64,000 nucleotides of DNA. Source: Candidatus Electrothrix aestuarii. GTDB taxonomy: Bacteria; Desulfobacterota; Desulfobulbia; Desulfobulbales; Desulfobulbaceae. The position numbers were made by a program, and so were the translations under genes. A model generated the notes under the pieces. It was not told the origin of the DNA and ran no database searches. It saw nothing but the letters and a program-made list of their open reading frames with translations. Of the stretch, positions 1-64,000 are shown one piece after another. Location of the stretch: contig CP159373.1 in NCBI GenBank assembly GCA_032595685.2, positions 3,437,907 through 3,501,906 of the forward strand, written 5' to 3'. Every line of letters starts with the position of its first letter. Within the stretch, counting starts at the first letter, position 1.

Positions 1-332
1 TCCGGGCCGAGCGGGGTGGTTTTCTTGATTTTCATATCAAACCCGGTGATATTGTAAAAAAAGGCCAGCCTATCGCAACCAATACAACAATACTTGGGGA
101 AGGACAGCAGAGCCTGTACGCTCCCTTTAACGGGGTGGTCATGGGCATGACAATTCTGCCCTCCATCAGTCCGGGAGAACCGATCTGTAACCTGGGGAAA
201 TTGCCGAGACAGTGTAGCCCGGAGAGGCTGGCACGGTTGCGGGCCAAGGAAGATGGATTGGAGCAACAGGTTTTGGATGATCTGGGGACGAACGTGCTTG
301 TTACCGGGCCGCCGGAGGAAGTTGTGGGGTGA
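1..332 (+). CDS. Succinylglutamate desuccinylase/aspartoacylase-family protein, C-terminal end (partial)
   Basis: The window opens inside this gene; the open frame runs from base 3 to a TGA at 330-332. About 109 residues are visible. They contain a barrel-sandwich stretch (FLDFHIKPGDIVKKGQPI, then YAPFNGVVMGM and SPGEPICNLG), which matches the C-terminal beta-domain of AstE/AspA-type zinc deacylases. The metal-binding catalytic part lies outside the window, so the substrate cannot be judged. A biotin/lipoyl-carrier-like domain of another enzyme is the main alternative, but no Lys attachment motif is seen. Confidence 0.6.
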   Translation, partial: RAERGGFLDFHIKPGDIVKKGQPIATNTTILGEGQQSLYAPFNGVVMGMTILPSISPGEPICNLGKLPRQCSPERLARLRAKEDGLEQQVLDDLGTNVLVTGPPEEVVG

Positions 333-361
333 GGGAAGGATGTGCCCGGCGTTGAAACACA

Positions 362-454
362 GGGCTATTTTCGGCAGTCCCTACGGGACGCTGTTTCCCT
401 GATATTCCGTCCTGGAAGGACGATTGAGAATAGCCCACCGTTTTAACGGTGGGC
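362..454. repeat. Multi-hairpin element with competing stems
   Basis: Four paired segments occur in 93 bases. An outer pair GGGCTATTTTC (362-372) and GAGAATAGCCC (426-436) encloses two hairpins: GTCCC-TAC-GGGAC (377-389) and CGTCC-TGGAA-GGACG (408-422). A fourth, perfect hairpin GCCCACCGTT-TT-AACGGTGGGC (433-454) shares bases 433-436 with the outer stem, so the two cannot form together. It sits between the end of the first gene (+) and the end of the beta-helix gene (-). It could be a bidirectional terminator, a REP-type repeat or a small structured RNA; the sequence does not decide. Confidence 0.55.
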
Positions 455-488
455 GGTCTTGTTCTCTTGTTGCAAACTTTTCCACTTC

Positions 489-1892
489 CTACGGCTGAAC
501 CGTCTCTGGTTCCTCCCTTCTGCTGAGGAGAAAATTGAGAATCACGCTCAAGGCCTTGTTGATCGCACTTTCCTCTTCTATGATGACCTCATATCCTTCA
601 CCGTCCGGCGCATTGACCGCACTCAGATCAAAGGCCGCACCGTCAGGGTCAACAGCGTGATGCAGGTTGTTCTGATATTCCTGGAGATCACTATAACCGT
701 CCTGGTCATAATCGCTGGTGCTGCTGGCTGTGCTGAGGTTACCGAAAAAGAGCTGTTCCCAGTGATCGTCAATACCGTCCGCGTCTGTATCCGTAAACAT
801 GGCGGTGGCAGTCTCATTAATCAGGCGGACGCTACTGTTCCCGTAGGCCCCCATATCCACAGGCTCTCCATCCAGCGTCAGGCCGGTGCCGATGCAGGGT
901 GAATCGCTGGCAAGCTGGTAGCCGTCCGCAAATCGTGGATCAAGGGAGATGCCACCTTCTCCTGCTGCGATGCGCACATAGTCACCGCCTTTATTGTCGT
1001 ATACGTCATTACGGGCCAGCTCATCAATGGCCTTGCCTTTGCTGATAATACCGTCACCCTTATTGCTGACCACGATATTATTGAGAACCGTGGCCGGGCT
1101 GTTGCCGCCCGCCGCGATGCCGTCGCCTTTGTTGTCAGTAATGGTGTTATTGATTACCAGAGGCATGACATTACCCTGCAAGCGGATACCGTGTTTGTTC
1201 TCCGTGATGATGTTGCGGGCGATCAGGGGCATCTGCTTGGCACCGGTGATATTAATGGCAGCGGCATTGCCGTTTTTCTTGCTGTTGCGCAGGGTGAAAC
1301 CGATCACCCCGCCGACCCGCACGCCCTGGAAGGTGATCACATCGTCCTTGCCGTTGCCGTCAATGACAGTTGCTGCCGGGTCGTTGGACAGGGCGACCAA
1401 ATACACGCCGTCTTTCAGCTTCAGTTTGGGTTCGACGTAGGTTCCGGGCCGGACGCAGACATTGCCGCCGAAATCGGTAATGGCGACATAGTTGGCTGCG
1501 GCCTGGATGCTGGTAAAATCATCCGGTACTGTGGTGGCGCATTGGATGGGGGTGGAAGAGGCATCTGTCGGGTCGGAACCGGCACGATATTCCTCAAGAT
1601 TGCTGTAGCCGTCGTTGTCCGCATCCTCAAAGGGTTCGTGGGAGAGGTCGCCGAAATACTGCTGTTCCCAGGCATCGGGCAGACCGTCGCCGTCAGTGTC
1701 GGTCGGAGTGACGGTGCGGACGGCGGTTATGTTGCCGTTGGCATCGTAGTCGTAGCGGATGGAGGTGTTGTCGCCGCTTGCGCTTGCGGTCAGCTGATTG
1801 AGGTCGTTATAGCTGAAGGTGCTTGCGGCGCAGAGGGGTGGGGTGAGGGTTGCGGTGAGCAGGGTTACTATAATACAGCCTTTATTTTTCAT
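489..1892 (-). CDS. Secreted right-handed beta-helix protein with YD-repeat remnant and Asp-rich repeats
   Basis: The start at 1892 is preferred because it puts a hydrophobic signal peptide (MKNKGCIIVTLLTATL...LCA) at the N-terminus; the open frame continues upstream without one. The mature protein of about 440 residues begins with a single RHS/YD-like unit (DYDANGNITAV). It then has a calcium-type Asp-rich segment DTDGDGLPDAWEQ...DADNDGYSNLEEY, a parallel beta-helix of NosD/pectate-lyase type with repeated N-x-I-x-x-N-K-G turns, and a second copy of the Asp-rich unit (DTDADGIDDHWEQ...DYDQDGYSDLQEY). The function is unknown; a surface or carbohydrate-associated role is inferred. The YD unit near the N-terminus suggests recombination with an RHS gene such as the one downstream. 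Confidence 0.75.
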   Translation of the reverse strand: MKNKGCIIVTLLTATLTPPLCAASTFSYNDLNQLTASASGDNTSIRYDYDANGNITAVRTVTPTDTDGDGLPDAWEQQYFGDLSHEPFEDADNDGYSNLEEYRAGSDPTDASSTPIQCATTVPDDFTSIQAAANYVAITDFGGNVCVRPGTYVEPKLKLKDGVYLVALSNDPAATVIDGNGKDDVITFQGVRVGGVIGFTLRNSKKNGNAAAINITGAKQMPLIARNIITENKHGIRLQGNVMPLVINNTITDNKGDGIAAGGNSPATVLNNIVVSNKGDGIISKGKAIDELARNDVYDNKGGDYVRIAAGEGGISLDPRFADGYQLASDSPCIGTGLTLDGEPVDMGAYGNSSVRLINETATAMFTDTDADGIDDHWEQLFFGNLSTASSTSDYDQDGYSDLQEYQNNLHHAVDPDGAAFDLSAVNAPDGEGYEVIIEEESAINKALSVILNFLLSRREEPETVQP

Positions 1893-1916
1893 TGAAGCAG
1901 ACCTTTTTGTTTTTAT

Positions 1917-2001
1917 GTAGGTTGGGGTGAGCTTTGCGAACCCCAACGTCAACGGCTGTTCATTATTTTTGTTGGGGTTCGTTCCTCTCACCCCAACCTA
2001 C
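1917..2001. repeat. REP-like inverted pair, left of RAYT (its 3' side)
   Basis: Unit 1917-1947 and unit 1971-2001 are inverted copies of a 31-base sequence beginning GTAGGTTGGGGTGAG and ending GAACCCCAAC; they differ only in a central block of about five bases. Each unit is itself a hairpin (GTTGGGG...CCCCAAC). The second unit overlaps the last codons and stop of the RAYT gene. This is the arrangement of a bacterial interspersed mosaic element. Confidence 0.9.
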
Positions 2002-2506
2002 GAAATATCGGTTCTTCGGACCAATCAGGCGGGTATTGACCGTTTTTGATGGCCCGATGGAATGTCGAATACGGCCAATCCGCAACGCGGGCAACGTGAC
2101 CGTGTTTGACCGGATTGTAATGGATGTAGTTTGCATGGTTTGTGTAATCTTGCTCGTCCCGGATCAGATGCTCCCAATACCTCCGTTGCCAGATGCCCCG
2201 TTCGCCCTTGGCGATTCGGCTTTTGCTCCGTTGTTCATCAGCAGGGATGCAACGTGAAAATCCGGCCTTAATCAGGGACCAACGCACGGGATAATTTGCA
2301 TCGCCCTCCGGCAAAGTCCAGATTGCATGGAGATGATCGGGCAGCACCACCATCGCATTAATGCAGAAGGGATGTGATGTCAGCACCTCTTGCACAGCAT
2401 TCCGTAAATCGTCAATGTGATCAACGAGCAGGGTCCGGCTCCGGTCCGCCAGGTTGACCGTGAAGAAATATGTCCCGTCCGGCACATACACCCGTCGATA
2501 TTGCAT
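1988..2506 (-). CDS. REP-associated tyrosine transposase (RAYT, IS200-like Y1 family)
   Basis: A 172-residue protein with the Y1_Tnp/RAYT hallmarks. The HUH-type metal motif is VVLPDHLHAIWTLPEGD (HLH preceded by MVVLPD). The catalytic tyrosine lies in HANYIHYNPVKHG, and the conserved WQRRYWEHLIRDEQD is present. RAYTs are domesticated IS200/IS605-like nucleases that recognise and spread REP palindromes. Here the gene is framed on both sides by inverted REP-like pairs (1917-2001 and 2537-2722), so enzyme and likely substrate sit together. The protein is full length and intact, with an ATG start. No lid-type terminal structures of an autonomous IS200 element were found beyond the REPs. Confidence 0.92.
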   Translation of the reverse strand: MQYRRVYVPDGTYFFTVNLADRSRTLLVDHIDDLRNAVQEVLTSHPFCINAMVVLPDHLHAIWTLPEGDANYPVRWSLIKAGFSRCIPADEQRSKSRIAKGERGIWQRRYWEHLIRDEQDYTNHANYIHYNPVKHGHVARVADWPYSTFHRAIKNGQYPPDWSEEPIFRRLG

Positions 2507-2536
2507 TTAATTCTCCCGAATCCCCCAATCATCCGC

Positions 2537-2722
2537 GTAGGTTGGGGTGAGCTTTGCGAACCCCAACACCAACATCACCGGCGACAACACCACATCACGT
2601 CAAAATTCCGACACGGTTAATCGGGGGGATATTTCAATATTTTCGATAAAATTCCGTTCGTTATTTTTGTTGAGATTGGTTTCTCTTTTTTGTTGGGGTT
2701 CGTTCCTCTCACCCCAACCTAC
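2537..2722. repeat. REP-like inverted pair, right of RAYT (its 5' side)
   Basis: Unit 2537-2567 is identical to the unit at 1917-1947, and unit 2692-2722 is identical to the unit at 1971-2001. The spacer here is 124 bases instead of 23. It contains a degenerate half unit at about 2668-2690 (TGTTGAGATTGGTTTCTCTT against TGTTGGGGTTCGTTCCTCTC), suggesting a decayed third copy. Confidence 0.9.
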
Positions 2723-2736
2723 GGGACTTTTTAAAA

Positions 2737-3111
2737 TTAATCGCACATCCGATGACGTATTGAACGATGGGTCACCTCATCAGCTTCCGAGCGATCAATT
2801 GTGACTACGTCACCGCATGAGTAGGGGCTGTCAGAGTCAATCATGTTGATTTTGACTTTAAATGCAGAAACAGTAGAATTTGTCAGGTCGTAGTACAGAT
2901 GCGTAACTTTGCCCGCCCAATGAAAAGTCCCAAGAACTCCTTTTTTTGTAACCACAGGTGAAGATGTCACACAATTTGTGTCCTTGGGAAACTCTCCTCC
3001 TTGCTTCATAAGCTCGCAGTGTTCTTCAAATGTTACCCACTTTCCTTCACCAAAGGACACATTAGGGAACAAAAAAAACAAACACACTGTAACAGCATAT
3101 ATTACTTTCAT
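2737..3111 (-). CDS. Small secreted protein next to the RHS gene; candidate immunity partner
   Basis: A 124-residue protein with a clear Sec signal peptide (KVIYAVTVCLFFLFPNVSFG) and four cysteines in the mature part, consistent with a periplasmic disulphide-bonded protein. No family was recognised. It starts 24 bases after the stop of the giant RHS gene on the same strand. That is where polymorphic-toxin immunity genes sit, but this is position only. The predicted periplasmic location would fit an exported toxin acting on the envelope. Confidence 0.55.
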   Translation of the reverse strand: MKVIYAVTVCLFFLFPNVSFGEGKWVTFEEHCELMKQGGEFPKDTNCVTSSPVVTKKGVLGTFHWAGKVTHLYYDLTNSTVSAFKVKINMIDSDSPYSCGDVVTIDRSEADEVTHRSIRHRMCD

Positions 3112-3135
3112 ATTTTCTCTCCATTATTAAAGACT

Positions 3136-6100
3136 CTATTGAGTACAGTAGCTATGTTGTTGCCGAAACTGATATCTATCTGAATCACTTTTTGTCCAAG
3201 CATTAGAATCTTTAGATAGAATTTTCTTTGCCTCTGCCGGAGTGTATCCTTTCTCCACAAGATTGAGGATGCTTGCTGAATTTATAGCTCCTACTGCTCT
3301 CTCATTAACTTCTTGCTGAAGATTGGCAAGTTCTTTTCCCTTTTCGATCATAGAGCGAGTCCATACGTCGAGGGTTTTGCTTCCAGCATATGAAAAAACA
3401 GGTACCGCGACAGGAGCTAAAGGCCCGGTTAAGGTTCCGAGAGCACCCCCAAGATATGCTCCTGCATGACCTGCCGCTTCAACTTGAGCTTGTTCTACAA
3501 CACCTGACATGCCACCTTCATGATATGCAACTGCAAGGTTAGTTGTTGTGGTAGCAAAATTTAACACACCAGATACTCTATTAACTCCTTTTGCAATACC
3601 CGCATCATAGGGAGATCTTTCAGCGAGTTCCCCTATAAAATCAAGCCATCCGCTTGTTATTGGACCTGTTGTTGTGTCATGGATTCTCCAAGCATTCACC
3701 CATCCATTTGATGATCGTTCTTCTGGCTTTAACCCTTGCGGATCGATAGAAAATATAGGATTTCCTTCTGTATATGCAAATCTATTTAACGATTTTGCGT
3801 TCAATATTCCCCCGATGAGAACATCCTTATTAAGGAACTTTCTCAGCTCAGGCTGATAATACCGCGCCCGCATATAATACAACCCGTTCCCCTCATACAT
3901 CACCCCATACTGCCCCACATAGCGAAACGGATTAAACGCCTCCTCCTGCACCGCCTTCACCGTGCCGTAGGCAGTATAGGCATACTGATGCGTGATCTTG
4001 CCAGCCTCATCCGTCATAGCCACAGTGCTCCCCCGGAAATCATAATGAAAACTCCGATAAGTGCCGTTCTTCTCCTGCCCAATCAGGCCGATCCCATACA
4101 CATAAAAAGTCTTTTCCCCGGCCTGATCCTCCCGGATCAGCACCTGACTCAGCGGGGCATTGGGATTGACCACATAGCGGGTTGCGGCCCCGCCCTCTGT
4201 CACGGCAATGCGCTGGTTCTCCGCATTGTAGGTATAGACCGTGCTGCCGACCTGGCGCAGTCGGTTGCGGGAATCAAAAACAAAGGAGGTAGCTTTTCCG
4301 TTCAACGGCCCCTGCACCATATTGCCGTCCGCATCGTGCTGCACCGGCAGGCCGTTATAGCTCGCTAACTGATTGGCCGGGCCGTAGGTCATCTTTGCCG
4401 GGCTGATCGCCACCGGCTCAGGCGCGGGCGTGGGTTTTTCCTCGACAATATTGCCCACCTTGTCATAGCTGTATTCATACTGAACAATGACTTCACCGCC
4501 CGCCTTGGCATCGGTCTGCCGCAGCAGCTGCCCGGCCTCGTTGTACTCACGAGAGACCGTGCTGCCGTTGGGCCGGGTGGTCAGGGTAAGTCGTCCTTCC
4601 TTATCATAGGCATAGCTTGTCGTGCGGTTGTTCCAATCCGTCACGCTCACCAGCCGGTCAGCCGCATCATAGCCGTACTGCACCGCTTTGCCGTCCGGGT
4701 AGGTCAGGCTGCTCAGATTGCCCACGGCATCATAACCGTAGCTGATGACATTACCCCGGCTATCCGTATACTTGATCACCCTATCCAGAGCATCGTATTC
4801 ACGGCTGCTGGTGCCGTTAGCATCGCTGATAGTGAGCACATTGGAATTGGCATCATAGGTAAAGCTGGTGGTGCCGTCCGGGTCGCTCATTGCGGTCATC
4901 CGACCCAGGGCATCATAGCTGAACTGCCGCTCCTGCCCCCTGGCGTTAGTCAGCTTGGCGAGCAGATCACGGGCAGTATAGGTGTACTTGACCGTGCTGC
5001 CTGCGGCTGAGGTCTCGCTGGTCCGGCGGTTATTGGCATCATAGCTGAAGCTCGTCCGGTTGCCCTTGGGATCAGTAATATCAATGAGCTGACCCTCTTC
5101 ATCAAAGGACTGCGCTGCTGTTCCGCCCAGCGGATCAACGGTTGACGACAGGCGATCAAGGGCATCGTAATTCATCTGCACGACCCGACCCAGCGGATCA
5201 GTGCTCTGCTTCAGTCGGTTCAGTTCGTCGTATTGCAGGCCGGAGCTGTTGCCCAAGGCATCGGTCATCCCGACCGGATTATCTCGGTTATCGTAGTTCA
5301 GGGACTGTATCACTTTACCGTAGGCATCCTGCACCGAAGTCAGGTTGCGGGTCTTGTCATAGCTCAGGGTCCGGGTATTACCCAGCGGATCACTCAGCGC
5401 GACCATGCGGCCCTTGGCATCATAGCTCAGGGCCGAGCTGTTTCCTTTGGCATCAGTCAGTCGGACAAGACGACCTTCGCCGTCGTATTCGTATGCTGTC
5501 ACCTGACCGAGGGCATTGATGGCCCGGAGCAGATTGCCGTTCGCGTCATACTCGAAACGGCTCTCGTTGCCCTTGGCATCAAGCAGCGAGAGCAGATTGC
5601 CCCTGCTGTCAGAGGTCATTTTGACGGTATTGCCCAGCGGGTCAGTGATCGAAGAGGCCCGGCAGGGGCCGGAAGGACTGGAACAAGGCAGGTCATGGTT
5701 GAACGTGGTCGTATTGCCCTCGCTGTCGAGCACAGCCGTTACCCGTCCGGCAGCATCATAGCGCATTTCCTCGCTGTTGCCTTCAGGTCGGATCACCTTT
5801 GTCGGTAACCCGCCCGTATATTCATATTTGACGACACTCCCCAGAGGCGAAGTCACGGCGACCAACTGACCGGCACTGTTGTAACTGAATGCCGCAGCCT
5901 TGCCCAGCGGATCAACGGCCTGGGTTATCCGTCCCTGACTGTCATAGGTAAAGCTGCTGGTTTTCCCCAGAGCATCGGTAAGTTGGGTGAGATAGCCTTT
6001 TGCATCATAACTCATCCCGGTGGACTTGCCGTCCGCATCCGTAACCGAGATCATGTTGCCTTGGTCATCATAGGCAAAAGAGCTGCCGTGCCCGTTGGCA

Positions 6101-8751
6101 TCCACAGCTTGGGTGCGGTTACCCTTGGCATCATAGCTGTACACCGCGCTGGCATTGCCGAGTTCGTCGGTCTTTTCCAGCATCCGGTACTGGCCGTCAA
6201 AGGTGTATTGGCTGACTGCTCCGTTCCGATCAGTGACTGTGGTGATGATCCGGTCCGGTTGGCTCTCGTCGTAGGAAAGAGTGAACTCGCTGTTGTCGGA
6301 CAGACCGTCGTCCTGGGCAATGACCCGACCCTCGGCATCAAAGGTATTGGCAAAGAGCTGGTACCCTTCCGAGCTGGTCCCGGTGAGGATCTGGTCCTGG
6401 TCGTTCCAGGTAAAGGTAAGAACGTAATCATCCGGGTCGGTGATGCTCGTCAGGCGGCGGTCGGTATCATAGCTCAGGCTCACCTGACGGCCTATGGGAT
6501 CGGTTACGCTTGCCAGCAAGCCCGAAGCAGTATAGGCATATTCAAGAAAAACCCCGGACACCGGCTCGGTGATCCGCTTCAGCCGGTCAGAGCTGTCATA
6601 GCTGAACTGGAGGGCGCGGCTCTGTGCATCGCTGAGTTCGACAAGCCGACCGGAAGTATCGAACAGATAGACTGTCTTGTCCTCCCGGGTCAGGGTGTAG
6701 GTGTTGTCGCTGTTCTTGACCAGTTTGTCGTACAGGCAGGCTTCATCCAAGGAACTGTACACTCCGCCGCCGTCATGATTAAAACGGTTGGTTCTGTTCT
6801 CCGCCCATGCAACATTCACAGCCTCGTTGTCCGCAGGTACTACTTTGGCCGCGAAGTCGTAATTCAGACTCCACGCCTTGCCTGCTATCCCCTCCTGATC
6901 AACGACCAGCGAGTTGTAGGCCAGATTAAAGCTGATCGGCACAAGCCCCTGAACCGACAAAAGTCTGTACTCCAAAAACTGGGCACCGGTGGAGATGTCT
7001 ATAGGATCAGCACAACTTTTCTCACACTTGCGACAGTCGCTGCATGACGTGCTGTTGCTCCGGGAATAGGGAGTGCTCCAGTTGGATTCCCTTACCGGTA
7101 CCGAGGCAGAACGACCGGTGCGCTGTTGATAGTCGCCGTGGACCATATTGCCCGGTTGATCCGAAGTGACTGTGGAAATAGTATCGCTGTCGAACTTATA
7201 GTATAATTTTGAACCGCTGATTGTGCCGCTCCAGCCGTGATCCACGTATTTTTCATAATAGCCGTTTGCATCACTGGTGACAGGAAACTCGCCTGAAAAA
7301 GAAACCGTGACCTCTGGAATACGCCGACCGTTATAGCGTTGAGTATATCCAGAAATCTTGTATTTGGGTTCTTCGCAGATTAGGTCAACATCGGATTTAT
7401 CAGCTGTGACACTGGAGACAGAAACACAGGAAAAATTGCAGCTCCTTTGGGTCGCACAGACTTGGCCGCTCCAGCCGTTGGGCACGGTTTGACTGTATTC
7501 GCCGTTGTGGATGCTCTGCACAGAGGAAAGCCCGGTGAAAGTGACCGTGGCGTTGAGTACCGCAGTGCCGTCGGATTTTGTTGTTCTGCCGGATAACGTA
7601 AACGAACAGGCGGCGGTAAAATTTTGCCCTGTCAAGTCTGAAACAAGACCGGGTATCAGGATGGGATTTGAAAGTGTACATCCTGCTTTGCTTGCTGTCA
7701 GATTACCGTTCGTCCCTTTGATCACATTGGCAAGGGTATATTTTCCGTTTTGATCCGTGGTTGCTGTGAACCCGGCAAGGTTTACGGTGGCCCCGACAAG
7801 ACCGGCAGAATTTTCATCGGTTATCTTTCCTGAGATACTGAAGGTCTCTGGGGTGGTTGATGGAGTCGTGGCCTCCCGACAGGCTGTAAAACCGGAGCTG
7901 CCACTGGCACTGTTCGTCCGCACTTTGTAGCGGTACGTGGTCTCCGGGGTTAGTCCGGTGACAAGGTACGAGGGTTGCGCAGTGTTGACAATGAAATCTC
8001 CGGCGCAGGTATGTACATCGTAATCCGTGGCACTGCTCACAGCATTCCAGGACAAGGAAATGCTGGTTGGGCTCTTGGCTGTAGCGGTAAATGACGGAGG
8101 TGTTGCCGGTGCGCCTGATGTGGTTGTGGCGGTCACACAGGAAGTGAATGGAGAGGCACCGGCAGAGTTCACCGCCCGCATTTTGAAACGGTAGGTGGTT
8201 TCCGGGCTGAGGTTAGTAACCTGATCCCCCAGCCAGAACGTTCCGTAATCACTCGATACCAAGGTATTGGTATCGCAGTTGTACACTTCAGAGCCTGTTG
8301 CTCCGGTTGAAGTTCCCCAAGCCAAGCTCACGCTTGAACTTGTGACGGAAGACACTTTAAAACCGGTTGGGGTCGGCGGAGGTGGAGAGTACAAACTGAA
8401 ATACTCACCATCAAAGCAACAGTCGTCTGTGCAAATGACTACATAATAATGATTCCCTTCTTCATGTATACTGCGTATATCTGATGGAATAGTCCAGCTA
8501 TAGGAACCGTTGTTCGGCGTACCACTCGTTATGGTCGCTACTCTTTGGCTGCCGTATGTTTGCAGATAAATACGAGCAGTGGGCATTGTACTGGTGGTGT
8601 TCCACCGGATCGTATAAGTTTGGGTGGTGTACCATGAATCCCCTGTGGTTGGACTGGTGATGTTGATGCATCCTGCCCAAGTGCTCAGAGGTGCAAGAAC
8701 AGCGAAAAGGAAAAAGAAGAGCGGAAGGATGAATCGGCAAGAAGGTTTCAT
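3136..8751 (-). CDS. Giant exported RHS/YD-repeat protein with variable C-terminus
   Basis: The start at 8751 gives 1871 residues beginning with a signal peptide (MKPSCRFILPLFFFLFAV...), so a 27-residue upstream extension is rejected. In order: a Kre9/Knh1-like beta domain (about 27-120), two fibronectin type III domains (to about 305), two or three carboxypeptidase-regulatory-like beta domains (about 305-540), a Cys-containing linker (CSDCRKCEKSC), an RHS N-terminal domain, and some 40 YD repeats of the form YDAxGRLxxxTDxxG. The RHS core boundary follows (NPFRYVGQYGVMYEGNGLYYMRARYY, in two overlapping pieces). The last 220 residues or so, after the core, include a Gly/Ala-rich, possibly membrane-active segment and no recognised toxin motif. 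RHS shells encapsulate and release such C-terminal effectors. The small secreted gene downstream may encode immunity. Confidence 0.88.
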   Translation of the reverse strand: MKPSCRFILPLFFFLFAVLAPLSTWAGCINITSPTTGDSWYTTQTYTIRWNTTSTMPTARIYLQTYGSQRVATITSGTPNNGSYSWTIPSDIRSIHEEGNHYYVVICTDDCCFDGEYFSLYSPPPPTPTGFKVSSVTSSSVSLAWGTSTGATGSEVYNCDTNTLVSSDYGTFWLGDQVTNLSPETTYRFKMRAVNSAGASPFTSCVTATTTSGAPATPPSFTATAKSPTSISLSWNAVSSATDYDVHTCAGDFIVNTAQPSYLVTGLTPETTYRYKVRTNSASGSSGFTACREATTPSTTPETFSISGKITDENSAGLVGATVNLAGFTATTDQNGKYTLANVIKGTNGNLTASKAGCTLSNPILIPGLVSDLTGQNFTAACSFTLSGRTTKSDGTAVLNATVTFTGLSSVQSIHNGEYSQTVPNGWSGQVCATQRSCNFSCVSVSSVTADKSDVDLICEEPKYKISGYTQRYNGRRIPEVTVSFSGEFPVTSDANGYYEKYVDHGWSGTISGSKLYYKFDSDTISTVTSDQPGNMVHGDYQQRTGRSASVPVRESNWSTPYSRSNSTSCSDCRKCEKSCADPIDISTGAQFLEYRLLSVQGLVPISFNLAYNSLVVDQEGIAGKAWSLNYDFAAKVVPADNEAVNVAWAENRTNRFNHDGGGVYSSLDEACLYDKLVKNSDNTYTLTREDKTVYLFDTSGRLVELSDAQSRALQFSYDSSDRLKRITEPVSGVFLEYAYTASGLLASVTDPIGRQVSLSYDTDRRLTSITDPDDYVLTFTWNDQDQILTGTSSEGYQLFANTFDAEGRVIAQDDGLSDNSEFTLSYDESQPDRIITTVTDRNGAVSQYTFDGQYRMLEKTDELGNASAVYSYDAKGNRTQAVDANGHGSSFAYDDQGNMISVTDADGKSTGMSYDAKGYLTQLTDALGKTSSFTYDSQGRITQAVDPLGKAAAFSYNSAGQLVAVTSPLGSVVKYEYTGGLPTKVIRPEGNSEEMRYDAAGRVTAVLDSEGNTTTFNHDLPCSSPSGPCRASSITDPLGNTVKMTSDSRGNLLSLLDAKGNESRFEYDANGNLLRAINALGQVTAYEYDGEGRLVRLTDAKGNSSALSYDAKGRMVALSDPLGNTRTLSYDKTRNLTSVQDAYGKVIQSLNYDNRDNPVGMTDALGNSSGLQYDELNRLKQSTDPLGRVVQMNYDALDRLSSTVDPLGGTAAQSFDEEGQLIDITDPKGNRTSFSYDANNRRTSETSAAGSTVKYTYTARDLLAKLTNARGQERQFSYDALGRMTAMSDPDGTTSFTYDANSNVLTISDANGTSSREYDALDRVIKYTDSRGNVISYGYDAVGNLSSLTYPDGKAVQYGYDAADRLVSVTDWNNRTTSYAYDKEGRLTLTTRPNGSTVSREYNEAGQLLRQTDAKAGGEVIVQYEYSYDKVGNIVEEKPTPAPEPVAISPAKMTYGPANQLASYNGLPVQHDADGNMVQGPLNGKATSFVFDSRNRLRQVGSTVYTYNAENQRIAVTEGGAATRYVVNPNAPLSQVLIREDQAGEKTFYVYGIGLIGQEKNGTYRSFHYDFRGSTVAMTDEAGKITHQYAYTAYGTVKAVQEEAFNPFRYVGQYGVMYEGNGLYYMRARYYQPELRKFLNKDVLIGGILNAKSLNRFAYTEGNPIFSIDPQGLKPEERSSNGWVNAWRIHDTTTGPITSGWLDFIGELAERSPYDAGIAKGVNRVSGVLNFATTTTNLAVAYHEGGMSGVVEQAQVEAAGHAGAYLGGALGTLTGPLAPVAVPVFSYAGSKTLDVWTRSMIEKGKELANLQQEVNERAVGAINSASILNLVEKGYTPAEAKKILSKDSNAWTKSDSDRYQFRQQHSYCTQ

Positions 8752-9029
8752 GACGGTTCCTTGATCGTTAGAAGCAAAAGCAGGTAACCCGGCGGTCTTC
8801 GAGAGATCCGTGGCTTTCCGACACCGCCTCACGACGGCTGTGGCTTTTTCAACTTTCCTGTTCCGACCGGAAAGTCAAGGCACCTGCTCATGATGAGATA
8901 AGCATTGCCATTTAATTATGGTGAAGGCAACATAGTATGGTTACTTTGTTTTTGTCAATTGTTTTTCCAGAGAAAATCTGAAGGTGGATTGGGTGGCTGG
9001 AGAAAAATGTTTGTGGCGCAATAAAAAAA

Positions 9030-10574
9030 CTACCCCTTCTCCCACTCCACCCGACTAATATTCCGCTCAGTCCTGCTGAACTCAACCCCGATCAACCAGA
9101 TCTCCTTCCCCTGTCCCTGATATTTTTCCGCATACCTCTTCTCTTTAATCTGCTCAAGAGCGCAGCCGGGTTCGGTTAACTCATTGACCTTGAACTCAAA
9201 GATATATACCCGCTCCTCAAAGCAGACCGTCAGGTCAATCCTCCCCAGATTGGTCACATCCTCTGGCCGGACATGCAGACCCAGCGCAGCAAAATAGCAA
9301 TAAACCACCGAGCAATAATACCCCTCATAGCCTGCCCGCTCATTTTTTCTGTACCAATCATGGGGAATAGAGGCGAAAAAAGCATGAAATATCTCTTCCA
9401 GGGCGGCAAAATCATTGGCCTGCAAGGCCCTGAACAGAGCTACCTGATTTCTTTTCAAGGAAGTGAGTTCCTGGCTGTACCAGTGCAGGATAGAACCACT
9501 CAGGCTCTTGCGGACTTCATGATTGGGAAAGCCGAGATGATAGATATATTCCTCATCAAAAAGCTGCTCTCTGCCGGTGATGGTCAGATAACCGGTCTGG
9601 AAAAGCAGCGACTCCGGCGCGATATAATCCACGTCAAAGCTGCTCAGTAATTCTTCGTCCGCTGTGAGATGCTCCATCTCAGGAATAAACATCTTCTTTT
9701 CCATGAGCATGCGCACTAAAAAAGACGGGGTGCCGGTCTCGAACCAATAGGGCCTGAACTCTCTGCTGTCAAAATACAGCAGAATATCAAAGGGGTTATA
9801 AACGGAATCGCCGAGGAAATTATAGCCGTTATACCATTTCTTCACCTGATCCAGGTCAACGCCGTCCAGGTAGTCGGCAAAACCGGTCTCCAGTTCTTCC
9901 TGGGTGTAGCCGCATATACTGCCGAAACGGGAGTCCAGGGTAATATCCCGAAGATTGTTTAAGCCGGAAAAGAGAGAAACCTTGGAAAACTTAGACACCC
10001 CTGTGAGCAGGACAAAACGGAGGTGTGCTCCCTGGGCCTTGAGCACGGAATAGATATTTCGCAGGCCTTCCCGCAGTTCAGCCGCCTTAGCTGTATCGGT
10101 GATATTATCCAGGATGGGTTTGTCATATTCATCCACCAGAACCACGACCTGCTGCCCGGTCTTTTTATGCAGCTCGTGAATGAGCCGGGAAAAAAGCAGA
10201 TGGACCTCGTTTTGCGGGGGAAGAGAAATCTCAGTCGCCGTAGCATGTTGCAAAATCATATCCTGGACAACGGTATCTAATTGATGCCGTGATGTCAGAA
10301 TGCCTTGAGCAAAATCAAGCTTGATGACCGGATAGTTGGTATTCCAATCCCAGTTTTCCTCCAGGTACAGCCCCTGAAATAACGCCTTATTCCCGGAAAA
10401 GGCCTGAGCAAGGGTGTCAACCAGCAGACTTTTGCCGAAACGGCGGGGACGGGAAAGGAAATAATAGCGTCCCTGTTCTACCAAGCGGGAGATCAGCGGG
10501 GTTTTATCGACGTAGCAGTAATTATCGGTTCTGATGTCGGCAAAGGTCTGGATGCCGATGGGAAGTTTTTTCAT
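9030..10574 (-). CDS. AAA-ATPase-like / PD-(D/E)XK nuclease-like protein
   Basis: A 514-residue protein of the family that starts with an AAA-ATPase-like domain (PF09820-type) and ends with a PD-(D/E)XK domain (PF08011-type). The N-terminus carries FADIRTDNYCYVDKTPLI and the nucleotide loop SRPRRFGKSLLVDTL; VVLVDEYDKPI is the Walker B-like segment. The nuclease-type core is visible near the C-terminus as GRIDLTVCFEERVYIFEFK (D...E-x-K). These proteins occur in many copies in some anaerobic genomes; a mobile-element or defence role has been suggested but is not established. Full length, no frameshift, own ATG. Confidence 0.85.
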   Translation of the reverse strand: MKKLPIGIQTFADIRTDNYCYVDKTPLISRLVEQGRYYFLSRPRRFGKSLLVDTLAQAFSGNKALFQGLYLEENWDWNTNYPVIKLDFAQGILTSRHQLDTVVQDMILQHATATEISLPPQNEVHLLFSRLIHELHKKTGQQVVVLVDEYDKPILDNITDTAKAAELREGLRNIYSVLKAQGAHLRFVLLTGVSKFSKVSLFSGLNNLRDITLDSRFGSICGYTQEELETGFADYLDGVDLDQVKKWYNGYNFLGDSVYNPFDILLYFDSREFRPYWFETGTPSFLVRMLMEKKMFIPEMEHLTADEELLSSFDVDYIAPESLLFQTGYLTITGREQLFDEEYIYHLGFPNHEVRKSLSGSILHWYSQELTSLKRNQVALFRALQANDFAALEEIFHAFFASIPHDWYRKNERAGYEGYYCSVVYCYFAALGLHVRPEDVTNLGRIDLTVCFEERVYIFEFKVNELTEPGCALEQIKEKRYAEKYQGQGKEIWLIGVEFSRTERNISRVEWEKG

Positions 10575-10660
10575 AAAGACAGTGTCAATTTATCTCAAAG
10601 AGTATGGTTTTTCACCGTTGATGGATACTATGTTACCTGAATTTGCGCTGAAAAAGAATA

Positions 10661-10688
10661 GGTTTGATCGTACATATACGATCAAATC
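10661..10688. promoter_or_regulatory. Perfect palindrome upstream of the AAA/PD-(D/E)XK gene
   Basis: TTTGATCGTA (10663-10672), loop CATA, TACGATCAAA (10677-10686), extended by one wobble and one GC pair. On the plus strand it is followed by TCCTTGTTTTTT, so it could work as a plus-strand terminator. It also lies about 90 bases upstream of the minus-strand gene start, where an operator could be. Confidence 0.45.
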
Positions 10689-10752
10689 CTTGTTTTTTCA
10701 TGGGCTGAAGCGTTTAAGGGCGCTACGGGGAATTTTTGAGCGGATGGGGACC

Positions 10753-10786
10753 CTGGAGCAGGGAAGGGGGAAAGCCCTGCTCCGGG
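10753..10786 (-). terminator. GC-rich stem-loop after the EF-G-like gene
   Basis: GGAGCAGGG (10755-10763) pairs with CCCTGCTCC (10775-10783) around an 11-base loop, 15 bases beyond the stop codon of the EF-G-like gene. No T-run follows, so termination by this hairpin is only inferred. Confidence 0.4.
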
Positions 10787-10800
10787 AGGAGGAAGGAAGA

Positions 10801-12867
10801 TTATGCGGCTGCGGCGTTGTGCTCAGCTATAATTTTTTCTGCAATATGAGCAGGAACTTCTTCGTAATGGGAGAACCAGAACCGGAAGGAACCGCGTCCG
10901 CCAGTCATGGAGGTCAGGTCTGGTGCGTAATGCTGAATCTCAGCTTGAGGAACCTGTGCCCTAACCAACTCATACTTCCCAGCTGTATCCATGCCTAAGA
11001 CCCGGCCTCTCCTGGAATTGAGGTCGCCCATCACATCCCCTACATGATCCTTGTCCACCTTGATCTCCATTTCCATGATCGGCTCTAACAGGGTCGGGTT
11101 GGCTTCCATTACGCCTTTTTTAAAGGCCAGCGAGCCAGCGATCTTAAAGGCCATTTCAGAAGAATCCACGTTGTGGTAGGAGCCGTCAATCAGGGTAACC
11201 TTGAGTCCCTCAAAGGGGTAACCTGCAATAACACCTTTCTCCATAGCCTCCAGAATACCCTTTTCCACAGCAGGTCGGTATTGTTGGGGGATGACTCCGC
11301 CTACAATCTTGTCGACAAACTCGAAGTGCTCGCCATTGTGCAGGGGTTCCAGCTCAACAGTGCAATCTCCGTATTGACCGCGTCCACCAGACTGTTTTTT
11401 ATGCTTACCCTGTGCTGTTGCCTTTGACTTAAGGGTCTCTCTATAGGGAATTTTTGGGAGAGAGAGCTCCATTTCTACGGAGAATTTTCGTTTCAGCTTA
11501 TCCTTCAGGGCATCAAGATGGACCTGACCAACACCAGAGATCAGCACTTCATGGGTCTGCGATTCACGGGTCATTTTCAGGGTTGGATCTTCATCAAGCA
11601 GGCGGGTGAGCACAGAAAAGAGTTTTTCCTCATCCTTTTCATGGGTCGCACTGACCGCGTAGGAGATCACAGAGGGCATGGGCTCAGGGCGCTCGTAGAG
11701 GATAGGCGCGTTTTGGTCACAAAGGGTGTCGCCAGTTTCGGTTTCCTTGAGTTTGGCTAAGGCAACTATCATACCTGGAACGACGCTCTCCACCTCTTTC
11801 TGCTCTTTGCCCTGCATAAGGAAGAGATGGCTAAACCGTTCAGACTCACCTTTGCTGCTATTATAAAAGCTGTCTCCTTGCAAGGTACCAGAGATGACGC
11901 GAAAAAGGGTCAGGCGGCCTGCAAACGGGTCAGCCATAGTTTTAAAGACCTGGGCAGAGAAAGGGGCGTCCGCTGTTCTGGAGCGTTCCACCAGATCCTT
12001 TGTTTCGGGATCGGTTCCAATAGCTGCTGCCCGCTGGTCTGGAGAGGGGAGCAGGACGGTGATGGCATCAAGTACTAATGAGCTGCCCGCGTTATACAAG
12101 GAAGAGCAGGGAATAACCGGGGCTATTTTTGCCTGATGAACACCGGCAATCAGGCCAGATGTCAGCTCTTCCTGGGTGAGCTCTCCTTCCTCCAGAAAGA
12201 CTTCAATGAGGTCATCATCGGTTTCTGCCACATATTCCATCAAGCTCTCGCGGCGGGTGGCTGCTTCATCTGCCATGTCAGCAGGAATATCGCCTTCCTT
12301 GATTGTTCCATCTTCCTGAAAAAACAGGGCACGCTGATTGACGATATCCACCACGCCTTTGAATTCCGTTTCCTGGCCAATGGGGAGGTAGAGAACCACA
12401 GGATTCAGGTTGAATTCTTCCTTGATTTCATCAACGGTTTTTTGGAAGTTTGCCCGCTCCCGGTCAAGCTTGGTAATACAGATCAGGCAGGGCAGGTGGC
12501 GGGTCTGGACCAGATCGACAAAATGTTCGGTTTGGTTGCGTACGCCAAGCACTGAGCCAACTGTGAGAATGGCACTGTCAGCAACAAGGGAAGCAAATTT
12601 TGCCTCGTTAAAGAAATTGTCATCACCGGGTGTGTCGGCCAGGAAAATTTGCTGCTTCTTCCAGGTAAAATGATTACATGCCGTACTGATTGATATCTGT
12701 CGTTTTATTTCCTCTTCCTCAAAATCCATGGAAGTGGTGCCTTCATCCACTTTACCGAGCCGGCTGATGGCTCCGGCTGTGAAAAGCAGGGCCTCAGCAA
12801 GGGTTGTTTTACCGCTGTTGCCATGGCCAAGAATGACAGTATTCCTGATCTGTTTGACATCGTACAT
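10801..12867 (-). CDS. fusA2: Elongation factor G-like GTPase (FusA2 type)
   Basis: The start at 12867 gives 688 residues and has a GGAGG six bases upstream; the longer open frame does not. The order is a GTPase domain with G1 GHGNSGKTT, G3 DTPGDDNF and G4 ITKLDRE, then EF-G domains II to V (ending in MTGGRGSFRFWFSHYEEVP). In canonical EF-G the G3 motif is DTPGH; here the His position is Asp, so GTPase triggering may differ, as in other EF-G paralogues. This supports a paralogue rather than the main translocase. It stands alone on the minus strand, back to back with murJ. Confidence 0.85.
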   Translation of the reverse strand: MYDVKQIRNTVILGHGNSGKTTLAEALLFTAGAISRLGKVDEGTTSMDFEEEEIKRQISISTACNHFTWKKQQIFLADTPGDDNFFNEAKFASLVADSAILTVGSVLGVRNQTEHFVDLVQTRHLPCLICITKLDRERANFQKTVDEIKEEFNLNPVVLYLPIGQETEFKGVVDIVNQRALFFQEDGTIKEGDIPADMADEAATRRESLMEYVAETDDDLIEVFLEEGELTQEELTSGLIAGVHQAKIAPVIPCSSLYNAGSSLVLDAITVLLPSPDQRAAAIGTDPETKDLVERSRTADAPFSAQVFKTMADPFAGRLTLFRVISGTLQGDSFYNSSKGESERFSHLFLMQGKEQKEVESVVPGMIVALAKLKETETGDTLCDQNAPILYERPEPMPSVISYAVSATHEKDEEKLFSVLTRLLDEDPTLKMTRESQTHEVLISGVGQVHLDALKDKLKRKFSVEMELSLPKIPYRETLKSKATAQGKHKKQSGGRGQYGDCTVELEPLHNGEHFEFVDKIVGGVIPQQYRPAVEKGILEAMEKGVIAGYPFEGLKVTLIDGSYHNVDSSEMAFKIAGSLAFKKGVMEANPTLLEPIMEMEIKVDKDHVGDVMGDLNSRRGRVLGMDTAGKYELVRAQVPQAEIQHYAPDLTSMTGGRGSFRFWFSHYEEVPAHIAEKIIAEHNAAAA

Positions 12868-13248
12868 GTAAACCTCCGGTGACCGGGTGCTGAAATTAAT
12901 GATGAACAGGGGGATAGCAAGATATTTCCCTATAAATTTCCATCCCGCCCCCTCTAGAGGAGGGGATAGCACAATATAAAAGTGAGCATGGCTGGTTCCA
13001 TGCCATTTCCATATAACTTAACTTCCATCTTACCCCTGGGATAAGACAGCAAAATATGAAAACCGTACTATCATATAAGACTCAAAAGAAAGGTTTTCTG
13101 GATGGAAAAAGCTTTCTCTTTTGCCTCGGGAATGGTAACCATTTGTCGTTTTTCCTGAAAAACGATATTGTTATAGCATTCTATATATTCTTATTATCTT
13201 TGTAAAGTCAAGTCTTATGACCGACTTATCATAAAGGGAAGCAGGTTC
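12868..13248. other. Divergent intergenic region fusA2/murJ
   Basis: 381 bases with no convincing gene. It carries the Shine-Dalgarno sequence of fusA2 at its left edge, an imperfect palindrome CCCCTCTAGAGGAGGGG near 12949-12966, and a very AT-rich stretch (about 13150-13210) before murJ where promoters would be expected. No clear -35/-10 pair was identified. Confidence 0.5.
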
Positions 13249-14850
13249 ATGACAAAAAAAGCAGAAACAGCAGGCAGTTCAACTGGAAAAATAGCACGCT
13301 CCGCCGGAGCGGTGAGCATTGCGGTGATGTGCAGCCGAGTTCTGGGGCTGGTGCGGGAGCAGGTCTTTGCCGGTTTATTCGGGGCTGGCTACGCCTATGA
13401 TGCCTTTGTTGTCGCCTTCCGCATCCCTAATCTGCTTCGGGACCTCTTCGGCGAAGGAGCCTTATCCGCCGCCTTTGTCACGGTCTTTTCTGACTATGAT
13501 ACTAATAAAGGCACAGAGGCCACCTGGAAGCTGGCTTCCAATGTACTGGTCTTTATGGCTATCCTGCTCAGCACCATTACCTTGCTTGGGATGTTTTTTG
13601 CTGAACCTGTTGTCAATCTCTTAGCCCCTGATTTTGATGCAATGGCCGGGAAAACTGCGCTGACAGTGTGGCTGACCCGGATCATGTTTCCCTTTCTGGT
13701 CTTTGTGTCTTTGGCAGCCGTGGTCATGGGGATGCTGAACACCAAGGGGAAATTCTTTGTTCCTGCCATCTCCTCATCTTTCTTTAATATGGGGTCCATT
13801 ATCGGCGGTACCTCTTTGGCTCTGCTGCTGCCGAAATTCGGTATACCTGCCATTGTCGGGATGGCCTGGGGGACCTTAGTTGGCGGCCTGCTTCAGCTGT
13901 CAGTTCAGCTGCCCACCTTGTGGAAGACCGGGTTTCGTTTTAAGCCACAGCTCAATCTGCGCGATCCAGGGTTGAAACGAATACTCTGGCTCATGCTGCC
14001 AGCCACCATCGGCCTGTCTGCCACCCAGATCAATATCTTTGTCAATACCAATTTCGCCTCAAGCTGCATGGAGGGCTCGGTTTCCTGGTTGAACTACGCC
14101 TTTCGTATGGTGCAGTTGCCTATCGGCGTTTTCGGGGTTGCCTTTTCCATTGCCGCTATGCCAGTGCTGGCTCGTCATGCTGCGGAAAAGGATCGAGAGG
14201 GCCTGCGTACCACCTTTGCCTCCTCCTTGGTCATGGTGTTCAGCCTGACCATTCCCGCTACAGTGGGGCTTATCCTCCTGTCCCAACCCATTATCCGTCT
14301 GATCTTTGAGCATGGGGCCTTTACCGCAGCCGACACCCTGCGCACGGCCCAGGCCCTGACCTGCTATGCCTATGGTCTGTTCGCCTACTCAGCGGTCAAG
14401 ATCATGGTTCCGGTTTTCTATGCACTCAACGATACCAAGTATCCGGTGATTGCCTCGTTTCTTGCCGTGGTCGCCAATATAATCTTTATCACCCTGACTA
14501 TCGATATCTTCACCTTCCGTTCCATTGCTCTGTCCACTTCCTGCTCAATGGGCCTGAATTTCCTCTTCCTGGGCACGATCCTGTACCGCAAACTGACCGG
14601 TTTTTCTCTGGCCTATCTGGGAAAGGGCGTGCTGAAGATCCTGCTGGCCAGTATGGCAATGGGCTTGGGGGTGATCGGGCTGAAGTATGTGCTGGCACCG
14701 TTGCTTGCAGGTGGAATTTCGCTTCAGCTGATTGGGGTTTTTGCAGTGATTGGCTGCGCAGCCTTGCTCTATGGTGTTGTCCTGCATCTGCTCAAGCTGC
14801 CTGAGTTTGACGAGGTGACCGGAAAGATCAGGCAGCGTTTGCGGAGGTAG
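13249..14850 (+). CDS. murJ: Lipid II flippase MurJ (MviN)
   Basis: A 533-residue polytopic membrane protein of the MOP exporter superfamily. Diagnostic stretches are SAGAVSIAVMCSRVLGLVREQ at the N-terminus (in two pieces), DAFVVAFRIPNLLRDLFGEGAL with the charged residues of the central cavity, and MVQLPIGVFGVAFSIAAMPVL in the second half. Length and the roughly 14 hydrophobic segments fit MurJ. It flips lipid-linked peptidoglycan precursors across the inner membrane. It has its own upstream region and no operon partner here. Confidence 0.93.
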   Translation: MTKKAETAGSSTGKIARSAGAVSIAVMCSRVLGLVREQVFAGLFGAGYAYDAFVVAFRIPNLLRDLFGEGALSAAFVTVFSDYDTNKGTEATWKLASNVLVFMAILLSTITLLGMFFAEPVVNLLAPDFDAMAGKTALTVWLTRIMFPFLVFVSLAAVVMGMLNTKGKFFVPAISSSFFNMGSIIGGTSLALLLPKFGIPAIVGMAWGTLVGGLLQLSVQLPTLWKTGFRFKPQLNLRDPGLKRILWLMLPATIGLSATQINIFVNTNFASSCMEGSVSWLNYAFRMVQLPIGVFGVAFSIAAMPVLARHAAEKDREGLRTTFASSLVMVFSLTIPATVGLILLSQPIIRLIFEHGAFTAADTLRTAQALTCYAYGLFAYSAVKIMVPVFYALNDTKYPVIASFLAVVANIIFITLTIDIFTFRSIALSTSCSMGLNFLFLGTILYRKLTGFSLAYLGKGVLKILLASMAMGLGVIGLKYVLAPLLAGGISLQLIGVFAVIGCAALLYGVVLHLLKLPEFDEVTGKIRQRLRR

Positions 14851-15094
14851 ATGGACAGATGTGGGGAGATGCCTTCAGAGTACTTAAAAACGCCGCAATT
14901 TCTCATGAGGTGTACGGGCCTCCAAACAGCATTTTTGCCTATTTTTCCATTTTTTGGGGACGTCATGAACGCCGTCGTCCTCTGTGAAGAATTCCTAGGG
15001 CATTTTTTATAAGCCTTTTGGGTTTACTTTTCGTCCGGTATGTGGTTATTCTTTTGCCCATGCCATTATCAATAATAATAAATTGGAGGCGCAA

Positions 15095-15499
15095 ATGAAC
15101 AAGAGGACTTGTATTCTTATTGTAACTACGTTCTTGATTTTTTTGTGTGGGGTAACTTTATCTCACGCGGATGGGAACAAATTTGGTGGTCTTGGCCTGA
15201 AAGTAGCTCAGCTATATGACCCGGCTTTAAAAACACATATGGGACCGCTAGTTGTTCTTGATGTATTAAGTGAGATGCCAGCTGAGACAAGTGGTGTGCA
15301 GAAAGGTGATGTTATCACGCATATTGACGGAGAGGCGACACAAGACAACTCATTTAAGTATTTGATAATGGAAAAACTCAGAGGAAAGGTAGGCTCTCAA
15401 GCTGCTCTCTCGATTGAAAGGTCTGGGGTTAGTGAGCCTTTGAATGTATCCTTGACAAGGGTTGAGATAAGCTCTTCCTCTAAAGATAAATCGTCTTGA
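15095..15499 (+). CDS. Small secreted PDZ-domain protein
   Basis: The ATG at 15095 is preferred over a TTG 12 bases upstream because GGAGG (15085-15089) is correctly spaced for it. The 134 residues comprise a signal peptide (CILIVTTFLIFLCGVTLSHA) and a single PDZ domain: GGLGLKVAQL, the VVLDVLSEMPAETSGVQKGD loop (18 or so residues typical of DegP/TPR-linked PDZs), VITHIDGEATQD and a final ALSIERSG strand. No protease domain is attached. It may tether or regulate another periplasmic protein; the partner is unknown. Confidence 0.75.
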   Translation: MNKRTCILIVTTFLIFLCGVTLSHADGNKFGGLGLKVAQLYDPALKTHMGPLVVLDVLSEMPAETSGVQKGDVITHIDGEATQDNSFKYLIMEKLRGKVGSQAALSIERSGVSEPLNVSLTRVEISSSSKDKSS

Positions 15500-15582
15500 A
15501 CAAAAAGAGTGGTTACAAGTTAGTATGTTGACTTGATACTGTAAGCAATGCTGTTTTGACTATTTATTGTTATGGCTACGTT

Positions 15583-15617
15583 ACCAGGTCCGTGCTGAGC
15601 GCGTGGCCTGGTTTTTT
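15583..15617 (+). terminator. Terminator after the PDZ gene
   Basis: ACCAGG (15583-15588) and CCTGGT (15607-15612) form a short stem followed by TTTTTA. It lies 84 bases after the PDZ stop codon. Confidence 0.55.
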
Positions 15618-15722
15618 ATTGCTTTGTCTCTAGGGCTCGAACCTTGCATGCCATGTAACAATAACGTAACGGGTTATGTTTTATTCTATTTTAGAGGATA
15701 AAGAGGAAAACGATAATTACAT

Positions 15723-16223
15723 ATGGATATAGAAGTCATTCATACCTTTCCTGATACACATGGTGTTATTGATCAGATAACCACTCTTCATGAACTTTTT
15801 TTTGTCTGTAACCTGGGATGGGGAAAAAAATTTAAGAACGATGTCAAAAGCTATCTTGAAAATTTTTCATCTAGGTTTGATAAGAAAAAGGATTCCTTAT
15901 GGGTTGCAAAGAGAAACAATGTGATTATCGGTTCAATTGCTGTCGATAGTCATGAAGGATTCCCATCTTGTGCCAGAATTCGAGTTTTTATTGTTGATTT
16001 TCGTTATCAATGTCAAGGGATCGGAGGAAAGCTTTTAACTAATGCTTTAAATTTTTGTAAATTTTCAGGTTATCAGAAAATAGAGCTATGGACATTTGAT
16101 AATCTATCTCAAGCGAAGAGGCTTTATTTAGGTTACGGCTTTTCAAAATGCGCAGAAAGGGAAGTTAGCTATTGGGGAGCCTCTCTTATAGAACAACTAT
16201 TTTTTCTTGAACTCACTTCGTAG
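15723..16223 (+). CDS. GNAT-family N-acetyltransferase
   Basis: A 166-residue protein with the GNAT acetyl-CoA site: a beta strand ARIRVFIVDFRYQ followed by the pyrophosphate loop CQGIGGKLL (Q/R-x-x-G-x-G/A), then YQKIELWTF and KRLYLGYGFSK of motif B. The substrate cannot be predicted. The gene is AT-rich compared with neighbours, as is the DUF2975 pair that follows, suggesting a transferred segment of about 1.7 kb. Confidence 0.8.
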   Translation: MDIEVIHTFPDTHGVIDQITTLHELFFVCNLGWGKKFKNDVKSYLENFSSRFDKKKDSLWVAKRNNVIIGSIAVDSHEGFPSCARIRVFIVDFRYQCQGIGGKLLTNALNFCKFSGYQKIELWTFDNLSQAKRLYLGYGFSKCAEREVSYWGASLIEQLFFLELTS

Positions 16224-16507
16224 ATTCTTTTTTTTGTCCCGTCACTGTAGGGTTCGAACCTTCAACCCCACTCTGCAACTTGCATGGTTGCGCGGTCTGA
16301 TTTTGGGCTGTGATACCGGAGTGTATACATTTGTCCTATTTGTAGCGATTTCCTGTTTACTTTTCATTCAACCGACATTCCGCACATAACTAAGTTTTTA
16401 GGGATTATTTTGTAACAACCTTATCTTTAATCACTTTTTGACGACTCAGTTCTCCATGTTTACCTGTTTGATATCCTGTTAGTAAACCAAATAATTTGTG
16501 ACAGAAT

Positions 16508-16536
16508 AAAATATTATCGTTTTGCGATAATATTTT
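16508..16536. promoter_or_regulatory. Perfect 12-bp palindrome upstream of the DUF2975/XRE pair
   Basis: AAAATATTATCG (16508-16519) and CGATAATATTTT (16525-16536) are perfect inverted repeats around TTTTG, followed closely by a second small hairpin ATTGC-AAA-GCAAT (16537-16549). It is 66 bases ahead of the DUF2975 start. A regulator site (for the XRE protein encoded there) and a terminator for the upstream GNAT gene are both possible. Confidence 0.5.
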
Positions 16537-16601
16537 ATTGCAAAGCAATAATCATGTTGATATGGTGTGGACTAACAAAAAAATTAACAGGAGGTACTAC
16601 C

Positions 16602-17144
16602 ATGAGCAATTTACCAAAAATCAAGAAACTCAGTAATAATTTTCACTTGCTAATTTCTGCGTTATTAGTTGCTATACCGTTGTATTACGTCATCTACTGG
16701 GCCTTTATAAATAGTTTGCCAGAGACATTAATCACCAAAAATGTTGCCTCGGTTCCATTAGTTCAAAATCATTTGTCAATTAAATTTCAGTTAATAGGGT
16801 TTGTTGTAAGCTTGCTCCCTCTATCTGCATTAGTTTACGGACTTATAAATATCAGGAAGCTCTTTTCCTTTTACAAAGAGGGTGTGATATTTTCCTTTGA
16901 ACATGTCGCTATTTTCAAAAAAACCTCAAAAGCCCTTATTGGTTGGGTTTTCTTGTCAATATTGTATGAATCTGCCAAAAGCGTCCTGTTTTCACTGGGA
17001 AACCCTCCAGGACAAAGAATTATCAATGTAGGTTTCAGTTCACCAGAAATTACTACACTTGTTGTTGCTGGGATTGTTTTTGTTATAGCGTGGGTAATGG
17101 ATGAAGGCCGTATATTAACTGAAGAACAACGTTTAACCGTTTAG
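16602..17144 (+). CDS. DUF2975-family membrane protein
   Basis: The start at 16602 has AGGAGG seven bases upstream. The 180 residues contain four hydrophobic segments (LLISALLVAIPLYYVIYWAF, LIGFVVSLLPLSALVYGLI, ALIGWVFLSILYESA, TLVVAGIVFVIAWVM). The end of the protein, MDEGRILTEEQRLTV, is the conserved cytosolic tail of DUF2975 proteins. These are regularly encoded directly before a small YozG-like XRE regulator, as here. Molecular function is unknown; a membrane-coupled control of the regulator is inferred. Confidence 0.85.
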   Translation: MSNLPKIKKLSNNFHLLISALLVAIPLYYVIYWAFINSLPETLITKNVASVPLVQNHLSIKFQLIGFVVSLLPLSALVYGLINIRKLFSFYKEGVIFSFEHVAIFKKTSKALIGWVFLSILYESAKSVLFSLGNPPGQRIINVGFSSPEITTLVVAGIVFVIAWVMDEGRILTEEQRLTV

Positions 17145-17158
17145 CCGGAGTTATTAAT

Positions 17159-17371
17159 ATGTCTATAGTTATAAACATAGATGTGGTTCTGGCAATGCGC
17201 AAAATGAAGTCTATTGAACTTGCAAAACTGATCGGAATCACAGAACAGAATCTATCAATATTAAAAACAGGAAAAGCTAAGGCTATTCGTATCTCAACGT
17301 TGGATGCTTTATGTAAGCACCTAAAATGTCAACCAGGGGACATTCTTGAATACCAGGAAAATAACCAATAA
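17159..17371 (+). CDS. Small XRE/Cro-type HTH regulator (YozG-like)
   Basis: 70 residues that are almost entirely one helix-turn-helix domain: VLAMRKMKSIELAKLIGIT, then EQNLSILKTGKAKAIRISTL and DALCKHLKCQPGDILEY. It starts 14 bases after the DUF2975 stop codon, the usual pairing of this family. The palindrome at 16508-16536 is a plausible operator. Confidence 0.88.
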   Translation: MSIVINIDVVLAMRKMKSIELAKLIGITEQNLSILKTGKAKAIRISTLDALCKHLKCQPGDILEYQENNQ

Positions 17372-17568
17372 CTGCTACTAACGCTGAATACTATTCCGGG
17401 ATCTATAATTCCGAAGGCTGAAAGGCCTGGCCTAATCAGTTCCATTTTGATTTTTAAGGAGAAGGGAGTGTCAACGACCGCTTCCAATTTGATGAGGAAC
17501 AAATCCTTTGCGGTTAATTACCCTATGAAGAGGGGATTTTCTGAACATCTTGCCTTTTGATAAGGCAC

Positions 17569-17602
17569 AAAAAAGGGCCGCCAGCTTGATTGCTAGCGAC
17601 CC
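17569..17602 (-). terminator. Rho-independent terminator of the gspF-like gene
   Basis: On the minus strand GGGTCGCTAGC, loop AATCAA, GCTGGCGGCCC, then TTTTTT. It is an 11-bp stem with two G-U pairs, 45 bases beyond the stop codon at 17648. Confidence 0.85.
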
Positions 17603-17647
17603 TTTCCCTTTTGTTTACGTTCACCTCATTGGTATCGGCCAGCCGAT

Positions 17648-18886
17648 TTACTTAATCAACTGATTCATCTCAAAGATCGGCAGAAGGATAGACACAACAA
17701 TAAAACTCACTGCCAGCCCCATAACCAGGATCATAACCGGCTCAATCATTGAGGTCATGGCTATGATTTTGGTTTCCACCTCTTTCTCATAACTATCAGC
17801 TGCCTTTTCCAGCATTTTTTCCAGCGAGCCACTCTGTTCACCTACGGCAATCATCTGGACCAGCATGGGCGTGAAGTATTTATTGCCGCGCAGGACGCTG
17901 GACAGGCTTTTCCCCTTTTCCAACTCTTCAGCTGCCAGATCCATAACATCAGCTAACAGGACATTATTAAGGATGTTTTTGACAATCCCCAAAGAGGTGA
18001 TCAGGGGAACACCGGAGTGCAGGAGACTGGACATGGTCCGCCCCAGAGTGGCTGCTGCCATTTTTATGTTCAGATCTTTGATCACCGGGAAGGAGAGTTT
18101 TAGGGTGTCCCATATCCTCTGTCCCTTGGGTTGTTGGATAAAAAGACGGAGGCCAATAATAAGGCCAAAGGCCAGAACAACCAGGACTACCCAGTAGCTC
18201 TGGAGAAAGTCGCTGAGGCTGATAAGAAGGGTTGTGGGCAGGGGCAGGGCTTGGTTACGGTCAGTAAAGACCTTGGTGATTGAGGGGACAATAAAGGTGA
18301 TAAGAAGAAACAGAACCCCGACCCCGACCAGGGCCATGAAAATTGGGTAGATGAGAGCAGCAGCAATTCGTGAACGCATGGCCTGTTGGCTTTCGCCCAC
18401 TTCAGCCAGCCGCTCCAGGACCACATCCAGGGAGCCCGAGGCCTCACCGGCCTGGACCATGTTGATATAGATCTTAGAAAAAAGGCGGGGATGTTCAGCC
18501 AGAGAGGAAGAAAGAGAGTTTCCTTCGTTTACCGAATCCTTAATCTGGGTGATCTTGGTTTGCAGCGCTTTATTGCTGGTCTGCTCAACAAGTCCACTCA
18601 GGGCTGGCACCAGAGGAATACCGGCCCCCAACAGGGTGGCCAACTGGCGGGTCGCAACATGAATTTCCTGCTGCTTTATTCTTGTGCCGAGCTGGAGGGA
18701 GAGAACGTTTTTTTTATCAGCCTCTTTTCTTCTTCTTCGCCCCCGTGGAGCGGTTTCTTTAATCTCAACCGGGTAGCTGCCGTCCTTACGGATTTTTTGG
18801 CGGGCTGCCGACATAGAGTCGGCATCCAAAACTCCTTTATGTTTTTTTCCCTGGGCATTCAGGGCGGTATATTCGTAAACAGGCAT
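17648..18886 (-). CDS. gspF: Type II secretion / type IV pilus inner-membrane platform protein (GspF/PilC family)
   Basis: The start at 18886 gives 412 residues beginning MPVYEYTALNAQGKKHKGVL, the standard GspF N-terminus. Two homologous T2SSF domains follow, each with the LxxGxPLxxAL...EGxxLSxxL pattern (GIPLVPALSGLVEQTSNKAL and GVPLITSLGIVKNILNN), with membrane segments at about 195-225, 240-265 and 385-405. The family forms the cytoplasmic-membrane platform that couples the assembly ATPase to pilin extraction. The gene is translationally coupled to the upstream glycosyltransferase (TAATG). GspF and PilC are hard to separate; pilin is encoded in the same block, ATPase and secretin are not. 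Confidence 0.88.
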   Translation of the reverse strand: MPVYEYTALNAQGKKHKGVLDADSMSAARQKIRKDGSYPVEIKETAPRGRRRRKEADKKNVLSLQLGTRIKQQEIHVATRQLATLLGAGIPLVPALSGLVEQTSNKALQTKITQIKDSVNEGNSLSSSLAEHPRLFSKIYINMVQAGEASGSLDVVLERLAEVGESQQAMRSRIAAALIYPIFMALVGVGVLFLLITFIVPSITKVFTDRNQALPLPTTLLISLSDFLQSYWVVLVVLAFGLIIGLRLFIQQPKGQRIWDTLKLSFPVIKDLNIKMAAATLGRTMSSLLHSGVPLITSLGIVKNILNNVLLADVMDLAAEELEKGKSLSSVLRGNKYFTPMLVQMIAVGEQSGSLEKMLEKAADSYEKEVETKIIAMTSMIEPVMILVMGLAVSFIVVSILLPIFEMNQLIK

Positions 18887-20610
18887 TATGGCATCTGGGC
18901 TGTTGGAAGGGCAGAGGAAAAATTGACTTGAAAAAGAATATAGTTGAGATGCGTATGCACCGCAATCAAATGATTGCTGTTGAGCTGATTCCAGAGTTCC
19001 TGGGTAGGCCTTTTCGCTGTATTCAGCCATTGCACCATGAGATCAGCACGGACAAGAAGGTGGCTTATTTTTTGTTCCTGAAGATTGTGGAGAACAGTAT
19101 CGAGGCTGCTCTCCGGTTGCTGGAGCCAGGAAAGCAGGAGGTTGTGATTCCCGTAAGAATCAAAAATATGTTTTTTGTCGAGGTAATATCCCCGTGATCC
19201 TAGAAAAAGACAGAGTATTTTGGCAGAATCCGGGAGATTTTTATTTGCGTATTGCATGACCGGATATTCCGGGATCTTTTGGGTAAGGTATTCATCCCGG
19301 CTTATACGACCCGTAACATAGCTGAGTGGATCGACTTCCTCAAATTGCTGCCAAAGATAGCTGCCATTCCAGAGCAGCAAGAGGGTTATGGTTAGGGGGG
19401 CGGCAAGTTTGGCGAAACGGATTTTATTTGTGTATTGCTCAGCTAAGCCCCCCAGGTTTTTCAAACCGTACATGGAAAGAATCACCAGAAAGGGAACCAT
19501 CGGCGTGAGGTAGCGAACACGCAACACCCCAGTATTAAATGCGAAGAGGAAATAGAAGAGGGAAAAGGCTGTAAGAGTGAATTTTTCGAGCAGAACCTGT
19601 TTTTTGTCCTGTCGTATTCCCAGGAAGCTGAGGAGCGGGAGGAAAAGGAGAAAGGGATTGAGTCGACCGTCAAAATAGCGGGGATCATTGTCACGACCCT
19701 CAAAGAAAATTCGTACAGGAAGAAGGAGAAGCTGTAAGACGCTTTCCTGGTAGAGCACATATCTTCTGGCAAAAACTCCCCGAGCACCGCTGCTGACTCG
19801 CTCAGCATTGCTTTCTTCGTTTTCTTTGACTTGGTGCTCTGCCGGTGCCGGAGAAGCTGTTGGATTGAAGAAACCGTTATAGAGGGGATAGAGGGGATTG
19901 CCGGTCCAGATAGTATTCCTGATCAGCAACGGCGAGACAGCGAGTATGGCGGCAAAGCAGAACAGGGCAGCGGCCTTTACTGCCGGACGAGCAGTGCCTT
20001 GTTTTTGCTCCTGGGTTCTGATGAACAAAATTGGTAGGATAAAGGTAAGAATAAACAGTACCAGTAGGCCGTTGTATTTTGTCCCGATTCCTAAGCCGCA
20101 ACAGATGCCCGCCAGCAGCAAATCACGCAGTCGTTTTGTTTCCAACCAGCGGAAGAGCAGGAGCAGAGAGGCTGTGCTGAAAAAAACAAGACCGAGATCC
20201 ACATAAACCGTGATAGAGAGCTTAACGATGATTGGGATGCTGAGAAAAAACAAGGCCCCCAGTATCCCATAGGTGCTGGATAATCGTTTTCTCAGATGGA
20301 GATAGAGAAGCAGAGCTGTACCGAACCCGAACAACATATGGATGTATTTGGCCAGTATATCACTGCCAAGAGAAAGTGCCCCCACGTACAGGAGGTCGAG
20401 GTTTATGGGGTAATAAGAGAAAATCAGCTCTGGAATTTCGTAGATTCCTCCATGCTGGAGGTAGAGCTTAGGGAGTTGGAGATGATGGATCAGGGCATCG
20501 CGGCTGAAGGGAGGGGTGTATGCCAGCAGGGCCAAGCTGAGTACCAGGCCTGTAAGCAGCACCCCTATAATGATTTGAGTTCCCGTTTTTTTGGTGGTTG
20601 CAGGGTGCAA
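18886..20610 (-). CDS. GT39-like (PMT/ArnT-type) membrane glycosyltransferase
   Basis: 574 residues with about 11-12 membrane segments. The first periplasmic loop carries PPFSRDALIHHLQLPKLYL, matching the Asp-containing loop 1 of GT-C enzymes such as dolichyl/polyprenyl-phosphate sugar transferases, and the third segment region has GLGIGTKYNGLLVL. Such enzymes move a sugar from a polyprenyl phosphate to an acceptor on the outer face of the membrane. The start is a TTG at 20610, three bases after the VKOR stop; no better start was found. The stop overlaps the gspF start by one base. Acceptor unknown; pilin or envelope glycan is inferred from the neighbours. Confidence 0.75.
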   Translation of the reverse strand: MHPATTKKTGTQIIIGVLLTGLVLSLALLAYTPPFSRDALIHHLQLPKLYLQHGGIYEIPELIFSYYPINLDLLYVGALSLGSDILAKYIHMLFGFGTALLLYLHLRKRLSSTYGILGALFFLSIPIIVKLSITVYVDLGLVFFSTASLLLLFRWLETKRLRDLLLAGICCGLGIGTKYNGLLVLFILTFILPILFIRTQEQKQGTARPAVKAAALFCFAAILAVSPLLIRNTIWTGNPLYPLYNGFFNPTASPAPAEHQVKENEESNAERVSSGARGVFARRYVLYQESVLQLLLLPVRIFFEGRDNDPRYFDGRLNPFLLFLPLLSFLGIRQDKKQVLLEKFTLTAFSLFYFLFAFNTGVLRVRYLTPMVPFLVILSMYGLKNLGGLAEQYTNKIRFAKLAAPLTITLLLLWNGSYLWQQFEEVDPLSYVTGRISRDEYLTQKIPEYPVMQYANKNLPDSAKILCLFLGSRGYYLDKKHIFDSYGNHNLLLSWLQQPESSLDTVLHNLQEQKISHLLVRADLMVQWLNTAKRPTQELWNQLNSNHLIAVHTHLNYILFQVNFSSALPTAQMP

Positions 20611-20613
20611 GTG

Positions 20614-21774
20614 CTATTCTTCCTTGATGATATCCAGAATTTCATTGGGGAGACGTCCTACGTAGACTTTACCATCGACAATGAAGGATGGGGTACCGAC
20701 GATATTATTCTTCAGGCCTGTCCAGATATCGGATTCAACATGTTTTAATGCCGTTTCCGAATACATGTCCTTTTTGAGCTGATCTGCATCAAGCTGGAGC
20801 TTTTCTGCAAATTTTTGGATATTAAAGGCAGCAATGCCGTGCCGGATCACGGTATACAAAGCATCATTGGCCTCCCAGAATTTGCCCTGGCGAGCAGCAG
20901 CTATGGTCAGCAAGGCCAGATTCCCCGAACCAGTATGAAATGGCTCTTTGACCAGTACAGTATTGAATTTTTCATCCATAGGGTAATGGTAATGGACCAA
21001 CCGGATCTTGTCGGAATACTTATCAACAAGCTGCCGTAAAAAGAAGTGGACCTTACTGCACTGGAAGCATTGATAGTCTGTAAATTCTTTAATGATGAGT
21101 GTGGGATTCTCTGCGCCGATCCAGGGATGGCCCTCTTCTGTGACTCCTCTGGCAATGTCTTTTGATAATGGTGGATATTTGTATTCCCAGTAGGTGGGCA
21201 TAACAATTCGGACCGCTCCAAAAGCAAGCACAAGAATGACAAGGGGAATCATAATGCTTTTCTGCTGAACCAGGAAGTGCATGTTGCTCTTAAGTCCTGT
21301 GAGCAGAGAATGCCTGTTAAACCGTTGCCGGATAATCCAGGTTTGGAAAAGGAGAGCAAAACTCACGGCATAGGTAAAAAGACATACTAGGCAGTAGGAT
21401 TCTATTTTTACTGCGGTTATATATCCGAAGAAAAGATCAATCAGGGAGAAGAGCAGGGCGATGAGGAAGAGCAGGTCCCAGAGGCCTCTGCGTTCTTCTG
21501 TATTTACCTGGGCAGGTAGGCTCAAAAGAAAAAAGAGGGTATACCCGAGAACGCCCCAGAGTGCCACCGGTATTCCCAGCAGGATGGACCAAGGACTTTG
21601 GGAAACGGTATCACAGTTGATGGCCTGCGAGATGGCACAGAAACTACTGTAACCGATGTCTGTATAGTTGCGATAATGGGACAGCCCCAAATAAGCCGAC
21701 GCTGCTATACCGAAAGCTGCAAGGACAAGGATCGGGACGGTGTAAACGCGATAGGGGAGTGTTTTTTGCTTCAT
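20614..21774 (-). CDS. VKOR-DsbA fusion (disulphide-generating membrane oxidoreductase)
   Basis: 386 residues. The N-terminal half is a vitamin K epoxide reductase domain with four or five membrane segments, the loop cysteine pair FCAISQAINCDTV and the active-site CLVC. After a last membrane segment (near 175-195) comes a periplasmic DsbA-like thioredoxin domain with active-site CFQC in FTDYQCFQCSKVH and the cis-Pro region NIVGTPSFIVDG. This is a one-protein replacement of DsbA plus DsbB that oxidises cysteines of exported proteins using quinone. Substrates may include the cysteine-bearing pilin nearby and the Cys-rich secreted proteins in the window. Confidence 0.9.
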   Translation of the reverse strand: MKQKTLPYRVYTVPILVLAAFGIAASAYLGLSHYRNYTDIGYSSFCAISQAINCDTVSQSPWSILLGIPVALWGVLGYTLFFLLSLPAQVNTEERRGLWDLLFLIALLFSLIDLFFGYITAVKIESYCLVCLFTYAVSFALLFQTWIIRQRFNRHSLLTGLKSNMHFLVQQKSIMIPLVILVLAFGAVRIVMPTYWEYKYPPLSKDIARGVTEEGHPWIGAENPTLIIKEFTDYQCFQCSKVHFFLRQLVDKYSDKIRLVHYHYPMDEKFNTVLVKEPFHTGSGNLALLTIAAARQGKFWEANDALYTVIRHGIAAFNIQKFAEKLQLDADQLKKDMYSETALKHVESDIWTGLKNNIVGTPSFIVDGKVYVGRLPNEILDIIKEE

Positions 21775-21801
21775 GGCTTTGATACCTCAGTGAAGAAAAA
21801 A

Positions 21802-22754
21802 TCAGTATAATCGTAATGGAGTGTTCTCTCGTTGTAGTTTTTTGACGAGAGGACCAAGCTTACGGATTTTTTCCCGTTGCTGGGGAAAAATAAATCGTTT
21901 CCTCATATCATTAAGTATGATGTGAGCTGTTGTCCAGTCCTGAATAATTAAGGTCCACTTGAGCGCTTGGTTGGCATACAAGAAATTTTTTGGCGGCGTT
22001 TACTTATGGTGTCAATATGCTCTAGTTGGGCATAAAAGAATGCTACAATAATATCAGAGAAGATATGAGGAACCAAGATCAACCCAGGTATATTTATCCA
22101 CTTCACCACGGAAGAATTTGCTCCGGTTGGTTCCTTTCTCCCGAATTATTTCTGCCCGTTCAATAAAGCGTTCATTATTTATTACAAGAGCGCCTCCCTC
22201 CCCGGAAATAAAGTTTTTCGTTTCATGAAAACTGTATGTCCCTAAATCTCCTATTGTCCCAAGGTATTTTTCTTTGTATTGAGAGCTCACTCCTTGGGCC
22301 GCATCTTCTACCACAAATAGATTATGACGTCGGGCAATGTTCATAATTTTGTCCATCTCACAGGCAACACCTGCATAATGAACCGGAACGATTACCTTGG
22401 TGCGCTCAGTAATGGCCTGTTCGATCAAGTTCTCATCAATATTCAAGGTCTGATATCAACAAAAACTGGCTTTGCACCTCTTAAGCAGAAGGCATTTGCT
22501 GTCGAAACAAAGGTGAATGACGGAAGTATCACCTCATTCCCTGGTTGGATATCACAGAGCAGAGCTGCTATTTCTAGGGCAGCAGTACAGGAATGGGTCA
22601 GGAGAACCTTTCTGGCCTGAAATTTATTTTCCAGAAGGGCATGACATTTTTTTGTAAAGGAACCATCACCCGCAATATGCCCTTCTAAGACTGCTTGGGC
22701 AATATAGTAGAGTTCTTTGCCCACAATAAACGGTTTATTGAACGGAATTCGCAT
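21802..22754 (-). pseudogene. wecE: Decayed WecE/RffA-type sugar aminotransferase plus unrelated 3' reading frame
   Basis: Three pieces, all minus strand, align in order with dTDP-4-amino-4,6-dideoxygalactose transaminase. Frame 1 (22754-22443) runs from MRIPFNKPFIVGKELYY to FVDIRP. Frame 2 (22446-22054) runs from NIDENLIEQAITERTKVIVP, past the PLP motif region (SFHETKNFISGEGGAL), to GSSYLL. Frame 3 (about 22051-21984) gives DIIVAFFYAQLEHIDTISK. The breaks look like a loss of about 7 bases near 22446 and of 2 bases near 22053. The last third of the enzyme is absent. Instead an open frame of about 60 codons (21981-21802, LYANQALKWTLIIQDWTTAH...) continues; it looks protein-like but is not recognised. 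The gene is dead. Confidence 0.85.
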
Positions 22755-22808
22755 TTATTACCTTTGGCACATAGTCGCTTAAGATTCTTCTTACTTTTAG
22801 AGATTATA

Positions 22809-24896
22809 TCATTGTGCCTGGAGTTGGTTAAGCCATTTTTTTGAATATTCCTGAAGAAGAGGATAATTTAAGGGCAAGAGAGGAGTATTTATTGATTTTT
22901 CCTCTAAAAGGGCAATAAACTCTGTCCAGGTTATTTTTGCAAGCAGCTGGGTGAGAGTTTCACTCGCTAGCTTTTCTTTCTTTGTGAGTAGGCTGGCTTC
23001 TATAAGGCATAGTAAGCTCGGCACGGTAGGTTCTCCAAGATCATGAGCAAGGTTGATATAGAAAAAAGATTTTTCAGCAAAGTCTGATGTTGCATATATA
23101 AGGGCAAGGGCAATTAGGGAATTTTTATATGGCTCGCTCGTCATGTTCGAGTTTGCAACGACTTGTTGTAACAGTGTTCTCCCTTCATCAACTCTGTTCA
23201 TGGCAATAAGCATTTCCCCATATTGCTGAAGATATTTTTCTTGCTTTGGATTCTCAAGGGTAAGCTGTTCCATGATATGTATGGCTTCATCTTTTTTCCC
23301 TGTCTTCCATAACACCTTTGCTTTAGAGGATTGAGGAGGTGCATTATATATCCCATATATTGTAGCCTTGGATTCCTCCAGAGCTGCATCGTAAAAATCT
23401 AATGCTTTTTTGTAATTTCCAATTTTCATCATGATATAGCCCAAATTATTATAGGCCCAAAACTTGGTTTTCCAGGGGGTTGCGCTATATTTGTTGAGTG
23501 AAAGATAGTTGAGTTCAAATGCCTTCTGGTAATTATGTTCTTGAAGTAGGTAATAGAGGCCGAGATTGATATAAGGCCCACTGTTGTTCGGGGCTTTTTT
23601 GACAGTATCTGCCCAGAGTGATCCTTCCGTGAGCCATACCCTGTTTCTTGTCAGCGTTCCAAAGACTAACAGAAGAACCAGTAAGATAGTTGAAGCTATC
23701 AAGGAAAAATAGATAAATTTATTCTGTTGTCGGTATCGTTGCATCAAGATTCCAGCTAAGGAAGCGATCGGAAGAAACAAAAAGAACGAAGGGAGGTAGT
23801 TGCGATGCTCAAATATAAGTTTAAGGTTCAGAAAAGTCGACTCAACTATATGGTTGAGAAGAAAGAAAAGAATAGCGAAAGAAAGTAGAGGATAACGTCT
23901 ATGAAAGAAAAAGGGAAGAATAGCGAGCAGTCCTATAGCAAGAACGGCAAAGGCAGTACTGAGCGGATGAAAGAGTGATGTCGATATTTGGATATCATGA
24001 ATGAGCGAGAGACGAGAGGGGGTCGGAAAAAAAAGGAGGCTGAGGTAAAAAAGAACAATTCGGGATTCCGTGAGCATTCGTTGGCCGGGGGTAAAACTGC
24101 GGGTAGCGTATGAAGCAAAAATCTTATGGAAGACGTCAGGCCCTTTGAGGAGAACGGTGAAGCCCAGGATGAAAAGGACACCGGATGCGAGCAGTATAAT
24201 ATTTTTTTTAGAGAGGCTGATGCGTTCTCTGAAAAAAAAGAACTCAATCAGTACAAGAGAAGCAGGAAGGAGGATGGCATTTTCTTTTGCCCCGAGCGCA
24301 AGGAGAAAGGTTATGAATGTGCCGAGATAATAGCCGAGTTGTTTTTTTAAATTATAGGGTAGCTGTAGCCGCGCCTTTAGATAGCACCATATTCCGATGA
24401 TGGAAAACATGGCAGCCAGGGATGCCATCCGTTGAACTATATAGGTGACAGCTTGCGTCTGGATAGGGTTAAGCGCCCAGAAAAGGGTGGCCAGCGAGGC
24501 TATAAGCAAAGGATTGCCGCTCACTTTTTCAAGCATTTTGGAAGTGGAAAGCAGCAACAGGCAGGATTGAAAGAGAAATATAGTGGTCAGTAAATGAATG
24601 AAAAAATTAACAAGATGATAGCCAAAGACTTTATCCTGATGGAAAAACCAATTTAAGGCAACGCTCAGGTTACTGACCGGACGAAGAAAGGTACCTTCTT
24701 GTTCTGGATAGGCAAAAAAAGTGCGTTTTATAGCTTGTGGCGTCAGCTCTGTCAGGTGGAGCGGGGTATTCTCCAAGATATTCGGGATATCATCAAAATG
24801 CCAATCCGCCTGAAAGGAGGGAATGTAGGCAATAAGCAGGAGTATGAAAAAAGAAAAATACAGTAAAAAATTTCCTCGGGTTTGATGGCTATTCAT
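22809..24896 (-). CDS. TMTC-like membrane protein with C-terminal TPR repeats (copy 1)
   Basis: 695 residues from the ATG at 24896 (a TTG 12 bases upstream is possible). The N-terminal 430 residues are a GT-C-like bundle of some ten membrane segments. Loop 1 reads WHFDDIPNILENTPLHL and TFLRPVSNLSVALNWFF, the D-D...RP...N pattern of eukaryotic TMTC O-mannosyltransferases. The C-terminal part has four or five TPR units (AYNNLGYIMMKIGNYKKALDFYD and similar). It overlaps the stop of the upstream paralogue by 8 bases. A glycosyltransferase role is inferred from the fold and the pilin context; acceptor and donor are unknown. Confidence 0.75.
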   Translation of the reverse strand: MNSHQTRGNFLLYFSFFILLLIAYIPSFQADWHFDDIPNILENTPLHLTELTPQAIKRTFFAYPEQEGTFLRPVSNLSVALNWFFHQDKVFGYHLVNFFIHLLTTIFLFQSCLLLLSTSKMLEKVSGNPLLIASLATLFWALNPIQTQAVTYIVQRMASLAAMFSIIGIWCYLKARLQLPYNLKKQLGYYLGTFITFLLALGAKENAILLPASLVLIEFFFFRERISLSKKNIILLASGVLFILGFTVLLKGPDVFHKIFASYATRSFTPGQRMLTESRIVLFYLSLLFFPTPSRLSLIHDIQISTSLFHPLSTAFAVLAIGLLAILPFFFHRRYPLLSFAILFFLLNHIVESTFLNLKLIFEHRNYLPSFFLFLPIASLAGILMQRYRQQNKFIYFSLIASTILLVLLLVFGTLTRNRVWLTEGSLWADTVKKAPNNSGPYINLGLYYLLQEHNYQKAFELNYLSLNKYSATPWKTKFWAYNNLGYIMMKIGNYKKALDFYDAALEESKATIYGIYNAPPQSSKAKVLWKTGKKDEAIHIMEQLTLENPKQEKYLQQYGEMLIAMNRVDEGRTLLQQVVANSNMTSEPYKNSLIALALIYATSDFAEKSFFYINLAHDLGEPTVPSLLCLIEASLLTKKEKLASETLTQLLAKITWTEFIALLEEKSINTPLLPLNYPLLQEYSKKWLNQLQAQ

Positions 24897-26955
24897 TTCT
24901 TTTTTCAATGAGATCAGTGAGCATCTGTGAAGTGGTTTTTAGGAGAGCTGGCCGGAGCAGATCTTTGTCAAGAGGGATTTGAAATGGATCTTTATTAGTT
25001 GTATTAAGAAAACCCCATAAATTGATAAGAGAAACTCTTCGAAGAAGTTTATTCAGCTGAGCCTCAGCCTTCTGATTATCACCGGCAAGAAGGCTGTTTT
25101 CAACCTGAAGTAACATTGCTGTCGAATTATTTTGCTGAACAGCTTTATTTAACTGAAATGAAGCGTTACTATAGTCCCCCTGCCGAGTCAATGCCTTTCC
25201 AATTCCCGCCGGAATAAGAGCGCTGTTCAGGTAAAAAGGTTCCGCCTGTCGGTAAGTGGTCAGAGCGTCAGTAGGTTTTCCCTGACGAAGAAAGACAGAT
25301 CCCTTAAGTAATAGCAAGCTGGGAGTCTTTGTCAGCGTATATCGTTCATTAATGATTTGTAATGCTTCATTATAGCGTTTTAGCTCGACGAGCACAGCTA
25401 TAAGTTTTTCAGCCGCTGCTGTGTAATCTTTACGGAAAGCATACGCCTGCTGAAAGTATTCAAGAGCTTTCTCGGGCTGGCCGAGCTCGTAGGTTATAAT
25501 ACCTTTTTGCATACGTGCGATGGGAATGATTGTATTTCGGGATGCGTCATTCGCTTCGTATTGCTCAGCTTTTTCACAGAGGATAAATGCGTCTTGAAAT
25601 TTTTTCTGGCCGGTATACCAGCTAGCTAGGTTGAGTTTTACACGTGCGCTTCTCGGGGCTTTTATAAGGGCATCTTCGTTTAATGTTCCTGTATTTTTCC
25701 ATGCCTTGTTGCGTTCTATCGTGGCATATCCTGATTGGAATAAAAAAAATATACAAATTATCCCTGCAATTAGTGCTGTCCATTTTTTTGTACTGATTAC
25801 CTTCTCTACGAAAGCAGCAAACGGTAGAAAGAGAAAGAGAGAAGGAAGAAGGTTTCTGTGTTCGAAAATGAGTTCTAAGGGAATGATCGTTGATTCCACA
25901 AGGTGGTTGAGGAAATAATATAAAATAGCAAAGGAAAGCAGAGGATTTTTATGAATGTTGATGGTACCGAGAAAAATTAATCCAATACAGACTGTAATAG
26001 CTGGTAAGGTCTGCCAAGGGGAAAAGAATGAGGTAGATAAGGTTATGTCATGGACAATTGAAAGTTTTGATGTTGTTGGGGAAAATATTTGGGAGAGATA
26101 GAAGAGCAGTATGCGCGGTTCTGTCAGAACGCGTTCAAGAAAGGTGAAGTTCCTATGTCCATAACTATTGGCTTGTTTAATAATGAAATCCCAACTGAGA
26201 AAAAGTATTCCACAGGAAATAGAGAAAAAAAGGAGAAGAAAAAGTTTTTTTTTCGCTTGTGCGAAGTTTTGAATTTTTGCGAATTGAAGAAAAAAAATCC
26301 CTTCAATAAGAGCCAGAGAGGGAAAGAGGAGGATGGTATTTTCCTTGCTGCCCAAGGCAAGTAGAGCGAAACAGAGGAGGGCGGTGAAAAAGATGATTTG
26401 ATGGATTCTGTTACTCGTCAACCTTGCGCGAAGGTAGAAAAAAATTGCACTAATAGAAAAAAAGGCGGCCAGCTGGGCCATGCGCTGAACTATGTACGTT
26501 ACAGCCGAGGTGTGAATAGGAGCCGATAACCAGAGCGCAGCTGCGAGCAGGGCTATGTTTTTTTTTTGTATGCGAGAGTATTTTTGTCTTTTGAGTGCCG
26601 GAGTATTGAGGATTTGGATGCAGCTCAGGTAGAGCATGATTGTTGTGAGGCAATGAATGAAAATATCGACAAGATGATAACCGATAGAGTTGTCTTTACC
26701 AAAAAACCAATTCAGGGCAAAGGTAAGGTTGGCTACTGGTCGATAAAATCTTCCTGTGGACTCGGGGTGGGCGTAAAAGGTGTTGGAAAGTGTAGCTGGC
26801 TGGAGGTTCGTTATGTGAAGCGGTGTGTTATAAAGAATGTTCCCGGAATCATCAAGATGCCAACCATTATGCAGAATACCACTATAAATAAGCAGAGTAA
26901 AAGAACAAAGAAGAGTTAGGTGAAAAAAGCATTTTTGTTCATTTGGTGACGACAT
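24889..26955 (-). CDS. TMTC-like membrane protein with C-terminal TPR repeats (copy 2)
   Basis: 688 residues from the ATG at 26955; a longer open frame upstream runs through the pilin 3' region and is not used. Same architecture as the neighbour: loop 1 with WHLDDSGNILYNTPLHI and RFYRPVANLTFALNWFFG, about ten membrane segments, then TPRs (ITYELGQPEKALEYFQQAY, LLKGSVFLRQGKPTDALTTY). The two genes are clear tandem paralogues but diverged, so the duplication is old and both are intact. Read-through from the pilin gene past the hairpin at 26965-26993 probably supplies transcription. Confidence 0.75.
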   Translation of the reverse strand: MSSPNEQKCFFHLTLLCSFTLLIYSGILHNGWHLDDSGNILYNTPLHITNLQPATLSNTFYAHPESTGRFYRPVANLTFALNWFFGKDNSIGYHLVDIFIHCLTTIMLYLSCIQILNTPALKRQKYSRIQKKNIALLAAALWLSAPIHTSAVTYIVQRMAQLAAFFSISAIFFYLRARLTSNRIHQIIFFTALLCFALLALGSKENTILLFPSLALIEGIFFLQFAKIQNFAQAKKKLFLLLFFSISCGILFLSWDFIIKQANSYGHRNFTFLERVLTEPRILLFYLSQIFSPTTSKLSIVHDITLSTSFFSPWQTLPAITVCIGLIFLGTINIHKNPLLSFAILYYFLNHLVESTIIPLELIFEHRNLLPSLFLFLPFAAFVEKVISTKKWTALIAGIICIFFLFQSGYATIERNKAWKNTGTLNEDALIKAPRSARVKLNLASWYTGQKKFQDAFILCEKAEQYEANDASRNTIIPIARMQKGIITYELGQPEKALEYFQQAYAFRKDYTAAAEKLIAVLVELKRYNEALQIINERYTLTKTPSLLLLKGSVFLRQGKPTDALTTYRQAEPFYLNSALIPAGIGKALTRQGDYSNASFQLNKAVQQNNSTAMLLQVENSLLAGDNQKAEAQLNKLLRRVSLINLWGFLNTTNKDPFQIPLDKDLLRPALLKTTSQMLTDLIEKRNE

Positions 26956-26960
26956 AATAC

Positions 26961-26993
26961 AAAACAAAGCCTGCTGATTAACAGCAGGCTTTG
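26961..26993 (-). terminator. Terminator/attenuator between pilin and TMTC-like genes
   Basis: CAAAGCCTGCTG (26965-26976) and CAGCAGGCTTTG (26982-26993) form a perfect 12-bp stem with a 5-base loop; on the minus strand it is followed by TTTTGT. It sits 22 bases after the pilin stop and immediately before the next start codon. That is the usual design for high pilin and low downstream expression. Confidence 0.85.
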
Positions 26994-27014
26994 ATGTCTC
27001 TGGTAAAAAACGTA

Positions 27015-27596
27015 TTACAGAGTCTTGAAAAAGGCGACTGGATTGTCGCCATCTGTTCTCTGCGTTGCAGTAATCGCGCCTGGATCGGCTGCGGTAGGCA
27101 GTGTAATCGTGGCGTCTGATGGTTCGAACCAATGTTTATCAGACGTGGTTATTTTCATCGGACAATTTCCTGCACCTTCTATAGCGTAAAGCAGATAATT
27201 AGGGCCAGCCTTCAATGCACCAGCTGCTTGAGTAGGAGTGCCCTCACCTGCTCGTGTGGAAGTTGACAGGAGGAGCGTGTTCGCTGGGGAGGGGGGCTCA
27301 GTAGTATGATAGTTAGTGTTGCCAATAAAAATTTCCGGACGACCACCAGGTTGTTCTGGTGCTTTATAGAAAGTTGATGCTGTTGTGTTGGCAGGATTGG
27401 CAAAGTAATCCGCCAACGCACCACCGAGTGCGTTTACATCATTGATTGTTGCGGTACAATAGGATTTGTTCTTGTACTCAATGAAGTTAGGGATAGCAAC
27501 AGCTGCCAAGATACCAATAATCGCGATAACGATCATCAGCTCGATCAAGGTAAAACCTTTCTCGTTTGCTTGTTTTCTCAAGTTATTCAGTTTCAT
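27015..27596 (-). CDS. pilA: Type IV pilin (PilA-like)
   Basis: The start at 27596 has GGAGG six bases upstream. The 193-residue prepilin has a class III leader ending NEKG, followed by [20 protein letters not shown], with Phe+1 and Glu+5 as in type IVa pilins. The mature globular part is Thr/Pro/Ala-rich with two cysteines (YCTATIND and NCPMKITT) that could form the C-terminal disulphide loop. The Ser/Thr-rich middle ([24 protein letters not shown]) offers many O-glycosylation sites. Cut by a PilD-type peptidase, not in the window. Encoded just upstream of two TMTC-like genes. Confidence 0.9.
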
Positions 27597-27668
27597 GATG
27601 TCCTCCATTTTCAGGATAGAAGTTTTTGGATATCGACCCGTGCCGACATTTATTCTTTGTCTCTTATA

Positions 27669-27685
27669 ATACATGATCTGTGCCA
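27669..27685 (-). promoter_or_regulatory. Possible sigma-54 promoter of the pilin gene
   Basis: The minus strand reads TGGCACAGATCATGTAT, with the -24 element TGGCAC intact and GT instead of GC at the -12 position, at the correct spacing. Sigma-54 control of pilA is common in related groups. One mismatch in a key base keeps this tentative. Confidence 0.35.
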
Positions 27686-27798
27686 GGATCTCTTGAAGGA
27701 GAATATTTTTTTTCTTTTTTAAAAATGGGAGGTTGCGGAGAGTCTATAGGGAGCGGTATATTTAAGTTATGCTTTCCTCATGTTTTGAAGACAAAATC

Positions 27799-27833
27799 TG
27801 CCACGATGGCTGACAAAAAATGTCAGTGTGGCA
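27799..27833 (-). terminator. Stem-loop after rfbC
   Basis: TGCCAC (27799-27804) pairs with GTGGCA (27828-27833) and, inside it, CTGACA with TGTCAG around AAAA. It begins 11 bases beyond the rfbC stop. On the minus strand GATTTTGTC follows, so the T-run is weak. Confidence 0.5.
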
Positions 27834-27844
27834 TTGAGGGGCAA

Positions 27845-28387
27845 TTAATAATAATCTGCCTCCTGAAAGGAACAGGCTGCTCTGTCTTTTTCAGAAAGGC
27901 AGGGCTCTCCCTGTATGGGCCATGTGATATCGAGATCCGGGTCGTTCCAGATGATCGAACGTTCGTGCTCTGGGGCATAATACTTTGTTGCTAAATAGAG
28001 AAATTCCGCCCTTTCTGAAAGAACGAGAAAGCCGTGGGCAAAACCTTCGGGAACCCAAAATTGCTTTTTGTTTTCAGCAGAAAGATATTCCCCAACCCAT
28101 TGGCCAAAGGTGGGGGATTCTTTACGGAGGTCCACCGCTACATCAAAGACCTCACCCGCAATAACCCGGACCAATTTGCCCTGTGGTTGCTGAATTTGGT
28201 AATGAAGTCCGCGCAGAACATTTTTGCCAGAAGCAGAGTGATTATGCTGAACAAAAGTTGTTTGCAGGCCGGTTGCTTCCTGCCAGCGGCGCTGATTGAA
28301 GCTTTCTAAAAAAAAGCCCCGCTCATCGCCAAAGACTTGGGGCTCAATGATAAGGACGTCCGGGATAGATGCTGATTGTATTTTCAT
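27845..28387 (-). CDS. rfbC: dTDP-4-dehydrorhamnose 3,5-epimerase
   Basis: 180 residues, full length for RmlC/RfbC. Conserved: VFGDERGFFLESFN, FVQHNHSASGKNVLRGLHYQ with the catalytic His of RGLHYQ, QGKLVRVIAGEVFDVAVDLR, and VPEGFAHGFLVLS. It converts dTDP-4-keto-6-deoxyglucose to the L-rhamno configuration. It follows rfbB by 15 bases in the same operon; rfbA and rfbD are not in the window. Confidence 0.95.
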   Translation of the reverse strand: MKIQSASIPDVLIIEPQVFGDERGFFLESFNQRRWQEATGLQTTFVQHNHSASGKNVLRGLHYQIQQPQGKLVRVIAGEVFDVAVDLRKESPTFGQWVGEYLSAENKKQFWVPEGFAHGFLVLSERAEFLYLATKYYAPEHERSIIWNDPDLDITWPIQGEPCLSEKDRAACSFQEADYY

Positions 28388-28402
28388 GAATGTGCTGTTG
28401 TA

Positions 28403-29491
28403 TCAGTGGGTAATGGTCTGTGCTTGCTTGCCGTACATTTTGGCATAATATTTCTGATAGGAGCCGTCAATAATCGAATCCATCCAGGCTCGATTTTTCA
28501 GGTACCAGGTGACTGTCTTTTCAATGCCCTGCTCAAAAGTATATTTTGGGGTCCAACCTAACTCTCGATCTATTTTATCTGCATCAATGGCATAGCGGCG
28601 GTCATGGCCCAGGCGATCTTTGACAAAGGTAATTAAAGAACGCCTCGCCTTTCCAGAGGGAAGCAGTCCCAGCTTTTCGTCAAGCATGTCACAAAGGAGC
28701 TCAACAACCTGGAGATTATTTTTCTCATTATGCCCCCCTATATTATATGACTCTCCCAATTGGCCCTGTTCAACAACGCGAACAATTGCTTCGCAGTGAT
28801 CCTGGACATAGAGCCAGTCGCGGACATTGCCACCGTCTCCGTACACAGGAAGCGTCTTTCCTTGCTGCCCGTTATTGAGCATGAGGGGAATCAGTTTTTC
28901 CGGGAATTGATAAGGGCCGTAATTATTGGAGCAATTAGTTATAAGAATGGGCAGGCCGTAGGTGTGAAAATAGGCACGTACCAGATGGTCCGAGGATGCC
29001 TTGGAAGAGGAATAGGGGGAGCGGGGATCGTACGGCGTTTGCTCGGTAAAGAAACCCGTTGCTCCCAAGGAGCCGTAGACCTCATCCGTGCTGACGTGGA
29101 GAAATCGGCATGTCTCATTTGGCGCGCCGTTATCCAACCAGCTTTTTTTTGCCGCCTCAAGCAGGGTAAAGGTGCCGGTGATGTTTGTTCTGATAAATTC
29201 GGCTGGCCCGGTGATAGAGCGGTCAACATGGGATTCAGCAGCAAAGTGAACCACCGTGTCGATTCGTTCCTCCTCAAACAGGGTGTCTAAAAGAGGCTGG
29301 TCACAAATGTCACCACGAACAAAGCGGTAGTTTGGGTGCTCGCTTACCCCGTCAAGATTCTGTAAATTTCCGGCGTAGGTGAGTTTATCAAGATTAATAA
29401 CTCGCCAGTCTGCACGTGTTTCAAGAAGAAGACGAACAAAGTTTGCGCCGATAAATCCGCAACCGCCAGTAACTAATACTGTTTTCTTCAT
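28403..29491 (-). CDS. rfbB: dTDP-glucose 4,6-dehydratase
   Basis: 362 residues. NAD-binding motif TGGCGFIGANFV at the N-terminus, the catalytic triad in VSTDEVYGSL (Thr, Asp-Glu) and YSSSKASSDH (Tyr-x-x-x-Lys), and the C-terminal LGWTPKYTFEQGIEKTV. It produces dTDP-4-keto-6-deoxyglucose, the shared precursor of rhamnose and, through amino-sugar branches, of the product once made with the now-broken wecE nearby. First gene of the rfbBC pair. Confidence 0.96.
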   Translation of the reverse strand: MKKTVLVTGGCGFIGANFVRLLLETRADWRVINLDKLTYAGNLQNLDGVSEHPNYRFVRGDICDQPLLDTLFEEERIDTVVHFAAESHVDRSITGPAEFIRTNITGTFTLLEAAKKSWLDNGAPNETCRFLHVSTDEVYGSLGATGFFTEQTPYDPRSPYSSSKASSDHLVRAYFHTYGLPILITNCSNNYGPYQFPEKLIPLMLNNGQQGKTLPVYGDGGNVRDWLYVQDHCEAIVRVVEQGQLGESYNIGGHNEKNNLQVVELLCDMLDEKLGLLPSGKARRSLITFVKDRLGHDRRYAIDADKIDRELGWTPKYTFEQGIEKTVTWYLKNRAWMDSIIDGSYQKYYAKMYGKQAQTITH

Positions 29492-29590
29492 ATTCTCTCT
29501 GTTTTTATGGCTGTGGTTGGATTGCGTTCAATATGGATGGGATCTGATATGTTGGACGCAGAGGCTGTTGCTTCTACGTGATGCGCTGAC

Positions 29591-29634
29591 AAAAAAAAAG
29601 GTTTCGTTCTTGTATATTCTACAGAACGAAACCT
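29591..29634 (-). terminator. Terminator of tRNA-Pro
   Basis: AGGTTTCGTTCT (29599-29610) and AGAACGAAACCT (29623-29634) are perfect 12-bp inverted repeats; on the minus strand the stem is followed by nine Ts. It lies just downstream of the tRNA. Confidence 0.9.
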
Positions 29635-29654
29635 CTCATTTTACTCAAAATCAA

Positions 29655-29731
29655 TGGTCGGGAAGAGAGGATTCGAACCTCCGACCCCAGCGTCCCGAAC
29701 GCTGTGCTCTACCAGACTGAGCCACTTCCCG
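29655..29731 (-). tRNA. tRNA-Pro (anticodon CGG)
   Basis: On the minus strand the acceptor arm CGGGAAG (29731-29725) pairs with CTTCCCG, the D-loop region is GGCTCAGTCTGGTAGAGC, and the anticodon stem-loop is GCG-TTCGGGA-CGC with CGG as anticodon. The T arm is GGAGGTTCGAATCCT. The 3' CCA is encoded (29655-29657). It is followed by a strong terminator. Confidence 0.96.
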
Positions 29732-29866
29732 ACATCGAATTATATGTTACCTAGCGTATCAGTTTTTCCTGTTACAAAAAAACAGGCTGTTTATAATCCG
29801 ATTCGCTTTTACTGGCAAGGTTAAAGTATACTGAAATTGAAAAAACGTGAGGCGCTTTTGCCAGTC

Positions 29867-30139
29867 TTATTTTACAGCCTCGGAGAGTTTGCTCCCCGGC
29901 TTGAATTTCGCGACAGTCTTAGCGGGGATTTCCATAACAGCCCCTGTTTGGGGATTTTTTGCCTGTCGTGCAGCACGGTTGGCAGTAGAAAAAGTACCAA
30001 ATCCGACCAGCGTGACTTTGTCACCTTCGGAAAGGGCCTCAGTAATGCTCATCAGCATGCTATTGAGTGCTTTTTCTGCTGCTGATTTGCTAATGTCAGC
30101 TGCCCCGGCCATAGCCTCAACTAATTCTTTTTTGTTCAT
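29867..30139 (-). CDS. hup: HU-family DNA-binding protein
   Basis: The start at 30139 gives 90 residues, MNKKELVEAMAGAADISKSA onward, the standard HU length and start. The DNA-clasping arm shows GFGTFSTANRAARQAKNPQT (R-x-x-R...NP with Pro at the tip) and ends KFKPGSKLSEAV. HU bends and compacts DNA. A single gene, upstream of tRNA-Pro on the same strand. Confidence 0.95.
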   Translation of the reverse strand: MNKKELVEAMAGAADISKSAAEKALNSMLMSITEALSEGDKVTLVGFGTFSTANRAARQAKNPQTGAVMEIPAKTVAKFKPGSKLSEAVK

Positions 30140-30252
30140 TCTCCCTTTCCTCTCTTTTATAGTACGAATTTCAGTAGCTGGCCCTGAATACAAGCTTTAT
30201 ATCGCTTTATTCGGTATGTGAGATTACATAATGTGATATCATTTTGTCAAAG

Positions 30253-30276
30253 AAAAAACTCCTCAGTATTGAGGAG
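30253..30276 (-). terminator. Terminator after larE
   Basis: On the minus strand CTCCTCA, loop ATAC, TGAGGAG, then TTTTTTC. It lies 46 bases past the larE stop codon. Confidence 0.85.
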
Positions 30277-30321
30277 GGATATCTTCAACAGCCGCTATTA
30301 AACCGGATAGTTTAGTATCTG

Positions 30322-31131
30322 TCAACGTCCTTCTACGTCAAGATAAATCTTGTGAACGCCTTTCTTTTTCAAGGGGATGACAAATCGTTTTTTAAGGGAA
30401 TCACTGTGGATTTGTCCAAGGTCACTCTGCTGTAACTGGACGAAAACAGTATCTTCCGTATTTGCATCCAGGCGCACACGACAGCCTGTCAATCCCTCCT
30501 GAGCCAGAGCCTGCTCCAAGTCCTCGATTTTTTGCAGGCGTTCAGGGGTAATCTGTATGCCATGAGGAATTCTAGTGGCAAGGCAGGAAGAGGATGGTCG
30601 GTCAGCGGTATGCAGGTTCAAAGCTCTGCTGTGGTTGCGGATGTCTCCTTTGGTTAGGCCACAATCTGCCAAAGGAGTATGGATGCCAAGCTCCTTAATT
30701 GCCTGTAGTCCTGGTCTCCCATCCTTTCCTTGGCGAAGATCGTCTGCATTGGTGCCGTCCAGGAGGATGCTTATGTCTTCCTCCTCTAGAGTCTTTAGAA
30801 AGAGGCTGTAGAGGTGTTTTTTGCAGAGGTAACAGCGGGTTTTCGGGTTGGCTGTAAATTCCTTCCAGGTTAGCGGGTTGGTTTCGATAAGCCGCAACTG
30901 CATTGCTGCTGCCGGATACCCTTGCTGACTGGCCCAGGTAAGAACATCCTCCTGTTCCTGTTTGCTCTGGAGGCAGGAGCGGGCATGGAGGACCAGAACC
31001 CTATGCGAACCCAGAACTTCGAGGGTCATTCGCAAAAGAAACGAGGAATCAACTCCGCCGGAAAAGGCTACCCCCACCCGATCAAAGCGGGAAAGGTGAC
31101 GACGGAGTTGTTCGAGTTTGCTTACTGGCAA
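30322..31131 (-). CDS. larE: LarE-type ATP-dependent sacrificial sulfur transferase
   Basis: 269 residues of the PP-loop ATPase superfamily: VGVAFSGGVDSSFLL near residue 20, DGTNADDLRQGKDGRPG, and SSSCLATRIPHG with the cysteine used by LarE. A CxxC (TRCYLCKKHLY) gives the three-cysteine set seen in the [4Fe-4S]-binding LarE subclass, which can recycle sulfur instead of sacrificing its own Cys. LarE builds the nickel-pincer cofactor, but no larA, larB or larC is here. The gene instead starts six bases after a DUF39 homocysteine-biosynthesis gene. The start is a TTG without a clear Shine-Dalgarno, suggesting translational coupling. Confidence 0.85.
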   Translation of the reverse strand: MPVSKLEQLRRHLSRFDRVGVAFSGGVDSSFLLRMTLEVLGSHRVLVLHARSCLQSKQEQEDVLTWASQQGYPAAAMQLRLIETNPLTWKEFTANPKTRCYLCKKHLYSLFLKTLEEEDISILLDGTNADDLRQGKDGRPGLQAIKELGIHTPLADCGLTKGDIRNHSRALNLHTADRPSSSCLATRIPHGIQITPERLQKIEDLEQALAQEGLTGCRVRLDANTEDTVFVQLQQSDLGQIHSDSLKKRFVIPLKKKGVHKIYLDVEGR

Positions 31132-31137
31132 GGGAGA

Positions 31138-32349
31138 TTATTTTTCCGGGTTAAAGGAAAAATCAGCCGTAGGAAAATAATCCACTGGCTCGCCGAGATG
31201 GAATTTTCCTGCCTCAATCCACTCTTTGAGGGTCTCGGCAACCTTGCGTGCTCCTGGTAAGGAAGAAAGAGGGGAGGTTGGTACTTTTTTACCTGCTACC
31301 TCTATCTCGCCGCTCCTGAGCTGGGCATAGCTGACCTTGCCGTAGTGACGGGCAATGCCGTTGGTATAATCGTGCCCGTAATCCACCACATGGGTGAAGA
31401 TCTCTTCGTCTGAGACTCCAGTAAAACGAGCCATCTCCTCGTTGAGGATGGGAATGGGAATGCCCAGTCCGACGGCAAGTGAGGTTCCATAACCTCGTAG
31501 GCTTACACCTCGTAGCCAATCTGGCGACATTTTTTTGAGATCGCCCTGGACCATGATAGTGCCAGCTGGCCGGGTAGGGACCCCATTGTCACCTCGTGGA
31601 GCTCCTGGGTTATGTTGGGTTCCCTGAAAGGTTACATAGCCCACCCCGCCGCCAAGAAAAATGCGGGTGCCGATGCCGATAGTGCGATAGAGGGGGTCAT
31701 TCAGCAGAGGGCTGAGCTGGCCTGCACTGCAATAATTGGCATTGCGGCAGTTGGGTTTCAGCGTGCCCATGTAAGTATAGACGATCTTATCGGAGAGATT
31801 AACCGCACAGTTGTAGTTCTGGTATGCATTACGAGGATTGCAGAGCAGGGCATGGGGCATCTCTGCTAGGGTGATTTCTTTTTTGCACTTGGTGTTGGCG
31901 TAGCAATCTGTGGGATAGGCCTTGGCCTCCAGATGCACTGCCTTGCCTGCTACCAAGTCTTCAATGACATGCCCTCCACCGTAGCGGAATTCACCAGGAT
32001 AGACCTGGTTCAGCGGGTCCCCCTCAGCTGGTTCAGTCGCCCCGATATAAGCGTCTATTGCTGCTATACCGGCATAGGCAGAGACCTTGTTGATCCAGAC
32101 TTTTTGCGCCTTGATGGTTGGATTGGTTTGACCAAAGTTCAGAAATACGCCTGAGGAACACATGGTGGAGAAGGTTCCTGTGGTGACTACATCGATGCGG
32201 CGGGCAGCCTCAACAGGGCCTTCCTGCCGGACAATATCAACCATCTCATCTGCTGTGACAACAACAGCCTCTCCCGCCTTAATACGGGCGTTGATTTCCG
32301 CGTAGGTTTTATTCACCTCAAACTTGCTCTCTTGCTTGGGATCGCTCAT
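31138..32349 (-). CDS. DUF39 homocysteine-biosynthesis protein (L-aspartate-semialdehyde sulfurtransferase family)
   Basis: The start at 32349 (AGAGGG upstream) gives 403 residues. Characteristic stretches: VVTTGTFSTMCSSGVFLNFG with the conserved Cys, KVWINKVSAYAGIAAIDAYIG, FRYGGGHVIEDLVAGK, GIGTRIFLGGGVGYV and GTQHNPGAPRGDNG. In methanogens DUF39 works with a NIL/ferredoxin protein to turn aspartate semialdehyde and sulfide into homocysteine. No NIL-ferredoxin partner is seen here; the immediate neighbour is LarE. Further Cys residues (CYANTKC, CRNANYC) could hold a cluster or relay sulfur. Confidence 0.85.
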   Translation of the reverse strand: MSDPKQESKFEVNKTYAEINARIKAGEAVVVTADEMVDIVRQEGPVEAARRIDVVTTGTFSTMCSSGVFLNFGQTNPTIKAQKVWINKVSAYAGIAAIDAYIGATEPAEGDPLNQVYPGEFRYGGGHVIEDLVAGKAVHLEAKAYPTDCYANTKCKKEITLAEMPHALLCNPRNAYQNYNCAVNLSDKIVYTYMGTLKPNCRNANYCSAGQLSPLLNDPLYRTIGIGTRIFLGGGVGYVTFQGTQHNPGAPRGDNGVPTRPAGTIMVQGDLKKMSPDWLRGVSLRGYGTSLAVGLGIPIPILNEEMARFTGVSDEEIFTHVVDYGHDYTNGIARHYGKVSYAQLRSGEIEVAGKKVPTSPLSSLPGARKVAETLKEWIEAGKFHLGEPVDYFPTADFSFNPEK

Positions 32350-32633
32350 CCTTTTGCCCTCTAGTATGCGTTTACGATCGGTTGAGTGGAGTTTTTCGAA
32401 CGAAAATCGTTCTCTTTCTTTGGTTCTGACATTTTTTATTTGCAACCCCATGCCCGATGGTTTTAGTTTGTTGAAAATATCCTAATATACATGAACCCTG
32501 CCTTAGGTGCCAAACGTTTTCCTGATTTTACGGATTTTGTTGCGAAGAGCATGTATAAGTATTTTTTATTGTAACGATAAGTTTTATTTTTTCTTGGCAA
32601 TTGTGCCGAAAGGTTGTTTTGGGTGTTATTTTT

Positions 32634-33512
32634 ATGCGTATGAGTTGTAATTCACAGGCTTTATTCATTTCTCCTCAACAGGTTGTTCGAGATATAGGGC
32701 TGCTTTGCCTTGGTGGCGTTCTGTGTGCCATCGGGATTAACAGTATTCTTATTCCCCATAATTTTGTCACTGGAGGGGTTACCGGTATTGCATTGATCAT
32801 CTATAAAATATTCCCTTTCTTTGATATGGGCCTCATTTATCTTGTCCTGAATGTGCCTCTTTTTATTTTATCCTGGATGGTGGTGGGACGGCGTTTCTTT
32901 GTCTACAGTATCCTGGGAACCGTAGCTCTGAGTATCGCTTTGTTATATGTACATATTGATATTCATGTCGAGGATCAGATGCTTAATGCCCTCTTAGCAG
33001 GAGTAATTCTCGGGGCTGGTGCGGGACTTTGTTTAAAGACCTCGGGCTCTCAAGGGGGCACAGATATGCTTTCCGTTGTTCTGTTAAAACGATTTTCCGT
33101 TAAGATCGGTAATACTTTGATGGTACTCAATGGACTGGTTATCCTGATGATATCTGTTTATTATTCCATTGAGGCGGTCCTCTATACTATGATCGTTGTT
33201 TTTGTTAGCTCCAAGGTAATTAACCTGGTCGTGGTCGGTCTGAGTCAGCGAAAGACGATTTTCATTATTTCAAGCCATTGGGAAAAGATTTCTCAGGAAA
33301 TCCTCAAGGATATCCGGCGCGGTGTGACCATCATCAAAGGGGAGGGTGGCTACAGCCGGAAGGAGGAGAAGATCCTGTATACCGTTGTCCAGTTGACAGA
33401 AATCGGCATGCTTAAACGGATTGTGCATGGGATTGATCCAAATGCCTTTGTGGTGATCAGCGACACCCAGGAGGTTATTAATTACCGGATCGGGAATCAG
33501 CCGCATTGGTGA
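32634..33512 (+). CDS. YitT-family membrane protein (DUF161/DUF2179)
   Basis: About 292 residues. Five or six membrane segments in two halves: LCLGGVLCAIGINSILIPHN with FVTGGVTGIALIIY, then NALLAGVILGAGAGLCLKTSG with GGTDMLSVVLLKRF. These precede a cytosolic DUF2179 domain (RGVTIIKGEGGYSRKEEKIL, DPNAFVVISDTQEV). Function of the family is unknown. The ATG at 32634 is chosen; a TTG 33 bases upstream and an ATG 6 bases downstream are possible. Transcribed away from the DUF39 gene. Confidence 0.88.
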   Translation: MRMSCNSQALFISPQQVVRDIGLLCLGGVLCAIGINSILIPHNFVTGGVTGIALIIYKIFPFFDMGLIYLVLNVPLFILSWMVVGRRFFVYSILGTVALSIALLYVHIDIHVEDQMLNALLAGVILGAGAGLCLKTSGSQGGTDMLSVVLLKRFSVKIGNTLMVLNGLVILMISVYYSIEAVLYTMIVVFVSSKVINLVVVGLSQRKTIFIISSHWEKISQEILKDIRRGVTIIKGEGGYSRKEEKILYTVVQLTEIGMLKRIVHGIDPNAFVVISDTQEVINYRIGNQPHW

Positions 33513-33548
33513 TTTGCCAACATATTATTTATTCAACTCAGGAATGGC

Positions 33549-34073
33549 ATGGGGCATCGAGCTAATTTTGTCATTATTCGTGAAGGAATGGCAAAAGCAT
33601 ATGAAGATCAATATGCGGCATTAGGATCTACGTATCAATTTGCGGAAGGCCCTGATGGTGCGTTATCTGCGGCAGAACAGGCTACTCCAACCAATGAATT
33701 GTTAGAGTGGGCATTTGCAGAAGCAGGTTATCTGATTGATTACGACAAGCACATTGCAATAGTCTTTGGATACCCTGATCCTGTGGATATGGATCTCGGG
33801 TTTGCTGAAGAAGGGGAAGGCGCTGTTGTTATTGATCCACAGGAGTTGAGAGATTTGATTGCTAATGAAAAAAGTCTCGAAAAAGCCTTGGAACAAGGGC
33901 CATTTGAATTTTTGAAAGCAATCTCTGGAAAATGGAAGGGATGGGAGCTACGTTGGGATGAACGAGGAGTGGATGCCTTTGCTGGTTATCTGAAATTTAG
34001 AGATATAGTCGAAATAAAAACGGCACCTGCATCGGCACGAGTAGTTAACCCACCATTTTTTTTAATAGCTTAA
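33549..34073 (+). CDS. Uncharacterised protein
   Basis: 174 residues, acidic, no signal peptide or membrane segment. It begins MGHRANFVIIREGMAKAYED and ends with a hydrophobic NPPFFLIA tail. No family recognised. The regular pattern of conserved-looking aromatic and Gly residues (GKWKGWELRWDERG) and a good AGGA ahead of the start suggest a real gene. It follows yitT by 36 bases and may share its transcript. Confidence 0.6.
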   Translation: MGHRANFVIIREGMAKAYEDQYAALGSTYQFAEGPDGALSAAEQATPTNELLEWAFAEAGYLIDYDKHIAIVFGYPDPVDMDLGFAEEGEGAVVIDPQELRDLIANEKSLEKALEQGPFEFLKAISGKWKGWELRWDERGVDAFAGYLKFRDIVEIKTAPASARVVNPPFFLIA

Positions 34074-34102
34074 TAACATAAAAATTAAAACGAGGAGTAT
34101 AT

Positions 34103-34561
34103 ATGGATAAAATTGAAATAATGACCACCTTGAAACTCGCTGCGGTGTCCCACCGGGCATGGCTCAGCAATGCCCAGGCTTTGATTGATGGTATTCCCCT
34201 GGATAAGGATAAGGTGCCGGTGAGTTCATGTGACTGTGAGTTTGGCAGATGGTATCATGGAGAAGGGCAACGACTCAAAGGTATTCCAGGCTTTAAAGAT
34301 ATAGAAAAGCCGCATGAAAAACTTCACGAGACATATCTGGAAATATTTGCTCTCCTCTATGGTGAAGAGAACCAAAAGCCTTCTTTGTTTAGTAAGCTTA
34401 TTGGCCGAGCCCAAAAGGCAGCGACAGAAAAGCGGGAGGCTGCAAGGGCTAAGTCACTTCTCCTGAAAGATTATTCTAATGAGGTCATTGAGAAGGTAGA
34501 GCGTCTGCAAAAAGTGATCAACGCAATGGGGGAAAAGCAATTATCCTCTTATCTGTCATAA
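34103..34561 (+). CDS. CZB-domain zinc-binding protein
   Basis: 152 residues consisting of a chemoreceptor zinc-binding (CZB) domain: the His of AAVSHRAWLSNA, the Cys-containing signature SSCDCEFGRWYHGEG (C-x-F-G-x-W/Y), and later HEKLHETYLEIF supply the 3His/1Cys zinc ligands of the family. A charged helical C-terminus follows. In CZB proteins zinc binding tunes chemoreceptors or diguanylate cyclases; here the domain is free-standing, so it must act on a partner in trans. Confidence 0.85.
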   Translation: MDKIEIMTTLKLAAVSHRAWLSNAQALIDGIPLDKDKVPVSSCDCEFGRWYHGEGQRLKGIPGFKDIEKPHEKLHETYLEIFALLYGEENQKPSLFSKLIGRAQKAATEKREAARAKSLLLKDYSNEVIEKVERLQKVINAMGEKQLSSYLS

Positions 34562-34583
34562 GAGAGAAATTCCTATTAATCCC

Positions 34584-34610
34584 GCTTGTCCAGATGAGGT
34601 CTGGGCAAGC
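34584..34610 (+). terminator. Stem-loop between CZB gene and pheA
   Basis: GCTTGTCCAGA (34584-34594) pairs with TCTGGGCAAGC (34600-34610) with one G-U pair and a five-base loop. No T-run follows, so it may be a weak terminator or a leader structure of pheA. Confidence 0.45.
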
Positions 34611-34642
34611 AGAAAACGACCTGTTAAAAAAATATATATATA

Positions 34643-35746
34643 ATGGATGAAATGAAGACCATACCTGAGGTTCGGCAACGGATTGACGAAATTGACGATA
34701 CCGTGTTGACCCTGCTCAAGGAACGCCTTGACTGCGCCGAAATGATTGGCGGGTTAAAGAAGGAGTCAGCACGCTCAACCTGGGATCCTCGCCGTGAACG
34801 GGAGATTTTTGAGCGTTTGCTGGCAGATAACGGAGAAAAGTTTCCTGAAAAGGCCCTGAAAAGCATATTTCACGAGATTATCACTGCTTGTCGACTGGCG
34901 CAGCAAAGCGAGAAAGTGGCTTTCTTAGGTCCAGAGGCGACCTTTACCCATCTGGCTGGGGTACGTTTTTTCGGGCAGACTGCCGAGTACAAGGCTGTGG
35001 AAACCATTGATGAGATTTTTCGTGAGGTGGAAAAGGGCAGGGTGCAGTACGGTATCGTGCCAGTGGAAAATTCCATTGAAGGTGCGGTCTTTCCAACCTT
35101 GGACTCATTTATGAAATATAGGGTTAAGATCTGCGGGGAATCACGCCTGCCTATCCGCCATAATCTGGTTTGTCAGTCAGGTGATATTAAGGATATCCAA
35201 ACAGTTGCCTCGCATTATCAACCTCTGGCCCAGTGCCGGGAATGGCTACGTAAGAATATGGCGGATGTCCCTACGCTGGAGGTTTTTTCCACCGCAGGCG
35301 CTGCCCAGATGGCTGCCAATAATCCCAATATCGGTGCCATTGCCAGTGAACTGGCGGGCAAGACCTATAATGTTCAGGTCGCCGTGAGCGGGATTGAGGA
35401 TTACCAGGGCAATACCACCCGCTTCTTGGTGATTGGACAACAGTCTCCGGCTCCCAGCGGTCTTGATAAAACCTCTCTGCTTCTTGGCATGGCCGATCGA
35501 CCCGGTGCTCTCAATGAAGCCCTGACCGTACTTTCGGCCAAGGGGATTAACCTGGCCAAGATTGAATCCCGTCCCATCAAAGGAAAACAGTGGAAATATC
35601 TCTTCTTCCTTGATTTGGTTGGGCATATCGAAGATCCTGCTATAAAAGAGGGCTGCTCCATACTCAGGCAAATCTGCGCCTATTACGAGTGGTTGGGGTC
35701 TTATCCCAAGGCAGAGAGCAGAGAGGAAGTGGGCGAACATGTCTAA
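34643..35746 (+). CDS. pheA: Bifunctional chorismate mutase / prephenate dehydratase
   Basis: 367 residues. The AroQ chorismate mutase helix bundle is at about 1-90 (RQRIDEIDDTVLTLLKERLD, EREIFERLL, IFHEIITACRLAQQ). Prephenate dehydratase starts at VAFLGPEATFTHLAGVRFFG and includes VPVENSIEGAVFPTLD and GNTTRFLVIG with the catalytic Thr-Arg-Phe. A C-terminal ACT domain (LSAKGINLAKIESRPIKG with the ESRP phenylalanine-binding motif) gives feedback control. It makes phenylpyruvate for phenylalanine. The 3' end overlaps the next gene by 8 bases. Confidence 0.95.
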   Translation: MDEMKTIPEVRQRIDEIDDTVLTLLKERLDCAEMIGGLKKESARSTWDPRREREIFERLLADNGEKFPEKALKSIFHEIITACRLAQQSEKVAFLGPEATFTHLAGVRFFGQTAEYKAVETIDEIFREVEKGRVQYGIVPVENSIEGAVFPTLDSFMKYRVKICGESRLPIRHNLVCQSGDIKDIQTVASHYQPLAQCREWLRKNMADVPTLEVFSTAGAAQMAANNPNIGAIASELAGKTYNVQVAVSGIEDYQGNTTRFLVIGQQSPAPSGLDKTSLLLGMADRPGALNEALTVLSAKGINLAKIESRPIKGKQWKYLFFLDLVGHIEDPAIKEGCSILRQICAYYEWLGSYPKAESREEVGEHV

Positions 35747-37595
35747 CCTGCTTTCTTGTCGTGACCTGAGTAAGGCATTTGGTGCCCAGACCCTGTTTTC
35801 CTCAGTAAGCCTGGTTTTGGCCAAGGGGGATAGGGTAGGGCTTATTGGGCCGAATGGCTCTGGAAAATCTACCCTGCTCAAGATTTTTGCTGACCTGATT
35901 GAGGCAGATAGTGGTGAGATCTTCCGGCAGCGTCATGTCCGGGTCAGTTATCTGGCCCAGGCGGATGTCTTTGCAGAAGAGAAAAGCTGCGCTGATAACC
36001 TCTATCCAGCAGTAGAGGGACTTCATCTGGAGGAGGCTGAGCAGTATAATCGAGTCCACAGCCTGCTTAGTCGTGCCGAGTTCCCAGACCCGGACAGCCC
36101 GGTTGGCCTGCTCTCTGGTGGGTGGCGGAAACGGCTGGCTATCTGTCGGGCCTTGGTGGTCCATCCTGATGTCCTGGTCATGGACGAGCCTACCAACCAC
36201 CTGGACATCGAGGGTATTCTCTGGTTGGAAAAGCTGCTCAAGGCCTCGTTGCCGGAAAGCCCGGATGCCTATCTTATGGTTAGCCATGATCGTCGTTTTC
36301 TGGAAAACACGGTCAATCGAATCATCGAACTCTCAGCTGCCTATCCTGATGGGACATTTCAAGTCAATGGCAATTACTCTGCCTTTCTGGAAAAACGCGA
36401 TACCTTTTTAGAGCAGCAACAGGAAATGGAGGAACGGCTGGCCAATAAGGTGCGGCGGGAGAATGAATGGCTCAGTCGCGGTCCCAAGGCCCGGGGAACC
36501 AAAGCAAAATCCCGTAAGGACGCAGCTTATCGCTTACAGGATGAGCTCTCTGTCCTAAAACAGCGGAATCGGGTGGGAACCGCTGTGGATATTGCCTTTG
36601 ATGGCACTGATCGCAAGACCAAAAAGTTGTTGGTTGCCACCGGAATTTCCAAGGGCTTTGGAGGAAGGAACTTGTTTTCTGATCTTGACCTAACCCTTTC
36701 ACCGGGAACTCGTCTTGGGCTGCTGGGGCGGAACGGCTGCGGAAAGTCCACCCTGATGCAGATTTTTGCGGCTGCCGGGAGCGGGGAAGGGCTTCAGCCG
36801 GATACAGGGAAGGTTGAGACAGCGGATAATCTCCGCATTATCAGTTTTGACCAACGTCGAGAGCAACTGGATCAGGAGCAGACCCTGCGGCGGGCACTAG
36901 CCCCGGATGGTGATTCCGTGGTATATCAGGATCGTTCCATCCATGTGGCTTCCTGGGCCCAGCGTTTTCTTTTTCGTACTGATCAGCTGGAGACCCCAGT
37001 GTCCCGGCTTTCTGGTGGGGAGCAGGCGCGAATTCTCATTGCTTCGCTGATGCGGCGACCTGCGGATATCCTCCTTTTGGATGAGCCCACTAACGACCTG
37101 GATATTCCTTCACTGAATGTCCTGGAGCAGAGTCTGAATGAGTTTGCCGGGGCCTTGGTCCTGGTGACCCATGATCGTTTTATGCTGGATCGAATCTGTG
37201 ATCAGGTTCTTGGATTTGACGGCAAGGGCAATGCCACCTTGTTTGCTGATTATGAGCAATGGCTGGCTGCCCTGAATACAGGGAGTGATACCGAGGGCAA
37301 GGCGGAGGAGGAGAAAAAGCAAAGCAAGAAGAAGGCGTCAGGGAAACCTGCTCCGAAAAAATCCGCGAAAAAGCTCTCCTACATGGATCAGCGTGAGTAT
37401 GATCAGATGGAAGAGAAGATTCTGGAAGCAGAGACTCGGCAGGAGGAGCTGGAATCCGCGATACAGGAACCGGAAATAGCCGCTGACCCTGCCAGGCTGG
37501 CGGAATGCTGTGAGGAGCTGGAGATTGTGCAGAAGGAGGTCGCTGATCTCTACGCTCGTTGGGAGGAGTTGGAGGCAATGCAGAATGGGGACTGA
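35739..37595 (+). CDS. uup: ABC-F family ATPase (Uup-like)
   Basis: 618 residues with two ABC modules on one chain and no membrane segments. Walker A: GLIGPNGSGKST and GLLGRNGCGKST; signatures VGLLSGGWRKRL and VSRLSGGEQARI; Walker B VLVMDEPTNHLD and ILLLDEPTNDLD. A basic linker lies between the modules, then a Lys-rich stretch and a C-terminal coiled coil (EEKILEAETRQEELESAIQE), as in Uup. ABC-F proteins act on ribosomes or, for Uup, on branched DNA. Overlaps pheA by 8 bases, hence one operon. Confidence 0.93.
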   Translation: MSNLLSCRDLSKAFGAQTLFSSVSLVLAKGDRVGLIGPNGSGKSTLLKIFADLIEADSGEIFRQRHVRVSYLAQADVFAEEKSCADNLYPAVEGLHLEEAEQYNRVHSLLSRAEFPDPDSPVGLLSGGWRKRLAICRALVVHPDVLVMDEPTNHLDIEGILWLEKLLKASLPESPDAYLMVSHDRRFLENTVNRIIELSAAYPDGTFQVNGNYSAFLEKRDTFLEQQQEMEERLANKVRRENEWLSRGPKARGTKAKSRKDAAYRLQDELSVLKQRNRVGTAVDIAFDGTDRKTKKLLVATGISKGFGGRNLFSDLDLTLSPGTRLGLLGRNGCGKSTLMQIFAAAGSGEGLQPDTGKVETADNLRIISFDQRREQLDQEQTLRRALAPDGDSVVYQDRSIHVASWAQRFLFRTDQLETPVSRLSGGEQARILIASLMRRPADILLLDEPTNDLDIPSLNVLEQSLNEFAGALVLVTHDRFMLDRICDQVLGFDGKGNATLFADYEQWLAALNTGSDTEGKAEEEKKQSKKKASGKPAPKKSAKKLSYMDQREYDQMEEKILEAETRQEELESAIQEPEIAADPARLAECCEELEIVQKEVADLYARWEELEAMQNGD

Positions 37596-37770
37596 GGAGC
37601 ATCCTCCCTGTCCCACTTGCGGGGGAAGTGGGCAGATTAATTTTTTCAAAGGGGAAAGTCGTTTTCTCCTTTCAGCAGAGGAGTGCCCAGTCTGCTGTGG
37701 GTTTGGCTATGTGCAGGAAGAGCTTGAGGAGCCGGAGGGAAAATCTGATAAATTGGACGGCAAGGGTTGA
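37585..37770 (+). CDS. Small DnaJ-type zinc-finger protein
   Basis: 61 residues from an ATG at 37585, with GGAGG nine bases upstream inside the end of uup. Two CxxCxGxG-like knuckles are visible: CPTCGGSGQINF and CPVCCGFGYV, the second with Cys for Gly at one position. Such mini-zinc-ribbons resemble the DnaJ cysteine-rich domain. It overlaps uup by 11 bases, so it is probably co-translated; its role is unknown. Confidence 0.65.
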   Translation: MGTEEHPPCPTCGGSGQINFFKGESRFLLSAEECPVCCGFGYVQEELEEPEGKSDKLDGKG

Positions 37771-37882
37771 CAGCTGTTTGAATGTGCAATAACATCGTAA
37801 AGATATCTTTGATAGAATTGCTGCGTATTGCGCAATTCTAACTATTCATTTCCGCAAATCCTGTAACGGATAAGGAGCATGT

Positions 37883-38311
37883 ATGACTGTAGCAAAATCA
37901 GGAGACAACGTTAAAGTTCATTACACTGGCACCCTTGAGGACGGCACCCAGTTTGACTCTTCCAGAGAGGTCGAACCGCTGGAGTTCACCTTGGGCAGTG
38001 GTCAGGTGATTGTCGGCTTTGATGAGGAGATCACAGGTATGGAACCCGGGGAAAAAAAGAATGTTACGATTCCTGCGGACAAGGCCTACGGTCAGCGTAA
38101 TGAAGAAATGGTGATTAATGCCCCCCGTGATCAGATACCTGCTGATATTACCCCGGAAGTAGGACAGCAATTACAGCTTTCAGGACCTGGTAATCAGCCT
38201 ATTATGGTTAAAGTTACTGAGGTGACGGATGAGCATGTGCAGTTGGATGCCAATCCGCCCTTGGCTGGCAAGGATCTGACCTTTGAGTTGGAGCTGCTTG
38301 AGATCGTCTAA
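37883..38311 (+). CDS. slyD: FKBP-type peptidyl-prolyl isomerase (SlyD-like)
   Basis: 142 residues. FKBP core VKVHYTGTLEDGTQFDSS, FTLGSGQVIVGFDEEITGM and GEKKNVTIPADKAYG, with the inserted chaperone flap (about 68-120) typical of SlyD. The metal-binding His/Cys tail of enterobacterial SlyD is missing. It assists folding at prolyl bonds in the cytoplasm. A clear AAGGAG precedes the ATG. Confidence 0.93.
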   Translation: MTVAKSGDNVKVHYTGTLEDGTQFDSSREVEPLEFTLGSGQVIVGFDEEITGMEPGEKKNVTIPADKAYGQRNEEMVINAPRDQIPADITPEVGQQLQLSGPGNQPIMVKVTEVTDEHVQLDANPPLAGKDLTFELELLEIV

Positions 38312-38399
38312 GCGTTTTTTTTCCTTCCTGCTATATGGGGCGGTACTGTGATGGTTCGCCCCTGTTCCCTTACCTGATTTTTTTTACCTCGCAGATTCG

Positions 38400-38840
38400 T
38401 CAATCACCGCCGCAGATGAGAGACGTTGCGTTCAACGTTCCTGTTTTTCGGTTATAAGTAAAACCGGCACGAGCGCCGAGATAGACTACAATGCTCTCGT
38501 CAGCCCATTGCGGTGGAGCCACGCAGGTTATCGCCTCATCAGATGAAGTTACTTTGCAGCCTTGGCGCAGAGCGAACATCATTTCATCCCAGCAATGGTG
38601 ATCTTTGTTGTATACGCGCTTTACTCCGGCACACCCTTCTTGATTCGGGCCGAACCCGGCTTTGGTTGTATCTGAGACAAAGCGACAAACAGCATCCCAG
38701 TTCTTTTCGCCAAAGACTTGGATAAACTCAGAATACTTGAAAAATAGATCTTTTGGGGCGGATGTTTGCTGGGCGTGTACAGAAGTGATACAGATGAAGA
38801 GGGATACGAATGAAGCAATATGTGTTTTTGAGATGCTCAA
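38400..38840 (-). CDS. Cys-containing secreted protein, coupled to the histidine kinase gene
   Basis: 146 residues with a signal peptide ending SVHA, followed by a compact domain with six cysteines (DAVCRF, EGCAGV, HHCWDEMMFALRQGCKV, ITCVAPP, SLICGGD). No family is recognised with certainty; it has the look of the small NTF2-like DUF4864 type. No ATG lies near the signal peptide, and the TTG start shares bases with the TGA of the kinase gene (TTGA), so translation is probably coupled. It could be a periplasmic ligand or accessory for the kinase system, but the kinase has no obvious periplasmic domain. Confidence 0.55.
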   Translation of the reverse strand: MSISKTHIASFVSLFICITSVHAQQTSAPKDLFFKYSEFIQVFGEKNWDAVCRFVSDTTKAGFGPNQEGCAGVKRVYNKDHHCWDEMMFALRQGCKVTSSDEAITCVAPPQWADESIVVYLGARAGFTYNRKTGTLNATSLICGGD

Positions 38841-40849
38841 GGTTTTTTTTTCAATATATCATGTACTGCCTTCCCCAGCTGTGACAAGGAGTAGGGTTTC
38901 TGGATGAACTCACTCTCCCCCATCTCAAGCGCTGCCTTTGCATCATCACACTCATTATAGCCACTTGCTATAAGAGCCTTCTGGTCAGGATAGAGCTTGA
39001 GGATTTCCCCGTAGACCTGTCTTCCGCTGACGCCGGGCTCCAAGGCTATATCAAGCATGACTAAATCAACAGCAGTCTCTTTGATAAACTGGAGAGCCTG
39101 TTTCCCAGAGCAGGCTGTATCTACTGTGTAGCCCAGGGATTCAAGCATGCTGCGTGTAACATCGAGGGTTTGTTCTTCTTTGTCCACCAAGAGAATACGT
39201 TTGCCAGGATTGGTGCATGTATCGAGTAATTGTAATTCATCGTTCTCAATGCAAATAGAGGCCGCATGTGCTGCCACTGGAAAATAGAGGAGAAAACAAG
39301 TGCCCTGTTCATTGCTCTCCACTTGAATCTGTCCTTCATGGTCTCGCATAGTATTCCAGGCAATGGTCAAGCCGAGCCCGGTGCCGCTTCGTCCCATGAC
39401 TTTCTTGGTGTAGAATGGTTCAAAAACATGTTCCAGTTCATTTGCTGGGATGCCTGGTCCGTTATCTTGCACGCTGAGCACAAGATACTCTCCCTTTTTC
39501 ATATGATCAGAGCTTGTTGTTGACTCAATAAATTGATTCTGGGAGGAGATTGTAATAGAGCCGTCTGTATCCGAACCTATAGCCTCTGCCGCATTAATCA
39601 CCAGATTCATCAGACATTTCCACACATGAATTGAGGAACAAAGAACGGTCTGGTGTTTGGCCTCCAGCTGTTGCTGAAACTTGATATTGGGATACAAGGC
39701 CTTGAGTCGCTCACAGTCAGGGGAAGAGAGGTATTCTCTGATGAGCAGATTAAGATTATAGGGCTCCCGGATAGTGCTGGCTCCTCGGGCGACAACAAGA
39801 AGGTCGGCAACAACTTTTGCTGCTTTACGGCCTGACTCACGGATAGCCTCAACCCATTTTATCATTGGGCTATCAGTAGGGAGCTTCATCAAGAGTAATT
39901 CAGGGTACCCTACAATTCCCACGAGAATATTATTGAGATCATGGGCCACGCTACCGGCCATCATCCCTAAGGCCTCCATCTTTTTTGCTTTAAGAAGTTC
40001 GGCTGCAGTCTTCTCCTTTTCCTGCTCCGCTTGAATTCGCTCTGTAATATCTCTGAACATCAGGAGCTTCCAGTGAGCACCCTCTGGACCCTCCATTGGT
40101 GTTTCTATGATATCATAGGTCTTGTTGATCAGTTCCGAGTACCATTCCCAATGTATTGTCTCCCCGGCAAAGACTTGATCATTCTTACACCAGGGACATG
40201 GCTCCGATCTCCTATGAAAATATTCATAACACTTACTCTCCTGCCAGGGACCGAAATCTGCTGCAAGCGCCTTGTTAACAAAATGAATATCATGCTGCTC
40301 GCAGACAATGTAGCAACCGTCCTTCATCGCTTTGAGGAGGTTGACGAAGTTATCCCGCTCCAGCCGTAACTCTTCGGTTCGTTCGGCAACCCGTTGTTCT
40401 AACATCGTATTGGCACGGGAGAGGGCAGCTTCAGTATTTTTTTGCTGGGTGATATCGCGCCATATGCTGATAATCGCGGTGTCCTCTCGTTCTTCGTCAT
40501 CCTCTAACTGGCGGGAAGAGGCGTTCACACTGAAAAACTTGGGACCTGTGCTGGTCATCAGCTCGAACCCAACATTGCTACAAGTCCCGGTACGAGAGAT
40601 TTCCTTCTGTAAAGAGGTCCACGTGCTCAGAGGATCTCCCACAAAGGCACTCAACCAGTCAAAGAGGCTGGTTTCAACGAGTTCACCAGGGGAGCAGGAA
40701 AAAAGAGAACAGAAACTTTGATTAGCCACCAGAATAGTAGCGGCCTCGTCAGTGATGACAACGCAATCCTGCGAGGCGGCAAGTACCGCCTCAAAGAATT
40801 TAACCGTTTTTTGGAGCGTTTTAACGTTCTGCTGCTGCGATGCTCTCAT
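38837..40849 (-). CDS. Hybrid sensor histidine kinase (PAS-PAS-HK-REC)
   Basis: 670 residues, no signal peptide or membrane segment. Two PAS domains (about 15-145 and 180-280; the first with VITDEAATILVANQSF, the second with three Cys, CEQHDIHFVNKALA...CPWC) are joined by a coiled coil. The HisKA box is MAGSVAHDLNNILVGIVGYP, and HATPase motifs are LMNLVINAAEAI, VQDNGPGIP and GRSGTGLGLTIAW. A C-terminal receiver domain carries the phospho-acceptor Asp in DLVMLDIALEPG. A cytosolic sensor; a Cys-rich PAS may sense redox. The gene overlaps the NasA-like gene by 29 bases. Confidence 0.92.
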   Translation of the reverse strand: MRASQQQNVKTLQKTVKFFEAVLAASQDCVVITDEAATILVANQSFCSLFSCSPGELVETSLFDWLSAFVGDPLSTWTSLQKEISRTGTCSNVGFELMTSTGPKFFSVNASSRQLEDDEEREDTAIISIWRDITQQKNTEAALSRANTMLEQRVAERTEELRLERDNFVNLLKAMKDGCYIVCEQHDIHFVNKALAADFGPWQESKCYEYFHRRSEPCPWCKNDQVFAGETIHWEWYSELINKTYDIIETPMEGPEGAHWKLLMFRDITERIQAEQEKEKTAAELLKAKKMEALGMMAGSVAHDLNNILVGIVGYPELLLMKLPTDSPMIKWVEAIRESGRKAAKVVADLLVVARGASTIREPYNLNLLIREYLSSPDCERLKALYPNIKFQQQLEAKHQTVLCSSIHVWKCLMNLVINAAEAIGSDTDGSITISSQNQFIESTTSSDHMKKGEYLVLSVQDNGPGIPANELEHVFEPFYTKKVMGRSGTGLGLTIAWNTMRDHEGQIQVESNEQGTCFLLYFPVAAHAASICIENDELQLLDTCTNPGKRILLVDKEEQTLDVTRSMLESLGYTVDTACSGKQALQFIKETAVDLVMLDIALEPGVSGRQVYGEILKLYPDQKALIASGYNECDDAKAALEMGESEFIQKPYSLSQLGKAVHDILKKKP

Positions 40850-42953
40850 AATCCTCTTGTACTTTTGCCATACGCACGGCAGTTATTTTGTACTCAGGTT
40901 GTTTGGAATGACGATCAATAGCATGGGTGCAGAGAATATTGGCCAGGCGATTATCCGGCTCCTGGAGGGCATTACCGAAATGCATGTTCATGTACACGGT
41001 CCCTGCCAGTATTCTGTCAGCAACCCGTACCTTAGCAAGGACCCGGCCGCGCCGGGAGGCCACTTCGACCACATCATTTTCCTCCATGCTGAGTGTCTCA
41101 GCATCTTGAGGATGGATTTCAACGTAGTTCTCCGGTTCCTGGCGGCGTAGTTCCTCTACTCGCCCGGTGCGGGTTCTGGTATTGAAATGACCTGCCAACT
41201 TTCCTGTCACAAGGATAAAGGGATACTCGCTATCAGTTGACTCTGCGCCTTCCTGGTATTCCCGTCCTAAGAGGGCGGCTCGTCCATCGGCCCTGGGAAA
41301 ACGCCAGTCAAGGAAAAGACGTTCTGTTCCGGGATGGTCCTTTTCCGGACAGGGAAGCTGTGGCCCGATAGCGTCTTCCAGCCTTTCATAAGTCACCCCG
41401 TTCATATCGCAAATCCGACCTCTTGTCAGTATTTTCCATTCTTCAAAAATCTCTTTCGGTGATGAATAGGAAAACTCATCTTCAAATCCCATTGCTCGGG
41501 CCACATCAATGATGATGTCACAATCTGTTTTTGCTTCACCTGGAGGATCTACCAGTTTTTTGACTAATTCAATGCGTCGTTCTGAGGAGATGAAGGTCCC
41601 TGTTTTTTCACACCACTGGGCTCCTGCCAGCACTACATCAGCAAGTTGGGTTGTTTCAGTGGGATGGAATATATCCTGAACAATAAGTAGCTCAGCTTTC
41701 TTCAGGCCTTCCTCTACCCAATGGGTATCTGGTAAAGAGGCCGCAGGGTTGGTTGTTGTTACCCACAAAGCCTTAACTGAGCCCTCGTGTAGGCCCTGAA
41801 TAATTTCAATAATAGAACGACCTGGTGTAGATTGGAGATTTTCCACAGGAATATTCCAAAAATCTGCAACCTCCTGGCGTTGACTGGGATTAGCAACTAA
41901 GCGCATTCCCGGCAGGAGATGACTGAGTGCCCCAACCCAGCGATTCCCCAAGGCATTAGCTTCACCGGTAATGGAAAGGGGGCCTGCTCCAGGGCGACAG
42001 AAATTGCCGGTCAGGAGCGAGAGATTATGCAGGCTGTTGTTTTTAAAGACCGCTTGGGTGGAATGATTATACCCTTGGAACCAGAAGGTGAGCATATTTT
42101 TGCAAGACCCGATAAGGCGGGCAGCTGCAATGATCTGTTCTGCTGGACAGCCGGTTATCTCGGCACCGTAGCTGGGCGTATATTTTTCCAAAAAGATCTT
42201 CAGTTCATCAAGACCGGAGGTGCGAATGTCCACACTTTCCTCATCAACAAATCCTTCCTTGAGAAGAGTATGGGCCAAGGTGTTATTCAGGGCTACATCA
42301 GTGCCTGGTTTAATCTGGAGATGAATATCCGCGATGGCTGCTGTTTCTGTTCGGCGAGGATCAACGACTATAACCTTGGCGCCCTTTTCGGCAGCTTTTT
42401 TCAGGCGCAGGAAAATGATGGGGAGGGTGATCGCCATATTATTGCCAGCAACGTAGAAGAGGTCTGCCTGTTCTATGTCTGCATAGCATGTAGGGGGGGC
42501 ATCGGCCCCTAAGGTGGAAAGAAAGCCAGCAGCAGAGCTGGCCATGCAGAGGCGCGTCGAGCATTCGATGTTATTGGTGCCGATGCAGCCCTTCATCAGC
42601 TTATTCATCAAATAATATTCTTCGGTCAGGTTCGCGGCGCCACCGTAGAAAGCCACAGCATTAGGACCGTGCTCTTCAATAATTCGGTTCAAATCGCCAG
42701 CGACAGAACTCACCGCCTCGTCCCAGCTGACTGGAACGAGTTGCCCGTTGCGGCGCAGGAGAGGTTGGGTGAGTCGACCCGGTGCATTAAACACAGGTGG
42801 TAAATGAGCAGCCAAGGCACATATGCGGCCCTTATTAATTGGGTGCTCCTCCATGCCCTGTACCTTTACAATACGTCCCTGCTCCACCCCAACCTGTAGG
42901 CCGCAGCCGACGCCACAATAAGGGCAGGTAGACTTATGCCACTGGATTGCCAT
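40821..42953 (-). CDS. Molybdopterin oxidoreductase, NasA/NarB-like catalytic subunit
   Basis: 710 residues. An N-terminal [4Fe-4S] motif CPYCGVGCGLQ...KGRICA, then the bis-MGD fold. The Mo-ligand region is ECSTRLCMASSAAGFLSTLG, with Cys in the position and context of assimilatory nitrate reductases. Formate dehydrogenases usually have (U/C)H at this place. The C-terminal MGD domain includes TGKLAGHFNTRTRTGR and VYMNMHFGNALQEPDNRLAN. No Tat signal, so cytoplasmic. No electron-transfer subunit or nitrite reductase is adjacent. The overlap with a sensor kinase gene is unusual for a metabolic enzyme. Assimilatory nitrate reductase is favoured; a formate-dehydrogenase-like enzyme remains possible. 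Confidence 0.8.
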   Translation of the reverse strand: MAIQWHKSTCPYCGVGCGLQVGVEQGRIVKVQGMEEHPINKGRICALAAHLPPVFNAPGRLTQPLLRRNGQLVPVSWDEAVSSVAGDLNRIIEEHGPNAVAFYGGAANLTEEYYLMNKLMKGCIGTNNIECSTRLCMASSAAGFLSTLGADAPPTCYADIEQADLFYVAGNNMAITLPIIFLRLKKAAEKGAKVIVVDPRRTETAAIADIHLQIKPGTDVALNNTLAHTLLKEGFVDEESVDIRTSGLDELKIFLEKYTPSYGAEITGCPAEQIIAAARLIGSCKNMLTFWFQGYNHSTQAVFKNNSLHNLSLLTGNFCRPGAGPLSITGEANALGNRWVGALSHLLPGMRLVANPSQRQEVADFWNIPVENLQSTPGRSIIEIIQGLHEGSVKALWVTTTNPAASLPDTHWVEEGLKKAELLIVQDIFHPTETTQLADVVLAGAQWCEKTGTFISSERRIELVKKLVDPPGEAKTDCDIIIDVARAMGFEDEFSYSSPKEIFEEWKILTRGRICDMNGVTYERLEDAIGPQLPCPEKDHPGTERLFLDWRFPRADGRAALLGREYQEGAESTDSEYPFILVTGKLAGHFNTRTRTGRVEELRRQEPENYVEIHPQDAETLSMEENDVVEVASRRGRVLAKVRVADRILAGTVYMNMHFGNALQEPDNRLANILCTHAIDRHSKQPEYKITAVRMAKVQEDYESIAAAER

Positions 42954-43099
42954 GCTTTACCTCCTGAATAGATAATGAATCAGACCTGCTTTGACTTTGT
43001 GTAGCTCACTCTCCGTTGTAGCTTTTTTTCTTTTCTGTATATAACAGGATGTAATTATTCGATAAGGTTCGTGTGGGCAACGAAAAAATAGCAATCGTT

Positions 43100-45262
43100 T
43101 TATTTTTGATAGAGTCGTGTGACGGCCTGCCAGTTTTCCGGGACGCCGAATTCTATATTCTCCTGACACCTATCATAGTACAACTGCGCTGCTTTATCGT
43201 TTGGGTTATCACGGAGAATTCCCTGCATTATTTGCCGTGTTCTGTGAAAGTGCTTATCCCGATAGAGAAAGACTCCTTTTTCGAAATGTTTTTTGCAGTC
43301 TCTCTTTTTTTGCATTGTTTCGCTCTCATCGCCTTCCAATACTTCAAAAACGCTGACAGGTTGGGATTTTCCTTTGACTGCAACCAGATCCAGTTCTCTG
43401 ATGCGATATTTTAAAGGCTTTTCCAGCCGATAAAAGGTGTGCCCGCTGATTACTAGCGAGGCCCCGTACAGCTTTGCAAGACCCTCCAGGCGGGAAGCCA
43501 GGTTAACGGCATCGCTGATAACAGTCCCGTCCATGCGTCCGTATTCACCAATTATTCCCAGCATCAGATGACCAGTGTTGATTCCGACCCGAATTTTTAT
43601 CGGAGCAGTATAGTATTTTGCTTTTTTTCGTTTCTCGTTATAGGCTGTAACGGCATTGAGGAGGCCAATCCCGGCAGCAATGGCATCATCCGGGCTCTTA
43701 TCAAAGAGCGCCATAATGGCGTCGCCAATATATTTATCTATGAATCCGTTATTGTTTCTAATAATAGGGCCGATGGCATTGAGGATGGAGTTAACAAAGG
43801 TGAAGTTCTGTTTCGGACTCATGCGTTCCGAGATAGTTGTGAAATCAGCAATGTCTGCGAAAAGAACAGACATGTTTTTTTCCACATGATCGCCCAGTTG
43901 CACCTCGATAATGGATTCTTTTTGCAGGTAATTGAGAAAGTCGTTGGGCACAAAGCGTGCATAAGCACTGTTGATCTCCTGGAGGTTAGCCAATTGGTCC
44001 AGGATTTTCTCTCCCATTCGTTCAAGAAGGCGGGTGAAATTGGCAAATTCAGCAAAGAAGATTTTTCCTTTAAAGGATGAGTAGTCGCCAGCCGCATATT
44101 GGTTGACGATCTTTTTCATGTCTTTTAAGGGAGAAACAATGAAATTAGCTGTAAAATAAGCCAATACAAGGATAACAAGTAAGGAAATCAGAACGAGAAC
44201 GATCAGTGTAATCATGGTCTCGTTGACCTCTGTAAAGCGTACAGCTGAGGGCTCGGAAAGTACAAGACGGTACTCTACTGCCAGCGTATCTTGGTTAGTG
44301 TAAGAGAGCCCTAAGGGTGCCGGGGTGCTTGAGATTAGCTCATCCTGAGAATCCTGAACAGAAGGAAAGTTGGTTTTCTTGTTACACAGAGAAGTACCAT
44401 CCTTGAGTTGCAAGTCAAAAACTCTCTTGCTGTCGGGGTTGATTCTGGAATAGATTTTTGTAATGAGATACTCAACCGGCACTATTGCAATAACAGCACC
44501 CAGGGTTGTTATGGGACTGTTAACATGTTCTTTTGTCGCGAGCGGAACAATAATCGCAATGCCGTGTCCTGTCCTACATAGGCTATTTGAGGAATATGCG
44601 ACTTTGCTTGCCGGGCCTGTTTCGCCTTTTGCTCGCTCATCATCGCTGATTCTTTTGATGATTTTTGTAAAGAAGTCTTTTCTGCATTCGTCATAACCCT
44701 CGTCGCAATCTTTCTTTTGATTGTCATCGCAAAAGTCAGAGACGATATACTGCGACTGCATCTTTTCAGAATCTTTCTGGAAAAATTGTTCCAGGGATTG
44801 CATAACAGCAGAGGGTAGCTTAATATCTGCTACGCAGTCCGGCACGACTTCCTCCATAGAAGGGCTTTTGCTGTCCAGCAGGAAGGTATCTTTTTTGATA
44901 AAATATGTAGCAGCAACCAGATCGTTACCTGTATTGAAATTGCCCATATCCTCGGCAGCATCTCCACCGAATAACTCGCTATAACCTGCTAAGGCCATAT
45001 CACCTGTTCTTCCGAGAATACGGAGTCGGGAAGCTGTGCCATTCAACTGGTTCGTCAGGTCAAGGGCTATACTCTCTGCCTGCTGGTTGAGTTCCTTAAC
45101 TGCCCCCTCCCTTGTTATTTGATAAATTTTTTTGGCAAGCAGGGAAGAGAAGAGAAGAGCGGGTACCCCGGCCGCAACCAAAATAATTATGGTCAGAGTG
45201 AAAGGGAAATTTCTGAAGATGGAAAACCAGGATTTTTTCATCGGCGTCTTGCTATCAATCAT
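43100..45262 (-). CDS. Class III adenylate cyclase with periplasmic sensor and HAMP-like linker
   Basis: About 720 residues. A membrane segment near the N-terminus, a periplasmic sensor of about 290 residues containing Cys-rich pieces (DFCDDNQKKDCDEGYDECRK), a second membrane segment (MITLIVLVLISLLVILVLAYF), and a HAMP-type linker. The cyclase domain has metal Asp in LFADIADFTTISE and GFIDKYIGDAIMALF, adenine-selecting Lys (DKYIGD) and Asp (TVISDAVNLASRLEGL), and the Asn/Arg transition-state pair. A short helical tail follows. It should make cAMP in response to an outside signal. Its start lies inside the end of the solute-binding-protein gene (8-base overlap). Confidence 0.9.
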   Translation of the reverse strand: MIDSKTPMKKSWFSIFRNFPFTLTIIILVAAGVPALLFSSLLAKKIYQITREGAVKELNQQAESIALDLTNQLNGTASRLRILGRTGDMALAGYSELFGGDAAEDMGNFNTGNDLVAATYFIKKDTFLLDSKSPSMEEVVPDCVADIKLPSAVMQSLEQFFQKDSEKMQSQYIVSDFCDDNQKKDCDEGYDECRKDFFTKIIKRISDDERAKGETGPASKVAYSSNSLCRTGHGIAIIVPLATKEHVNSPITTLGAVIAIVPVEYLITKIYSRINPDSKRVFDLQLKDGTSLCNKKTNFPSVQDSQDELISSTPAPLGLSYTNQDTLAVEYRLVLSEPSAVRFTEVNETMITLIVLVLISLLVILVLAYFTANFIVSPLKDMKKIVNQYAAGDYSSFKGKIFFAEFANFTRLLERMGEKILDQLANLQEINSAYARFVPNDFLNYLQKESIIEVQLGDHVEKNMSVLFADIADFTTISERMSPKQNFTFVNSILNAIGPIIRNNNGFIDKYIGDAIMALFDKSPDDAIAAGIGLLNAVTAYNEKRKKAKYYTAPIKIRVGINTGHLMLGIIGEYGRMDGTVISDAVNLASRLEGLAKLYGASLVISGHTFYRLEKPLKYRIRELDLVAVKGKSQPVSVFEVLEGDESETMQKKRDCKKHFEKGVFLYRDKHFHRTRQIMQGILRDNPNDKAAQLYYDRCQENIEFGVPENWQAVTRLYQK

Positions 45263-46442
45263 GAGATTCCGCAACTTTTTGCATCAGGGCCGATGCTTGT
45301 TTGGCATCAAGACTTCCTGCGAGGAAGCGATAAAATCCTTTACGGATTCCCTCCCAAGCATAACTCATGCTGGGTTCGCTGGGCATTGCCCTGGCAATCT
45401 CAAGCTGTCTCAGAAATTGCCGTTGATTGGGATCAGCCTGCTGCTTGAAATCATTTAACACTTTTTTATGCACAGGAAGGCGTTTCAGTGCTGTATACCA
45501 GCGTCGTTGAATCGGTTCACTTTGCATGGTCATGGTAAACTGTTCCAGGATTTTTCTCTTTGGACCTTGCAATGCTTTTCCAGGAAAGACCAGTGCATGT
45601 GTCGAATACATCGGAGTCACAGGTTTCGTTCCGATTGATGGGATTACTGCAACGCCGAAGTCTTGGCCCAGCTCCTTTTCTGTTTGCAGATAAGCCCAGT
45701 CACCGTTCAGGGCATAGGCAAAATCTCCCTTAAAAAAACGTTTTGTACCGCAATTGCTGTTACAGTCCCGAGGAATAAGCCCTTTATCGGCAAGAGATTT
45801 GTAGAACGTAAGAGCATCTTGCATCGCCTTGGTATTCAGGGTAATTTCCCCTCCTTCCATTGGCCAGCCCCCAAATGGTCCCATAAAACCGACAAACCAG
45901 TAGACATCATTATAACTCCAACCTATAGGTTTTACGCCTTGCTGTTCCAATGCTGCTTTTTGGGCATAAAGCTCGGCCCAAGTTGTCGCAGGTGTTTTGA
46001 CTTTTTTTTTATTATAATACATCATAATATGGTTGCCCCCGAGTATAGGTGCCCCATATATTTTTCCGCCAATTCGCACTGTTCCATAGGCATTCTCTCC
46101 TATATCAGGGTTGTTAAGAGACGCCGGGACCTCTGATAAGTTGATTAAGGAAAAAAGTCCGACAAAATCGGAGGGAACAAGTGCTATTTCGGGCATTCGA
46201 CCACGTAAGGCCCTCTTGATAAGGGCTTGTTTGAGGTGATTTACAGGGATATATTCAGCTTTTATTTGCACCCCGTGTTTTTTGCTGAATTCGGCACATA
46301 TATCGCGTATAAATTCTTTTGCTGTTGCTTCCTTATGCCAGAGATAGATTTTTTTTTCATCTGAATGAGCTGCCGAGGCAAAGAAAAAGAAGAGCGCAAT
46401 ACATATGCCTTTTATTATATATTTACTCGACATATTCTTCAT
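45255..46442 (-). CDS. Periplasmic extracellular solute-binding protein (family 1, sugar type)
   Basis: About 395 residues from 46442 (a second ATG nine bases later is equally good). Signal peptide IIKGICIALFFFFASAAHS, then a maltose-binding-protein-like fold: KKIYLWHKEATAKEFIRDIC, IALVPSDFVGLFSLI, GKIYGAPILGGNHIMMYYNKK, ALNGDWAYLQTEKELG and STHALVFPGKALQGPKRK. There are no ABC permease or ATPase genes next to it. Its stop overlaps the start of the adenylate cyclase, so it probably presents a ligand to the cyclase sensor rather than to a transporter. Confidence 0.85.
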   Translation of the reverse strand: MKNMSSKYIIKGICIALFFFFASAAHSDEKKIYLWHKEATAKEFIRDICAEFSKKHGVQIKAEYIPVNHLKQALIKRALRGRMPEIALVPSDFVGLFSLINLSEVPASLNNPDIGENAYGTVRIGGKIYGAPILGGNHIMMYYNKKKVKTPATTWAELYAQKAALEQQGVKPIGWSYNDVYWFVGFMGPFGGWPMEGGEITLNTKAMQDALTFYKSLADKGLIPRDCNSNCGTKRFFKGDFAYALNGDWAYLQTEKELGQDFGVAVIPSIGTKPVTPMYSTHALVFPGKALQGPKRKILEQFTMTMQSEPIQRRWYTALKRLPVHKKVLNDFKQQADPNQRQFLRQLEIARAMPSEPSMSYAWEGIRKGFYRFLAGSLDAKQASALMQKVAESHD

Positions 46443-46668
46443 AGAGTGTAACGGGCCTGTTGCATTCACTGTATATGCTCGAAGAAGGATGGCTCACGGA
46501 ATATTCTGAAAAAATTTAACACGTCGGAAAAAAGATGGGATGTATTCCGTATCTGTTCAACTTCACCGCTAGGTGGTCATTATTTTTTGTCGGTCTATCG
46601 AAGTGAGGCTTAAACAGAATATTTGAGTGGATATAATAACCCTATCTAGGAAAAATAAGGAGGAAAAA

Positions 46669-48507
46669 ATGATTGAGTTGGCACAGGTCGGAGCCCATGT
46701 TGGGCTAACCGGTCGGAATAGTCTGCAACTCGGGCTGTATCTTCCAGGGATTAGCACAGATAAACACTATAGCCTTTATGCGGATATAATCCATAGTGCT
46801 GATCAGTTCTCTCCTGATATTGAAGCTGTTTCTGTTGAGCTAACAGAAAGGGATCGCCAAACTGGTCTCTGGCAGTTTCAGGGGGATATAAATGCATTAC
46901 CCCAGATTGGTAGTCTAGGACAACCTGGGCGATATTTGTATCGTTATCGATTGCATCGGGACGGACAAGAGCTGATTTATTCTTTTGCCGATCCCTATGC
47001 TGTGCTGAGTGGAAGCGGAACAAATTCGGCCTTTGATTTTCAGGTACAGGATGATTTTCAGTGGACAGACAGTGCGTTTTCTGTTCCTGATATCAGTGAA
47101 TTAATTATCTACGAAATGATGGTAGATGATTTTGCCAATACTTTTGAGGGAGTGCTGGAAAAACTCATTTATTTGGAGTCCCTGGGGGTAAACTGTATCG
47201 AATTGATGCCGGTAACCAATATTCCAGAGCCGTACCGCTGGGGCTATATGCCGATGAGTTATTTTGCCATAGAAGAACGTTATGGTGATGCCAATATGCT
47301 GAAAAGGCTGGTCAATGCCTGTCACGAGCGCGGCATTGCGGTGATTCATGATGCCGTCTATGCCCATATGCACGATGAGTTTTGCTATCATAAGGTATAT
47401 AGAATAACAGAGGAAGAAAATCCTATGATAGGACCTTTTGCCGCTGATGTGTTCGGAATAGGGACTGATTTTACCAAGGAATTCACCTTTGATTATTTCA
47501 CGGCAGTTAATAGGTATTTCTTAGACGAGCTGCATTTTGATGGTTTTCGTTACGACTATGTACCGGGCATTTATGACGGCCCTCTCGGGAAAGGCTACTC
47601 CCGGCTTGTTTATGAAACATATCAATACAGTAAGGATATTCCGCGCTTTCGTGGAGGAACGCATACGCGTATTATTCAGGTTGCTGAACATCTGGATATG
47701 CCGAAAAAAATTATGCAAGAGACCTACACCACGGCCAGCAAGAGATGGAATCCTATGCTGAAGGCGCAGGATATGTTAAGGGATTACGGCTCAGTACCAG
47801 AAGAATTTATTGATGAGATATTGCTCATTGATGTATCAGACCCCTGGCCCAGAGAGTATCGTAATGAAAAAGATGGTGATGTCTTTCCGGTCGCGCCCTT
47901 ACAGTTTTTGGAAAGCCATGATAGGAGTCGTCTTATGTATATTGCCAGTGAGGCAGAACCCTTAAGTGATGGCGGCTTTGACCTGTTCGGACGGGATAGA
48001 AGGAATTGGCATCGCCTTCAGCCCTTCGCTATTGCCTTGATGACAGCAGAAGGGGTCCCTCTTCTTTGGCAGGGGCAGGAATTTGGGGAAATCTACGGGA
48101 AAGATGATATTGGTGGCTCACGGGTTTTGGCAGCCCGTCCTTTGCACTGGAATTTTTTTTATGAGCGAGAAGGGCGTGCCCTGGTGAATCTTTACAGGCG
48201 ACTCGGCAAGTTGCGACACCAATATTCAGCTTTGCGGAGCCGCGATTCCATCTTTTATAGGCAATACTCAAAGTTGGACCAGGGTCTCGTTGCCTATCTT
48301 CGCTTGCCAGCACAACAAAACGAAACTTCGGTATTGGTTTTGATTAATTTCAGTGACGAGGACGGAACGTTACGTGTTCCATTTTCCTCAGGCCGTTGGC
48401 AGGAACAGCTGATGTCGGATAAGGAGATGTTTGAGGTTGATCACAGTGGTGATTATGAAGTTCATCTGCCTTCTAATTACGGGAAAATATTTGTTCGAAT
48501 AGATTGA
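46669..48507 (+). CDS. Glycoside hydrolase family 13 (alpha-amylase superfamily) enzyme
   Basis: The start at 46669 has GGAGG six bases upstream and gives 612 residues. An N-terminal beta domain (CBM48-like, about 1-130) is followed by a (beta/alpha)8 barrel: LGVNCIELMPVTNI, GIAVIHDAVYAH, the nucleophile region FDGFRYDYVPG, the acid/base Glu in IIQVAEHLDMP and the third acid in FLESHDRSRL. A C-terminal beta domain completes it. The layout resembles malto-oligosyltrehalose trehalohydrolase or branching enzymes more than simple amylases. No signal peptide, so it acts inside the cell, probably on glycogen-type glucans. Transcribed away from the solute-binding protein gene. Confidence 0.85.
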   Translation: MIELAQVGAHVGLTGRNSLQLGLYLPGISTDKHYSLYADIIHSADQFSPDIEAVSVELTERDRQTGLWQFQGDINALPQIGSLGQPGRYLYRYRLHRDGQELIYSFADPYAVLSGSGTNSAFDFQVQDDFQWTDSAFSVPDISELIIYEMMVDDFANTFEGVLEKLIYLESLGVNCIELMPVTNIPEPYRWGYMPMSYFAIEERYGDANMLKRLVNACHERGIAVIHDAVYAHMHDEFCYHKVYRITEEENPMIGPFAADVFGIGTDFTKEFTFDYFTAVNRYFLDELHFDGFRYDYVPGIYDGPLGKGYSRLVYETYQYSKDIPRFRGGTHTRIIQVAEHLDMPKKIMQETYTTASKRWNPMLKAQDMLRDYGSVPEEFIDEILLIDVSDPWPREYRNEKDGDVFPVAPLQFLESHDRSRLMYIASEAEPLSDGGFDLFGRDRRNWHRLQPFAIALMTAEGVPLLWQGQEFGEIYGKDDIGGSRVLAARPLHWNFFYEREGRALVNLYRRLGKLRHQYSALRSRDSIFYRQYSKLDQGLVAYLRLPAQQNETSVLVLINFSDEDGTLRVPFSSGRWQEQLMSDKEMFEVDHSGDYEVHLPSNYGKIFVRID

Positions 48508-48548
48508 AATGAGGTTGGGGGAGAGGGAAGTACACGTGATAATTTTGT

Positions 48549-48574
48549 AACCGGAGAAGGTGTTTCTCCGGTTT
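48549..48574. terminator. Bidirectional terminator between GH13 and the orange-protein-type operon
   Basis: AACCGGAGAA (48549-48558), loop GGTGT, TTCTCCGGTT (48564-48573): a perfect 10-bp stem flanked by T-rich sequence on both strands, between two convergent genes. Confidence 0.8.
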
Positions 48575-48607
48575 ATTGGTCGTGCTACGGGAGGAGGGAA
48601 AAGGAGC

Positions 48608-49492
48608 TTACTCCAATAAGCCTTCCACCACCTTATGCAGCTTTTTTATTGCCAAAGATGAGGGAGCATCTGGATACATCTTCACACCCAGGTCCCCCCG
48701 AGCTAAGGCCTGGGGCAAATAGGGATCATAGGGGATTTCGCCGAGTAAAGGGAGCTCGTTCCCGGTCAACCAGTCCCGTGTTGTTTGAGCGGATTGCGGG
48801 TCCATATCGCTTCGATTGAGCACGGCACCGGCAGGTATCTTGAATCCTTGAACCACCTCGGTAATTCGTTGCAGATCGCTCAAGGCAGATGGGGTGGGTT
48901 CGCTGACCAGGATGGCATAATCCGCACCTTTTAATGCTGCTATCACCGGGCAACCTATTCCTGGAGGGCCATCTGTGAGCAGCAGGTCGCAGCCGCACAG
49001 AGAGGCCTCCTGGCGTGCCTGCCGTTTAACGATATCCACCAACCGTCCTGAGCTGGACTCACCGATTCCTAATTCTCCAGCCACCACCCGAACAGTTCCT
49101 GAGGTTACAAAGTTAATCTGACCGTTTTCTACCGGGTGAACCGAGACCGCCTCTTCTGGGCAAACCAGAGAGCATACCCCGCAGCCCTCGCAGGAATAGC
49201 TTATGATGACAGGTTTCTCTGTACCTATAATAGAGTCGAAGGCACAGGCGCTTACACAATTCATGCATCGGCTGCATTTATCATAGTCAATTATTGCCTT
49301 GTCCGAGGCTGTGACTCCTGTGCTGCGGTCGAACTCGGCTCCCAGCACAATGTGGAGATTGGGCGCATCAACATCCGTGTCAGCCAAGGTAAGGCGATAT
49401 TTTCCATTTTCTGTCAGCAGGTGAGCCAGGGCCGCTGTCAGTGAGGATTTGCCCACCCCGCCCTTACCACTGAGAATAACGATCTCCTTCAT
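48608..49492 (-). CDS. MinD/Mrp-type ATPase with inserted ferredoxin domain (copy 1)
   Basis: 294 residues. Deviant Walker A VILSGKGGVGKSSLTAALA at the N-terminus. Two [4Fe-4S] ferredoxin motifs are inserted at about 70-115 (CSRCMNCVSACAFDS and CEGCGVCSLVCPEEA), and DLLLTDGPPGIGCPV is the switch/Walker B-like stretch. This domain layout matches the paired ParA/MinD ATPases of the Desulfovibrio orange-protein (Orp) clusters. Its ATG overlaps the stop of copy 2 by 4 bases (ATGA). Confidence 0.9.
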   Translation of the reverse strand: MKEIVILSGKGGVGKSSLTAALAHLLTENGKYRLTLADTDVDAPNLHIVLGAEFDRSTGVTASDKAIIDYDKCSRCMNCVSACAFDSIIGTEKPVIISYSCEGCGVCSLVCPEEAVSVHPVENGQINFVTSGTVRVVAGELGIGESSSGRLVDIVKRQARQEASLCGCDLLLTDGPPGIGCPVIAALKGADYAILVSEPTPSALSDLQRITEVVQGFKIPAGAVLNRSDMDPQSAQTTRDWLTGNELPLLGEIPYDPYLPQALARGDLGVKMYPDAPSSLAIKKLHKVVEGLLE

Positions 49493-50454
49493 AACTGCTG
49501 CTCCTGTTGAGTTTGATTATGTGGGGATAAGTAAGTGGCTGTCAGATGGTCTGTCATTTTCAGAAAGATTTCTGCTGCCGCTGAATTGGGCAGAAGATCA
49601 ACTACTGGTGTTCCTTTCAGATAACCAGCCAGGAGGTCCTTATCCAGTTTGATTTCCGCTGCAATAGCAGCTGAAGCAGCTTGGGCTGCCTGCTCGACCT
49701 TTTCTTTCTGTCCTGGCAAGTTGGCTCGGTTAATCACAACGCTTCGTTGGATGCTGAACATATCTAAAAGCGAGAGGATGAGCTCAAGGTCATGGGAGCC
49801 CAAGGGGGTTGGTTCAGTAACAGCCAACACATGCTTAGCCCCTTTTAATGCGCCGATCACATTGCAATGCGTGCCTGGGGCTGTATCCACCAGGATAATG
49901 TCAAAGAGTTCTGCATCAGCAAAGGCAGCGTCCCTGACCGCATTGACTATCAAGGCACTTTCTGCCAGACCCGGTTGCAGAGCCCCGGTGTAGAGGGTGA
50001 GCTTACCTCGCTTGGTTTTGTACAGCGTACCGACGGAGTGACTTCCTTGGCTGATCGCACCTGCTGGGCAAACCAGATAGCAGGCTTCGCAGCCATTACA
50101 TTCCCCCATCAAGGTAATGCTTTTCTCCTTGGGGCGGAACAGACTGTTCATTTGGCAGGCCTTGACACATTTCTGGCAGTCCGTACATTGAGCCGAGTCA
50201 AAGATTGGCTGCATGATTGTGACCGGTTGAGGATTTTCCAGGGGAATACCAAGGAGGAGGCTGTCGTTAGGTGCGTCCACGTCTGCATCAACAAGAGCAA
50301 CTTTTTTGCCCTGGGCAACAAAGGCCGCAGCCAGATTTACCGCCACGGTCGATTTGCCTACCCCGCCCTTACCACCAGTAATGCCAATGATCGGCGTACT
50401 GAAGGATGTATTATGAAAATGTCTGATGATTTCCGGGTGCAGTCTTTTATTCAC
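49489..50454 (-). CDS. MinD/Mrp-type ATPase with inserted ferredoxin domain (copy 2)
   Basis: The GTG at 50454 is chosen: it overlaps the NifX-like stop as GTGA and has AGGAGGGG just upstream. The open frame begins 51 bases earlier with TTG, inside the previous gene. 321 residues: Walker A IIGITGGKGGVGKSTVAV, ferredoxin motifs CTDCQKCVKACQMNS and CNGCEACYLVCPAGA, and DIILVDTAPGTHCNVIG. Clearly paralogous to copy 1; the two probably form a heterodimer that handles a metal cluster. Confidence 0.9.
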   Translation of the reverse strand: MNKRLHPEIIRHFHNTSFSTPIIGITGGKGGVGKSTVAVNLAAAFVAQGKKVALVDADVDAPNDSLLLGIPLENPQPVTIMQPIFDSAQCTDCQKCVKACQMNSLFRPKEKSITLMGECNGCEACYLVCPAGAISQGSHSVGTLYKTKRGKLTLYTGALQPGLAESALIVNAVRDAAFADAELFDIILVDTAPGTHCNVIGALKGAKHVLAVTEPTPLGSHDLELILSLLDMFSIQRSVVINRANLPGQKEKVEQAAQAASAAIAAEIKLDKDLLAGYLKGTPVVDLLPNSAAAEIFLKMTDHLTATYLSPHNQTQQEQQL

Positions 50455-50996
50455 TGTCCCCTCCTGCGGCCCTGACCATTGCCTGTGCCTGTGCCCTTGC
50501 CGCAACCGCAGCCTCCTTTTCCTTGGCCCTGGCCCCGACCCTGCCCTTGTCCCATACCATATCCGCCCCCTTGGCTACGAGTTGCTCCTGGTCCTGAGCA
50601 TTGTCTTGCGTTGGATGATTCCGAAGCAGGGGAGGGTGAAGCAGGCGTGTCGGTCTCGGCCTGATTGTAAGCTCCATACTCTCCTGCTCGAAATTGCTCC
50701 AGGGCTTCGGCTACGGTAGACTTTTCTAATCCTTCATACATTCCAACCCCGGATGCCTCAAGGGCTGCTTTTGCCTTAGGCCCCAATCTGCCTGTAAGTA
50801 CGGCATCGACCCCGTGTTCGCTCATGGTTTGAGCTGCCGCAATGCCAGCACCTTGTGAAGCCTGAGAGTTGCTGTTTTCAATGCCCTGGGTTGTCCCTGA
50901 TTCTATATCAATAAGAACAAACCAAGGGGCCCTGCCAAAGGCGGCGTCTGTTGCTGCGTTCAGATCGTTTCCAGCTGCGGTAATACAGAGTTTCAT
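50451..50996 (-). CDS. NifX/NifB-like (orange-protein type) domain protein with Gly/Gln-rich tail
   Basis: 181 residues. Residues 1-105 are a dinitrogenase iron-molybdenum cofactor-binding fold: AAGNDLNAATDAAFGRAPWF, GAGIAAAQTMSEHGVDAVLTG, and LGPKAKAALEASGVGMYEG. After residue 115 comes a low-complexity tail made of GQG/GKG repeats with a GGCGCGKG motif, probably able to bind metal. In Desulfovibrio, the Orp protein of the same fold carries a Mo-Cu sulfide cluster and is encoded with the same two ATPases. First gene of the three-gene operon. Confidence 0.85.
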   Translation of the reverse strand: MKLCITAAGNDLNAATDAAFGRAPWFVLIDIESGTTQGIENSNSQASQGAGIAAAQTMSEHGVDAVLTGRLGPKAKAALEASGVGMYEGLEKSTVAEALEQFRAGEYGAYNQAETDTPASPSPASESSNARQCSGPGATRSQGGGYGMGQGQGRGQGQGKGGCGCGKGTGTGNGQGRRRGQ

Positions 50997-51071
50997 CTTT
51001 TGTCTCCAATTTTTACTGTATGTTTTTACTTGACTTTTAAAGATTAAAGCGTGCGTTTTTTTTGTATTCTA

Positions 51072-51087
51072 TTGTGCATATGCACAA
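51072..51087. promoter_or_regulatory. Perfect 16-bp palindrome upstream of the orange-protein-type operon
   Basis: TTGTGCATATGCACAA, 76 bases ahead of the NifX-like start on the minus strand and about 270 ahead of the malate dehydrogenase gene on the plus strand. Size and symmetry are those of a dimeric regulator site. The rest of 50997-51354 is AT-rich and holds no gene. Confidence 0.6.
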
Positions 51088-51354
51088 AATATACAGCCGG
51101 AAATATTTTGTCAACGGTTAGTTAACTGAGATGTTATTTTTGTTTTACAGAGCTTTCAGCAGGCATTATAACTATTTCTCATGAGCCAATAAAAACGCTG
51201 CTGATCAGCTAGCTGATGTCCAATGAAAAATACAGCGACAGAGGCACGTGGTTGAATAAGCGGTTCAACTTTATTTTTTGTTTGTATTATGATAATTTTT
51301 CTTATATAGAATTTATTTTTCCACGTGGGTAAATAAAAGACCGGAGGTGTACTT

Positions 51355-52603
51355 ATGGATATAACTGTTATTGGAGCGGGAGGATCTGTAGGGCGCGTAC
51401 TCACTCAATTAATTATTTCAGAACGGTTACTTGATAGAGAAAAACACTTGATGCTCCTCGGAAATCCTACAGGATCGAGTAGAAGGCATTTGCCGGGATT
51501 CTCGGTGGACTTATTAGATGCCTATGCAGGACTGTGTCCACATATTGATGTGGAATTCGATTCTACAGCAATACAAGGGGATTTGATTGTCATGGCAGCG
51601 GGAAAAACCTTCCCGGTTGATATCAGCCATGCAGGCAGTAACCGAGACATGCTTGCGCAAGAGAATGCTCCTATATTCGAGCATTATGCCTCTAACTTGG
51701 CACGATATGGGCATGGTCACGAAATAGTTATCTGTGTTTCGAATCCTAACGAACTTGCCGTATCCATTTTTGCCAAACATTTAGGACCGAAACGGGTCAT
51801 TGGCATGGGGGCTTTTCTCGATTCGCAGCGGTTTAAAAAGGAAATAGCGATCAGTCTTGGTATTTCAAGGCAACGTGTTCATGCATTCATGCTTGGTGAG
51901 CATGGGCAAAACATGGTTCCCCTGTGGAGTGGTGTTCATATTTATGGCTTTAGCGATGAGCAATTGAGCGAGGTTTTTTTGAAAATACGGAAGGAATGCC
52001 CACTGAATCAGCTTTTTGCAAAGGTTGCGCGAGTGAGAAAGGAGATTACGGCGATGATGTCGGAAGGGAAAATCAGTGAATGCTACGAGATGGTTTCTCA
52101 GTATCCACCAGATATTCGCGCAATCGTGAAGCCATTTATCACCCATTTTTCCGGCATGCTTCATATACCCCGAAAAGTAGTTGACACTTTCCGCAAGAAC
52201 TGTGCCAAGCTATCGGGACAGGACAAGCCTAATAGTATCGCAACAGTTTAACTTTACAGGTGTTGTAATAGATTTCTTGTCTTGAATGAGCCACGACTCA
52301 TCCAGAAAGTGTCAACCGGCATATGAAGCATGCCATTTTTCCGGGGCAAAGACAGCCGTTGGTACAGCAAAGGCGACCTTGAAGCTCCTTCAGGCAATTA
52401 CTATGGGACATGATACGCTGATCGCCGGTCAAGTCCATGCAGGAGGAGCTTTTTACGGTATCGACAGTACCATTGGTGTTCCCTTTATTATGGGAAATAA
52501 GGGAGTAGAAAAGATTGTTGAATTACCAATGGTGGAAGAGGAAAAGGCTCTGTTGAAACAATGCGCTGAGCATGTTAATCAGAAGTTGAAGCCGTTCTTG
52601 TAA
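51355..52603 (+). pseudogene. Malate/lactate dehydrogenase-family gene, interrupted by a MITE
   Basis: The first part (51355-52152) encodes an NAD-binding fold (MDITVIGAGGSVGRVL), the VMAAGKTFPVD and CVSNPNELAV stretches, and the catalytic His in AFMLGEHGQNMVPLW. A 182-bp element then intervenes. From 52343 the frame continues with GAKTAVGTAKATLKLLQAI, GVPFIMGNKGVEKIVELPM and the normal C-terminus to the stop at 52603. Removing the element and one 8-base target copy rejoins ACC CAT TTT TCC with GGG GCA AAG in frame, giving a 352-residue protein. As it stands, translation ends in the element after 298 residues, without the C-terminal helix and substrate-site part. Confidence 0.92.
52153..52334. 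mobile_element. MITE, 182 bp, inside the malate dehydrogenase gene
   Basis: The ends are inverted: GGCATGCTTCATAT at 52153-52166 and ATATGAAGCATGCC at 52321-52334. Further inside, GTTGACACTTTC (52180-52191) is matched inverted by GAAAGTGTCAAC (52305-52316). The left arm has about 10 extra bases between the two conserved blocks. The flanks carry an 8-base direct repeat ATTTTTCC (52145-52152 and 52335-52342). No coding capacity. The parent IS is not in the window. Confidence 0.92.
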
Positions 52604-53203
52604 GTCTTGTATACCATGTTTGAGGGTGAACGCTATTCAAGATGCTTAGAGTAAAAAGAAACATAGCTGATATTTTAGTATTTCTTGGATTGGGTGCAAA
52701 ACCTGAGAGGAGAACTGAACCTGTCCTCGACTACGATAAGATGATCGTTCTCGATGCAGAGCGGTTAGCTGAAACAGGAATTAAGGAGGTCTACGAAGAA
52801 ATAAAACCAACGCTCCAGTTGTATGTTTCTGAGCCAGCAGAGATTATTGAAATTGACGGCAGCGAACTTGCGAAGTACAGCGTTCTCTGTGCTGGCATTA
52901 CATATGCCATTTACTCCCCCACATTACTTGATACCGAGGGAGAATCTTGGGGAAGAGCGACGCATGCATTAGAACCTGTTGAAAAACTATTTATACCTAT
53001 TTAGCATCTTCCTGATTGATGCTATGTAAACCATAGTTTCGGCTGATTGCGCCTGTCGCTCGTAGTCGATCATCAGTCTTCGATCCCATTGGAACCAGCC
53101 GAAGGTCCTTTCAATAATCCAGCGTTTCGGCACCACTTGAAACCCTTTAGTCTTCAAGGTGGGAGCGATTTCCAACCGGCACTGAAAGGCGCACCATAAA
53201 TAG

Positions 53204-54856
53204 ATTGTCCTTAAAAACTCTCAGCGCGCTGATTTTAAATGAAAAAGTTATAAAAATATTGTAAAATATGCATACTTTTGACGTTCACCCCCTCATAAGG
53301 CATGCACATGATCAGGTACACCAGTGACAGACAGCTTACACTTGAAGGATTCAGCCTTCCCTTTGGAGGCAAACTGAACCCTGACAACAGATGGATCAAA
53401 TGGCATAAAGTTATTCCGTGGGATGAGTTCGCCATCAGATATTACCGAACATTGGACCCGCGTCAGGGGCGACCTGCCAAAAATGCCAGATTGGTGATCG
53501 GCGCGTTAATCATTAAACATAAGCTGACGCTCAGTGACGAAGAAACCGTACTCCAGATTCAGGAGAACCCCTATCTTCAGTATTTTGTTGGGTTTTCTTC
53601 TTTTCAAGACAAGCAACCTCTAGCTCCGAGCCTGTTTGTTGAGATTCGAAAACGGATGGGAAAGGATGTCTTTTCTGCGTTTGAAGAAGTGATTTTGGAA
53701 AAACTTGCTCTCTCAAAGAAAAGTACGACAAATGAAGATGAAAAAGAGGATAAGGGTGAGGAAGAGCCCGTTGAAAATAAGGGGAAAATGCTTGTCGATG
53801 CAACGGTTGCTGAGCAAGCGATTCGTTACCCGACTGATCTGAGTTTACTCAACGAAGCTCGTGAGATTTCCGAGCAGCTGATTGATGATCTGTACAAACA
53901 GAGTGGCTACCCCAAAAAGCCCAGGACATATCGGAGAGTTGCTCGCAAAAACTACCTGAATCTGGCTAAAAAAAGAAACCAGGCAAAAAAATCTGCGGCG
54001 CGGACTTCGGCAGCAATTACAGTACGTCCGAAGAAATTTACGATATATTGATGAGTTGCTTGATAATGTTGGATCGGCACCTTTTCCACTTCCCCATCAG
54101 CAACAACGACAGTATTGGATCATTCAGCATGTGTATCGCCAGCAGGATGAGATGTACAAAAACGAAAACGACGCTGCGATGACCGAATTGTTTCCATTGC
54201 CCAACCTCATGTACGACCAATAGTTCGTGGGAAAGCAGGTAAAAATGTGGAGTTCGGTGCCAAACTCAGCGTGAGCATGGTCGATGGTTTGGCTTTTGTC
54301 GATCATATTGGTTGGGATGCCTTCAACGAAGGCACGGATTTGCAGGCGCAGGTGGAAAACTACAAACGCCGAAATGGCTACTATCCTGCTGCAGTGCTTG
54401 CTGATCAAATTTACGGAACAAGAGAAAATCGTAAATATCTCAAAGAGAAAGGCATTCGATTTGGTGGTAAACGAATGGGCAGGTCCCCGAAAGAGACAGA
54501 AGAAAACAAAGAACGTCTTCGGGAACTGAAAGCACAACGGATTCGGGATAGTCGAGAACGGATCCCCATTGAGGGAAATTTGGCCAAGGAAAAAACGGCT
54601 ACCGACTCAACTACATCCGGGCAAAACTTCAGAGAACCTCTGAAGCATGGATTAACTGTATTTTCCTGGTCATGAATCTGATGGTTCTGCTCAGGAAGTT
54701 GCAGGAACAGCTTGAAAATTTATATCTTTCACGGTTTTTACTTTTACGCAGCCAGCTGAATCATATTAGCGCTCGATTTTTTGCGTTCTTTGAGCAAATG
54801 CCAAGGCAAGTCCTGCAGTATTGCCTGTATGAGAGGTTGGCTTTTTGAGGATGCTC
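53204..54856 (+). mobile_element. Second IS (IS5/IS1182-type), 1653 bp, nested in the first
   Basis: The 7-base direct repeat TAAATAG stands at 53197-53203 and 54857-54863. The ends show a short imperfect inverted repeat with core TCCTYAAAAA (53208-53217 at the left, and GCATCCTCAAAAAG read inward at the right). It carries one frameshifted transposase gene. Exact ends could shift by one or two bases. Confidence 0.85.
53302..54848 (+). pseudogene. IS1182-like transposase, at least three frameshifts
   Basis: The N-terminal frame (53302-54051) carries QLTLEGFSLPFGGKLNP, DPRQGRPAKNARLVIGALII and ENPYLQYFVGFSSFQDKQPL, the start of DUF772/InsH-type transposases. A second frame covers RRNLRYIDELLDNV...YWIIQHVYRQQ (about 54030-54165). 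A third gives RRCDDRIVSIAQPHVRPIV and runs on through GKNVEFGAKLSVSMVDGLAF to about 54605. A final frame gives KLQRTSEAWINCIFLVMNLM and ends at 54848. All pieces lie in the correct order, so the gene is full length but dead. Confidence 0.88.
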
Positions 54857-55724
54857 TAAATAGTCGGCCAAATCGCCTCGATAAGCGGCATCGGCCCAAA
54901 CCATTTTAATGGAAGCAAACCACAAAAAAAGAGTTTGAAAGATAGAGATAGACTGCTTTCCATCTGACAGGTTGGCATCATGAACTTTGACAATTAGCGG
55001 AAAACCAAGGGTATCCGAAATTACATGGCGTTTTCGTCCTTTTACTTTCTTATTGCCGTCAAAGCCTCGGGTCTCAGCCATCTGTGCAGTTTTGACGGAT
55101 TGACTATCAATCATAACCGCAGAAGGCTCAGCGTTTTTCCCTTGTTCCTCTCGCAGGTCCGTGTGAATTGCCTGCTTGACGAGAAACCAGGTTCCATCCC
55201 GCTTCCATTTACGAAAGTAATAGTAAACGCTGGTCCACTTTGGGAAATCATGCGGAATTTCTCGCCATTGACACCCAGTGTGAACCAAGTAAAAAATTGC
55301 GTTGAGAATCTCTCTGAGAGCATAAGATCTTGGCCTGCCGGTTTTTGAAGGAGAGGGGAGAAATTTATTAATAATTTCAAATTGTATATCAGTGAGATCT
55401 GTACTGTAGCTAGCTCGTTCCATGTTGTTTTTCCTTTCGCTGTTTGATATGGCTGAAAAGAAAATTATGCTATGAAACTGCTTCAGCAGTAAAGTCTCAA
55501 AAAGTTTTTAAACAGGCTCTTATTTTCTATCATCAATAAGCAGCTCAAAACCTCTGAAGTGAAATTCTATGCGATGAATGGAGGAAATGATTTAGCAGGG
55601 ATATTCCTTACTGAGCATGAGGTTGTAGACGCAAAGAAGGCGTTGCCCGATAAAGCTGACTGGCCATATCTACCTACGCTGGATCATCCTTGGTATGGGC
55701 AATGTTGTGAGTAGGTGAAACCGT

Positions 55725-55762
55725 ATTGCGATCATCCCCACAAGCCATGGAATGATCGCAAT
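55725..55762. terminator. Stem-loop between the split gene and the PHP gene
   Basis: ATTGCGATCAT (55725-55735) and ATGATCGCAAT (55752-55762) are perfect 11-base inverted repeats between two convergent genes; AT-rich sequence follows on the plus strand. Probably a terminator for either direction. Confidence 0.65.
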
Positions 55763-55785
55763 ATAATTTTATAATATTAACGTCA

Positions 55786-57123
55786 TTAATGACCTAAGCA
55801 GGTCTTGCTTGATTTATCCCAATAGCAGGATGAATCCCCATCACAGGTACCCTTGTTGGTATACACTGAGCAATCCACCTGGCAGCTCGGATCAGAGCTA
55901 CAATCAGAGTCGTTGCAGTCTACGGTCTGGTCACAGTCGTTATCTATACCGTCTGTGCAGGATTCAGTGGCACCCGGGTAGATAAGATCATCATTATCGT
56001 TACAATCCACATCTGAGTAGTAGCTATCCCCATCGTTATCAATAGGCGTGTCTCCAGCAATGAAAATCGGAGAAGAAATTGCCTCGTCACCGTCTGCCTG
56101 CATGATACGGCAATAGAAGTAATCGCCATCAGCACTGGTTACCGTGTCGGTAATAACTGGGGTGGAAGAGTTCGGATACCAGGTGTTGATGACAACGCCG
56201 TTCTTCAGAAGCTCAATAGTGTCAACAATCTCGTTGCCGCCATCGTTTGCCTTGATGATAACGCTGTTGCTGCCACCTTCAATCTCTGAACCCATCACCT
56301 CACCGTCCATAGCAAAATACAGCCCCAGGTTTTTATCTGCGGTGGAATAGATCCGGTGAGCCTTCATTGCATTATACAAGTCGGTCCGGGTTTGGTTATC
56401 TGCCAGGATAGCCATAGCGTAGGTGGAGTCGGTTCCCCAATCTGTACCGTGGTTGTCCTCGGAACCGCTGGCACCTATTTTCCAGCCACGGAGCAGGGCC
56501 TCATCATAATGCCCCATACCGCCATCGTTGGTATGAAAGCCATCGTTATAGTAGTACACATCAAAGAAGTCCTGCTTGTTCCACAATTCCATGCCGATGA
56601 ATTTGTCGCTGACAGCACCGTCATAATGCTCAAAGGCCTGAGATTCACGACCTGGGTGGTTGAAGATAGCCACGGTTTCACGGGTTGATAACCAAGCGAG
56701 AAACTCACTAAAGGTATCGGTTGCAGACTCTGAAGACCGGCAAATATCATCTGCGTAGACCACAGTTACATGACCGTGGGTGCCGCTTGACCACTCAAAG
56801 CCCCAGAATGCGGTGAAAACACCGTCTTCGTTATAGTTATCCGCAGTGGTTTTAACAAGATTGTACTCGGTGGACGTTGTTGATTCAGCATGATCTGCGG
56901 TACTGAAAAAATCTAAGCCAGCAGCCTTGGCTGTGCTATAGGCCTGATCTGGAGATCCACTGCCGTCTGAGACAGTGGTGTGGTTATGCAGATGGCCGTA
57001 ATAAATATTCCAGCTGTCAATAGATGATGCTGCCATTGCGCCTGAGGCAGCAAGGCCCAGACCTGCAAACAGACAGGTGCCTGCCAAGGCGATTCTGCCA
57101 AGCTTCTTCGATACGTCTTCCAT
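55786..57123 (-). CDS. Secreted PHP-domain (CehA/McbA-like) metallohydrolase with MopE-type Asp/Cys-rich tail
   Basis: 445 residues. It starts MEDVSKKLGRIALAGTCLFA with a signal peptide ending AMA. The PHP metal motif is IYYGHLHNHTTVSDGSG, followed by GLDFFSTADHAE, FWGFEWSSGTHGHV, TVAIFNHPGR and KIGASGSEDNHGTDWG, all metal-site regions of the family. A beta domain follows (about 270-350). The tail has DNDGDSYYSDVDCNDNDD, DGIDNDCDQTVDCNDSDC and a Cys-rich end, like the putative metal-binding motif of MopE-type proteins. Likely a periplasmic or extracellular phosphoesterase; the substrate is unknown. Paralogue of the gene at 59538-61154. Confidence 0.85.
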   Translation of the reverse strand: MEDVSKKLGRIALAGTCLFAGLGLAASGAMAASSIDSWNIYYGHLHNHTTVSDGSGSPDQAYSTAKAAGLDFFSTADHAESTTSTEYNLVKTTADNYNEDGVFTAFWGFEWSSGTHGHVTVVYADDICRSSESATDTFSEFLAWLSTRETVAIFNHPGRESQAFEHYDGAVSDKFIGMELWNKQDFFDVYYYNDGFHTNDGGMGHYDEALLRGWKIGASGSEDNHGTDWGTDSTYAMAILADNQTRTDLYNAMKAHRIYSTADKNLGLYFAMDGEVMGSEIEGGSNSVIIKANDGGNEIVDTIELLKNGVVINTWYPNSSTPVITDTVTSADGDYFYCRIMQADGDEAISSPIFIAGDTPIDNDGDSYYSDVDCNDNDDLIYPGATESCTDGIDNDCDQTVDCNDSDCSSDPSCQVDCSVYTNKGTCDGDSSCYWDKSSKTCLGH

Positions 57124-57392
57124 GATTCCCTCTCTTAAATAAAAGTTTAGGCTGTAGCAGCCTTAGTGAATTTTTTTCACCTTGTTGGTGAACGTTTGCT
57201 ATTTACCCATCTTTTGTTACAAGAATGTGAGGGTCTCTTGAGTGGTTTGTTAGGGTTTTGTTATTGGAAACAATCTATTAGGAGGTAAAGTCGTTTTTTG
57301 CTAAGTAGATATGGTCGGGGATGAGCAGGGAAAGATATTGCTCGGTCAGTACTGTATCTATGAGATAATGCGGTAGTATGCCGCAATAGGAC
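57124..57392. other. Intergenic region between PHP gene and aquaporin remnant
   Basis: 269 bases containing the upstream region of the PHP gene (minus strand; GAGAGGGAAT as Shine-Dalgarno just before its start). No aquaporin N-terminus is recognisable here, so that part has been deleted rather than merely mutated. No other feature seen. Confidence 0.5.
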
Positions 57393-57665
57393 ATGATGAA
57401 GAAGAGTAGGTATATCGCTGAAGGAATAGAAACATTCGCCCTGGAAGCCTTGCTTGGTGGGCCGGTGACTCGGGCATCCATGAATCCCGTCAGTTCTCTG
57501 ACCCCGGCAGTCTTGTCTGGTGAGCTATCCTCGCTCTGGATATACTTGACTGCACCGGTCCTTGGTACGTATCTGGTGCACCCTACCTGCCGATGGATAC
57601 AAGGTCCGGTATGTTGTGAGCAGGGGGAAGAGGGGGACTGTCCGACATTGGATGAACCCTTGTAG
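57393..57665 (+). pseudogene. Aquaporin (MIP family) C-terminal remnant
   Basis: About 90 codons align with the last third of a bacterial aquaporin: IETFALEALLGGPVTRASMN then PVSSLTPAVLSGELSSLWIY, which contains the second NPA-type motif as NPV, followed by LTAPVLGTYLVHPTCRW and a Cys-rich tail GPVCCEQGEEGDC. The first four membrane segments and the first NPA motif are absent, so no channel can form. Confidence 0.8.
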
Positions 57666-57856
57666 AAGTCAACTGATCGCTCTCCTTCTCTTATTCTATA
57701 TTTTCGCGTTCTCTACTTGGTTAACAGCAGGTTTATGTTTACTTTGTTGTTTTATGTGGTACCTTCGATCTGTTCTGTACCAGACCGATCATGGGGCTGA
57801 GAAGCGCCGTCATGCTCTTTGGCCCTGACACAATAAAACACGAAAGGAGGTAACCC

Positions 57857-58207
57857 ATGTCGAATTTTTTGTTTATCCTTGGAAAGGATGATAACGAATC
57901 TGCCACACGATGTTTTCAATTTGCGAAGATAGCGCATTCCAAAGGGCATCAGGTAGACTTGTTTTTCATCGATGGCGGCGTTATGTGGGCAAATAAAAAT
58001 AGAGAGTTAAGCGTAAAGACAAATACCGGAGATTGCCCGGCAGATTACCTGCCTTATTTGGTAGAAAATGAAGTTGCTATAGGTGTCTGCACTCCTTGCG
58101 CGACAAATCGTCAACTTGACGAGGCAGAATTCTTCAGCAATATGGTCTTGGATGGCGGCCCTCATCTGATAGATATGGCTGCTGAAGCGAAGGTGTTTAA
58201 TTTTTAG
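57857..58207 (+). CDS. DsrE/DsrF-like small protein
   Basis: 116 residues with the DsrE fold signature: NFLFILGKDDNESATRCFQF at the start (Rossmann-like beta-alpha), HSKGHQVDLFFIDGGVMWAN, VAIGVCTPCATNRQL with a C-x-x-C at the usual active-cysteine loop, and a final AEAKVFNF. The family transfers sulfur or binds persulfide. A strong AAGGAGG precedes the ATG. No dsr genes are adjacent, so its partner is unknown. Confidence 0.85.
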   Translation: MSNFLFILGKDDNESATRCFQFAKIAHSKGHQVDLFFIDGGVMWANKNRELSVKTNTGDCPADYLPYLVENEVAIGVCTPCATNRQLDEAEFFSNMVLDGGPHLIDMAAEAKVFNF

Positions 58208-58353
58208 TGCTCTTGCTGAGCTATTCCTGTAAAAGAAAACTTGGTGGAAGCGATGTTTCGCTTCTACCGGGGAGATGGTTACGTTACGAGAAAACCAGGG
58301 GAAGCTCTCTGGTGCTGTAACCTTAAAGAAAAATAACTGGAAGGAATCTTACA

Positions 58354-59379
58354 ATGGACCTGCTGTTAACAATTCTAGGCTACATCTTTCTTGCGTTAAT
58401 TATCATCGCGATTATCGTATTTTTTGCTTTGCGTTATTTCTTTTCTAAAATTAAAGGGATGGAAAGTGTTTTCGAACCTATTGAACTAGAGGTCGATTCC
58501 AAACCGAAGTGGATTACTAAACCAGAGGTCAAAGCACTTGTCAGCGAATTTGAGGAGCTTGGTTTCAAGCCCCATCGCGTATATAAAGAAACCAATATGA
58601 AGATTAAGCCGATGATTCTCGCCAACGCTGCGCGTGACCAATTTGGTGAACTATATGAAACGCCAAAAGAGATTGTTATAGGGTTCTGCACGGAAACAAG
58701 GGACGGTATGAGTTTGAACGTGACAACTACTAAACTCGCTGACACGTTTGCTATTAAACCAAACAAGATCACTGAAAGTTACCCAGAAGACAACATTGTC
58801 GAACTTTATGATAAGTTTAAGGTGTTGATGGCCGACCAACAGCTCAATGTAATTAAAGACGAACAATTCGATAATTACCTGCAGGAACAAATGAATAAAG
58901 AAATGCAGGGTAAATATGAATACCACGAAATCCCGCTTTGGCAAGATGGCGAAGAAGTATTTGTCGAACGCTGGTCCGCACATCATCAGAACAAAATAGA
59001 CCTGTACGAAACCTATGAAGTGCTCTCCAGCCAGGCAATGCAGAAGGTTGAAAATGAAATAGAAGACGATCTAGATCAGGCAGAAGACCTTAGTGTCGCC
59101 ACCCATTCCAAGTATGAATACAAGTTCATTATTTTTAATCCGCGTCTTCACAAGGCTGGTTTTTGCGGATATCTCAATGATGAATTTGATTGTTGGAGCG
59201 ATATAACGAGCAAGCGGCTCGAAGAACTTTCTGAAGAAAGCGTAAATGCTGTTGATTTTTTTGAAAGATTTAAAGCAGAATATCCACAATTAAAATTTAA
59301 AAAATTTTATTCTGTAACTAAGCCAATCAAAGCAGAGCTTTGGGGGTATGAAGATCCAGATGAAGAGGACGAGAGTTAG
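58354..59379 (+). CDS. Membrane-anchored uncharacterised protein
   Basis: 341 residues. One N-terminal membrane segment (LLTILGYIFLALIIIAIIVF) is followed by a long, acidic, soluble part with no recognised domain; it is rich in Glu/Lys/Tyr and ends GYEDPDEEDES. The topology suggests a cytosolic body anchored by its N-terminus. Proteins of this type sit between the two PHP genes only by position, on the opposite strand. Confidence 0.65.
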   Translation: MDLLLTILGYIFLALIIIAIIVFFALRYFFSKIKGMESVFEPIELEVDSKPKWITKPEVKALVSEFEELGFKPHRVYKETNMKIKPMILANAARDQFGELYETPKEIVIGFCTETRDGMSLNVTTTKLADTFAIKPNKITESYPEDNIVELYDKFKVLMADQQLNVIKDEQFDNYLQEQMNKEMQGKYEYHEIPLWQDGEEVFVERWSAHHQNKIDLYETYEVLSSQAMQKVENEIEDDLDQAEDLSVATHSKYEYKFIIFNPRLHKAGFCGYLNDEFDCWSDITSKRLEELSEESVNAVDFFERFKAEYPQLKFKKFYSVTKPIKAELWGYEDPDEEDES

Positions 59380-59445
59380 TGGGATTGGAAAAAACGACCG
59401 ACTCATAGGGGGAAAACCTTAACCTATTGTCCTGGAATAGTATGA

Positions 59446-59522
59446 CCTGTAGCTCACTTGATAAATGAGCTACAGGAAGTTGGCTTTTATGGTTTGCCTC
59501 TCCCCAATGTGAGGGGCAAACC
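59446..59522. terminator. Two strong hairpins between convergent genes
   Basis: Hairpin 1: CCTGTAGCTCA (59446-59456) and TGAGCTACAGG (59466-59476), perfect. Hairpin 2: GGTTTGCCTCTC (59491-59502) and GAGGGGCAAACC (59511-59522), 11 of 12 with one G-U. They lie between the stops of the membrane-anchored protein (+) and the second PHP gene (-) and probably terminate both. Confidence 0.7.
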
Positions 59523-59537
59523 ATAATATTATTCAGC

Positions 59538-61154
59538 TTATTCGGTATAGGTAATCTCAAGCAAAGCAGCATTAGAAGATGAGCCATTATAGGACTCAGC
59601 GGTCCGCTCACCGGTTCCGGTGATTATAAAGACCATGTCATTGCCAGAGCTCCAACCTGTGCGGTCCACAACCTCCTGAACCACATCACTCAGATCTGGG
59701 GTCTTCTGATCTGCACCAGCCGCACCGACGCTAGTCCAAGAAGCCGGGCTCCAGCTTACGTATTCAGAGGTGGTGGTCCGGTTGCTTACGTTGTAAGAAG
59801 ATGTTGTAAAGGCAGCTGCATCATCTGTATCTTCAGCCTTGATGGTCAGGTTCGTGGTGCCTGTATTTGTTTCATCCACGGTGAACTGGATGGAGGCAGA
59901 AGTAATGGTGGCACCCTGGGGGATATTCAGACCTGTGAAGCGCAGTCCAACGTACTGGTTACCCTTGGATCCGTCATACACCAGCTCCAGGTCAGAACTG
60001 TTCATGTACATGGTACCACCAGTCTGGTACTGCTCCACATCATCATCACCAGTGGCAATGCGTTTGGAGATAGAGCCACTTCCGCTTCCTTGGCTTTCGC
60101 CAGTCATGAAGATCGGAGAGGAAATCGCCTCGTCACCATCGTCCTGGGTGACCTTGATATAAAAGTAATCGCCATCAGAGGTCGTAATGGTATCAGTAAT
60201 GATCGGGTTATCATCATTGGGATACCAGGTATCTTCAACTGCACCATTCTTGTACAGCTCTATCTTGCTGAAATCCTCTGTATTGGCATCATCGGCTTCA
60301 ATCCGCAGATCATAGGTACCAGCATCCATAACTGAACCCATCTCTTCGCCGTCGATGGTGAAAGAAAGTTCTATATTTTTATCCAGAGTGGAGAAAAATC
60401 TCCTTGCATCAATAGCCTCCAGGATATTGGCGCGGGTCAGGCTGCTGGCCAGCACGCCCATACGGAAATCGTTTGCAGTTCCCCAGGTGCCGGAGTGGTT
60501 GTCACCTGAACCGGAAGCGCCGATGTACCAACCACGGGTAAGGGCCTCATCAAAATGGCCCATACTGTCACCGCTATAATAGCCGCTGGTATAGTAGTAA
60601 TCGTCAAAATCATCGCTCTTATTCCACAGCTCCATACCTACAAAGCTGTCAGAAGCTAAAGAAGAGCTGAAATGATCAAACTCATAGCCTGTATCCTGAC
60701 GACCAGGATGGTTAAAGAAGGCAAGCCCGTCGTTGTTCTCTACCCAGGTCACCAGTTCGCTGAAAGTGTTAGTAGCGGACTCGTCAGAAGCGCAATAGTC
60801 GGTGGTATTGATAACCGCAACATGACCATAGGTGCCGTGTGACCATTCGAATCCCCACAGGGCAACAAAGTTACCATCTGAGTTAGCAGAGTTGGCAGCA
60901 TTTTTGATAGTAGTCCATTCTGTAGAGGAGATCTGCTCAGCATGATCAGCCAGACTGAAGAAATCCAGACCAGCAGTATAGCGTGCATAGCTGTAGGCGC
61001 TGGCAGGGGTGCCAGTTCCGTCGGAAACATTGGAGTGGTTGTGCAAATGTCCGTAATAGACATTATAGGCTGCTGCTGGGGCAGCAGTGAAACAGAGACC
61101 CATGCAGGCACTGGCGAGAACAAAGGTTCCCATTTTTTTCGATACGTCTTCCAT
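59538..61154 (-). CDS. Secreted PHP-domain (CehA/McbA-like) metallohydrolase with jelly-roll tail
   Basis: The start at 61154 (AAGGAGGG upstream) gives 538 residues; the open frame extends further but without ribosome site. N-terminus MEDVSKKMGTFVLASACMGL, a signal peptide nearly matching its paralogue. PHP motifs: VYYGHLHNHSNVSDGTG, GLDFFSLADHAEQ, LWGFEWSHGTYGHV, FFNHPGRQDTGYE and GASGSGDNHSGTWG. A beta domain ends ISSPIFMTGES, then a DNRLRE/CBM96-like jelly-roll of about 170 residues (ATITSASIQFTVDETNTG, TGTGERTAESYNGSSSNAAL). Same enzyme core as the gene at 55786 but a different C-terminal module, so the two probably act on different surfaces. Confidence 0.87.
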   Translation of the reverse strand: MEDVSKKMGTFVLASACMGLCFTAAPAAAYNVYYGHLHNHSNVSDGTGTPASAYSYARYTAGLDFFSLADHAEQISSTEWTTIKNAANSANSDGNFVALWGFEWSHGTYGHVAVINTTDYCASDESATNTFSELVTWVENNDGLAFFNHPGRQDTGYEFDHFSSSLASDSFVGMELWNKSDDFDDYYYTSGYYSGDSMGHFDEALTRGWYIGASGSGDNHSGTWGTANDFRMGVLASSLTRANILEAIDARRFFSTLDKNIELSFTIDGEEMGSVMDAGTYDLRIEADDANTEDFSKIELYKNGAVEDTWYPNDDNPIITDTITTSDGDYFYIKVTQDDGDEAISSPIFMTGESQGSGSGSISKRIATGDDDVEQYQTGGTMYMNSSDLELVYDGSKGNQYVGLRFTGLNIPQGATITSASIQFTVDETNTGTTNLTIKAEDTDDAAAFTTSSYNVSNRTTTSEYVSWSPASWTSVGAAGADQKTPDLSDVVQEVVDRTGWSSGNDMVFIITGTGERTAESYNGSSSNAALLEITYTE

Positions 61155-61409
61155 AATACCCTCCTTAAAAAAGTTTTTCAGCTTGTTTATCAAGCTGGTG
61201 CATGATTGTTTAATCTCTTGATTAAACGTGACCATATTTAACGATTTGATATTAAAAAGACGTTGGGTGCGGCTCCTTTGATACAAGGTTAACATATTGA
61301 TAAAATTTCGATTGCGAATAACAGATTGTTTACAATTTGCTTGAATTGCTTCTCATGATACGGTAAAAGATTATGGATATTTTTTTACACGGCGTTTTGG
61401 AGGTTCCAT

Positions 61410-62923
61410 ATGTACAGCCCCTGTCACCTTACGGAAAGCAATATTGAGCATTATCTTCCGTCTTTTGAAGCACTTGATAAACTGGCGTCCCATATATCCG
61501 GTATAGAATTCTCCACATCCTCTTTCGGAGACGTGGAAGCAGTTATTCAACAGAAAGGACAGGAAATTATACGGCAGCTGGCGCAGGGATATCTGTCTCA
61601 GCGTTCCGCAGAAGAAGAGAAAAAAGAATTTGTTCTCGGAGAAGACGGTATTCGTCGCAATCGTCGCAGAACAGATTGTACTCGAAAAATTGAATCACGT
61701 TTCGGAGAGGTCGAGCTGTCACGAATCGGTTATTACGGGCAGTTTGTCGGCAGCGTTTTTCCTCTGGATGCCGAGTTGAATTTGCCGCCCGACAAGTATT
61801 CACACGGCCTACGAAGTGAAATAGCGCATCTGACGGCAGTCGCTTCTTTTGACGAAACATTGGAGTTTCTGGAACGTCAGGGAGGCGGAATACTGCCCAA
61901 ACGTCAACTTCAGGAAGTATCCGCAGATATTGTTCGTGATTTCAAGGAGTTTCACAAGCAACCCCTTGACTTGTCGTCCGTAATGGGCAGTATTTTAGTC
62001 ATTACGGCGGACGGTAAGGGCGTATCAATGCATAATCAGGATCTGCGTCCCGCCGCCAAAAAACAAGCGGAAAAGGATCAGGATAAGAAAAAAGCCCGAC
62101 TTCAGCCCGGAGAGAAAAAGGGGCGTAAGCGGATGGCGACCGTTGTCTCAGTGTATGACACATCCCCTTATCAGCGCACTCCTGAACAGCTTCTCAGTAT
62201 TGACGGGGAAGTCGCACCGGAGCGTCCAGAAATTAAAAACAAGCGGGTCTGGGCGGAGATTAGGGAAGATATGGGGAACGCCCTTGACCAGGGATTCCGG
62301 GAGGCGCTTCGACGAGACCCTGAACAAGAAATGGAATGGGTTGTTCTTATCGACGGGCAGACCGATCTGGTCAGGCAGGTCGAGGTGCAGGCGGAGAAGC
62401 ATGATGTAAAAGTAACCGTTATTCAGGATTTTATTCATGTTGTCGAGTACCTGTGGAAGGCGGTTCATGCTCTTTATCCAGAGAAAGAGAACGCTGAAAA
62501 ACGAGAAAAGTGGGTTCAGGGCCGTACGCTTGAGATTTTGAAAGGAAACGCGCAAAGCGTGGCGAGCGGATTGCGTCGTGCGGCTACACGTAGAGGATTA
62601 GATGAAAATAAACGTATCCCTGTGGATACTGCTGCGAATTATATCAAGAAAAATCAGAAACGACTGAGATATGAAGAAGCTTTTTGAAAGGACTGCCTAT
62701 CGCCACCGGTGTAATAGAGGGAGCTTGTCGTCACTTGGTTAAGGATCGTATGGATCTCACCGGTGCTCGTTGGCGACTGAAATCAGCGGATGCTGTGCTG
62801 AAGCTAAGGGCGCTGAAAACCAGCGGAGATCTGAAAAAATACCTGAACTTTCATTTTTGGAAGGAGCGGTGCAGGAACTATATCTGGATGCCGAACGGTG
62901 ATGCAGTTCCGGCAATGATATAA
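61410..62923 (+). pseudogene. ISKra4-family transposase with one frameshift
   Basis: The first frame (61410-62687) encodes 425 residues: RKIESRFGEVELSRIGYYGQ, SHGLRSEIAHLTAVASFDET, ITADGKGVSMHN with a catalytic-type Asp, VVLIDGQTDLVRQVEVQ and VIQDFIHVVEYLWKAVHALY. It stops at GAA GCT TTT TGA. The second frame (62684-62923) continues exactly where the family does: KGLPIATGVIEGACRHLVKD and DLTGARWRLKSADAVLKLRA. A -1 shift at GCTTTTTGA joins them, so either one T was lost or the product needs recoding. IS ends were not identified. Confidence 0.88.
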
Positions 62924-63433
62924 TCGCTGGAATATTGCAGGAAAAGAGCCTCACCCAAAGACGTTACATTGTTGTAAGAAAAGTATTATATTATAATAAT
63001 TAAAATCAATGAGTTATAGAATATATTGATGTATTGATTTTCTCGGTTGGTCGAAAAAATGAACTGATTTGCTCGCAAATACGTTATGCTAGAGTTCCTC
63101 TCCTTTTTTAGGGGATATGAATATTGTTAATTATCAGAGAGGTCTATGTGTAAGGTGTGGAGTACTTCTTTTATGAGAGCATAATAGCTGATGGGGTGGG
63201 AAGGAGACTACCAGGAGCTCGATAAAAATATGCGTGGGAAAGCATACGGAGCTGGGAAATGACAAAGGCACTCCTAGTGCTAAGTCATGACTAAAGTTTA
63301 GGGTTAGCGCCTTCAGACCAAATCGAAAGACTGAACAATTGTGGAGTAGATCAACCCTAAATTTTAGCTTTTACAGAGCACTAGGAGGTATTCAGTGCAT
63401 CAAGGGAGGAGAAGCGGAGGAATTAAAAAAGAT
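62924..63433. other. Long AT-rich non-coding region between transposase and gpsA
   Basis: 510 bases. The first 200 are strongly AT-rich (62980-63060) and may include the right end of the ISKra4-type element. The part from 63271 to 63387 is the inverted-repeat element listed separately. No open frame of interest. Confidence 0.5.
63271..63387. repeat. 117-bp inverted-repeat element (MITE or structured RNA)
   Basis: Outer arms CTCCTAGTGCT (63271-63281) and AGCACTAGGAG (63377-63387) are perfect. Inner arms CTAAAGTTTAGGGTT (63291-63305) and AACCCTAAATTTTAG (63353-63367) match at 14 of 15. About 47 bases remain in the centre. No clear target duplication was seen. Confidence 0.7.
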
Positions 63434-64000
63434 TCACTCCTCCTTCAGGCTTCTCCCAAAGAGATCCTGGACAGCATCCCGGCAGGGTTTGTCTTCATAC
63501 AGGATCTGGTAGGTTTGTTCAAGGATGGGCATTTCTACTCCGACATCGGCTGCCAATCTATAACAGGACTTTGTCGTCTTAACCCCTTCGGCGACCATTG
63601 TCATTTCATCCAGGGTCTGCTGCAAAGTACGCCCCTCGCCAAGTTTGAGGCCCACTGTTCGGTTACGGCTCAGACTGCCTGTGCAGGTAAGGACCAGATC
63701 ACCTAAACCTCCGAGTCCTGAAAAGGTGGAGAGATCTGCACCAAGTGCTAAGCCTAAGCGGGTTATTTCCGCAAGACCACGGGTAATCAAGGCGGCGCGC
63801 GTGTTGAGTCCGTACCCCAAACCATCGGAAATACCGGCAGCAATGGCGATGACATTTTTCATGGCTGCGGAAATTTCCAGGCCGATAGTGTCTGAGCTGG
63901 TATAGACCCGAAAAAAGGATGTCGAAAAGAGATGCTGTACAGCCTTGGCCACGTTACTTTCAGCAAAGCCCACGGTCACGGCTGTGGGTTGGCCTGCGGC
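63434..64000 (-). CDS. gpsA: NAD(P)H-dependent glycerol-3-phosphate dehydrogenase, C-terminal part (partial)
   Basis: The gene enters from the right edge; about 189 C-terminal residues are visible. Diagnostic stretches: FFRVYTSSDTIGLEISAAMK then NVIAIAAGISDGLGYGLNTR, with the catalytic Lys in AMKNV, and STFSGLGGLGDLVLTCTGSL with SRNRTVG for substrate and NAD binding. It ends VQDLFGRSLKEE. It makes sn-glycerol 3-phosphate for phospholipid synthesis. The N-terminal Rossmann domain lies outside the window. Confidence 0.95.
   Translation of the reverse strand, partial: AAGQPTAVTVGFAESNVAKAVQHLFSTSFFRVYTSSDTIGLEISAAMKNVIAIAAGISDGLGYGLNTRAALITRGLAEITRLGLALGADLSTFSGLGGLGDLVLTCTGSLSRNRTVGLKLGEGRTLQQTLDEMTMVAEGVKTTKSCYRLAADVGVEMPILEQTYQILYEDKPCRDAVQDLFGRSLKEE

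Follow-up and report, generated by a model that had tools for sequence, protein, structure and literature searches.

Two adjoining genes of Candidatus Electrothrix aestuarii probably encode one receptor, in which an exported solute-binding protein (SBP) would be dedicated to a transmembrane class III nucleotide cyclase. We set the probability of this reading, which was drawn from sequence, at about 0.72. It is favored because a sister species has retained both genes side by side, receptors with related sensors are also paired with SBPs, and further SBP-cyclase pairs occur in other genomes.

Results

Arrangement of the two genes

The genes lie in a stretch of 64,000 nucleotides, referred to here as the window, whose positions are used throughout. 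The features were as follows:

43100..45262, minus strand: class III nucleotide cyclase of 720 aa with transmembrane segments (could instead start at TTG 45274 or ATG 45241)
43340..43882, minus strand: class III catalytic domain (Asp 470, Asp 514, Lys510/Thr580, Asn587/Arg591)
43883..44134, minus strand: HAMP-like linker and signalling helix, residues ~377–460 (receptor linker regions of NCBIfam models matched weakly)
44135..44227, minus strand: second transmembrane segment, residues ~346–376 (hydropathy, which extends it to ~378)
44151..45206, minus strand: tract in which the sister species have diverged (differences at 229 of 1053 sites)
44228..45133, minus strand: periplasmic sensor, ~300 residues (dCache-like through homology of relatives)
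45134..45208, minus strand: first transmembrane segment, residues ~19–43 (hydropathy)
45255..45262, minus strand: overlap of SBP stop with cyclase start, 8 nt, ATGATTGA
45255..46442, minus strand: MalE-like SBP, 395 aa if counted from the likely ATG (GTG 46469 opens the reading frame)
46365..46442, minus strand: SBP export signal, predicted to be of Sec type, MKNMSSKYIIKGICIALFFFFASAAH (read from sequence)
46443..46668, no strand: intergenic region separating the divergent SBP and GH13 genes (no CRP-like match inside)
46669..48507, plus strand: GH13-type enzyme of 612 aa, divergently encoded, with no visible signal sequence

The SBP stop codon (45255–45257) lies inside the reading frame that begins at the cyclase ATG (45260–45262). 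Because an SBP gene thus overlaps that of a membrane cyclase, the two products probably form one receptor. No match to BPD_transp_1 (ABC permease) was found in the window, all 19 matches in the genome lying outside it. With five SBP_bac_8 and seven class III cyclase matches, ~0.004 same-strand pairs with the SBP immediately upstream would be expected by chance, a figure that assumes ~4,400 genes, the count being taken from the sister genome. The preliminary description of this DNA had named a MalE-like binding protein gene, its stop/start overlap with the gene of a transmembrane class III cyclase with a large periplasmic sensor, an absence of transporter genes beside the pair, and a divergently encoded GH13 enzyme, and all of these were borne out.

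The cyclase

Residues 462–635 of the cyclase matched Guanylate_cyc (PF00211) with an E-value of 1e-19 (71.3 bits vs. a cut-off of 21.9), and CyaB of Pseudomonas aeruginosa (3r5g) matched at 5.7e-25. The class III catalytic residues were all intact; we take D470 and D514 to be the metal-binding Asp pair, K510 and T580 to select the base, and N587 and R591 to be the Asn/Arg pair. The protein is a predicted enzyme, and its predicted product is cAMP.

Hydropathy placed ~300 residues between the two transmembrane segments. In this sensor region no Pfam domain was found; a homologue of the sensor scored 28 bits with dCache_1 (cut-off 45), and an hhalign comparison with a dCache-like kinase gave 95.6% across 200 columns, some of which belong to the second transmembrane segment and HAMP. 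No Pfam HAMP match was obtained in the window cyclase; several of its relatives match HAMP. An AlphaFold2 model of the sensor, built from an alignment of three sequences, had a pLDDT of 38. For the sensor, a search of genome contigs gave only a transmembrane/HAMP match, from Aliikangiella, which was discarded.

The solute-binding protein

The SBP matched SBP_bac_8 (1.2e-23) and SBP_bac_1 in Pfam. Its nearest NCBIfam model was MalE, yet the score was far under the cut-off (101 of 291 bits); solved MalE-type chains also matched, 6ffl chain E at 1.8e-27. The N-terminus reads by eye as a signal sequence of the Sec type that lacks a lipobox and, by this predicted signal, the protein is exported to the periplasm. 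Judged from its family, the ligand is most likely a carbohydrate. Maltose, which had been implied earlier, was not upheld: in an alignment with a MalE-type chain, 6 of 12 residues that we take to be maltose contacts were altered. In MBP numbering, D65, Y155, W230, W340, and R344 are presumably contacts that have been kept, E153 is replaced by D, and D14, K15, W62, R66, E111, and Y341 are presumably contacts that have changed. The AlphaFold2 model of the SBP, again from an alignment of three sequences, had a pLDDT of 40. A search of the genome contigs for the SBP found no relative. An SBP match in genome G041 was rejected as a comparable pair because it belonged to an ordinary MalEFGK operon.

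Comparison with the sister species

The pair was found in two of the eight genomes of the genus, the second being that of the sister species, Candidatus Electrothrix scaldis. Between the two species the catalytic half of the cyclase was identical in protein sequence and the sensor half was 75% identical. Synonymous divergence (dS) was 0.77 in the sensor half vs. 0.08 in the catalytic half, and outside the diverged tract the remainder of the SBP and cyclase genes differed at 71 of 2287 sites. Judged from these sequences, recombination replaced the sensor while the catalytic half stayed fixed, since dS was raised too; co-evolution of SBP and sensor was set aside as the cause for the same reason. 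The 3′ half of the SBP gene differed by 8% between the species, and a similar level was seen in parts of FdhA.

Related receptors and other SBP-cyclase pairs

The best homologue of the sensor outside the genus, in a genome from another family of the order (G075), was fused to a SpoIIE phosphatase, and its gene was preceded by that of a DctP (TRAP-type) SBP; no TRAP permease was recognized nearby among the listed open reading frames. We take this receptor to be comparable to SiaA/SiaB. Among 51 receptor places reached by similarity to the sensor or HAMP region, 13 had an adjacent same-strand SBP gene, and the SBPs at these 13 places represented eight Pfam SBP families. Receptors with related sensors repeatedly adjoin SBPs with no recognized transporter alongside. 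In the source genome itself, a further SBP_bac_8 gene adjoins the gene of a HAMP histidine kinase.

A survey of other genomes for the same kind of pair had been proposed, and such pairs were found in several besides the sister species. In G562, from the same phylum, a cyclase is paired with an NMT1 SBP (the genes overlapping by 11 nt if translation begins at M22); in Azospirillum the partner is a DctP SBP, and on a Bradyrhizobium plasmid a UrtA-like SBP. Azospirillum brasilense Sp 7 is among the strains with the DctP pair. No SBP stood beside the cyclase in 15 of 20 plasmid cyclase regions, and no SBP-like neighbor was seen at 68 further cyclase loci that had been selected through catalytic similarity. 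These comprised 59 parsed loci (of 60 chosen for receptor size among 147 listed outside the source genome), with an upstream neighbor in view at 54, and nine further short, best-scoring loci. Because none of the 68 had an SBP-like neighbor, we conclude from these sequences that the pairing is rare.

The GH13 neighbor and regulatory sites

The likely start of the GH13 gene is at 46669, preceded by AAGGAGG, rather than at 46627. The suggestion that this enzyme is a target of cAMP found no support, as CRP-like sites in the window were no commoner than chance (19 found vs. 26 expected). Promoter-like sites in 42900–46800 were fewer than in shuffled sequences (4 vs. 7.4); terminator-like sites numbered 6 vs. 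4.5 in shuffles.

Discussion

The pair kept in the sister species and the recurring pairings elsewhere make an SBP dedicated to the cyclase, as originally suggested, the best-supported reading; the proposed GH13 target and maltose ligand are not supported. In such a receptor the SBP would be exported and would then bind a small solute, most likely a carbohydrate. The loaded, closed SBP would dock on the periplasmic domain of a dimeric cyclase, and a signal running through the second transmembrane segment and the HAMP-like helix would alter cAMP synthesis. We infer the docking, which ligand is bound, in which direction synthesis changes, that the product is cAMP, and the targets. The source genome has 14 matches to cyclic-nucleotide-binding domains.

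A permease elsewhere in the genome, if co-regulated, had been named as evidence against a dedicated SBP. There is a permease elsewhere: one complete CUT1 importer, comprising a permease pair, a UgpC/MalK-type ATPase, and its own SBP, lies ~1.3 Mb from the pair. Since some importers accept several SBPs, the SBP of the window might serve this distant importer, and the cyclase with which it is merely co-transcribed might respond to a different cue. We consider this unlikely, because the CUT1 set already has an SBP, with only ~15% identity between the two, the overlap partner is a receptor rather than a permease, and SBPs of other families stand in the same way beside receptors whose sensors or linkers are related.

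It is also rather improbable that the dCache-like domain binds a small ligand of its own and the SBP modulates or scavenges that ligand instead of carrying the signal. dCache domains commonly bind ligands directly. An amino-acid-specific dCache family is mentioned in a 2022 paper (PMC9602780). Direct sensing alone is hard to square with the repeated pairing of such receptors with unrelated SBP families. The presence of the pair in only two of eight genomes and the 68 cyclase loci lacking an SBP-like neighbor would fit chance neighbors with no functional link. Overlapping frames kept in two species, the chance count given above, and like gene pairs that other lineages have formed with different SBP families make mere chance very improbable.

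If the SBP and cyclase do form one receptor, nucleotide cyclases would join the receptor types controlled by SBPs. SBP-linked receptor cyclases may well be a recurrent, unnamed class, in which a periplasmic dCache-type sensor served by a separate SBP has become linked to a class III cyclase in several lineages, the SBP family differs each time (MalE-like, NMT1, DctP, or UrtA-like), and the sensor half is exchangeable by recombination while the cyclase half is fixed. To our knowledge, natural ligands are known for few class III cyclases of the receptor type in bacteria. Were the ligand carried by a separate SBP, each pair would offer a direct handle leading from SBP ligand to cAMP output, and the present pair would be a concrete lead on the sensing of external solutes through cAMP in cable bacteria. 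Cable bacteria were called unculturable in 2024 (PMC10926707), whereas A. brasilense can be grown in culture. The word “cyclase” was absent from the best-matching part of the cable-bacteria literature, and no SBP-cyclase precedent was recognized in a literature represented mostly by titles and the openings of abstracts.

Comparison with known systems

CyaB of P. aeruginosa and other class III cyclases have the same catalytic domain and catalytic residues; the sensor and the partner gene found here are unlike theirs. MalE is of the same sequence family as the SBP and has part of the presumed sugar-contact residues in common with it, but the present SBP has no adjoining MalFGK, falls under the MalE model cut-off, and has half of those contacts changed. 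The SiaA-like receptor of G075 has a homologous sensor and an adjoining SBP with no recognized transporter; it differs in its output, a SpoIIE phosphatase accompanied by a DUF6272 gene, and in its DctP-type SBP.

Transmembrane receptors stimulated by SBPs likewise combine an exported, adjoining SBP with a two-segment receptor, a periplasmic domain, and no linked transporter. The list of SBP-activated outputs in the 2022 paper gives chemoreceptors, sensor kinases, c-di-GMP enzymes, and Ser/Thr kinases, and in that part of the paper adenylate cyclases are named as receptors only (PMC9602780). This agrees with the earlier statement that the design is little described for cyclases, and on our best reading a nucleotide cyclase, here of class III, would be a new output among SBP-stimulated receptors. 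The natriuretic peptide receptor guanylate cyclase and the trypanosome receptor adenylate cyclases, as described in the relevant part of PMC6027212, are Venus-flytrap receptors in which control of a class III cyclase is attributed to an extracellular fold of the binding-protein type. In those receptors binding domain and cyclase form a single fused protein, whereas in the present pair the binding protein is a periplasmic protein apart and the cyclase has a sensor of its own. The pair would be a bacterial counterpart, in split form, of these fused receptors of animals and trypanosomes.

Gene pair and transporters of the genome

The genome is one contig of 5,110,699 bp (5,089,909 bp in G007, the sister species of the same genus). 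The pair consists of the following genes:

46442-45255, minus strand: MalE-like periplasmic solute-binding protein (SBP), matched by SBP_bac_8 and SBP_bac_1 in the domain search
45262-43100, minus strand: transmembrane class III cyclase of 720 aa with a periplasmic sensor; Guanylate_cyc was the only domain matched

The two genes have 8 nt in common, and sequence comparison showed that the catalytic positions of the cyclase agree with those of P. aeruginosa CyaB. The preliminary description had the SBP without transporter genes; this holds for the window, where a BPD_transp_1 search of the genome placed no permease match. Elsewhere in the window (22809-27132, minus strand), TPR proteins of 699 and 747 aa are encoded in two frames with a 20-nt overlap.

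The genome has 19 BPD_transp_1 matches and 5 SBP_bac_8 matches, the fifth of the latter being the window SBP. Conclusions on transporters concern those BPD_transp_1 matches, of the 19, that fall in three stretches extracted around SBP_bac_8 matches (L057, L058, and L059). L057 contains a PotBC-like set, named from gene order and sequence reading, flanked by two SBPs; in L059 one SBP lies inside a complete CUT1 set with UgpA-, UgpE-, and UgpC-like parts. The objection that a co-regulated ABC permease might lie elsewhere was half borne out: a sugar-type importer exists, but this CUT1 importer has an SBP of its own and lies about 1.3 Mb from the pair. At L058:6743-9868 (own genome, about 138 kb), an SBP_bac_8 gene is directly 5' of a HAMP histidine kinase gene, after which come response-regulator and PAS-kinase genes; the first two are predicted to form another SBP-receptor pair.

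In an alignment of the SBP at the twelve positions that we take to be the maltose contacts, five were identical and one conservative. Because only part of these contacts is kept, a carbohydrate ligand is plausible, and maltose itself is doubtful. The 14 cNMP-binding matches in the genome are possible candidates for cAMP readers.

Gene linkage of SBPs with related sensors

When the cyclase without its sensor (linker plus catalytic part) served as query against a phylum sample of 395 genomes, at least 147 places outside the own genome matched. Sixty of those listed were fetched for receptor size (20 reaching the linker and 40 with long frames). With seeds for some SBP families, no SBP-like neighbor was found at the 59 parsed loci, 54 of which had an upstream neighbor in view; two added seeds gave the same result. 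The nine best-scoring short cyclases (frames of 383–557 aa) had no SBP-like frame in their 1.5-kb flanks, and the 63 same-strand neighbors within 300 nt matched FecR, alanine racemase, and others (among the 25 of 70 Pfam families listed). For the six other cyclases of the own genome, five were parsed and had no SBP-like neighbor; reading of the ORF list for the sixth (L113) likewise showed none beside it. Because no SBP-like neighbor was seen at these cyclase loci, we conclude that pairing with an SBP goes with the sensor and not with the cyclase domain.

The sensor survey covered 51 places, comprising 47 further listed sensor/linker matches and four known ones (in G007, G023, G154, and G075, a genome from another family of the same order); two were unparsed and several were near contig ends. 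An adjacent same-strand SBP was present at 13, twelve detected by script and one (G023, where the script took wrong-strand frames) by eye and Pfam. L139, with PstS on the opposite strand, was excluded. The SBPs represented eight Pfam families.

SBP families and receptor outputs at the 13 places
Peripla_BP_6: 3
PBP_like_2: 2
NMT1: 2
SBP_bac_3: 2
DctP, ABC_sub_bind, Phosphonate-bd, SBP_bac_8: one each (SBP_bac_8 in G007 assigned through 96% identity to the window SBP, the others from Pfam)
Histidine kinase output: 8
SpoIIE output: 2 (L060, L175)
Class III cyclase output: 2 (L165; G007, assigned by identity with the window cyclase)
Receptor frame cut by contig end, without Pfam match: L172

The sensor homologue of G075 is joined to a SpoIIE phosphatase; a DUF6272 gene lies downstream and a DctP SBP 160 nt upstream, and no TRAP permease was recognized among the listed ORFs. 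This run (L060:6354-10198) presumably resembles a SiaA/SiaB-type system, with its own SBP.

The SBP was found in three of 145 genomes (E 1e-10): its own, G007 (96%), and G041, where the match is an ordinary MalE. The sensor was matched in 19 of 290 genomes (E 0.001); the whole-sensor matches taken were in the own genome, G007, and G075 only (in G075 as two pieces, 32% and 36%), and most of the rest were limited to the TM2/linker part. Two other genomes, G003 and G006, keep the FdhA and kinase genes that come after the pair, there without SBP, cyclase, or GH13. Near-copies of the divergently encoded GH13-type enzyme (46669-48507, plus strand) are present in the own genome and G007; in G003 a 37% relative lies on a different contig. 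The enzyme had been proposed as a target, a proposal that gained nothing here: all that links it to the pair is where it lies and that both occur in the same two genomes. FdhA paralogues in the own genome (4156241-4158253) and its relatives read through one in-frame TGA, which likely encodes selenocysteine; the window FdhA (40821-42953) differs.

Divergence within the cyclase gene

Cyclase residues 371-720 were 100% identical to those of G007 (DNA 98.3%, dS 0.084), as against 75% for residues 1-370 (DNA 78.7%, dS 0.77, dN 0.149); six neighboring genes had dS of 0.06–0.29. The best diverged tract, 44151-45206, differed at 229 of 1053 sites, compared with 71 of 2287 outside it. The high dS speaks for recombination with a diverged allele and not for selection, so that the cyclase would be a chimera whose sensor was exchanged. 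Within the SBP gene, the 3' half also differed more (46 of 564 vs. 7 of 672 sites), but this was not taken as a sign of interface co-evolution because parts of FdhA reach the same level. Among the matches listed, the best two catalytic relatives were own-genome paralogues (53 and 52%; 247.7 and 230.7 bits), one from another genome was close behind (228.8 bits, 48%), and G612 gave a shorter alignment at 53%. At the GH13 3' end (48251-48550), DNA identity to the sister species falls locally to 75–85%, which would mark another mosaic tract.

Further SBP-cyclase pairs

L165, from G562 (same phylum, another family), has an NMT1 SBP and then a PDC/dCache-HAMP-Guanylate_cyc receptor, overlapping by 11 nt if internal Met22 is the start. 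Its product may not be cAMP, because the base-selecting positions are E and S, not K and T. Two nearby HAMP-cyclase genes lie in L165:2-6361, with the NMT1 SBP beside the second alone.

Twenty plasmid regions were examined following tblastn with the L165 cyclase. Five, from two lineages (four Azospirillum records and one Bradyrhizobium), had an adjacent SBP; two of these five were picked after the first Azospirillum matches. Five of the 20 regions had no annotation in the stretch and were checked by script alone with 19 SBP seeds; the single SBP-like frame that this turned up, some 2 kb away from a cyclase match, was not counted. On the Azospirillum plasmids a DctP SBP gene lies 15 nt downstream of a dCache-HAMP cyclase gene (e.g., NZ_CP012916.1 795402-798599), an arrangement found in all four examined records with that cyclase; no DctQM was annotated beside it in the incomplete plasmid gene table. 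The cyclase of a fifth Azospirillum record is a different one, and no SBP adjoins it. On Bradyrhizobium japonicum pS11L-1, a dCache cyclase and an UrtA-like SBP (Peripla_BP_5/6) share 4 nt, and urtBCDE was not recognized in the ORFs downstream. The survey suggested in the preliminary description thus found the pair kept in G007, and other SBP-cyclase pairs in G562, Azospirillum, and Bradyrhizobium. The Azospirillum pair offers a cultivable model of the same receptor design.

Comparison with known systems

Cyclases with a fused binding-protein fold are known from animals and trypanosomes (PMC6027212). The literature searched, largely at the level of listings, yielded no precedent for a bacterial SBP-cyclase pair, in agreement with the earlier remark that the design is little described for cyclases. 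The SBP-activated types listed by Ortega et al. (2022; PMC9602780) are chemoreceptors, sensor kinases, c-di-GMP enzymes, and Ser/Thr kinases; the window pair is like them in its predicted use of an SBP, whereas a nucleotide cyclase output is outside that list. The likeness to the known SBP-activated receptors is well supported, and by analogy the pair would work as they do; it is placed among them as a variant because the precedents lack a cyclase output.
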